Assembly: GCA_030430155.1 (NCBI GenBank)
Contig: JAUIFV010000033.1
Span: 1-35,131, forward strand
DNA: 35,131 bases
Direction of reading: 5' to 3'
Source of the DNA: Gammaproteobacteria bacterium
GTDB taxonomy: Bacteria; Pseudomonadota; Gammaproteobacteria; Xanthomonadales; SZUA-5
The notes under the pieces were generated by a model. It had not been told where the DNA came from. It did no database searches and saw only the letters and a list, made by a program, of their open reading frames with translations. The translations under genes and the position numbers were made by a program. Positions 1 to 35,131 of the stretch are shown here, piece by piece. How positions within the stretch are numbered: the stretch's first letter is position 1; each line of letters opens with the position of its first letter.

Positions 1-2243
1 TGGTGCAGTCCTTCTATGATTTCACTACAGATTGCGATTCCTTCAGGGGTAGGTGAGCGAGTCCCTACTACACTGACAGAACGACTGTGTTGGAAAATAT
101 CCTTGCCTTTGTAATAAAGCACTATCGGGCTATCGGGAAGGTTTGTCGAGACCGCAGAAAAGTTCCAACCACCATCGCTGCTTTTGAGCAAGCGGTTGGA
201 AAGAAAGCCAGCCGTTCCAATGTAAATGTTGTTGCTGTTGTGGTAATCGATGAACATATCCAATGAATCGGCGAATATCTGCTGATAACGTGTCTCACAG
301 AAAACCGCCGGCACGAGTGGACAGCGAACAAAATCGTTGTTCACCTGTGCGACAACGTAGCTGTCGTCCTCTCCAATTGCCAAACTATCAACTTCCCCTA
401 CTACTCCCGGGTATGCGTTCCACACAACCGGCTTCTGTTCCACGCTTGACGACAGCCAAAGACTATTTCGTGAACCAATGACCGCATAGAATGGCGACGT
501 ATTGGTGACTGCCAGGGGAGTAACGAAAAGGCCCTCAGATTCGTTTCCGCAGAACCCGTCTGAGAAAGGATCACAAATGGTATCCGCCTGTCCCGTTTCT
601 GGGATTAGTCTATGCACCGCGCCGTATTGAGCTGAGCCGATTACGAAATCCGGAGTCGAGTCGCGAGCAACGGTTATACTGCCATCGCCGCCTCTGTAGT
701 CGCTCCAGCTGTTTAACAACGAGCCAGCGCTCAAGCTGGGACTCTGAAGGCTCCCGTTATCCTGCGTTCCCCCATATATCCTGTTCTCAACGGATGTCGC
801 CGACCAGAACTGGGTTATCGCAAGGTCTCTATTGAGGCTTGACCAAACGGCACGTGAGCCCATTGGGGTCGGAACGATCTTGTCCACATCATCAACAAAG
901 TGAACGCCGCCATCACTCGCCACGAAGATCCTGCGATCCCTTATCCCAACGGCGGCTGCGGTGCTGGTGAATCCCGGTGGCTCCAGCACGACATGAGTGT
1001 CGAGATGCGGTAGGTGACTGCCGCTGCTACCAGGCTGGATGGTGATTGGAAAGGTTTGCCCTCCATCAGTCGAAACCTTCATCAGCACGAATCCCGAAAT
1101 CACCAGATTGTCGTTCGTTGGATCGACCCACAAGGAGCTAACGTAGCCGTTCATTCCCTGACTGGCGAAAGGTGCGAAGTGGCCGGGGTTCGAAAGCAGA
1201 GACCAACTGGTACCGCCGTCCAGCGAGACATAGATGGACCCATCTCCTTCGGCAGACTGAGCGTAAATTTTTCCAGGTACCGTTTTCGAAAACTGCCCAG
1301 ATATCCGCGACACTCCGCCAAACGCCGTATAAATAATCGACGTGCTCCACGATGCGCCGGAATCAAAGGACGTGTGAGCTCTACCGATATTGTCGAAGGC
1401 GACAACGTTGTCTGAATCGTTTGGATTGACCAAGAGCTCGGTTAGCAAAATGCCGCTGAAGGGGTTGATAGGAACTTTCTTCGCCCAATTGGCTCCGGCG
1501 TCTCCAGACACGAATAGCCCGCCGGAAGCAGCGGCGTAGACTCTGTCCGCGTCCCAAGGATCGACGGCAATTCGTTGTATAAGTGTCCAGTCGAAGAAAA
1601 ACTCGGGGTTGGTCTGCGGCAGTCTCGTCCATGTCGATCCATTGTTATCCGACAGCCAAACTCCACTGCCCGGAGATCCAGATTGCAAACTCGTATTGCT
1701 TTCCCCTGTTCCGACGTAGATCCTACCCGGGTGACTTTGAGATAGGGCAATGCTCGATACAGAAAGTGAAGGAGGAAAGCTTTCCATCTGCCGCCATTTG
1801 AAGCCTTCGTTCTCGAATGACTCCCATAGCCCTCCGTTTACTCCCCCGATTACCAGTCGTTGCGTATCGTGAGGATCAAATGCCATTGACCGTATTCTTC
1901 CGCCAATGTTTCCAGGGCCAACGTTTTGTACCCCTATGAACCCAATCGAGCCGCCCGCTTTCTCGGCATGCAAAGTATTTGACTTATCGATAACGTTGTC
2001 ACGTTGAAAATTCGCCTTCTGTACAGCGTCCGGCCGAATAGAGCCCTCGTTCGGTCCTCTCAGTGCCTTCAACTCAAAAGATTGCCGTGCCGTTGGATTA
2101 TCTTTAAAACCAAAAAACGGTTGGAAGATCCCCAGATTATTCAATTCTTTTTCGGTTTGATTCGCAGCGTTGCTTGGAAAAGAGAAAATGATGGCGGTCA
2201 GTACAAACCCTGCGCCAGATAACAGCTTAGTTCTATCACGCAT
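1..2243 (-). CDS. Secreted BNR/sortilin-like beta-propeller protein, 3' end outside the window; DprA-like tail
   Basis: An open minus-strand frame runs from ATG at 2243 to the window edge (747 codons, no stop). The N-terminus (MRDRTKLLSGAG..., hydrophobic core FVLTAIIFSFPS, then NAA) is a signal peptide. The body carries repeated Asp-box motifs of the BNR/sialidase-sortilin type (SDNNGSTW, SGDAGANW, SFDSGASW, SLDGGTSW, STDGGQTF, SSDGGWNF) spaced as propeller blades, so it is probably an exported or surface protein; the substrate is unknown. A strong Shine-Dalgarno (GGAGGGG, 8 nt upstream) fixes the start. Base composition is visibly less GC-rich than the rest of the window. From about residue 702 the frame changes character: LPDSPIVLYYKGK... 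followed by SVSVVGTRSPTPEG matches the conserved Rossmann core of DprA rather than a propeller. See the finding on a possible chimera. Confidence 0.8.
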   Translation of the reverse strand, partial: MRDRTKLLSGAGFVLTAIIFSFPSNAANQTEKELNNLGIFQPFFGFKDNPTARQSFELKALRGPNEGSIRPDAVQKANFQRDNVIDKSNTLHAEKAGGSIGFIGVQNVGPGNIGGRIRSMAFDPHDTQRLVIGGVNGGLWESFENEGFKWRQMESFPPSLSVSSIALSQSHPGRIYVGTGESNTSLQSGSPGSGVWLSDNNGSTWTRLPQTNPEFFFDWTLIQRIAVDPWDADRVYAAASGGLFVSGDAGANWAKKVPINPFSGILLTELLVNPNDSDNVVAFDNIGRAHTSFDSGASWSTSIIYTAFGGVSRISGQFSKTVPGKIYAQSAEGDGSIYVSLDGGTSWSLLSNPGHFAPFASQGMNGYVSSLWVDPTNDNLVISGFVLMKVSTDGGQTFPITIQPGSSGSHLPHLDTHVVLEPPGFTSTAAAVGIRDRRIFVASDGGVHFVDDVDKIVPTPMGSRAVWSSLNRDLAITQFWSATSVENRIYGGTQDNGSLQSPSLSAGSLLNSWSDYRGGDGSITVARDSTPDFVIGSAQYGAVHRLIPETGQADTICDPFSDGFCGNESEGLFVTPLAVTNTSPFYAVIGSRNSLWLSSSVEQKPVVWNAYPGVVGEVDSLAIGEDDSYVVAQVNNDFVRCPLVPAVFCETRYQQIFADSLDMFIDYHNSNNIYIGTAGFLSNRLLKSSDGGWNFSAVSTNLPDSPIVLYYKGKDIFQHSRSVSVVGTRSPTPEGIAICSEIIEGLH

Positions 2244-2257
2244 ACTGTAGACCCCTC

Positions 2258-2270
2258 CTATATAATGAGG
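2258..2270 (-). promoter_or_regulatory. Shine-Dalgarno / -10-like region of the BNR gene
   Basis: On the minus strand the 25 bases before ATG 2243 read TATATAGGAGGGG then TCTACAGT. GGAGGGG is an excellent ribosome-binding site and the AT-rich TTATAT just upstream could be part of a -10 element. The RBS is certain enough to decide the start; the promoter is a guess. Confidence 0.45.
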
Positions 2271-2434
2271 CGTCTTGCTTTTAGCACCGTTCTTTGGAAC
2301 ACGCAACGACGTTTGAGGGTCGAATATCTGAACTGCGGCAACTGGATGAAGGGATGCGGGTATCTGTTGCCTTCACGCTGAATAGTTCTTGGTCGCGTTG
2401 AGGTACGCGCGAGCGGGTTGGGTAGTTCGTTCCC

Positions 2435-2469
2435 AGAAACGAAAACGCTCCGGGGCGAACCCCGGAGCG
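2435..2469 (-). terminator. Rho-independent terminator of the M3 peptidase gene
   Basis: Arms 2446-2455 and 2460-2469 form a perfect 10-bp GC stem (CGCTCCGGGG / CCCCGGAGCG). Read on the minus strand it closes with a UUCG tetraloop and is followed by TTTTCGTTT. It lies 30 bases past the stop codon of the minus-strand peptidase gene, the right place and orientation for its terminator. Confidence 0.9.
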
Positions 2470-2498
2470 CTCGTTCTAGCGGTTGCGGTAGAGCAGGC

Positions 2499-4706
2499 TT
2501 AGTGCTGACCCGCCGCGCCGCCTTCACCCGGTACCGGGAAGCCGCGGTCGCGCAGCAAGGCGTCGATGGTGGCATCGCGGCCGCGGAAGGCGCGATAGGC
2601 CTCATCGGGCGGCACCGCGTTGCGCACTGCGAACAGGTGGTCGACCAGCTTCTTCGACAGTTCCTTGTCGTAGAAACCGCCGGGCGCTTCGGCGAAGGCT
2701 TCGGCGGCGTCGGAGGTCAGCACCTCGGCCCACAGATAGCCGTAGTAGGCGGCGGCATAGCCCTCGCCGGAGAACACGTGGCCGAAATGCGGGGTGCGGT
2801 GGCGCATCACGATTTCTTCCGGCATGCCCATGGCGTTCAAGGTGTCGCGCTCAAAGGCGTCGGCGTCGATGCCTTCCGGATCGGCGGTGTGCAGCTTCAG
2901 ATCAATCAGCGCCGAAGCCAGGTACTCGGTGGTCGCAAAGCCCTGGTTGAAAGTCGCCGCGTTCTGGATCTTCTCGACCAGTTCGGCCGGCATCGGCTCG
3001 CCGGTTTCCACGTGCACGAAGTAGTTGTCGATCACCGGCTGGGTGAACAGCCAGCGCTCCAGCAGCTGCGATTGGAACTCGGTGTAGTCGCGCACGCCGC
3101 CGCTGCTCAGCGTCGGGTAGCGCACATCGGCGGCGAGGAAGTGCAGCGCGTGGCCGAACTCGTGGAAGAAGGTGTTGGCATCGTCCCAGGAGATCAGCAG
3201 CGGCTCGCCTTCGGCACCCTTGATGAAGTTGGAGTTGTTGCTGGACAGCACGTTGCCCTTGCCGTCGAAGTCTTCATAGGCGCGGTACATGCTGGCCCAG
3301 GCGCCGGAGCGCTTGCCCTGACGGGCGTAGGGATCCAGATACCACAGGCCGACGTGGGAACCGTCGCTGAGCTTGGTCACTTCCCACACCCCCACGTCCG
3401 GATGGAAGACCGGCACGGTGCCCTTTTCCAGCGGGGTGAATTTGAAGTCGAACAGCTCGCCGGCGACGTAGAACATCGCGTCGGTGAGCTTGTCCAGCTG
3501 CAGATACTGCTTGACCTCGTTGGAGTCCAGGTCGTAGCGGTCCTTGCGCACCTTCTCGGCGTAGTAGCGATAGTCCCAGGCGGCGATTTTGAAGTCGGCG
3601 CCTTCGGCGTCGGCGACCTTCTGCATGTCGGCGACCTCTTCGCGAGCGCGCGCCGTCGCCGCCGGCCACACCGCCTCCAACAGGCCCAGGGCCGCTTCCG
3701 GGGTGCCGGCCATCAGATCGTCCAGACGCCAGGCCGCATAGTTGTCGAAGCCGAGCAGCTCGACGCGCTCGTCGCGCAGCTTGAGGATCTCGGCAATAAG
3801 CGCGTTGTTGTCATGCTCGTCGCCGTTGTCGCCGCGGCTGTAGTAGGTGCGCCAGACCTTTTCGCGCAGATCGCGCTGATCGGAGAAGGTCAGGAAAGGA
3901 TCCATTGACGAGCGGGTGTTGAGCACCGCGTACTTGCCTTCCTCGCCCTTGTCCTTGGCGATGGCCGCGGCACCGTCGATGAAGGACTGCGGCAGGCCGC
4001 CGAGTTGGTCTTCGGTCAGATACAGCACATAGCCTTCTTCATCGGCCAGCACGTTGTTGGAGAACTGGGTGTAAAGCTGCGCCAGGCGCTCGTTGATCTC
4101 GGCGGTACGGGCCTTGGCAGCTTCGTCCAGGTCGGCGCCAGCGCGGGCGAACTGGTTGTAGACCAGATCGACCAGGCGCTGCTGATCGCCGCGCAAAGTG
4201 GCGTACTCGTCGCCTTGCTTGACCGCCTTGACGCGCTCAAACAGCGCCTTGTTCTGCACGATCTGCGATTGGAAATTGGCCAGCTTCGGCGATAGCACCT
4301 GCTGCACCTGGCGGAACTCCGGCGAGGACATGTTGCCGCTCCAAATGCCGAAGTAGGTAAACACCCGACCCAACTCGCGGCCGGTGTCCTCCATCGCCTC
4401 AATGGTGTTGGAGAAGGTCGGCGCTTCGGTCTGGTCGGCGATCTTCTGCAGTTCGGCCAGATTGTTGGCCATCGCCGTTTCCATCGCCGGCTGCAGGTCG
4501 GCGACCTGCATCTTGTCGAACGCGGGCACGCCCTGATACGGGCCGGTCCACTCGGCCAGGAGGGTGTTGTCGGTGGCCGGCGTAGCGTCGGCCTGGGCCG
4601 TTTCGGTGGCCTGCGTGGCAGGCGCATCGGTGGCCTGTTCGGCACAGCCATAGAGGCCGGCAAAGCACACCGCCAGGGCGGCGGCAAGGGCAGTACGTCG
4701 CATCAT
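2499..4706 (-). CDS. M3 family metallopeptidase (peptidyl-dipeptidase Dcp-like), predicted lipoprotein
   Basis: The 735-residue product has the zinc motif HEFGH (H515, E516, H519) and a downstream glutamate (E543 in DYTEFQSQ) as third metal ligand. It also has the family C-terminal block HFGHVFSGEGY then AAYYGYLWAEVL (about 641-663). This is the M3A thimet/oligopeptidase-Dcp layout: an all-alpha peptidase cutting short peptides. The N-terminus is a lipoprotein signal (LYGC lipobox, Cys21), followed by a Thr/Ala-rich linker, so the enzyme is probably anchored in the periplasm, as in other Dcp-like lipoproteins. Two adjacent ATGs (4706, 4703) are possible; GGGAG sits 3 or 6 nt upstream, slightly favouring the second. 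The gene stands alone, divergent from the small membrane protein gene, and ends at a strong terminator. Confidence 0.95.
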   Translation of the reverse strand: MMRRTALAAALAVCFAGLYGCAEQATDAPATQATETAQADATPATDNTLLAEWTGPYQGVPAFDKMQVADLQPAMETAMANNLAELQKIADQTEAPTFSNTIEAMEDTGRELGRVFTYFGIWSGNMSSPEFRQVQQVLSPKLANFQSQIVQNKALFERVKAVKQGDEYATLRGDQQRLVDLVYNQFARAGADLDEAAKARTAEINERLAQLYTQFSNNVLADEEGYVLYLTEDQLGGLPQSFIDGAAAIAKDKGEEGKYAVLNTRSSMDPFLTFSDQRDLREKVWRTYYSRGDNGDEHDNNALIAEILKLRDERVELLGFDNYAAWRLDDLMAGTPEAALGLLEAVWPAATARAREEVADMQKVADAEGADFKIAAWDYRYYAEKVRKDRYDLDSNEVKQYLQLDKLTDAMFYVAGELFDFKFTPLEKGTVPVFHPDVGVWEVTKLSDGSHVGLWYLDPYARQGKRSGAWASMYRAYEDFDGKGNVLSSNNSNFIKGAEGEPLLISWDDANTFFHEFGHALHFLAADVRYPTLSSGGVRDYTEFQSQLLERWLFTQPVIDNYFVHVETGEPMPAELVEKIQNAATFNQGFATTEYLASALIDLKLHTADPEGIDADAFERDTLNAMGMPEEIVMRHRTPHFGHVFSGEGYAAAYYGYLWAEVLTSDAAEAFAEAPGGFYDKELSKKLVDHLFAVRNAVPPDEAYRAFRGRDATIDALLRDRGFPVPGEGGAAGQH

Positions 4707-4974
4707 TTTCTCCCGCGAAGTGTCGGTTTGTGGCGAATCTCAGAGTGCCGGAACGTGGCCAGCGGCGGAGGCGCGGCCGTTGATCGGCATAGTGCGGCCA
4801 TAGTCAGGAGTTTTCGCCGCGGCGATAGTCCCATTGGTCATGCTTGGGCGGATTGGCGACTGTTGCGGCCGACGGCGAAAGGCGGTCGCCGCCCCCCGTT
4901 CATCAGGCTGTCGTCCGGTTGGCGCTAAGCTAACCGCTCTTGCGGCAACTTTGGAATCGCCTGTGCAGGCATGG

Positions 4975-5415
4975 ATGGCTGATCATCAGGCCCTGCTGTG
5001 GTGGTCTGGGGCCGCTTCGGCGCTGATGTTCGTGGCCAGCCTGATCATCGTGCCGATCCTCATTGTGCGTCTGCCCGAGGACTACTTCAGCCGCGAAGAC
5101 GACCCTGAACTACGCGCCTTCGGCACCCACCCGGTGATGCGGGTGCTGTGGCTGATCACCAAGAACGTCTGCGGGGTGATCTTCCTGCTTGCCGGAATCG
5201 CCATGCTGGTGCTGCCCGGCCAGGGCCTGCTCACAATCCTGGTCGGCCTGATGCTGCTCAGCCTGCCCGGCAAGCGCCGATTGGTGCACTGGCTGCTGCA
5301 TCGCGGCTCGATCCTGCGGGCGATGAACTGGCTGCGGATGCGCTCGAACAAACCGCCGCTCTCCCTTGAGGATTCTTCGGGCAATCCAGCAAAGCCGCGC
5401 ATTCCTGGGCCCTGA
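4975..5415 (+). CDS. Small integral membrane protein, PGPGW-like
   Basis: About 146 residues from ATG 4975. A first membrane segment (LLWWSGAASALMFVASLIIV) is followed by a soluble loop and a hydrophobic pair around VIFLLAGIAMLVLPGQGLL and TILVGLMLLSLPGKRR. The VLPGQGLLTILVGLMLL region resembles the signature of the PGPGW putative transmembrane family (TIGR02611-like), whose function is unknown to me. The frame is open from TTG 4834, but the extra 47 residues are Arg/Ala-rich and look non-coding, and ATG 4975 directly precedes the first membrane helix. The RBS is weak, so the start is uncertain. Confidence 0.65.
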   Translation: MADHQALLWWSGAASALMFVASLIIVPILIVRLPEDYFSREDDPELRAFGTHPVMRVLWLITKNVCGVIFLLAGIAMLVLPGQGLLTILVGLMLLSLPGKRRLVHWLLHRGSILRAMNWLRMRSNKPPLSLEDSSGNPAKPRIPGP

Positions 5416-5427
5416 GCCCTGGGCCCT
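5404..5427. repeat. GGGCCCT-type dispersed repeat, copy 1
   Basis: TGGGCCCTGAGCCCTGGGCC lies between the convergent ends of the membrane-protein gene and ogt. The same GGGCCC-rich unit occurs at 7508-7596 and 31984-32020. It is self-complementary and could act as a bidirectional transcription end. Confidence 0.7.
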
Positions 5428-5909
5428 CAAACCAACAATGCCCCCTCATGCACCAGCAACCAACGCTTGTTGTCCAGCCCACCGCCGTAGCCGGTCAGCG
5501 TGCCGTTGGCGCCGATCACCCGGTGGCAGGGAACAACGATTGAGATCGGGTTGGCGCCGTTGGCCATACCGACTGCACGCACCGCTTTGGGGCGGCCGAT
5601 ACGCTGGGCCAGCTCGGCGTAGCTGATGGTCTGGCCGCAGGGGATGCGGCGCAGTTCGGCCCAGACTTCGCGCTGAAAGGGCGTGCCCGGTTTGGCCACA
5701 TCGAGCGCATCCAGTGCGTCCAACTCGCCGTCAAAATAGGCCTCCAGGGCGCGCACCGGCAGGCTGGCTTCGCCGCCGCTGGCTGGCGTTGCAGCACGTT
5801 GTACGGGCGACTCCCAGATCAACCGGTGCAAACAACCGGCCTCGTCGCTGGCGATGGTCAACACGCCGACAGGTGTATCCATATACTCGGTGCGTAGGTT
5901 CGCGTTCAT
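5427..5909 (-). CDS. ogt: Methylated-DNA--[protein]-cysteine S-methyltransferase
   Basis: This 160-residue suicide enzyme removes O6-methyl groups from guanine in DNA. The active-site motif PCHRV is at 127-131 with acceptor Cys128. The helix-turn-helix before it (QTISYAELAQRIGRPKAVRAVG), the asparagine hinge (NGANPISIV) and the downstream GYGGGLDNKRWLL block are all as in Ogt/MGMT. The N-terminal ribonuclease-H-like domain is short, as in the Ogt type. ATG 5909 is a natural start; the protein begins MNANLRTEYMDTPVG. It is divergent from the Ada-AlkA gene, giving a two-gene alkylation-repair locus. The fused Ada protein lacks its own O6-methyltransferase domain, so this gene supplies that activity. 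Confidence 0.96.
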   Translation of the reverse strand: MNANLRTEYMDTPVGVLTIASDEAGCLHRLIWESPVQRAATPASGGEASLPVRALEAYFDGELDALDALDVAKPGTPFQREVWAELRRIPCGQTISYAELAQRIGRPKAVRAVGMANGANPISIVVPCHRVIGANGTLTGYGGGLDNKRWLLVHEGALLV

Positions 5910-5965
5910 CGTTTGTCATCAGTCAGGGTGGCGTTCAATGTAGCCTTTCGCACGGTCCGCGACTG

Positions 5966-6014
5966 GCGGTTTTCGGACCTCGTCGTCAAGGTTCTAGTGA
6001 GGTCCGAAAACCGC
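5966..6014. promoter_or_regulatory. Perfect 16-bp inverted repeat between ogt and ada-alkA
   Basis: Arms 5966-5981 (GCGGTTTTCGGACCTC) and 5999-6014 (its exact reverse complement) are separated by 17 bases in the 140-bp gap between the two divergent repair genes. No T-run follows and the genes diverge, so it is not a terminator. It could be an operator for the Ada regulator or a cruciform/mobile repeat. It does not resemble the E. coli Ada box. Confidence 0.55.
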
Positions 6015-6049
6015 GTGTGCCGAATCGCAGAAGACGTCATCATGGCCCC

Positions 6050-7501
6050 ATGAACATCGACCAAGACCGCTGCTACAGTGCCCTGCTGGCCCGCGACCCG
6101 CGCTTCGATGGGCGCTTCTACACCGCTGTCCACAGCACCGGCATCTACTGCCGACCGATCTGTCCGGCGCGCACGCCCAAGCGCGAGAACGTGCAGTTCT
6201 ATCCCAGCGCCGCGGCCGCGCAGGCGGCGGGTTTCAGACCCTGCCTGCGCTGTCGACCAGAGTCGGCGCCGGCCGGCAGCGGACTGGGCAGCAGCGAGAC
6301 GGTAACCCGCGCGCTGGCGCTGATCGAGCTGGGCGCGCTGGATGAGGACGGCAGCGTCGCCGAGCTTGCGGCGCGCTTGGAGATCGGCGATCGCCAGCTG
6401 CGGCGGCTGTTTCAGCGCGACCTGGGCGCCACCCCGGTGGCGGTGGCCCAGACCCGTCGCATCCTGCTCGCCAAACAGCTGATCCATCAGACCCGGCTGC
6501 CGATGACCGATGTCGAGTTGGCCGCCGGCTTCGGCAGTCTGCGCCGCTTCAACGAGTGCTTCCGACAGCTGTTCGGGGAGTCGCCTACATCGCTGCGTCG
6601 GGCCAGTCCGGCCGACAGCGGCGGCGCCGGCTGGCTGCAGCTGCAGCTGAGCTATAGACCGCCGCTGGACTGGGATGGCGTGCTGCGCTTTCTCGCCGCG
6701 CGCTGCATCGCCGGCGTGGAGTGCGTGCAGGGGCGCCGCTACGCGCGCACCATCGCGGTCGGCGACAGCCAGGGCGTGCTGGTGATCGAGCCGGGCCGCG
6801 GCAGCAGCCTGAAGCTGCGTTTGCGCCTGACCCGTCTGGACACGCTGCCGACCATCATCGCCCGCCTGCGCCGCCAGTTCGACCTCGATGCCGATCCACA
6901 GGTCATCGGTCAGCAGCTGTGCGCCGATCCGGCCTTGGCCAAGCTGGTCGCCGCGCGGCCCGGACTGCGCACGCCCGGCGCCTGGGACGGCTTTGAGCTG
7001 GCGATGCGGGCGATCCTCGGTCAGCAGATCACCGTGGCTTCGGCAATCAAGCTGGCTGGCCGGTTGGCGGCAGACTATGGCCAGCCGCTGGCTGAACCGG
7101 TCGACGACTTCCCCCAGCTGATCCGGTTGTTCCCCAGCGCCGCCGAGCTCGCTGCCGCCGATCTGAGCCAGCTGCCGATGCCGCGGGCCCGCTCCCGTTC
7201 GCTGTCAGCGGTCGCCAAAGCCGCAGCCGCCGACCCGCAGCTGTTCGCGCCCAAGGCCAGCCTGACCACGGCCATCGACGCGCTCAAGCAGCTGCCCGGC
7301 ATCGGCGACTGGACCGCGCATTACATCGCCATGCGCGAACTCCGCGAACCCGACGCCTTCCCCGCCGCCGATGTCGGTCTGATGCAGGCCATCGAGAAGC
7401 TTGAAGGAACGCGCCCCAGCGCCCGCCAGCTGCTGCAGCGCGCGGAAAGCTGGCGGCCGTGGCGGGCGTATGCGGCGCAGCATTTGTGGGGGAGCCTTTG
7501 A
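6050..7501 (+). CDS. Ada methyl-sensor / AraC HTH / AlkA DNA-3-methyladenine glycosylase fusion
   Basis: The 483-residue product combines three modules. Residues 1-75 are the Ada zinc domain with four Cys (34, 38, 65, 68; GIYCRPIC and PCLRC). By analogy with E. coli Ada, Cys34 accepts methyl groups from DNA phosphotriesters and turns the protein into an activator. About 85-185 is an AraC-type helix-turn-helix. About 195-480 is AlkA N-domain plus HhH-GPD glycosylase (AILGQQITVASAIKLAG, the helix-hairpin-helix LPGIGDWTAHYIAMR, and the catalytic Asp in FPAADVGL), which excises alkylated purines. Such fusions are known in several bacterial groups. ATG 6050 matches the usual Ada N-terminus; the frame is open further upstream, but that stretch overlaps ogt. 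There is no good RBS. It ends at a repeat hairpin facing xerD. Confidence 0.95.
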   Translation: MNIDQDRCYSALLARDPRFDGRFYTAVHSTGIYCRPICPARTPKRENVQFYPSAAAAQAAGFRPCLRCRPESAPAGSGLGSSETVTRALALIELGALDEDGSVAELAARLEIGDRQLRRLFQRDLGATPVAVAQTRRILLAKQLIHQTRLPMTDVELAAGFGSLRRFNECFRQLFGESPTSLRRASPADSGGAGWLQLQLSYRPPLDWDGVLRFLAARCIAGVECVQGRRYARTIAVGDSQGVLVIEPGRGSSLKLRLRLTRLDTLPTIIARLRRQFDLDADPQVIGQQLCADPALAKLVAARPGLRTPGAWDGFELAMRAILGQQITVASAIKLAGRLAADYGQPLAEPVDDFPQLIRLFPSAAELAAADLSQLPMPRARSRSLSAVAKAAAADPQLFAPKASLTTAIDALKQLPGIGDWTAHYIAMRELREPDAFPAADVGLMQAIEKLEGTRPSARQLLQRAESWRPWRAYAAQHLWGSL

Positions 7502-7507
7502 GAGCAA

Positions 7508-7596
7508 GGGCCCAGGGCCCAGGGCTTAGGGCCCAGGAAATCAAGAGCGGGCAGGGACCAACACTCCTGGGCCCTGGGCCCTCCTCCCTGGGCCCT
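7508..7596. repeat. GGGCCC-rich inverted repeat between convergent genes, copy 2
   Basis: The left arm (about 7508-7535, AGGGCCCAGGGCCCAGGG...) and right arm (about 7567-7596, its near reverse complement) can pair over roughly 30 bases with a ~30-base loop. It fills the gap between the ends of ada-alkA and xerD, so it probably acts as a bidirectional terminator-like structure. It is the longest copy of the dispersed GGGCCC family in the window. Confidence 0.75.
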
Positions 7597-8506
7597 ATCC
7601 CCTAGGATGATGCTCCGCATGCAGCTTCTTCAGCGCCTCCCTGGCCACCAACGTATAGATCTGCGTCGTCGACAGATCGCTGTGGCCGAGCAGCAGCTGG
7701 ACCACGCGCAGGTCGGCGCCGTGGTTGAGCAGGTGGGTAGCGAAGGAGTGGCGCAGGGTGTGCGGGGAGATAGCGCGGTGGATGCCGGCCTGTTGGGCGT
7801 GGCGCTTGATCAGCGCCCAGAAGGCCTGACGGGTCATTGCCCCGCCGCGCTGGGTGACGAACAGCGCCGGGCTGGTCTGACGGCCGAGGATCTGTCCGCG
7901 GGCCTGGGCCAGGTAGCGTTCGATCCAGTGCTGCGCTTCGTCGCCCAGCGGCACCAGCCGCTCTTTGCGACCCTTGCCCAGAATCCGCACCACGCCCTGG
8001 GACAGGCTCAGCGACACCGCCGGCAGTCCGACCAGCTCGCTGACCCGCAGCCCGCTGGCGTAGAGCAGCTCGATCATCGCCTTGTCGCGCAGGCCGATCG
8101 GGTCCTCCACGTCGGGCGCAGCCAGCAGCGCCTCCACCTCGGCCTCGGTCAGCGCCTTGGGCAGCGCCCGCGGCAGCTTGGGCGGACTTAAATCAGCCGC
8201 CGGGTCCGGCGTGCCCACCTGCTCGCGCGCCCGCCAGCCGTAGAACTGACGCAGCGTCGACACCAGCCGCGCCCCCGAACGCGGCTTGCTGCCTGCCTGC
8301 AGCCGCTCCCCCAGATAGCCCAGCAGCAGCGATTGATCGGCCTGCTCCAGCGACGAGCCCTGCTTGCGCAACCAGCCCGCCAGCCCGCGCAGATCCGCGC
8401 CATAGCTGCTCAAAGTCGCCTTCGACAGCCCGCGCTCGGCCCACAGCTGATCGAGAAAGCGCTCGATCAAGCGGCGGTCGTGGTCAAGGTCGGCGTCTCG
8501 GCTCAT
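7595..8506 (-). CDS. xerD: Site-specific tyrosine recombinase XerD
   Basis: A 303-residue protein with the complete tyrosine recombinase catalytic set: R154 (SGLRVSEL), K178 (LGKGRKERLVP), H249 and R252 (SPHTLRHSFATHLL), H275 (LLGHSDLSTTQIY) and nucleophile Y284. The N-terminal SAM-like DNA-binding domain (about 10-95) includes GLSKATLSSYGADLRGL. Length and motifs fit the housekeeping XerC/XerD that resolve chromosome dimers at dif; the ISPHTLRHSFATHLLNHG and QIYT blocks favour XerD. ATG 8506 gives the usual N-terminus. The frame stays open upstream only because it reads through the REP elements. It lies outside the island on the other side of the tRNA, so it is not evidence for an island integrase. 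Confidence 0.93.
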   Translation of the reverse strand: MSRDADLDHDRRLIERFLDQLWAERGLSKATLSSYGADLRGLAGWLRKQGSSLEQADQSLLLGYLGERLQAGSKPRSGARLVSTLRQFYGWRAREQVGTPDPAADLSPPKLPRALPKALTEAEVEALLAAPDVEDPIGLRDKAMIELLYASGLRVSELVGLPAVSLSLSQGVVRILGKGRKERLVPLGDEAQHWIERYLAQARGQILGRQTSPALFVTQRGGAMTRQAFWALIKRHAQQAGIHRAISPHTLRHSFATHLLNHGADLRVVQLLLGHSDLSTTQIYTLVAREALKKLHAEHHPRG

Positions 8507-8538
8507 CGGCTCACTATGGTCGAAGTCCGCGCCCTTTT

Positions 8539-8561
8539 GTAGGCACCTGCCTGCAGGCGAT
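8539..8561. repeat. REP-like element, divergent copy
   Basis: A 23-nt unit beginning GTAGGCACCTGC and ending GGCGAT, with the architecture of the REP pair at 8612-8706. It differs at five positions, including a compensating C/G change at positions 9 and 18 that keeps the hairpin. Confidence 0.6.
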
Positions 8562-8611
8562 GGTGATTCAGGGAGCTGCCGGGGCTGTCCATCCAGCCCA
8601 TGAATCGCGCC

Positions 8612-8706
8612 ATCGCGTGCAAGCACGCTCCTACCCAGAGCCGGTTGGCTTCCGCCACGCTCGCCGAGTCGTTCCAATCTTGAGTAGGAGCGTGCTTGCA
8701 CGCGAT
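8612..8706. repeat. REP doublet (inverted pair)
   Basis: 8612-8634 and 8684-8706 are exact 23-nt reverse complements. Each is itself a hairpin (AGCGTGCTTGCACGC) with the GTAGGAGCG...CGCGAT ends typical of REP elements in Pseudomonas and Xanthomonadales. The 49-nt spacer makes a BIME/REPIN-like unit. It sits in the xerD-RDD gap; no RAYT transposase is in the window. Confidence 0.85.
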
Positions 8707-8843
8707 CAGGATCGCGCACGACACGCTGATGCGCGTCGTCGCCAACCGGCCGAATCGCGGCTAGATGATTCCATCACCGCGACCAACTACCATGCGCCTC
8801 CCAGCCAACTGGCTACTGGCACTGGCTACTGGAACTGCTTTCC

Positions 8844-9263
8844 ATGCTGATCGCCGAATACCCCACCCTGTGGCGCCGCCTGCTGGCCCTGGTCTACGAC
8901 CTGCTCGTGGTCACCGCGCTGCTGTTCGTCGGCGGCTTCGCCGCGATGCTGTTCACCGGCGGCACCGCAGTGCCCTCCGGCAATATTCTGTTTCAGCTGT
9001 GGCTGGTGCTGCTGGTGGCAGGCTATTACGCCCTGTCCTGGCGCAAGGCCGGCCAGACCATGGGCATGCGCTCCTGGCGGCTGCGATTGGTCAGCGCCGA
9101 CGGCGGCCCCATGCGCTGGCCCACCATCGCCCGCCGTCTGGCCGCCGGCGCCCTGCTCGGCCTACCGCTGATCGGCTTCCTGGGCTGCCTCTATCAGAGT
9201 CAGCGGCAAAGCTGGCAAGATAGCGTTGGCGGCACGCTGACGGTTCTACTCTCGAAAGATTAG
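8844..9263 (+). CDS. RDD family membrane protein
   Basis: A 139-residue integral membrane protein. It starts MLIAEYPTLWRRLLALVYDLLVV with the Arg...Asp signature (RR in helix 1 start, D19) that names the RDD family. A second hydrophobic segment is FQLWLVLLVAGYYALSW, then the conserved KAGQTMGMRSWRLRLVSADGG loop, then the third signature region TIARRLAAGALLGLPLIGFLG. RDD proteins are small three-helix membrane proteins; some have been linked to ion or proton exchange, but no specific role can be assigned. ATG 8844 is supported by the family N-terminus; the RBS (GGA 10 nt upstream) is weak. It reads toward the tRNA gene. Confidence 0.88.
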   Translation: MLIAEYPTLWRRLLALVYDLLVVTALLFVGGFAAMLFTGGTAVPSGNILFQLWLVLLVAGYYALSWRKAGQTMGMRSWRLRLVSADGGPMRWPTIARRLAAGALLGLPLIGFLGCLYQSQRQSWQDSVGGTLTVLLSKD

Positions 9264-9387
9264 TTCCAGTAGCCTGTTCGAACACAGTTGCAATAGTCAG
9301 AAGAGCAAAAGCGCCAAGTCGCGAGTTCGCGGCAACACCGGCCGCTCGGCGCAGCGCCACGCCAACCGCTACAATCCACGTCTCCCC

Positions 9388-9463
9388 GGGCCTATAGCTC
9401 AACGGTTAGAGCAGAGGACTCATAATCCTTTGGTTCCAGGTTCGAATCCTGGTGGGCCCACCA
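9388..9463 (+). tRNA. tRNA with CAT anticodon, probably tRNA-Ile2 (lysidine type)
   Basis: A 76-nt cloverleaf. The acceptor GGGCCTA pairs with TGGGCCC and the 3' ACCA is encoded. The D arm is AGCTCAACGGTTAGAGC; the anticodon arm has loop CTCATAA (anticodon CAT); the T arm is CCAGGTTCGAATCCTGG. A CAT anticodon can be Met or, after TilS converts C34 to lysidine, Ile2. C4-G69 and C5-G68 in the acceptor stem are features associated with Ile2/TilS recognition, and the overall resemblance is to Ile2 rather than elongator Met. The accessory island starts directly downstream, so the gene may be an integration site. Confidence 0.95.
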
Positions 9464-9900
9464 ATAAAATCAGTCACTTAGATTGCAATCCGGGTGAGCA
9501 GTCATTCCGGCATGACTAAATTATGGCTAGATTGTCATCTTCTGGCGCCGGTTCGGCCCATTTTTCGACCGCGATCGCCCGCAGACTGCGGACTCACTCT
9601 CGCCAGTGGTCGCGATCTAACCCAGCGCGTCTTGCGCGGTCGGCCCGTGTGACTGGGACAGTTCGGCACGTGCTGCCCAAAGCCGGCCTCCGCTTGGACG
9701 TGGGCCGCCGTGCTTCTTGGTTTCTATTGGCCACCCTGGTTCGTAGTTCAAGCGCAGAAATCTGCGGCGGTGCGCGGGTCGCGGATCAGCGTGCCGTGGT
9801 GAGCGCTTTAACCACGAAAAGGCAGACCTAGCTACTACATGTTGTGGCTGGGATCACGGGCGGCCCTAAATATGTCCCTACGAAAAACACGAGCGATGAT
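9464..9900. other. Non-coding stretch at the tRNA-proximal end of the island
   Basis: About 440 bases with no gene I can support. The longest frame (9523-9831, plus) encodes an Arg/Ser-rich sequence with no recognisable motif and no RBS, typical of chance frames in high-GC DNA. I see no integrase remnant. Confidence 0.5.
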
Positions 9901-9901
9901 C

Positions 9902-9950
9902 AACTTTAATGGCATCATGAAAGTTAAAAAATTTGCGCGAAAATTTTAAT
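9902..9950 (+). promoter_or_regulatory. AT-rich promoter/operator region of the Fic gene
   Basis: A sharply AT-rich patch in GC-rich surroundings, 35-80 bases before the Fic ATG. It contains AACTTT (9902-9907) and its reverse complement AAAGTT (9920-9925) 12 bases apart, then a TTAAAAAATTT / AAATTTTAA imperfect palindrome (9924-9949). This fits a promoter with an operator, but no -35/-10 pair is clear. Confidence 0.4.
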
Positions 9951-9982
9951 CATTGCCCACCTCGCTAAAGTGATCTTGAACC

Positions 9983-11137
9983 ATGGACGCAAAGCGCTTT
10001 ACTAACAACAAGTTGGGCAATCTGGTCCCGATCACCTTGCCCCGCCCCGATGTTGCTTTCGTTCCGGATCCATTGGCTACTGACTGGGAAATGCCCCCGT
10101 CACTATGGCCAAAGCTGATGGCCGCACGCGAAAGCCTGGCACGGCTCGACGGCGTAGGCCGCCACCTTGCTAACCCGCAGCTGCTGCTGGCCCCATTGCA
10201 GCAACGGGAGGCATTGCGCTCCTCAAGTATGGAAGGGACATACGCGACACCGGAAGAACTGCTCCTGTACCAGTTGGATCCGCGCGAGCCTACCTCTCGA
10301 GAAGATCGAGTCAACGCTTGGCGTGAGGTGTTCAACTACGGTCAGGCCCTGCAACAAGGAGTGGCCCTGATGGCCGGCGGACTGCCAATGTCGCTTCGAC
10401 TCATTCGCGACATGCACCGAACGCTGCTTGGTGGCGTACGCGGCCAAGATCGGCGACCCGGCCACTTCCGTGACTGCCAGGTCCATGTGGGAGTCGGCGC
10501 GCGCTTCGTTCCACCGCCACCCGGCGAGCTCATGGCATGCCTTTACGCATTTGAGAACTATCACCACGAAGCGTCCATCGCCGACCCGCTGTTGCGTGCC
10601 TTTATGGCGCACTATCAGTTTGAGGCCATCCACCCCTTCCGCGACGGCAACGGGCGCATCGGTCGCGTACTGCTGTCGTTGACGATCAGTCAATGGCTCG
10701 ACATGGGCAACCCTTGGCTTTATATGAGCGCGTTCTTCGAGCGCCACAAGGATGAGTACATTGACCGCATGTTCAATGTCAGTGCTGACGGACAATGGGA
10801 GCCGTGGCTGTCATTTTGCCTGCAGGGAGTCATTGAGCAGTCCAGCGACACAATTTCACGCATAGATCGACTCGTAGCGTTACGGCAAGAGTTCACTTCC
10901 AGAGTCGCCGCCAGCGGTGGAAGTGCCCGCCTAACCGGAATTGTCGAACGCCTCTTTAGCGCGCCGATACTGACCATTCCCCAAGTGGTGACGGATAGCG
11001 GCGTGACCTACCCAACGGCCAGATCGGATGTTCAGAAGCTGGTCGATCTCAACATCCTGTCACAGGGAGATTCATCGGTGACTCCCAAATACTTCTTCTC
11101 GCGCGAGATTTTCGATATCGCCTACGGAGACAGCTAG
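9983..11137 (+). CDS. Fic family protein (putative AMPylator) with N-terminal self-inhibitory motif
   Basis: A 384-residue protein with the complete Fic motif HPFRDGNGRIGR (catalytic H217), which usually transfers AMP from ATP to a Ser/Thr/Tyr of a target. Residues 80-85 (S-S-S-M-E-G) match the inhibitory motif (S/T)xxxE(G/N), with E84 as the blocking glutamate. Its position N-terminal to the Fic core makes this a self-inhibited class II Fic, so no separate antitoxin gene is needed. The N-terminal domain (PLQQREALRSSSMEGTYAT) is of the Fic_N type. The C-terminus (about 315-375; LTIPQVVTDSGVTYPTARSDVQKLVDLNIL) is a winged-helix DNA-binding domain, suggesting autoregulation at the AT-rich upstream region. 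First gene of the defence island; ATG 9983 gives the expected N-terminus. Confidence 0.93.
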   Translation: MDAKRFTNNKLGNLVPITLPRPDVAFVPDPLATDWEMPPSLWPKLMAARESLARLDGVGRHLANPQLLLAPLQQREALRSSSMEGTYATPEELLLYQLDPREPTSREDRVNAWREVFNYGQALQQGVALMAGGLPMSLRLIRDMHRTLLGGVRGQDRRPGHFRDCQVHVGVGARFVPPPPGELMACLYAFENYHHEASIADPLLRAFMAHYQFEAIHPFRDGNGRIGRVLLSLTISQWLDMGNPWLYMSAFFERHKDEYIDRMFNVSADGQWEPWLSFCLQGVIEQSSDTISRIDRLVALRQEFTSRVAASGGSARLTGIVERLFSAPILTIPQVVTDSGVTYPTARSDVQKLVDLNILSQGDSSVTPKYFFSREIFDIAYGDS

Positions 11138-11324
11138 TCTCCCCCGGGTATCTACGCTTGGTTTGCGGATCCAGGACGCACTTTGGGCCGGATAACTTGC
11201 TTCGAGATGGTTTTGAGGACTCGCAGTTCGCAAACTCGTGCTGGGTTCTCGCCCGCAAGGCGAAGCTGGAGTGGTCCAAGTGCCGCCGGTCCTTGGCATA
11301 GCATAGCGACCTACCGCCGCGTCG

Positions 11325-12104
11325 ATGGAGCTGGCCCTCATGCTCGATCTACCTGAACTATTCGATGCCGACCCACGCAATCGCTGGGCTGCTGCGAGTG
11401 CGCTGAACGCTCAAGCAGGCCCGGAAGTCGAAAGAGAGATCAAGGCTCGCTTTGCGAACTGGCCCAAGTATTGGTGGGGTGTTATCAATCCGTGGCTGGT
11501 GTTCGTCGGCCCCAGTCCAGGTAATAGTCACGCCAAGCCCGTGGATTGGGAGCGAGAGCGCTGGCCTGCGCTGGGTAGCGTGCAAGTCCATTTCCGGGAG
11601 CATGTCGACAGTGGTGGGTTCTGGGATCGAATGCGGGCCTGGACGGCAGCGGCCTATGCCAGAGCCGGGATTTTCCCGGATGACGCGACTGCCGCGTTGG
11701 GCTCAGCCCTGCTGGCAAATCTGGTGCCGGAGAAACAAGGCGACGCAAAGAAGATTCCAGCCGCAGATCTGGAGCACGCCACGCCCAATGCAGTCGCACT
11801 TCTCCTGCAGCTGCGCCCGAGAGTGATCGTTCCGATGGAGAAGCGGATCGGCCGGCTCCTGGTCCAAGAGTTCGTGAACCGCGGCGCATCCGTACTGAAC
11901 GGACCTACGCGTGCGTCCGTGCCGGCGAAGAACCAAACCTATCCGAACTATCGTCCTTCCGTGTGGCAAATCGAAACCGACGTCGGCCCGGTAACCATCG
12001 CCGAGTCGCCTCAGCATCCGTCCAAGCACAACTTCTACGATGCCGCGGTTGTTGATTCATACCTTGCGTCGGTCATGCGAGAAGCGCTACCAAGTACCAA
12101 CTGA
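11325..12104 (+). CDS. Unrecognised protein with uracil-DNA-glycosylase-fold-like motifs
   Basis: The 259 residues match no named family I know. A hydrophobic strand followed by GPSPGN (PWLVFVGPSPGNSH, 56-69) resembles the GxNPG active-site loop of the UDG superfamily. ANLVPEKQGD (131-140) and LRPRVIVPME (163-172) fit later core strands. SPQHPSKHNF (228-237) resembles the HPS-type DNA-intercalation/catalytic loop. The order and spacing suit the UDG fold, but the assignment is inferred from motifs only; the protein could be a DNA-binding or nuclease relative. It stands alone, 187 bases after Fic, with no obvious RBS; codon use is less GC-biased than the core genes. Its island setting suggests a role against foreign DNA. 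Confidence 0.6.
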   Translation: MELALMLDLPELFDADPRNRWAAASALNAQAGPEVEREIKARFANWPKYWWGVINPWLVFVGPSPGNSHAKPVDWERERWPALGSVQVHFREHVDSGGFWDRMRAWTAAAYARAGIFPDDATAALGSALLANLVPEKQGDAKKIPAADLEHATPNAVALLLQLRPRVIVPMEKRIGRLLVQEFVNRGASVLNGPTRASVPAKNQTYPNYRPSVWQIETDVGPVTIAESPQHPSKHNFYDAAVVDSYLASVMREALPSTN

Positions 12105-12246
12105 CTCCTTCGGCCGAGCGGAGATTCATCTCGTCTGCCATTTGAGCGCAGGCGCTTTAGTCCGGGTCCGCTGCCGGCGGGCTGATGCCCTTCACCTCTG
12201 ACTGCCGGCACTCCGTCGGGAGGCCCGTCGGTGGCTCGATTCTTCA

Positions 12247-12264
12247 ATAAAGCTCTATCTTTAT
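12247..12264 (+). promoter_or_regulatory. Candidate operator/promoter of the RHH-DUF4258 module
   Basis: ATAAAG (12247-12252) and CTTTAT (12259-12264) form a perfect inverted repeat with a 6-nt spacer in an AT-rich patch about 60 bases before the first gene of the module. TTATAA at its right edge could be a -10. Toxin-antitoxin operons are commonly repressed by their RHH protein at such palindromes. Confidence 0.4.
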
Positions 12265-12324
12265 AAGTTGCGTAGTGATTGGAGTGAAACTAGTCTGGCT
12301 CCAAGGAATCACGAAGGAGCGGAC

Positions 12325-13059
12325 ATGAGCAAGTCAGACGGCACGACGAAGATCACGGCAAGGCTCGTCTCTACGCTACGGGACAAGTTCGACAAGCGCT
12401 GCCGCGAGTGCTTCATCAAGCGCGACCAGTTTCTCGACCACGTCATCGCCCTGGAAACGCCGCGGCTGAGCCGAGATCTTGGCGACACGAAGTTGTCCAA
12501 GAAGGCTCGACGCTTCATCAGCAATTCCCTGACGTGCCTCGGAACTCACACCGTCAACTGGAAAGTTAGAAAGTCCACCGCCAGCGCGTTGAAGGAGGTG
12601 CAGCGGCGGACAAACCTGTGCCGAGATGCCTTCTTTAACCGGCTGCTGTTGCTACTCCTCGCCAGGCGAGGACTCATAGAGAAGCTTGGGTTGATGACCG
12701 AGTACTTCGATGAAGACCCGAAAGGCTCCGGACCTATGGAGCTAATCGGTTGGACGGTTGCAGACCCATTGGAGGCGCTTCACGACGCTGCTCAGGAATC
12801 GAACGACCTGGAGGTAGACAAGTCCCTTTACCGGATGGATCTGAGTCCGTTGGACTTCGTCCTCGGGGCGCGACCGAAGCACATCACCGAGGCAACGCTC
12901 ACCAACTACCGCGCAAAGATCGCCTTGGCCTGCAAGCTGGATGACCGCGACGTTCCTGGAACCAGGGCGTATGCAGATGCAATGCGCGCGGCTAGAGATC
13001 TATCACTAGACGACGACCTGAACCTGGTCATTCGACCGAAAGGAGAGCAGCAGTCATGA
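12325..13059 (+). CDS. Ribbon-helix-helix-like protein with long C-terminal extension, first gene of a two-gene module
   Basis: 244 residues starting MSKSDGTTKITARLVSTLRD. ATG 12325 follows a strong RBS (AAGGAGCGGAC), so the longer frame from 12268 is rejected. Residues 8-45 look like a ribbon-helix-helix: a basic beta strand (KITARLVSTL), then two helices (RDKFDKRCRECFI, KRDQFLDHVIAL). RHH antitoxins are normally 70-100 residues; this one continues for 200 more. The extension includes a helix with a Leu run (FFNRLLLLLLARRGLIEKL), an acidic/Pro segment (YFDEDPKGSGPMEL) and a possible target-binding tail (YRAKIALACKLDDRDVPG). The stop overlaps the next gene by 4 bp, so the two are translationally coupled. 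I infer an antitoxin-like regulator; I do not recognise the full-length family. Confidence 0.65.
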   Translation: MSKSDGTTKITARLVSTLRDKFDKRCRECFIKRDQFLDHVIALETPRLSRDLGDTKLSKKARRFISNSLTCLGTHTVNWKVRKSTASALKEVQRRTNLCRDAFFNRLLLLLLARRGLIEKLGLMTEYFDEDPKGSGPMELIGWTVADPLEALHDAAQESNDLEVDKSLYRMDLSPLDFVLGARPKHITEATLTNYRAKIALACKLDDRDVPGTRAYADAMRAARDLSLDDDLNLVIRPKGEQQS

Positions 13060-13331
13060 ACTATTCAAGACATGCACAGGCCCGGCTCCAGCAGCGGTGC
13101 ATTCCGCCTTTAGTCGTGGAACTGCTCGACGAGTTCGGCACCGAGATGCCGGCGCCAAATGGCGCGGTTCGCGTGATCATGGATCGCCCAGCGACGAAAC
13201 GCCTGGAACGCCACTGCGGCAAGCACTTCGTTCGCGAGAACCGGCGCTACTTCAATGCCTTTCTGGTCATCGGTCCTGATGGACACACCATCACCGCAGG
13301 TTGGCGAACTAAACGCGTGAAGGACAAATAG
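13056..13331 (+). CDS. DUF4258-like small basic protein, putative toxin
   Basis: A 91-residue protein starting MNYSRHAQARLQQRCIPPLVVELLDEFG. The opening (SxHAxxRxxxRxI followed by a helix) is the hallmark of the DUF4258/RelE-like fold seen in small toxins that pair with antitoxins. The end (AFLVIGPDGHTITAGWRTKRVKDK) is a strand-turn-strand with a basic tail, as in mRNA-interferase-type toxins. The ATG overlaps the upstream stop (ATGA), the usual layout for antitoxin-toxin operons. Function is inferred from fold and context; it could also be a plain regulator. Mass, charge and position fit a toxin. Confidence 0.65.
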   Translation: MNYSRHAQARLQQRCIPPLVVELLDEFGTEMPAPNGAVRVIMDRPATKRLERHCGKHFVRENRRYFNAFLVIGPDGHTITAGWRTKRVKDK

Positions 13332-13430
13332 CGGCAAGCATGCAGCTGGCCATCGATTCCGATGTCGGCAGCCTAGCGCCGCCCGCTATCATCCAACCGC
13401 CCAACCCCGACCAATCACCCAAGGCCCCCC

Positions 13431-15767
13431 ATGACCAACTTCTCCCAAACCGCAGCCTACCTCTGGTCGCTGGCTGATCTGCTGCGCGGGGACTTCAAGC
13501 AGTCGCAATACGGGCGGGTGATCTTGCCGTTCACGATCTTGCGGCGGCTGGAGTGTGTGCTGGAGGGGACCAAGTCGGCGGTGTTGGCGGAGGTTGATCG
13601 GCTCAAGGGGATGCCACAACTGGAGGCGGCGGCGCGTGAGATGTACTTGCTGCGGGCGGCGCAGCAGTCGTTCTTCAATACCTCGGCGATGGATCTGTCC
13701 AAGCTGGGTAGTTCGGACATCAAGAGCAATCTGCTCAGCTACGTGGGCGATTTCTCGAAGGACGCGCGGGAGATTTTTGAGCACTTCAAGTTCGCCGAGT
13801 TCGTCGCCCAGCTGGCCGAGGCCAATCTGCTCTACAAGGTGGTGCAGCGGGTAGCCGCGCAGGATCTGCGCCCGGAAACGATCAGCAATCACGACATGGG
13901 GCTGGTCTTCGAGGAACTGATACGGCGCTTTGCGGAAAGCTCCAACGAGACCGCCGGTGAGCACTTCACCCCTCGCGACATCGTTCATCTGACCACCTCG
14001 CTGGTGTTCACCGAGGACGACGAGGCGCTGACCAAGCCGGGCATCGTGCGCACCATCTACGACCCCACCGCCGGCACCGGCGGCTTTCTGTCGGCTGGGA
14101 TGGAGTACGTGTACGCCATCAATCCGAACGCGGCGATGCGTGCCTTTGGCCAGGAGCTGAACCCGGAGAGCTACGCGATCTGCAAGGGCGACATGCTGAT
14201 CAAGGGCCAGGACGTCAGTCGCATCAAGCTGGGCAACACCCTGAGCGACGATCAGCTGTTCGATCAGCGCTTCGACTACATGCTGGCCAATCCGCCTTTC
14301 GGCGTGGACTGGAAGAAGGTCGAGGGGGCGATCAAGGACGAGCACAAGCTGAAGGGCTACGCCGGCCGTTTCGGGCCCGGCTTGCCGCGGGTCAGCGATG
14401 GCTCGCTGCTGTTCCTGCTCCATCTGCTCTCGAAAATGCGCGACTTCGACGCCAACGACCCGGAGCGCAGCGGCGGACGGATCGGGATCATCTTGAACGG
14501 CTCGCCGCTGTTTACCGGCAGCGCCGGCAGCGGCGAGAGCGAGATCCGCCGGCACATCCTGGAAAACGATCTGCTCGAGGCCATCGTCGCCCTGCCCACC
14601 GACATGTTCTACAACACCGGCATCGCCACCTACATCTGGGTGTTGTCGAACAAGAAGAGCGCCGAGCGCCGCGGTCAGGTGCAGCTGATCAACGGCGTGC
14701 ACCTGTACCAGAAGATGCGCAAATCGCTGGGATCCAAGCGCCAGGAGATCGGCGAGGAGCAGATCGCCCTGATCACCCGCACCTTCGGCGGATTCAAGGC
14801 GGTGGAAAGTTATCGTCTGGACGCCGAGGACGAAGCCAGCGCCAGCACCCGCGGTCGGCCGGCGCTATCGAAGAAGAAGGCCGAGAAGCGCACCTTCGCC
14901 AGCAAGATCTTCCGCACCCATGAGTTCGGCTACCGCCGTATCAGCATCGAGCGCCCTCTGCGGCTGAGCGTGCAGTTCAGCGACGAGCGGCTGGAGGAGC
15001 TGCGCTACGCACCCGGCGCGCTGAATGCGCCGATGCGGCAGATTTACGCCGAGTTCGGCGGCCAGTGGGACCAGGCCAGCTACGGGCGCCTGGACCAGCA
15101 GCAGGCCGAGGTGCGGGCGATGCTCAAGGACCAGTTTAAGGATCTCAGGGAGGCGCAGATCAAGGATCTGCTTAAACCTGCGACCTGGCTGGATCAGCGC
15201 TCGCTGCTGAACATGGCCAAACTGCTGCAGGCAGTAATCGGAACCGCCCAGAGAGATGACTACAACGCCTTCGAAACCCAGCGCAGGGCCGCCTTCAAGC
15301 AGACCGGGGTCAAGCTGGACGCCAAGGAGAAGAAGCAGCTGATCGCCGCGGTCAGCTGGACCAATCCCGACGCCGAACCCGTCGTGGCCAAGGTGCTCAA
15401 GTCCAAGCCCAACCCCACGTACGGCGACGTCGAGTACCGCGGCAAGACCGTGCAGTTCCAGCCCGACAGCAGCCTGCGCGACAGCGAAGACGTCCCGCTC
15501 ACCGGCGAAACCGCCCGCGGCGAGGGTGTGGACGCGCTCAACGAGGCCTATTTCGCCAAGGAAGTCGCCCCCCACGTGCCCGACGCCTGGATCGATGCCG
15601 GGAAGCGCGATGCGCGCGACGGCCAAATCGGCGTGGTCGGCTACGAGATTCCGTTCAACCGCCACTTCTACGAGTACGAGCCGCCGCGGGATCTGGCGGA
15701 GATTGATGCGGATTTGGATGCGTTGAGTGCGGAGATCATGGGGATGTTGCGGGAGGTGCATTCGTGA
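13431..15767 (+). CDS. hsdM: Type I restriction-modification system, DNA methyltransferase subunit HsdM
   Basis: A 778-residue N6-adenine methyltransferase subunit. Residues 1-150 form the helical HsdM N-terminal domain ([22 protein letters not shown]). Motif I is DPTAGTGG (211-218, SAM binding) and the catalytic motif is NPPF (287-290, [14 protein letters not shown]). The long C-terminal part (from about 450) includes a Lys/Arg-rich stretch ([13 protein letters not shown]) and extends the protein well beyond the ~500 residues of classical HsdM, as in the long-HsdM type I subfamily. With HsdS it forms the M2S methylase protecting host DNA; with HsdR it forms the nuclease. The ATG is preceded by a run of C with no clear RBS. 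It overlaps hsdS by 4 bp (GTGA). Its GC matches the core genome, unlike its island neighbours. Confidence 0.96.
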
Positions 15768-17092
15768 GTGGGCGATACACACCGCACGCCGCGTACAAGT
15801 CCTCCGGACATGAGTGGCTTGGTGCAATTCCTGAGTCGTGGGAGCTAAAGCGACTCGGCGGGTACTTTGAAGAACGACGGACGAAGGTCAGTGACACAGA
15901 CTACCCGCCATTGTCGGTAACGATGCAGGGTGTCGTACCCCAGATCGAAACAGCAGCGAAGACCAACGACGGAGACAATCGGAAGTTGGTCAAAGCCGGT
16001 GACTTTGTGATCAACAGTCGTTCCGACCGCAAGGGGTCCTCGGGTATTTCAGGTCTGGACGGGTCCGTATCACTGATCAGCATCGTGTTGGAGCCGAAAG
16101 GATTGGTTCCCAGCTTTGTGCATCACCTGCTGCGTAGCGAAGCATTCCAGGAAGAGTTCTACAGGTTTGGTAAAGGGATCGTGGCTGATCTATGGAGCAC
16201 GAACTACGCCGCAATGAAGAACATCATGATCCCTGTGATGTCGCGTGACGAACAAGCCCAAATTGCCAAGTTCCTCGACTACGAGACGGCGCGGATTGAT
16301 GCGCTGATTGAGAAGCAGCAGCAGCTGATCGCCTTGCTCAAGGAAAAGCGCCAGGCCGTCATCAGTCATACCGTCACCAAAGGCCTAAACCCCAACGCCC
16401 CCATGCGCGATTCCGGCGTCGAGTGGCTGGGCGAAGTGCCGGCGCATTGGGAAGTTTGCCGTGCAAAGCAGGTCACCAGCTTCATTACGTCGGGACCACG
16501 TGGCTGGTCAGATCGGGTGTCAGAAGATGGGTCAGATGTATTTCTGCAAAGTGGTGACCTAAACGACAAACTCGGGCTACGCCTAAGAACAGCAAAGCGG
16601 ATCAAGCCTCCGCGCGGAGCCGAGGGGGTCAGAACCAAGATGCAAGACGGTGACGTCGTCGTATGCATCACGGGCGCCAACACCGGTCGAGTGGCCGTTG
16701 CGACTCGATTGGCAGACACCGTGTTCGTGAATCAGCACCTGAGCTTGGTTCGCCCCGATCAAGCTCGGGTACTTCCGCGCTTTCTTGCGACGGCTCTCGC
16801 AGCCTCTCCAGCAAGATCATACTTCGCGGTCAATCAGTACGGTCTCAAAGAAGGTCTTAGTCTTACGAACATTGCTGAGGCGCCGCTGTGCCTACCGCCC
16901 ATGTCTGAACAGCGTTCGATTTTGAAATCGCTGCAGTCAACCGGCGACAAGATGGATAGGCTCGAGGCACTAGCCGCTAGACAAGTTGCCACGCTCCAAG
17001 AACGCCGCACCGCCCTAATCTCCGCCGCCGTCACCGGCAAGATCGACGTCGGCAGCTGGCAGCCGCCGGCATGCGAGTCCGCCGCCGCATAA
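15764..17092 (+). CDS. hsdS: Type I restriction-modification system, specificity subunit HsdS
   Basis: 442 residues in the usual two-repeat plan. Target-recognition domain 1 begins [22 protein letters not shown] (about 13-34). A central conserved helix (about 165-205; [27 protein letters not shown]) is followed by the repeated entry motif [18 protein letters not shown] (about 211-228) and target-recognition domain 2. A distal conserved helix ends in [17 protein letters not shown]. Each recognition domain reads half of a bipartite target. GTG 15764 overlaps the hsdM stop, so expression is coupled. The recognition domains look less GC-rich than the conserved helices, consistent with domain exchange. 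The recognition sequence cannot be read from the protein here. Confidence 0.95.
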
Positions 17093-17220
17093 GCACCGAC
17101 AACGACCCGTCAGCGCCGAAGAACGCCGCGCCGACCAAGCGATCCGGCGACGCACATCCCGTTGCTGTCGACTATGAGCGGGAGTAGGATTGAATCCCAT
17201 CATTAGCACCCTGCCGTGCC

Positions 17221-17490
17221 ATGCGGACCACTCAGCAATTCAGCATCACCTTGCCCAACGAGATGGCCGACCTTGTGAAGGCCAAGGTTCGTATGGGTGA
17301 GTACGCAAGCGAGAGCGAGGTCATTCGCGACGGACTGCGCGCTTTGCTGGCACGCGACCGGGCAGTCGAGGCATGGCTGCATCAGCAGGTAGGCCCGGCC
17401 TTGGACGCACTCAAGGCGGATCCCGAGCGCGCTGTTGGTCCTGATGCGGTGAGGGCCCGTCTCGCCACCGAGCGCGACAAGTTTCGGTGA
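17221..17490 (+). CDS. ParD-like ribbon-helix-helix antitoxin
   Basis: An 89-residue protein. The N-terminal strand TTQQFSITLPNEMADLVKAKV and helix pair (GEYASESEVIRDGLRALLARDRAVEAWL) are the ParD/CopG-type RHH DNA-binding domain; the tail is the toxin-neutralising extension. It overlaps the toxin gene by 4 bp (GTGA at 17487). The pair sits between hsdS and hsdR on the same strand, so it splits the restriction operon and may stabilise it. It probably represses its own promoter in the 128-bp gap after hsdS. Confidence 0.92.
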   Translation: MRTTQQFSITLPNEMADLVKAKVRMGEYASESEVIRDGLRALLARDRAVEAWLHQQVGPALDALKADPERAVGPDAVRARLATERDKFR

Positions 17491-17801
17491 CGCACCGCGT
17501 CGTCTTCGCGCCAGAGGCCGAGGATCAGCTTGCGGCCCTGTACCGCTACATTGCTTCGGCATCTTCAACGGACATCGCCGATCGATTTACTGAGGCCATC
17601 GTCCAATTCTGCGAAAGCCTCTCAACTTTCCCGCGGCGCGGGCACAAACGCGACGATGTGCGTCCGGGATTGCGGGTCACCAACTTCCGCAAGCGCGTGA
17701 TCGTCGCCTTCGTCGTGGACGCTGACTTGGTGTCCGTTCTTGGCGTGTTCTATGGCGGCCAGGACTACGAATCGATCCTGCAGGAAGACGCAGAACCGTA
17801 G
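17487..17801 (+). CDS. ParE/RelE-type toxin
   Basis: A 104-residue protein with the ParE plan: THRVVFAPEAEDQLAALYRYIASAS (strand and long helix), a helix TDIADRFTEAIVQFCESLSTFP, then RRGHKRDDVRPGLRVTNFRKRVIVAFVVDADLVSVLGVFYGGQDYESIL (the three-strand core with R-F-x-K-R). ParE toxins poison DNA gyrase and RelE relatives cut mRNA; the RxxFRKRVI and GVFYGGQDYE features favour ParE. It starts at GTG, overlapping the antitoxin stop. Confidence 0.92.
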   Translation: MTHRVVFAPEAEDQLAALYRYIASASSTDIADRFTEAIVQFCESLSTFPRRGHKRDDVRPGLRVTNFRKRVIVAFVVDADLVSVLGVFYGGQDYESILQEDAEP

Positions 17802-17818
17802 GCGATTGCGCAAGCCCA

Positions 17819-17860
17819 CGTAGGATGCCGGTGAGGCACGAACCGCATCGATCGCGATGG
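17819..17860 (+). repeat. Dispersed intergenic repeat, GTAGGATG...GCACGAACCGCATC type, copy 1
   Basis: A ~31-nt core starting CGTAGGATGCCGGTGAGGCA and ending CGAACCGCATC recurs in opposite orientation at 32079-32115 with about one change in the core. It lies in the gap between the toxin gene and hsdR. Confidence 0.7.
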
Positions 17861-17948
17861 GAGAAATCGTGCGCGCAGCACAGTGCACAGTCGGCTCGGC
17901 TAGACTCCGATCCACGCACCAGCACGCCACGATCAAGGACGACCCCGG

Positions 17949-20900
17949 ATGAGCGCCGACGCCAAAGAAGCCGCCTTCCAGCAGGACATCATCAAGCAGA
18001 TGATCGCCGGCGGCTGGCAGCTGGGCGATCCGGCGCGCTATGACCGCGAGCGGGCGCTGTACACCGAGGACTGCCTGGCCTTTGTGCGCAGCACTCAACC
18101 TGAGGCCTGGAAGAAGTACGCCGAGCTGTATCCGAATCAGCCCGAGCAGGCCTTTATCGCCAAGCTGACCGCGCAGCTGGCCAAGGCCGATCCGCAGGCC
18201 ACCGACAAGTCGCTGCGCAGCTTCGGCACGCTGGGGGTGCTGCGGCATGAGCTGCGCGACAAGTCGGTGTCCTTCAAGCTGTGCCAGTTCCGCCCCGATC
18301 ACCAGCTGAATCCGGACACGCTGGTTATGTACGAGGGCAACATCCTGCGGCTGGTGCCGGAGCTGGTCTACAGCCCCTATGCCACTGACGCGCACCAGGC
18401 CGAAACCGGCGCCCGGGCCAAGGCTTGGCGGATCGATCTGGTGCTGTTCGTCAACGGCATACCGGTGGTGACGATGGAGCTGAAGAGCGACTTCAAGCAG
18501 GCCGTCGACAACGCGGTGAAGCAGTACCAGCGCACCCGGCTGCCCAAGGACCCGGCGACCAACAAGCCCGAGCCGCTGCTGAGCTTCAAGCGCGGCGCGC
18601 TGGTGCATTTTGCGGTGAGCCAATACGCGGTGCAGATGACCACCAAGCTGGCCGGCGCCGACACCCGCTTTCTGCCCTTCAACCGCGGCACCGCCGAAGG
18701 CGGCGCCGGCAACGATGTGCCTGAGGACCTGCATCGCTACGCCACCAGCTATCTGTGGACCGAGGTGCTGGCGCCGGCCAATCTGCTGCAGATCATCGGC
18801 CGCTTCATCCATCTGGAGATCAAGACGGTCGAGGACTGGGAAGGGCGCAAGACCAAGACCGAGACGCTGATCTTCCCGCGCTTTCACCAGTGGGATCTGG
18901 TCACCCGGCTGATCGACGCCAGCCGCCGCGAAGGTCCCGGCCACAAATACCTGGCCCAGCACAGCGCCGGCTCCGGCAAGTCCAACTCCATCGCCTGGAC
19001 CGCGCACCAGCTCTCCGCGCTGCACGACGAGGCCGGCGAGAAGGTCTTCCACTCGGTGATCGTGGTCACCGACCGCACCGTGCTCGATAGCCAGCTGCAG
19101 GACACCATCTACCAGTTCGAGCATGCCGATGGTGTGGTCGGGCGAATCAACAACGAGGAAGGGCAGGGCGCCAAGAGCGAAAAGCTGGCCGAGGCGCTGA
19201 CCCTGAGCCAGCCCATCGTCATCGTCACCATCCAGACCTTTCCTTTCGTGCTCAAGGCCATCGAAGACAGCGTCAGCCTGAAGGAGCGGCGCTACGCGAT
19301 CATCGCCGACGAGGCGCACTCCTCGCAGACCGGCGCCACCGCGCGCAAGCTCAAGGAAGTGCTGGTCGCCGATGCCCGCGACGACGAGGAGCCACCCAGC
19401 GGCGAGGACATGATCGCTGCGGCGGTGGCGGCGCGTGGTAAGGCCTCCAATTTGAGCTACTACGCCTTCACCGCGACCCCGAAAGCGAAGACCCTGGAGC
19501 TGTTCGGCCGCCTGCCCGATCCGAGCCAACCGCCGTCCAAGACCAACAAACCGCAGCCCTTCCACGTCTACAGCATGCGCCAGGCGATCGAGGAGGGTTA
19601 CATCCTCGACGTGCTGAAGAACTACACCAGCTACAAGGTGGCCTACCAGCTGGCGCAGAAGGTCGCCGCCGCCGACACGGAAGTCGATGCGAAGAAGGCG
19701 CGGGTCAAGCTGGGCCAGTGGGTGCGGCTGCACGACTACAACATCGCTCAGAAGGTGATGGTGATCGTGGAGCACTACCGCGGCACGGTGATGGGTCTGC
19801 TCGGCGGTCAGGCTCGCGCCATGGTGGTGACCGGCTCGCGCAAGGAGGCGGTGCGCTACAAGCTGGAGTTTGACAAGTACGTCGCCGGCAAGGGCTACAA
19901 GGGCATGCGGGCGATGGTCGCCTTCTCCGGCGAAGTCAGCTTCAGCGCCAGCGATCCGCACGCCGAAGGCCTGCTCGGTGAGAAGTTCACCGAGTCCAAC
20001 ATGAACCCGGACCTGAAGGGCCGCGACATGCGCAAGGCCTTCGATCAGGACAGCTACCAGCTGATGATCGTCGCCAACAAGTTCCAGACCGGCTTCGACC
20101 AGCCAAAGTTGTGCGCGATGTACGTCGACAAGAAGCTCGGCGGCGTGGACTGCGTGCAGACCCTGTCGCGCTTGAACCGCACCTATCCGGGGAAGGTCGA
20201 GACCTACGTGCTGGACTTCTACAACGACCCTGAAGAGGTGCTGGCCGCATTCCAGGAGTACTTCCAGACCGCAAAGCTGATCGACGTCTCCGATCCCAAT
20301 CTGATCTGGGATCTGTATCAGAAGCTGCGCGACAGCGGGATCTTCCTGTGGACTGAAGTCGTGCAGTTTGCCGAGATCTACTACACCAGCACCAAGAGCA
20401 ACGCCGCCATCCGCAACGTCTGCGAGCCCGCCGTGCAGCGCTGGCGGGGCCGCTTCGCTGAGGCCAAGTCAGCCCACACCCGGCACAAGGAGCTGTTTGA
20501 GCGTGCCAAACAGAGCGGCGACGAGGTGCTAATCGGCAACGCCGAAGGCGAGATGAAAGGCGCCAAGGAAGAGCTGGACCGGCTGGGCCTGTTCAAGGCC
20601 GACCTGATGGCCTTCACCCGCCACTACGAATTCATGGCCCAGATCGTCGACTACGACAGCACAGACCTGGAGCGTCTGAGCCTCTACGCCCGCCACCTGG
20701 CCCCGCTGCTGCGCGAGAAGGCCGATGACGACGATCCAATCGACCTGAGCTCGGTGGAGCTGAGCCACTACCGGCTATCGAAGATCAAGCAACAGGATCT
20801 GCGCATGGTCAAAGAGGCGGAGGGCTTGTATCCGGCTTCGGAACTGGGAACCGGCAAGGCCAGGGACAAGAAGGAAGAGTTCCTGTCGCAGATCATCAGT

Positions 20901-21218
20901 CGGCTGAACGAGCTGTTTGTGACCGACGGACTTACTGATCAGGACCTGCTCAACTACGCCTACACCATCCGCGACAAGGTCGGCGAGAACGAGCGCGTCA
21001 TCCAGCAGGTCGACAACAACTCTGCCGAGCAGGCGATGCTCGGCGACTTCGGCGTCGCCATGGATGACGCGGTGATGGCTAGCAGCGAGGCGCATCAGAA
21101 GCAGATGATGCAGTACTTGAATGATCGGGAGCTGGCCGCCGGGTTTCAGCGCTTGGTGTTTGAGCTGTTGGTGATGCAGCGGAAGGGGTTGGGTGGTGCA
21201 AAGGGTGTGCGGAGTTAG
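17949..21218 (+). CDS. hsdR: Type I restriction-modification system, endonuclease/translocase subunit HsdR
   Basis: A 1089-residue motor-nuclease. The N-terminal PD-(D/E)xK nuclease has D163 (RIDLVLF), E177 and K179 (VVTMELKSD). Walker A is HSAGSGKS (338-345), followed by VTDRTVLDSQLQ. The DEAH box is IIADEAHSS (454-457). A motif-III-like YYAFTATPKAKT and motif-VI-like region (VQTLSRLNRTYPGK) complete the SF2 helicase pair. The C-terminus (from about 850) is helical and contacts the methylase. It works with HsdM and HsdS to translocate and cut unmethylated DNA. ATG 17949 follows GGACGACCCCGG. It is separated from hsdS by the ParDE pair and a dispersed repeat, so it probably has its own promoter. 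Confidence 0.97.
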   Translation: MSADAKEAAFQQDIIKQMIAGGWQLGDPARYDRERALYTEDCLAFVRSTQPEAWKKYAELYPNQPEQAFIAKLTAQLAKADPQATDKSLRSFGTLGVLRHELRDKSVSFKLCQFRPDHQLNPDTLVMYEGNILRLVPELVYSPYATDAHQAETGARAKAWRIDLVLFVNGIPVVTMELKSDFKQAVDNAVKQYQRTRLPKDPATNKPEPLLSFKRGALVHFAVSQYAVQMTTKLAGADTRFLPFNRGTAEGGAGNDVPEDLHRYATSYLWTEVLAPANLLQIIGRFIHLEIKTVEDWEGRKTKTETLIFPRFHQWDLVTRLIDASRREGPGHKYLAQHSAGSGKSNSIAWTAHQLSALHDEAGEKVFHSVIVVTDRTVLDSQLQDTIYQFEHADGVVGRINNEEGQGAKSEKLAEALTLSQPIVIVTIQTFPFVLKAIEDSVSLKERRYAIIADEAHSSQTGATARKLKEVLVADARDDEEPPSGEDMIAAAVAARGKASNLSYYAFTATPKAKTLELFGRLPDPSQPPSKTNKPQPFHVYSMRQAIEEGYILDVLKNYTSYKVAYQLAQKVAAADTEVDAKKARVKLGQWVRLHDYNIAQKVMVIVEHYRGTVMGLLGGQARAMVVTGSRKEAVRYKLEFDKYVAGKGYKGMRAMVAFSGEVSFSASDPHAEGLLGEKFTESNMNPDLKGRDMRKAFDQDSYQLMIVANKFQTGFDQPKLCAMYVDKKLGGVDCVQTLSRLNRTYPGKVETYVLDFYNDPEEVLAAFQEYFQTAKLIDVSDPNLIWDLYQKLRDSGIFLWTEVVQFAEIYYTSTKSNAAIRNVCEPAVQRWRGRFAEAKSAHTRHKELFERAKQSGDEVLIGNAEGEMKGAKEELDRLGLFKADLMAFTRHYEFMAQIVDYDSTDLERLSLYARHLAPLLREKADDDDPIDLSSVELSHYRLSKIKQQDLRMVKEAEGLYPASELGTGKARDKKEEFLSQIISRLNELFVTDGLTDQDLLNYAYTIRDKVGENERVIQQVDNNSAEQAMLGDFGVAMDDAVMASSEAHQKQMMQYLNDRELAAGFQRLVFELLVMQRKGLGGAKGVRS

Positions 21219-21261
21219 CGGTGACCGGCACTCGCGCCGAATCGGTGAGAGGCGGAATCTG

Positions 21262-22059
21262 ATGTTTCTCAAACGAGACGAATGGGCCGAGTGGGATTGG
21301 GGTTCCACATGGTTGGATGCGCACTTCGCCCCATCGGTTCTTCAGCGCTTTGACCCTGATAGTGGGGACGACTGGTTCGACTGGCTGGATCAAGAACAGT
21401 CGAAGGTCGACGGTAAGAGGCGCTCCAGCGTTCGAGCCTTTGAGCAGTTCCTGTTCAGCCAGTTCAGTGGTGTGGTGGTCTATCACGCGACACGTCTTCC
21501 CGATCTCCAACGGATTAGGGAAGAGGGCATTCGCGCTTGGACAGCTGACGAGCTCAGGGGAATGGCGCAAGCAGAGTTCGGCCAACGAGCTAGCCCGACC
21601 GCACTTTCGAATGCGATCGAGAGCTGCCTGCCTGAGCATCGCGGAGGGCGCGTGTATTCGTTCGCGTCACTCACGCACGCGCTAGGCACCTGTTCGCTCC
21701 AGGAGCGCGGAAAGTTGCCTAGTTTCGCGTCAAAGGGTGGCGAGTTTCTGAGGTGCGTTGGTATGGAAGCAGGCGTGATGAGTGTTGAGAATCAGACTCT
21801 GAGCGGCCGAGCGTTTCTGCTTGAGTGCTGCTTGCCGTGGGACTATCTAGAGAGTGACTACAAGGAGTGCCTGCTACAAGAGCTTCTTGAGACTGTTATC
21901 TCGGCGCGCTTCTGTGACACGGAGGTCCTCGCCATGACCGGTAGCCATGTATGCGTAGCTTCGATGCGTGACATTTCGCCAACGGACATCATGAGGGTCG
22001 CCGATCTTGAGTCGTGTCAGAACATCTCAGTCAAGGACATCACCTGGCATGTGTTCTGA
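21262..22059 (+). CDS. Unrecognised protein with ADP-ribosyltransferase-like motifs
   Basis: 265 residues from ATG 21262 (GAGAGGCGG upstream); the longer frame into hsdR is rejected. The N-terminus is Trp/Asp-rich (WAEWDWGSTWLDAHF; DDWFDWLDQE). Around residue 73 comes VVVYHATRLPDLQRIREEGI, which looks like the His-containing first strand and helix of the ART/PARP fold. RVYSFASLTHALG (about 132-144) could supply the Tyr motif, and the acidic helix LLQELLETVI the third position. GRAFLLECCLPWDYLE (about 185-200) resembles a core strand of related orphan families. The assignment is an inference from spaced motifs. It lies 43 bases after hsdR and 69 before the GIY-YIG gene on the same strand, so it may belong to the restriction operon or act as an accessory effector. 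Confidence 0.6.
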   Translation: MFLKRDEWAEWDWGSTWLDAHFAPSVLQRFDPDSGDDWFDWLDQEQSKVDGKRRSSVRAFEQFLFSQFSGVVVYHATRLPDLQRIREEGIRAWTADELRGMAQAEFGQRASPTALSNAIESCLPEHRGGRVYSFASLTHALGTCSLQERGKLPSFASKGGEFLRCVGMEAGVMSVENQTLSGRAFLLECCLPWDYLESDYKECLLQELLETVISARFCDTEVLAMTGSHVCVASMRDISPTDIMRVADLESCQNISVKDITWHVF

Positions 22060-22128
22060 CGATTGGTTCTGAATCTGAAGCTGGTTCGGCGATGACGTGC
22101 TGGTCGCGGAGCCCTTAGGCGGGGGTAT

Positions 22129-22929
22129 ATGGATAGGAAAGTTAAATCCATTGGCGACCGGGAGTTCTGGCTGGTTGGCTCGCCGCAGATCCAGCGCGAT
22201 GCACACGGGCACTTTCACGAATACATCCCTGAAATGCCAGAAGGGCAACGTGCAAACCGCTACGCTGCCGGTCCATTCTGCAAGTTTGGACTGCCAGCTG
22301 CGCCCAGAGCGCCTGGCGTCTACGCCGTACTCGTAGATGAGCAGCTCAAGTACATCGGCCGGTGCGAAGACCTTGCAAAGCGGTTCGGCAGCAGTGGATA
22401 CGGATCCATCAGTCAGCGCAACCTGCACGACGACGGTCAAAGCACAAACTGCAAGCTAAATGCGCGGGTTCTGGCCACTGCGCAGCAAGGACAGCTGATG
22501 CAGGTCTGGTTTCACAGCACGCCAGATTTCGTTGAACTCGAGCAGCAACTGATCGGCGCGCTACTGCCGGAGTGGAATGGACAGTTGGCTTTGGCGGGCA
22601 GGAGCGAGCGATCCAGAAGGTCAAAGACTCCAGGATCCCGAACGAGCACTCCCGGCGCCGGCGGGGGACCAGGCCGTGTTGCAGCCGAATTCGATGCAGC
22701 GCTACGCAAGCTTCTTGATGAAGCAGCCAAAGCTGGGATGACAGAATTGGAGGTGCGCGCCGGCGCGCTGCACCGGCTCGTGGGCGGCTATCCCGGGACG
22801 CATCACCGAATGCCTTCCTGCTGCGCTCGTATGCGCGCCGCCATGGGACCCAGCGATCGCATCGTGCACTCGCCGCCGAAGGGCAATGGTGCGAACTTGT
22901 GCATCGCGTACCGGTTGCCAAAGGTCTAG
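22129..22929 (+). CDS. GIY-YIG domain protein with C-terminal winged-helix-like domain
   Basis: 266 residues. The nuclease-type module spans about 60-150: PGVYAVLV (GIY, 62-69), KYIGRCEDLAKRFG (YIG, 74-87, with Arg86), then NARVLATAQQGQLMQVWFH and the acidic helix FVELEQQLIGALLPEWN, whose Glu and Asn fit the GIY-YIG metal site. A Ser/Arg/Gly-rich linker (about 155-182) leads to a second domain, FDAALRKLLDEAAKAGMTELEVRAGALHRLVGGYPG, ending CIAYRLPK. I have seen this last domain attached to restriction-type proteins, but its role is not known to me. It probably nicks or binds DNA. The start follows a GGCGGGGGT RBS-like run. It stands downstream of the ART-like gene and upstream of the DUF262 gene. 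Confidence 0.8.
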   Translation: MDRKVKSIGDREFWLVGSPQIQRDAHGHFHEYIPEMPEGQRANRYAAGPFCKFGLPAAPRAPGVYAVLVDEQLKYIGRCEDLAKRFGSSGYGSISQRNLHDDGQSTNCKLNARVLATAQQGQLMQVWFHSTPDFVELEQQLIGALLPEWNGQLALAGRSERSRRSKTPGSRTSTPGAGGGPGRVAAEFDAALRKLLDEAAKAGMTELEVRAGALHRLVGGYPGTHHRMPSCCARMRAAMGPSDRIVHSPPKGNGANLCIAYRLPKV

Positions 22930-23065
22930 CCGAGGAGTTAATCGGCAAGGAATCGGCGAGGCCCGCATGCAGGCACAAGTGGGTCGGCGGGCTGCGCCGG
23001 GCCTTGAAAGGCAAGTAGCAATATCACCACCGCGTTACCATCGAATAGCAATAGGCGAATGTTCA

Positions 23066-24861
23066 ATGTCCCAAGCCAAGTACTCGGTAAACCAGCACCC
23101 CATCTCCATCGTGCTTGCCTGGATAGCGCAGGGCGAAATCGCCATCCCGAGATCCAGCGACCGTTCGTCTGGAGCAAGACGCAGGTGCGCGACCTGATGG
23201 ATTCTTTGCTGCGCGGTTTTCCCGTCGGCTACCTGATTGCATGGAAGAACCCCAACATCAAGCTCAAAGACGGCTCGATGTCGGAGGGGAAGCGCATTCT
23301 GATCGATGGTCAGCAGCGGGTGACGGCGCTGATGACGGCGGTCAGCGGAATGAAGGTGCTGGACAAGGACTACAAGACGACTCGCATCCGCATTGCCTAC
23401 CATCCGGTCGAGCAGCGCTTTGAGGTCCACAACCGCGCGATAGCCAAGGACAGCAAATGGCTGGCCGATATCGCCGAGGCATTTGCGCCGAGCTTCAAGA
23501 CCCACCGATACGTGAGTCAGTACTGTGCGGCCAATTCGGACGCCGACGAGGATCGGGTCTTCGAAGGCATGGATCTGCTCACCAGCATCACCACCAACCA
23601 GCTGGGCTTGATCGAACTCGACGGTTCGCTCGATATCGAAACCGTCACCGAGATCTTCATCAGGATCAACGGCAAGGGTGCCGTGCTGAGCCAGGCCGAT
23701 TTCGCGATGTCCAAGATCGCCTCAAGCGAATCCTACGGCGGCGACAAGATGCGCAAGACCATCGACTACTTCTGCCATCTCGCCATTGCGCCCGAGTTCT
23801 ACGACGTGATCGTCGACAACGACCCCGAGTTCTGCGCTTCCGAGCGCTTTGCGCCGATGCAGTGGCTGCGACGCGAGAACGACAACCTCTACGATCCCGA
23901 CTACACCGACATGCTACGCGTCGCGTTCACCACGCAGTTCGGTCGCGGCAAGCTGCAGGACCTGGTTGCCCTGCTATCGGGTAGAAACTTCGACACCCGC
24001 AGCTACGAGGAGAACATCGCCGAGGAGAGCTTCGGCAAACTTCAGGCGGGCTTGAACGCGTTCATGAACGAAAGCCATTTCAAGCGCTTCGTCATGATCA
24101 TTCGTTCCAGCGGCTTCATTCTTCCCAGCCTGATCAACTCCGGCAATGCGCTGAACTTCGCCTATGTACTGTTCCTGCACTTGAGGGCGCAGAAAGCTGA
24201 ACCAGCCGAGATTGAGACCATCGTCCGCCGCTGGTTCGTGATGTCAATCCTGACCCGGCGCTACAGCGGCAACGCCGAGTCGTCTTTTGATCTGGATATC
24301 CGCCGCATACACGAGCGCGGTGCGCTTGAGCATCTGCAGAGTATTGAGCAGGCCGACCTGGGCGATGCGTTCTGGGAGTTCGGGCTGGTGCAGGATCTGG
24401 ACACATCGGCATCCAGCAGCCCGCTGTTCAAGGTCTTTCTCGCGGCGCAGATCAAGGCCAACGACAAGGCCTTTCTATCCAAGGACATCACGGTGACCGA
24501 CATCGTGCTCAATCGCGGCGAGCTCCACCACATCTTCCCGCGCAACTTCTTGAAGAAGCACGGTTTCCCCCGGCAGCGCTACAACCAGGTCGCCAACTTC
24601 GCTGTCACCCAGACCGAGACCAACATCAAGATCCGCGATCGCGAACCGGCCGTCTACTTCGCCGACGTCGTGCAGCAGACCAACGGGCGTGAGCTGAGCT
24701 ACGGCGCCATCAGCGATGCCGACGAGCTGGCAGCCAATCTGGCCGCGAACTGCATTCCGGCTGACCTTCACCGGATGGGAATCGATGACTACGATGACTT
24801 CCTGAAAGCGCGTCGGGCGCTGATGGCGGCGAAGTTGAAGGCTTACTACTCGGTACTTTAG
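23066..24861 (+). pseudogene. DUF262/DUF1524 (GmrSD-like) type IV restriction gene, interrupted by a 1-nt frameshift
   Basis: Two frames join into one protein of about 598 residues. ATG 23066 gives [20 protein letters not shown] then AQGEIAIP. At 23147-23149 the frame slips and continues [21 protein letters not shown] then [14 protein letters not shown]. One missing base near the CCC run (23146-23148) explains it exactly. DUF262 carries the nucleotide-binding motif [13 protein letters not shown]. The C-terminal DUF1524 HNH-type nuclease has [14 protein letters not shown] and [17 protein letters not shown]. Such fused GmrSD proteins cut modified (for example glucosylated) phage DNA. The frameshift may be real inactivation, a phase-type switch or a sequencing error. 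The downstream frame alone can start only at a poor ATG (23059) with unrelated residues. Confidence 0.85.
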
Positions 24862-24976
24862 CTGGCGCGGCGTAGGTATCCGGGTTTCGAGTGTCGAGGC
24901 CCTAATGCTCTCGGGGCTCGACGATCAACGCCGACCGGTTTACCTTGTTGAATATAAACAAACCCGGGGTAGGCAT

Positions 24977-25741
24977 TTGGAGAAAAAACTAAAGTCGCTG
25001 CTTGCTGAACCAGCGAGTTCTGGGGTGATGACGACGGTCTGGTTACGTCAAAACGGCATCAGCAGTCAGTTGGTCAGCAAGTATGTTCGCTCCGGCTGGC
25101 TGAGTTCGATCGGCCATGGTGCCTACGTCCGCGATGTGTCTCGCATTGTCTGGCAACACGGCCTGAATGCGCTACAGACCCAGCTGGCAGTGCCCGTTTG
25201 GCTTGGAGGGTTGTCGGCGCTGGCGCTGCATGGGTTGGGGCACCAGCTTGCCATCGGTCGGGAGCGGGTATGGCTCCATGCGCAAGATTCGCCGCACCTA
25301 CCCAAATGGTTCAATCAGCACGATTGGTCGGTGGATTTCGTGCTGATCAACCGGCGTCTGTTCGTTGAGCTTCCCAATGATCGGTTCATCGTTCGTGAAA
25401 GCGGCGGGGTTTCTTTGACGGTCGCTCGGCCGGAACAAGCGGTACTGGAATATTTGGACCGGGTCCAAAGCAGGTCTGCATTCGAAGACGCGGCGGACCT
25501 GATGGCCGGGACGAGGGCGCTACGACCGAAGTTGATGCAGTCACTACTTGAATCCTGTCGCTCCATTCGGGCGAAACGGCTGGCCCTGTACTTCGCTGAT
25601 ACGCTGCAGCTTCCGTGGATGGCCCGGCTGGATTTGAGCAACATCGATCTGGGAAGCGGTCCGCGGCAGATCGTTGCCGATGGTCGCCTGGATTCCACTT
25701 ATCAGATCACTGTGCCTCGAAGCCTCGAACATGGCATCTGA
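24977..25741 (+). CDS. AbiEi-type antitoxin (type IV toxin-antitoxin)
   Basis: About 254 residues from TTG 24977. The product begins LEKKLKSLLAEPASSGVMTT, the usual N-terminus of the AbiEi winged-helix repressor. A longer frame to ATG 24905 overlaps an AT-rich patch (TTGAATATAAAC) that looks like the promoter, so TTG is preferred; GGGGTAGG lies just upstream. The winged helix is about 10-60 (VTTVWLRQNGISSQLVSKYVRSGWLSSIGHGAYVR after the first residues), and the C-terminal antitoxin domain follows (GGLSALALHGLGHQ, then VARPEQAVLEYLDRV). AbiEi represses its operon and counteracts AbiEii without direct binding. It overlaps the toxin gene by 11 bp. Confidence 0.88.
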   Translation: MEKKLKSLLAEPASSGVMTTVWLRQNGISSQLVSKYVRSGWLSSIGHGAYVRDVSRIVWQHGLNALQTQLAVPVWLGGLSALALHGLGHQLAIGRERVWLHAQDSPHLPKWFNQHDWSVDFVLINRRLFVELPNDRFIVRESGGVSLTVARPEQAVLEYLDRVQSRSAFEDAADLMAGTRALRPKLMQSLLESCRSIRAKRLALYFADTLQLPWMARLDLSNIDLGSGPRQIVADGRLDSTYQITVPRSLEHGI

Positions 25742-26654
25742 CCGATACGACGAGCAGGTCCGGCTGCTGGTACAAACGCTGCAAGTGGTTGCGGAGCACA
25801 ATTGCTTCGCCTTGAAGGGCGGTACCGCGCTGAACTTGTTTCTTCGCGATATGCCGCGATTGTCTGTTGATATCGACTTGGTATACCTGCCGATCAACAC
25901 CCGGGACGAGGCATTGGCAGAGTCACGCCGTGCGCTTGAGGCAATCTGTGACAGCATTCGCCGCGGCGCTGTCGCGAATGCGACTGGGGAGGTGCTCGGT
26001 CACCGCTCCGATGCGCTTCGCGCAGTGGTCCGCCGGCGGCGAACGCAGATCAAGATCGAATTGTCGCCGGTGCTCAGGGGAACGGTGTTGGTGCCCGAGA
26101 AACGGACGATAGCGCCTGCTGCAGCAGATCGGTACGGACACGCCGAAATGCTGGTTGGCACAGCGGTGGATCTCTACGGTGGCAAGATCTGCGCGGCCCT
26201 TGATCGTCAGCATCCGCGTGACCTCTTCGACCTGAAGCTGTTGCTGGATGAGGACGGCCTGACGCGGGCAATTTTTGAAGGCTTTCTGGTCTATCTGATC
26301 AGCCACAACCGCCCGATTCGCGAGCTGCTGGCGCCGCGCTTGGCAGACATCCGAATGACCTTCGTCGATCAGTTCCAGGGAATGACTCGGAAACCTATCG
26401 AGGTGGAAGTGCTGGAAAAGGCGCGTGACGACTTGCTGATCTGGTTGCGCGATCTGCTTACCCCGGCCGACTGCGCCTTCCTACTGAGCGTCAAGCGCGG
26501 TGAGCCGGATTGGGCGCATTTGCCTTATCCGCATATCCATGAGCTGCCTGGCGTTCGCTGGAAGCTGCGCAACATCGCAACGATGAGCGTTGCCGCGCGG
26601 CAGCGCGAATTGGCTGCGCTGGAGCAAGTTCTGACGACGCACTACAGCTACTGA
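25731..26654 (+). CDS. AbiEii/AbiGii-type nucleotidyltransferase toxin
   Basis: A 307-residue protein starting at ATG 25731 inside the antitoxin end. The nucleotidyltransferase core is clear: FALKGGTALNLFL (GG-T loop), then LSVDIDLVYLP with the paired metal aspartates, and later AVDLYGGKICAALDRQHPRD then LFDLKLLL, typical of AbiEii. These toxins transfer nucleotides to tRNA or another target and cause abortive infection or plasmid stabilisation. The length matches the family. It is the last gene of the island before the degraded tRNA-like segment at 26761. Confidence 0.92.
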   Translation: MASDRYDEQVRLLVQTLQVVAEHNCFALKGGTALNLFLRDMPRLSVDIDLVYLPINTRDEALAESRRALEAICDSIRRGAVANATGEVLGHRSDALRAVVRRRRTQIKIELSPVLRGTVLVPEKRTIAPAAADRYGHAEMLVGTAVDLYGGKICAALDRQHPRDLFDLKLLLDEDGLTRAIFEGFLVYLISHNRPIRELLAPRLADIRMTFVDQFQGMTRKPIEVEVLEKARDDLLIWLRDLLTPADCAFLLSVKRGEPDWAHLPYPHIHELPGVRWKLRNIATMSVAARQRELAALEQVLTTHYSY

Positions 26655-26759
26655 GGGCAGCGGTCGAGGCTGAGAACACTGCCAAAGTGAGTAGGTTTGT
26701 GAGTGGGGCGCTGGAGTGTTGTGAATAATGGCTCTTACCATCAGTAACTTAACCGACAA

Positions 26760-26782
26760 GTTCGATTGATGGTGGGCACCAC
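26760..26782. other. Possible degenerate attachment site (tRNA 3'-end-like)
   Basis: GTTCGATTGATGGTGGGC followed by ACCACA resembles the end of the tRNA gene (GTTCGAATCCTGGTGGGC...CCACCA, 9440-9463) at most positions up to the GGTGGGC. It lies exactly between the last defence gene and the first non-island gene. The match is partial and may be chance. Confidence 0.3.
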
Positions 26783-26831
26783 ATCCCCTCGAATTCACCG
26801 CACCCAAGCCGGTTCAGCGACCGAAGTTTGG

Positions 26832-27071
26832 TCACTCCAGTGTCCCATCTTTCAGCCACTCGTCCTCTCGGTGCCATTCGTCTGGCGACTTTGGGCTCGC
26901 GGCCAGGCGATCGGCGAGAGTTCGCTTGGCCGGCGTGACCGACAGGCGGCGTCCGCTCACCGAGAGCTCAACAGCCGATCCCGCGGTGAACTCCAGAGCG
27001 TCGGCGATAGCTTTGGGGATCGACAGAATCACCGATCCGCCGGAACGCTGCAAAGTTGCTCGATGGCCCAT
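26832..27071 (-). CDS. MazE/AbrB-type antitoxin, apparently orphan
   Basis: A 79-residue protein. GHRATLQRSGGSVILSIPKAI (swapped-hairpin AbrB/MazE fold), then ADALEFTAGSAVELSVSGRRL and a tail (LADRLAASPKSPDEWHREDEWLKDGTLE) of the kind that binds a MazF/PemK toxin. No toxin gene follows within the next 170 bases downstream on the minus strand; the frames there show none of the MazF motifs. The partner may have been lost at the island boundary. Confidence 0.85.
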   Translation of the reverse strand: MGHRATLQRSGGSVILSIPKAIADALEFTAGSAVELSVSGRRLSVTPAKRTLADRLAASPKSPDEWHREDEWLKDGTLE

Positions 27072-27153
27072 CGTTGTTCAATCTTAGTGTCTTGCGCAGT
27101 TCGAACATGAGCCGTTCCCGCGAGTTCGGCAAGCGGCCAAGGATCGGGCTTCG

Positions 27154-27179
27154 CTAATCCCCCACCGACGACACATGCG
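27154..27179 (-). repeat. 26-bp direct repeat, copy B (downstream of SEC-C gene)
   Basis: On the minus strand it reads CGCATGTGTCGTCGGTGG then GGGATTAG and begins directly after the SEC-C stop codon. It matches copy A (28655-28680, the end of the SnoaL-like gene) at 24 of 26 positions, including the stop codon TAG. Confidence 0.85.
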
Positions 27180-28568
27180 CTATCCCAGCCCCAACCGCTC
27201 GCGCAGCTTGCGCATGATGGCGTCTGGAATCGCCATGGGGCCGCCGGCAAAGCCGTCCAGCAGCGCTCTGACCTTTTCCCTGCCGAGCGGGGTCTTGACC
27301 GCTTCGATGGGGGCCTGGTTGCCGAGCGCGGGGAGCGGGATGTCGGGCCAGCTGTCGTAGTGTTTGGCCAGCTGTTGCTCGATCAGGGCCTGTACTTCGG
27401 GATGCTGGTTGAGTTCGTCGATTTCTGCGCGATCCACCGCTTCGGTGGTATCGAACAGGCTCTCGTTGCTGCGGATCTCGCTCAGCTGCGGCTTGGCCAG
27501 CTCGCTCATGCGCTGGCTGAAGAACTCGCGGACCCGCTCGGCGCGTTCGCGGGAATTGACCTCCACGCGAATGCTGCCAGGGTCGACGTGGATCAATGCC
27601 AGCAGCCAGCCGTCTTCAGAGTCCTCCATCCAGTGCAGCCGGGCGCTGATGAGCTCGCGATAGCCATCATCGTTGTCGTCGTCTTCGGGAGCGTCGTACT
27701 GCGGATCGACCTCGATCACCGTTCCCTTCGTGCCCAGGTCCAACAGCGCCTGCACGCAGGCCGAGACGGACTCGATCTTGTAGCGCAGCACCTGCGGTTC
27801 GATGTCCTCGCCGTGTTGATTGCGCAGTTGGGGTCGGCGTCCGGGCAGGGTTGCCCCGGCCAGGTGGTCGAGGTGGTCGAGCAACTCATCGGTGTAGTCC
27901 TCGCCGCTACTGGGCTGCACGCCCGCGGTTTTCAGCGCCTCACGCAGATCAATGATGTCCGCCTTGCGCATCGCCGGAATGATGTGTCCGTAGACGCCGT
28001 CGAACAGCGCAAAGCCATCGACCTGCACCACCTTGCCGAAGCAGATGGCGCCGACCTGCATGCTGCGCGAGGCCGACCCGTCGCGGACCTGAACCGGCGT
28101 TCCGCTCAGCAGATCGGTCAGATCCAGGCTGCGTCCGGGATCCACCGACTGCACCTGGAAGTAGCTGAACGGGGTCTCCAGAGCTGACTGCAGGTAGCTG
28201 CGCAGCATCGGGCTGAGCCTGCGCTGGTGGCGTTCAAGGTAGTGCCTGGCGGCGGGCAGCGCATCGTCCTCTTCCACCCGGTGAAAGCAGAGCCAGGTCA
28301 TGAAGACCTCGCTGAGCACCTCGTCGCCCCATTCCTCGAAGGCGGGTCGCTCGCCGCAGAAGTCCATCCAAGGCTGCTCGGGGACTTCGTCGAGTCGATC
28401 CACGCTGAAGCGAATGAGCTTGGGATTGAATTCCTGGAGTTCCCGGCTGAGGCGTCTGTAGGCCAGCTCGTTCGGGTCCGAGGGCGCAGCCGACTGTGCT
28501 CGCAGACAGCATTGCTTGTACTTTTTCCCGCTGCCACAGGGGCATGGATCGTTGCGTCCGGTCTTCAC
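27180..28568 (-). CDS. SEC-C zinc-motif protein of unknown function
   Basis: About 462 residues from GTG 28568. The N-terminus MKTGRNDPCPCGSGKKYKQCC is a SEC-C motif (CxCx8CC-type zinc site), as at the SecA C-terminus and in many stand-alone proteins. The rest matches nothing I can name. It includes a Trp/aromatic helical part (PWMDFCGERPAFEEWGDEVL), a segment typical of SEC-C partners (DLLSGTPVQVRDGSASRSM), and an acidic patch (PEDDDNDDGYRE). The long open frame continues upstream to 29156 only through antisense sequence of the SnoaL-like gene, so GTG is chosen because it starts just before the motif; no good RBS is visible. The gene lies exactly between two copies of a 26-bp repeat. Confidence 0.8.
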   Translation of the reverse strand: MKTGRNDPCPCGSGKKYKQCCLRAQSAAPSDPNELAYRRLSRELQEFNPKLIRFSVDRLDEVPEQPWMDFCGERPAFEEWGDEVLSEVFMTWLCFHRVEEDDALPAARHYLERHQRRLSPMLRSYLQSALETPFSYFQVQSVDPGRSLDLTDLLSGTPVQVRDGSASRSMQVGAICFGKVVQVDGFALFDGVYGHIIPAMRKADIIDLREALKTAGVQPSSGEDYTDELLDHLDHLAGATLPGRRPQLRNQHGEDIEPQVLRYKIESVSACVQALLDLGTKGTVIEVDPQYDAPEDDDNDDGYRELISARLHWMEDSEDGWLLALIHVDPGSIRVEVNSRERAERVREFFSQRMSELAKPQLSEIRSNESLFDTTEAVDRAEIDELNQHPEVQALIEQQLAKHYDSWPDIPLPALGNQAPIEAVKTPLGREKVRALLDGFAGGPMAIPDAIMRKLRERLGLG

Positions 28569-28654
28569 TGCGATACGACTTGATGAACAGGCGCCAAGCT
28601 TACCTTGGGATGGACGTTGTGTTCGCCCGTGGCGGCTTGCCCGGGTCGCGCCGC

Positions 28655-28680
28655 CTATTCCGCCACCGACGACACATGCG
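28655..28680 (-). repeat. 26-bp direct repeat, copy A (end of the SnoaL-like gene)
   Basis: This is the last eight codons and stop of the SnoaL-like gene (HVSSVAE then TAG), reading CGCATGTGTCGTCGGTGG then CGGAATAG on the minus strand. It is repeated at 27154-27179. Confidence 0.85.
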
Positions 28681-29098
28681 AGGCGACCGCCACCCAGCGT
28701 CCATCGCGCTTGATCAACACGTTGCTGGAGCGGTACACGTGGGTCCAGGCTTTGCCGTCGCGGGTGCCGGCGATGGTGCCTTGGCCGGCGACGATGGCAG
28801 ATTGACCAGCGTAGACGTCGAGGCGTTCGATCTCGTAGTTGAAACTGTCGTAGCTGGTCGGGTGTTTGGCGATCCACGCCAACTCGTCGGCTTTGGTTGA
28901 GATCTGGCCGCGGCCGTCGATCATCTGGAAGCTGTCGTCGAGGATGCGATCCAGCAGTTCGACGTCCTGTTCGCGATAGGCTTTGGGCCACAGCTCGAGC
29001 TTGATGTGGCGCAGCTGGGCGTGGTCGTCGGGCTCGGCAGCGGTGGCGGTGGTGCTGGTCAGGGCGAGCAGGCTGAGCACTAGCAGTAGCAGGCGCAT
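28655..29098 (-). CDS. Secreted SnoaL/DUF4440-like protein
   Basis: A 147-residue protein from ATG 29098, supported by the RBS AAGGAGC 8 nt upstream. The signal peptide MRLLLLVLSLLALTSTTATA ends before AEPDDH. The mature part has the NTF2/SnoaL plan of DUF4440 proteins: a first helix (KAYREQDVELLDRILDDSFQMIDGRGQI), strands with VYAGQSAIVAGQGTIAG, and the final WTHVYRSSNVLIKRDGRWVAVASHVS. These small periplasmic proteins rarely have a proven function. A longer frame to 29449 overlaps the opposite-strand DUF2796 gene and is rejected. Confidence 0.85.
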   Translation of the reverse strand: MRLLLLVLSLLALTSTTATAAEPDDHAQLRHIKLELWPKAYREQDVELLDRILDDSFQMIDGRGQISTKADELAWIAKHPTSYDSFNYEIERLDVYAGQSAIVAGQGTIAGTRDGKAWTHVYRSSNVLIKRDGRWVAVASHVSSVAE

Positions 29099-29287
29099 GG
29101 TGAAGCTCCTTGGCGTTGGTTTGCTGCAGCCTGGACCGGTGCGACAGTCGCGACAAGGACTTTGGGACCAGCGTCGTTGCGCTGGGACCAACGCCGTCGT
29201 CATCGCTGTTGCTGTAGTTCGCCTATGAACCTCGCGACGAGCATTCATGAATAATTCGGGCTGGCGCAGGGTGGCATCAGATAAGCT

Positions 29288-29299
29288 ACGTAATAACGT
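29288..29299 (+). promoter_or_regulatory. Candidate Zur box upstream of the DUF2796 gene
   Basis: The palindrome ACGTAATAACGT lies 22 bases before ATG 29322 and shares the GTTATTAC half-site with the palindrome at 32641-32657. Known Zur operators contain GTTAT/ATAAC half-sites. Position over the promoter of a zinc-binding protein gene fits. Confidence 0.45.
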
Positions 29300-29321
29300 T
29301 TCCAGACCAGGGTTCGCTGAT

Positions 29322-29987
29322 ATGAATGCAAGGCTTCGAATGCTGACCATTGCCCTGGGCGCATTGGCTGGGGCTACGGTGATGGCAGCGCCGCATGTGC
29401 ACGGTGAGGGCCAGTTGGACGTGGCGATGGAGGCCGACGGTGCGGTCATGGTGCTGCTCAGCCTGCCTGGTGATACCGCTGTGGGATTTGAGCATGCACC
29501 GCGGGATGCGCAGCAGCGTGAGCAGATCGAATCCGCGCGCGCAGTGCTGAGCGATTCGACGCGCTGGCTGGGTTGGCCGGCTGCCGCTGGCTGCAGCAGC
29601 AGCGCTGCGGCTGAGGTGACGGTGCCGGTGGTCGACGGTGAGGATCATCATCACGACAAGGAGCACGGCCACGGTCACGACGATCACGCTCATGATGGAC
29701 ACGACCACGATGATCATGATCACCACAAGCACGTTCACGGCGATAGCCACGATGCTGATGAGCCCGGCGATGCCCATGATCACCACGACTACGCCAGGCA
29801 CTCTGAGAACTGGGTGACCGAAGTGCAGGCGCAGTGCAGCGACCCTGATGCCTTGCGCAGTATCGATCTAGGCCCGCTTTTCAAGGCCTTCCCATCGCTG
29901 GAAATTCTGCGCGTTCAGTTCATCGGTGCGCAGGGGCAGGGCGGTGCCGAACTGAGTGCCGGCAATAGCGTGCTTGAGCTGCCCTAG
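29322..29987 (+). CDS. Histidine-rich periplasmic metal-binding protein, DUF2796 (ZrgA-like)
   Basis: 221 residues from ATG 29322 (the frame is open to 29247, but this start fits a signal peptide: MNARLRMLTIALGALAGATV ending MAA). The mature N-terminus has the family block PHVHGEGQLDVAMEADGAVMV. The middle is an extreme His/Asp run (about residues 108-160; HHHDKEHGHGHDDHAHDGHD and on), a loose metal scavenger. The C-terminus (LGPLFKAFPSLEILRVQFIG...) is conserved in DUF2796. The Vibrio homologue ZrgA is the zinc-binding component of the Zur-regulated ZrgABCDE importer. Here it heads a cluster with an FtsX-like permease and a DUF3299 protein, but the ATPase is missing. Confidence 0.9.
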   Translation: MNARLRMLTIALGALAGATVMAAPHVHGEGQLDVAMEADGAVMVLLSLPGDTAVGFEHAPRDAQQREQIESARAVLSDSTRWLGWPAAAGCSSSAAAEVTVPVVDGEDHHHDKEHGHGHDDHAHDGHDHDDHDHHKHVHGDSHDADEPGDAHDHHDYARHSENWVTEVQAQCSDPDALRSIDLGPLFKAFPSLEILRVQFIGAQGQGGAELSAGNSVLELP

Positions 29988-30161
29988 TGAGGAGAACCGC
30001 ACAAGCGCCCTGTGGCATCGATAAGATGTGCGGTCGGTCGGTGCTGACGCTCTGGGTCGGATATCAGCGTCCAGGCGGGTGGCGTCCGATCACAGATCGG
30101 ACCCACAAAAAGAAGGTTCTCGCACTCTGATGATGCTCTCCATGCCACCAGACACTAATCC
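29988..30161 (+). other. Gap between DUF2796 and permease where an ABC ATPase gene is expected
   Basis: The 174 bases start with a good RBS-like GTGAGGAGAAC directly after the stop but have no start codon followed by an open frame. They contain a perfect 8-bp hairpin (GTCCGATC-ACA-GATCGGAC, 30084-30102) without a T-run. No Walker motif or LSGGQ can be read in any frame. In related clusters the ATP-binding gene lies here. Confidence 0.6.
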
Positions 30162-31421
30162 ATGCGCGGCGGACTGACCGGATTCGCTCTGCGTTCGCTT
30201 TGGAATCGGCGCGGCAGCGTGCTGCTGTCGGTGCTGACCCTGGCAATCACGGTGGCGCTGCTGCTGATGGTGGAGCGGGTGCGGATGGAGACCCGTGAGG
30301 GCTTTCTGCGCTCGGTTTCGGGCGTGGATCTGATCGTTGGTGCCCGCGGTCATCCGGTGCAGCTGCTGCTGTATTCGGTGTTCAGGCTCGGCGATGCGAC
30401 CAACAACCTGTCCTGGGAGAGCTATCAGGCGCTGGCCGAGCACCCGCAGGTGGGCTGGACGGTGCCGATCTCGCTGGGCGATTCGCATCGCGGCTACCGC
30501 GTTGTCGGTACCACCGCCGAATATTTCGCCCGTCTGGGCGGCGGCGACGGTGCTGCGGAGTTCAGCGCTGGCGGAGCTTTTGGAGAAACTTTCGAGGCGG
30601 TGATCGGCGCCGAGGTAGCGCGCCGGCTGAATTACAGCGTGGGGACGGCGATCGAGCTGGCCCACGGCACCGGCCGGATCAATCTTCACAACCACGACGA
30701 TCGCCCGTTCCGGGTCAGCGGCATCCTTGCTCCCACCGGCACGCCGCTGGATCAGGGCATCTACGTGTCGCTGCAGGCGATCGAAGCCATCCATCTGAAC
30801 TGGCGCAGCGGCACCCGTATCGGCAGCGCCCCGGATCTGGACGAAGCGCAGCTGGCTGCGCTGCAGCCGCGCAGCATCACCGCGGTGTTTGTCGGCGCGC
30901 AGCGGCGCGCGGCGGTGTTCTCGCTGCAGCGGATGGTCAATGGCTATCGCGCCGAGCCGCTGACCGGGCTGCTGCCCGGCGTCACCATGCAGCAGCTGTG
31001 GCAGCTCACCGGCGGTGCCGAGACCGCGCTGCGCTTTGCCAGCTACGCGCTGGTTGGCTGCGCGCTGATGGTGCTGCTTTCGGGTTTGCTCAGCACCCTC
31101 AACGAGCGCCGCCGCGAGATGGCACTGCTGCGCGCGGTGGGCGCCGGGGCTCGCCACGTCTTCGCGCTGCTGCTGGTGGAGGCGCTGCTGCTGGTGCTGT
31201 TGGCGCTGCTGCTGGGATTGCTGTTGGCCATCGTCGGGCTGCTGCTGGCCACACCCTGGCTGCACGCCCAGTTCGGTATCCAGCTGCGTGAGATCTGGCC
31301 GGGCATGACCGAGATGCAGGTGCTGCTGGGACTGTTGCTCAGCGGTGCGCTGGTCGGCCTGATACCCGCAATCACCGCCTATCGCCGCACCCTGCTGGAT
31401 GGGCTGACTGTCGACCGTTGA
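30162..31421 (+). CDS. ABC transporter permease, FtsX/MacB family
   Basis: 419 residues. A first membrane helix (SVLLSVLTLAITVALLLMV, about 20-38) is followed by a large periplasmic MacB-PCD-like domain (MRMETREGFLRSVSGVDLIV through about residue 275). Three C-terminal helices follow: FASYALVGCALMVLLSGLLS, a Leu-rich helix about 330-362, and VLLGLLLSGALVGLIPAITAYR. The loop NERRREMALLRAVGAGARHV is the FtsX signature contacting the ATPase. It belongs with the DUF2796 and DUF3299 proteins in a zinc-uptake-like cluster. Such a permease needs an ATPase, which is not present in the operon. Confidence 0.93.
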   Translation: MRGGLTGFALRSLWNRRGSVLLSVLTLAITVALLLMVERVRMETREGFLRSVSGVDLIVGARGHPVQLLLYSVFRLGDATNNLSWESYQALAEHPQVGWTVPISLGDSHRGYRVVGTTAEYFARLGGGDGAAEFSAGGAFGETFEAVIGAEVARRLNYSVGTAIELAHGTGRINLHNHDDRPFRVSGILAPTGTPLDQGIYVSLQAIEAIHLNWRSGTRIGSAPDLDEAQLAALQPRSITAVFVGAQRRAAVFSLQRMVNGYRAEPLTGLLPGVTMQQLWQLTGGAETALRFASYALVGCALMVLLSGLLSTLNERRREMALLRAVGAGARHVFALLLVEALLLVLLALLLGLLLAIVGLLLATPWLHAQFGIQLREIWPGMTEMQVLLGLLLSGALVGLIPAITAYRRTLLDGLTVDR

Positions 31422-31434
31422 TGGGAAAGGATTG

Positions 31435-31971
31435 ATGTCTAGTTTGAAGTTCTACTCCGCTGCCGTGCTGTTGCTGATGGCCATGCTGGTCGGATCCACG
31501 GTCTGGGCCAAGTCCAACGTGCGCCTGATCGACTGGCTGGAGCTGATGCCCGAGGCCGAGCGCAAGGCGCTGGAAGAGCTGTCGATGAGCATCGATCATA
31601 GCGGCGACGGCCCCAGCTACGACTTTTCCAGCGTAACCACGGTGGCCAAGATGGACGGCGTGACCGGACGTCTGGCCGGCTACGTGGTGCCCATCGAGTA
31701 CGACGATAAGGGCCGCATCAGCGAGCTCTTCGTGGTGCCCTATTTCGGCGCTTGCATCCATCTACCCCCGCCGCCGCCCAACCAGATCATCCACGTCAAA
31801 CCGGACGAGCCCATCGAAGCGCGGGACATGTGGGAGCCGTATTGGGCCATCGGTACGCTGCGCATCGCCAATGTCAGCAACGAGATGGCCGAAGCCGCCT
31901 ACAGCATGGAGGTCAGCGAGCTGCGGGTGATCGAGATGGATGAGTACGAGGAGCTGGAGGAGAGTTATTAG
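31435..31971 (+). CDS. DUF3299 periplasmic protein
   Basis: 178 residues from ATG 31435 (GGGAAAGG upstream; 13 bases after the permease stop). Signal peptide MSSLKFYSAAVLLLMAMLVG ending VWAKS. The family block is clear: GYVVPIEYDDKGRISELFVV then PYFGACIHLPPPPPNQIIHV, with the CxH-PPPP motif. DUF3299 genes occur beside DUF2796 and ABC genes in metal-uptake clusters and their product may help load or sense metal. The C-terminus is acidic (EYEELEESY). Confidence 0.9.
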   Translation: MSSLKFYSAAVLLLMAMLVGSTVWAKSNVRLIDWLELMPEAERKALEELSMSIDHSGDGPSYDFSSVTTVAKMDGVTGRLAGYVVPIEYDDKGRISELFVVPYFGACIHLPPPPPNQIIHVKPDEPIEARDMWEPYWAIGTLRIANVSNEMAEAAYSMEVSELRVIEMDEYEELEESY

Positions 31972-31983
31972 CTAGCGAGGGCG

Positions 31984-32020
31984 TAGGGCAAAGGGCCCAG
32001 GGCAAAGGGCCCAGGGCCCA
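31984..32020. repeat. GGGCCC-type dispersed repeat, copy 3
   Basis: AAGGGCCCAGGGCAAAGGGC then CCAGGGCCCA, just after the DUF3299 stop. Same family as 5404-5427 and 7508-7596. Confidence 0.7.
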
Positions 32021-32078
32021 GCGTACGTGGGGTGAGCGAAGTGAATCGCATCAATTGAAGCAGCGTCGCACCGCGTAT

Positions 32079-32115
32079 CGACCGTGATGCGGTTCGTGCC
32101 TCACCACATCCTACG
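32079..32115 (-). repeat. Dispersed intergenic repeat, GTAGGATG type, copy 2
   Basis: Minus-strand CGTAGGATGTGGTGAGGCAC then GAACCGCATC; near-identical core to 17819-17860. Confidence 0.7.
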
Positions 32116-32136
32116 TTTCTCCCTGCGTCGCTGACC

Positions 32137-32171
32137 GTAGGTTGGGCAAAGCGCAGCGTGCCCGACGCTTT
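32137..32171. repeat. GTAGGTTGGGC-type hairpin repeat
   Basis: GGCAAAGCG and CGCTTTGCC (within 32143-32171) form an inverted repeat around GTGCCCGAC. The opening GTAGGTTGGGCAAAGCGCAGC is a widely dispersed proteobacterial intergenic repeat. It lies at the end of the MerC-domain gene and may end its transcript. Confidence 0.6.
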
Positions 32172-32173
32172 GC

Positions 32174-32569
32174 CTAATCCGCCGATTGCGCCTGTGCGCA
32201 GGGCGCGGGCAGCTTGCTGCGGCCATACCAGCGCCAGCCGTGGGCGGCGGCCAGGGACAGCGCGCCCAGCGTGGTCAAAGCGACCTCGTGGTCGTGCAGG
32301 GCCTCGACAAAGGCCGCGGCCAGCAGCAGCGCCAAGCCGCTCAGCGCCAGCAGCAGAAAAGCCGCATCGAGACGGTGATTGGCCGAAAACACGATCACGC
32401 TCAGGGTGACCGGCAGGGCCAGCAGCGCCATCAGCTGATGCACCCATTCGGCTTCCGACAGCACTCCGGCCAGCGGCAGCGTGGCGGCGAGCAGCGGCAG
32501 CGCCAGGCAGTGCACCAGGCACAGCGATGACAGCGAGATGGCGGAAACGTCAAGAACGGAAGTACGCAT
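32174..32569 (-). CDS. MerC domain-containing membrane protein
   Basis: 131 residues with four hydrophobic segments. The MerC signature SSLCLVHCLALPLLAATLPL near the N-terminus holds two Cys and one His that can carry a metal through the membrane. Others: LMALLALPVTLSVIVFS, FLLLALSGLALLLAAAFVEA (with a HDHE loop after it) and the last short segment. MerC proper imports mercury; chromosomal MerC-domain proteins without mer genes are often under zinc control. No mer genes are nearby. A GTAATGTTATTAC palindrome lies 72 bases upstream of the start. Convergent with the DUF2796-DUF3299 cluster. Confidence 0.85.
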   Translation of the reverse strand: MRTSVLDVSAISLSSLCLVHCLALPLLAATLPLAGVLSEAEWVHQLMALLALPVTLSVIVFSANHRLDAAFLLLALSGLALLLAAAFVEALHDHEVALTTLGALSLAAAHGWRWYGRSKLPAPCAQAQSAD

Positions 32570-32640
32570 CGATGCTGGAAACCTACGAAAGGCCGGTTGC
32601 CGCTTGCAGGGAAGGCAGGCAAGACGGCGCGAGATGAAAA

Positions 32641-32657
32641 ACGTAATGTTATTACAT
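32641..32657 (-). promoter_or_regulatory. Candidate Zur box upstream of the MerC-domain gene
   Basis: ACGTAATGTTATTACAT is a palindrome (GTAAT-GTT-ATTAC) in an AT-rich spot between the MerC-domain gene and ykgJ-like gene. It resembles proteobacterial Zur operators and shares GTTATTAC with the candidate at 29288-29299. Confidence 0.5.
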
Positions 32658-32698
32658 CTCTAGTCTGATCGCATGACTGTTCGCAAACCGGGATTTAC

Positions 32699-33010
32699 TC
32701 AGGGCGCGGTGGCCGCCTCCAGCCGGCTCAGCTCCGCCAGAGCCTCATCGCGATTGCCCAGACACATCGACGGCTGGGGGCGCAGCTGGCGGCACACGGC
32801 CGGGCGCTGAGGCAGGCCGAACAGCTCGCAGCGCAGCTGCTGGTCCAGGTGCGCACAGGGCACGCCGGCCGGTTTGCCGTGCGGCATCTTCGGCATAGCC
32901 GTGCTGATCGACGGGGCGATGCAGCAGGCGGCGCAGCCGTCACGGCAGCCCGACACCGCCAGCGCCGGCAGGCCCTGCAGCTCGATGTTGACCGGCACGG
33001 CGGCGCTCAT
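32699..33010 (-). CDS. YkgJ-family cysteine-cluster protein
   Basis: 103 residues with the YkgJ/UPF0153 cysteine set: GCRDGCAACC (22-31), then CAHLDQQLRCELF, VCRQLRPQPSMC. The eight Cys probably bind a zinc or iron-sulfur centre; function is not known. ATG 33010 overlaps the aroE stop by 4 bp, so it is co-translated with aroE. Confidence 0.88.
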   Translation of the reverse strand: MSAAVPVNIELQGLPALAVSGCRDGCAACCIAPSISTAMPKMPHGKPAGVPCAHLDQQLRCELFGLPQRPAVCRQLRPQPSMCLGNRDEALAELSRLEAATAP

Positions 33011-33843
33011 GCGCTGATAAGATCGCGCAGCTCGGTCAGCACTGGCGCGGTGGGCGGGCGCTGACCCCGCCAGATGGAATAGCTTTCGGCGGCTTGCTCG
33101 ACCAGCATGCCGAGGCCGTCGTGGCAGTGCTCGGGGTCGACGCCGATGCTGCGAGCCGCCTGCAGAAACGGCTGCGCTGCGCCGCCATAGCTCAAGTCGT
33201 AGGCGTGGCCGTCCTCGGCGGCCAGACTCTTGGGCAGATGGACCCCGTCGCCGGCCAGTCCGGCCGCGCTGGCGTGAATGACCAGATCGAAGGGACCAAG
33301 GCCGGTCAGCGCCGGCAGGGTCACCGCGTCGATGTGGCCCAGGTTGATCAGATGACCGGCGACCCGCTGTGCGGTTTCCAGGGTGCGATTGGCCAACACC
33401 AGCTGCGCCGGACGCTGCGCGAGCAACGGCCCCAGCACGCCGCGCGCCGCGCCGCCGGCACCGATCATCAGCACCCGGCGACCGGCGAGCGGAATGCCCA
33501 GGCGCTGCAAATCGAACAGCAGACCGCGGCCGTCGGTGTTGTCGCCATACCAGCTGCCGTCGGCCTCGGCCTTGAGGCAGTTGACCGCCCGGGCCCGGTG
33601 CGCCGCTTCGCTCAAGCGCGTCGACAGGTTGGCGGCGATGCCCTTCAGCGGCGCGGTGATGTTGGCGCCGACCCCGCCCTCGGCGCGGAAATCGGCCAGC
33701 GCCTGCTCGAACTGCTCAGCCGGCGCGTGGATGGCCCGATAGTCGATGGTCTGACCCAGCAGTTCGGCGAAGCGGGCGTGGATCCAGGGCGACTTGGACT
33801 GGGCGATGGGGTCGCCGAAGACGGCGTAGCGTTGCTCGATCAC
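33007..33843 (-). CDS. aroE: Shikimate dehydrogenase (NADP+)
   Basis: About 278 residues; reduces 3-dehydroshikimate in the aromatic amino-acid pathway. Motifs in order: YAVFGDPIAQSKSPWIHARF (shikimate SxS), GANITAPLKGIAANL (catalytic Lys), NCLKAEADGSWYGDNTDGRG (catalytic Asp in DNTDG), the NADP Rossmann loop VLMIGAGGAARGV followed by NRTLETAQ, and the C-terminal DGLGMLVEQAAESYSIW. The frame is open to TTG 33870, overlapping the FAA gene. GTG 33843 places YAVFGDP near the N-terminus as in the family, so it is preferred; neither has a good RBS. It lies in a minus-strand row after the FAA hydrolase. Confidence 0.95.
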   Translation of the reverse strand: MIEQRYAVFGDPIAQSKSPWIHARFAELLGQTIDYRAIHAPAEQFEQALADFRAEGGVGANITAPLKGIAANLSTRLSEAAHRARAVNCLKAEADGSWYGDNTDGRGLLFDLQRLGIPLAGRRVLMIGAGGAARGVLGPLLAQRPAQLVLANRTLETAQRVAGHLINLGHIDAVTLPALTGLGPFDLVIHASAAGLAGDGVHLPKSLAAEDGHAYDLSYGGAAQPFLQAARSIGVDPEHCHDGLGMLVEQAAESYSIWRGQRPPTAPVLTELRDLISA

Positions 33844-33853
33844 GGCGTCAGCG

Positions 33854-34543
33854 TCACGCTGCGATGGCAAAGCGCAGCGGCGGCAGGCCGTCGATCTGCG
33901 CGCTGACCTGATCGCCAGGCTGCAGCGGGCCGACGCCGTGCGGGGTGCCGGTAAAGATCAGATCGCCAGGCTGCAGCTCGAACAGCTCGCTCAGCTCGAC
34001 CAGTATCTGCGCCACGTCCAGAATCATCAGATCCAGCGTGCCTTCCTGGCACAGCTTGTCATTGACGCTCAGAGCGATGCGCTGCGCCTGCGGCGTCCAC
34101 TGCGATGCCAGCCTCAAAGCGCCAATGGGCGCGCTGCGATCGAAGCCTTTGGCGGTGTCCCAGGGCTGACCGGCGTCCTTGGCCTGATGCTGCAGATCGC
34201 GGCGGGTCAAATCCACGCCCACCGCGTAGCCGGCGATGCACTGACGCGCCTGAGCCGCGCTTAGCTGCGCGCCGCCGTCGCCCAGGGCGATCACCAGTTC
34301 CACCTCGTGATGCAGATCGGAGGTGGCCAGCGGGTAGGGGATCACCGCACCGTCGCCGACCACCGCGTCGGCCGGCTTGGCAAAGAACACCGGCCGCTGC
34401 CGCTCCGGCGTGCCGCCCATCTCGCGCACGTGTTCGGCGTAGTTGCGGCCCACGCAGTAGATGCGGTGAACCGGGAAGTGCCGTGAGTCATCGGCGATGG
34501 GCAGGGTGGGCGCGCGCGGCGCCGTAAACAGCAGCTCGCTCAT
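33854..34543 (-). CDS. Fumarylacetoacetate hydrolase (FAH) family protein
   Basis: 229 residues from ATG 34543 (RBS GGTAGGG). It has the FAH fold: IYCVGRNYAEHVREMG, FFAKPADAVV, the metal site DLHHEVELVIALG (two Glu) with a following Asp (VGVDLTRRDLQ), and the strand DLIFTGTPHGVGPLQPGD. FAH members hydrolyse or decarboxylate acylpyruvates such as fumarylpyruvate. The exact substrate is not readable. It follows the partial hydrolase gene by 6 bases and precedes aroE, so it is probably one transcript. Confidence 0.92.
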   Translation of the reverse strand: MSELLFTAPRAPTLPIADDSRHFPVHRIYCVGRNYAEHVREMGGTPERQRPVFFAKPADAVVGDGAVIPYPLATSDLHHEVELVIALGDGGAQLSAAQARQCIAGYAVGVDLTRRDLQHQAKDAGQPWDTAKGFDRSAPIGALRLASQWTPQAQRIALSVNDKLCQEGTLDLMILDVAQILVELSELFELQPGDLIFTGTPHGVGPLQPGDQVSAQIDGLPPLRFAIAA

Positions 34544-34549
34544 CAATCC

Positions 34550-35131
34550 CTACCCGCCTATCAGCGGCGGCAGCAGCACGGATTCGGTGCCATAGAGGTG
34601 ATAGCCCAGCAGTCGCCAGTACCACAGCAGCGGCAGCGACAGCACCGCGGCCAGGGTGAACAGGGCGTAGTGCCAGCGCCGCCACCAGGGCCACTGCCCG
34701 CGCAGCACTGACGGCATCAGCACCAGACAAAGCAGGCTCAGCGCGGCGGCGCCCAGGCCGATGCCCAGCGACCAGATCGCCAGCTCATTGGGGAAGTGCA
34801 CGATCAGCGGCGACTCCGGCTTGGCGCTGTCGGTGAACACCATCATCAGGCCAACGCTGAAGGCGATCCAGCCCAGAGCGGCCAGGTAGCCGACCACCGC
34901 GGCGCTGTGGCTGGCCGGTCCGGCTGGCTGCGGCTTGCGCAGCCGCAGACCCAAAACGCGCAGCAGCGACAGCACCAGCAGTGACCCGAACACGCCCCAG
35001 AACAGCTCACTGCGGGCATACCAGGGCACCCGCTCCAGGACCACGTGGCCGTAATTCGGATAGAGGCGCTGGGCGGGTCCGTCGGCGGTGGAGGAGAAGG
35101 CGATGCGGCGACCGTCGCGATCGGAGCGGAA
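34550..35131 (-). CDS. C-terminal part of a membrane-anchored serine hydrolase (partial, 5' end outside the window)
   Basis: The frame is open from the right edge (about 193 visible codons). The first visible residues, FRSDRDGRRIAFSSTADGP then NYGHVVLERVPWYARSELFW, resemble the tail of class-C beta-lactamase-like serine hydrolases, where a ...ERVPWY segment precedes membrane helices. Four hydrophobic segments follow (GVFGSLLVLSLLRVLGL; VVGYLAALGWIAFSVGLMMV; LAIWSLGIGLGAAALSLLCL; YALFTLAAVLSLPLLWYW). The catalytic SxxK lies outside, so the enzyme assignment is an inference. It starts the minus-strand row leading to aroE. Confidence 0.6.
   Translation of the reverse strand, partial: FRSDRDGRRIAFSSTADGPAQRLYPNYGHVVLERVPWYARSELFWGVFGSLLVLSLLRVLGLRLRKPQPAGPASHSAAVVGYLAALGWIAFSVGLMMVFTDSAKPESPLIVHFPNELAIWSLGIGLGAAALSLLCLVLMPSVLRGQWPWWRRWHYALFTLAAVLSLPLLWYWRLLGYHLYGTESVLLPPLIGG

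Follow-up and report, generated by a model that had tools for sequence, protein, structure and literature searches.

The contig edge and its open frame

The window, i.e., the whole stretch of 35,131 bases analyzed here, comprises an entire contig (C254:1-35131) from its first base, and the assembly consists of 287 contigs (5.06 Mb). An open minus-strand frame (3..2306) runs off the left edge and is continuous across a point where the encoded protein changes family, in agreement with the preliminary description, in which both halves were said to share one frame. The first possible start of the propeller gene in this frame is a TTG at 2306, and an ATG is found 21 codons downstream. Residue numbering begins 21 codons further upstream than in the preliminary description, so that residue 723 corresponds to residue 702 there. 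The following features were distinguished:

1..144, minus strand: foreign tail, a piece of a Saprospiraceae dprA (144/144 bases identical to the donor locus L025; PF02481 match; whole 367-aa DprA in L025)
122..137, plus strand: tandem 8-bp repeat, CTATCGGG twice, native to dprA (sequence inspection and comparison with L025)
126..143, minus strand: NLPDSP codons, a stretch plausibly common to both genes, with the join probably within it (L025 identity ends at 144; LP[DNEQ]xP in homologues)
145..2306, minus strand: truncated gene for a BNR/sortilin-type propeller, its real 3′ end absent (frame, profile matches and homologue comparison)

The last 47 codons of the frame matched the Pfam model DNA_processg_A (PF02481) with 36.8 bits when the tail alone was used (cut-off 29.6), and with the whole frame as query the match was also above the cut-off (33.4 bits). 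Coverage of the model was incomplete, i.e., positions 24–70 of 212 for the tail alone and at most 17–70 of 212. For TIGR00732 (dprA), the tail gave an E-value of 3.1e-07 (29.8 bits) and the whole frame 25.6 bits, far below the cut-off of 191.15. Among solved structures, the tail matched DprA 3uqz (E 0.0083) and, more weakly, two chains of DprA type (E 0.3). The earlier reading of the end of the frame as a DprA core, and not as a propeller, is borne out by the two profile matches of the tail.

The remainder of the frame matched Sortilin-Vps10 (PF15902) with 41.9 bits (cut-off 33), and the BNR model scored 16.4 bits on the frame, under its cut-off of 27. The gene thus resembles BNR/sortilin-type propellers in exceeding the family cut-off and in having many related frames in the genome, but differs in being cut at the contig end and in having a GC content below that of the paralogue loci. 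Relatives of the BNR/sortilin-type propeller are numerous in the host genome, with nine places outside C254 at E < 1e-11 and long open frames of 767–1234 aa.

Source of the terminal 144 bases

A search with the last 48 residues of the frame against genome contigs, in which 84,980 species are represented by a single genome each, gave 26 loci. One of these, L025, showed 100% identity over query residues 2–48, and the other 25 of the 26 showed at most 59%. L025 is contig JALQTV010000217.1 from the metagenome-assembled genome (MAG) of Saprospiraceae bacterium DAH.35, with a length of 4990 bases and a coverage of 3.35 according to the record title. On DNA level, positions 1–144 of the window (minus strand) were identical to L025 in 144 of 144 bases; mismatches start at 145, where identity collapses. 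Beyond base 145, L025 stays dprA, whereas the window frame encodes a BNR/sortilin-type propeller. Positions 612–1715 of L025 encode a 367-aa DprA with other long frames on either side, and this protein aligned over its full length with DprA proteins of Ferruginibacter and Chitinophagaceae MAGs (43 and 40% identity, respectively). Since dprA is whole in L025, the window carries a slice of the donor gene. The 47-residue tail is therefore a genuine piece of DprA, but only a fragment and from the gene of another organism. Of two plasmid searches, one gave three records, all with less than 60% identity, and the other gave no match.

The host genome carries a separate dprA on contig C212, which matched PF02481 over positions 3–211 of 212 (E 1.1e-73). 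When its 206-residue Pfam-matched part was compared with the tail, 25% identity over 40 residues was found, and an origin of the tail from this gene was rejected. The tail is thus far closer to the foreign organism (144/144 bases) than to the DprA of the host. When the 4037-base L025 locus was compared with the host genome, the match at the contig edge had an E-value of 5.5e-69, and the best others (39 and 44 bases) both had an E-value of 0.0173.

In the opposite direction, the L025 genome matched positions 1–2300 of the window only at bases 1–147 (next E 0.54), and for positions 30131–35131 nothing better than E 0.049 was obtained. The L025 genome does encode remotely related propeller proteins (33% identity at best), and the DNA search with positions 1–2300 found no copy of the propeller gene of the window in it.

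The join and the propeller homologues

Propeller homologues were compared in 30 of 73 loci (L002-L024 and L067-L073), using the 78 frames of at least 300 aa. Twenty-nine frames matched at E 1e-5, and as one of them (L010) was the window itself, 28 homologues remained, some of them truncated where the fetched stretch ends. Twelve of the 28 reached residue 727 or beyond, representing 11 genes (that of L003 is the same as that of L073) from the host genome and its relatives; the remaining 16 aligned only up to residues 303–713. The 12 frames are not a random sample, as six of seven fetched stretches were genes of relatives that had been picked for matches reaching residues 725–728. In 11 of the 12, the alignment stopped at residue 727 or 728 and the frame, read by eye, continued as propeller; the twelfth (L022) aligned to residue 737 with gaps and was also propeller. 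Reading the tail as propeller was consequently rejected, and the unbroken propeller alignment without similarity to DprA that the preliminary description had named as the case against its reading was not observed. A fusion of propeller and DprA was found in none of the 12 frames reaching the switch point, the continuation having been judged by eye.

All 12 of these frames contain LP[DNEQ]xP at the switch point. The LPDSP stretch of the window, which had been counted as part of a DprA core signature, is for this reason not diagnostic of DprA. At the join, the donor dprA reads NLPDSPIVLYYKG, in the context RNLPDSPIVLYYKG. The host paralogue on contig C204 has NLPDSP as well, in SWSNVSDNLPDSP followed by ANAVVLRPG. 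Exact identity with L025 begins at 144, one base outside the NLPDSP codons (126–143). On these comparisons, the propeller gene of the window plausibly encoded NLPDSP itself at 126–143, and the join probably sits on an NLPDSP-like stretch that two unrelated genes both bear. A long DNA word common to both genes at the join is plausible, but against it the C204 paralogue writes NLPDSP with codons other than those of the window. The low-coordinate limit of 126..143 had to be inferred, since the original 3′ continuation of this gene was not recovered. The frame would be kept across such a join by chance in about 1 in 3 cases, and in a larger share of cases if both genes read the shared stretch in one and the same frame.

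The switch had also been reported to coincide with a tandem 8-bp repeat. CTATCGGG does occur in tandem at 122–137, but it was found to fall entirely inside the native dprA of L025, and at the join the NLPDSP codons overlap it. Since the repeat is native to dprA, it is no repair or insertion scar, and its interpretation as a scar of the join was rejected. Perfect 8 + 8 repeats had five start positions in the window, compared with 0.85 on average and 6 at most among 200 mononucleotide shuffles, and the tandem repeat alone is a weak signal. Other perfect 8 + 8 tandem repeats in the window are located at 8372–8388, 8498–8513 and 25714–25729.

A DNA search of the assembly with window positions 1–300 recovered nothing but the window itself and a 29-base match (E 0.71); neither another copy nor an overlap was seen. 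A 45-residue stretch of a paralogue gave 28 matches in the assembly, and the one located at a contig end (C170) was the only one examined further. This end (L084, G000:C170:9000-10186, last 290 bases) covers the final 96 codons of a propeller gene. It has no word of more than 9 bases in common with the terminal 400 bases of the minus strand of the window, and its GC content at third codon positions (GC3) is 0.78 compared with 0.55 for the propeller gene of the window, so that it provides no evidence either way as the missing continuation.

As to base composition, the edge had been described as about 45% GC and lower than the rest. GC content is indeed 0.45 for positions 1–120 compared with 0.62 for the whole window; however, it is 0.52 for the propeller gene (145–2300), and because this gene is itself already low in GC, there is no sharp drop at the edge relative to it. 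With a GC3 of 0.554, the propeller gene stands out as AT-rich in this genome; the adjacent gene, which presumably encodes an M3-type peptidase, has 0.857 and the C204 paralogue 0.869. Matches to the peptidase gene begin at window positions 2534–2536 in G004, G007 and G008, three relatives belonging to the same family, and their fetched flanks showed no propeller match beyond one of 16 residues (E 0.068). The stretch from a relative of the same genus (G001) starts inside the peptidase gene and is consequently uninformative on the propeller flank. The propeller gene may have been acquired horizontally, or a second misjoin may be located near 2250–2450.

Interpretation of the contig end

The preliminary description left the choice between an in-frame fusion and a chimeric contig end. 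The first is not supported; the identity of 144/144 bases with dprA of another organism speaks for the second, and as the window is C254 from its first base, the join lies next to the contig terminus. Almost certainly, this left end is a chimera between species, an artefact that mimics a fusion gene. The real gene would encode a BNR/sortilin-like propeller and be cut short where the contig ends; the terminal 144 bases would originate from dprA of a Saprospiraceae bacterium that was presumably present in the same metagenomic sample. A short word shared at the NLPDSP-like stretch could link both genes, the physical cause being presumably a misjoin in an assembly graph of low coverage or else a chimeric read of the library; the 144-base tail would be about the size of one short read.

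For chimeras of metagenome assembly, shared k-mers, sequencing errors and low abundance are named among the causes (PMC7299287). The contig end resembles the inter-genome chimeric contigs of short-read metagenome assembly considered there in that two genomes are joined in one contig. It differs from those in that the foreign part is restricted to 144 terminal bases and that unrelated genes were probably linked by a coding stretch that they share by chance, whereas the emphasis, at least in part of that source, is on closely related species.

A very recent real horizontal transfer, by which a fragment of Saprospiraceae dprA was fused in frame behind the secreted propeller gene, would be in line with the open frame spanning the join, and both genomes may share a habitat. 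However, the 144 bases are all identical and the run ends at the contig edge, further convincing donor DNA was not found in the host genome, the join is located on an NLPDSP-like stretch found in both gene families, and a secreted propeller with a partial Rossmann core would have no obvious role; we therefore consider such a transfer very improbable. That L025 is instead the chimeric record and the window correct is still less credible, to the point of being negligible: L025 is a short contig of low coverage (4990 bases, 3.35), but the DprA encoded there is continuous and can be aligned with two further DprA proteins on either side of the shared block, and the change of family at the boundary is in the window frame.

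With a chimeric contig end as the preferred reading, the 144 foreign bases are to be excluded from this protein. A single search of the tail against other MAGs revealed the chimera, and the case calls for caution, as two unrelated genes with a short coding stretch in common can produce what looks like a plausible in-frame fusion at the end of a contig.
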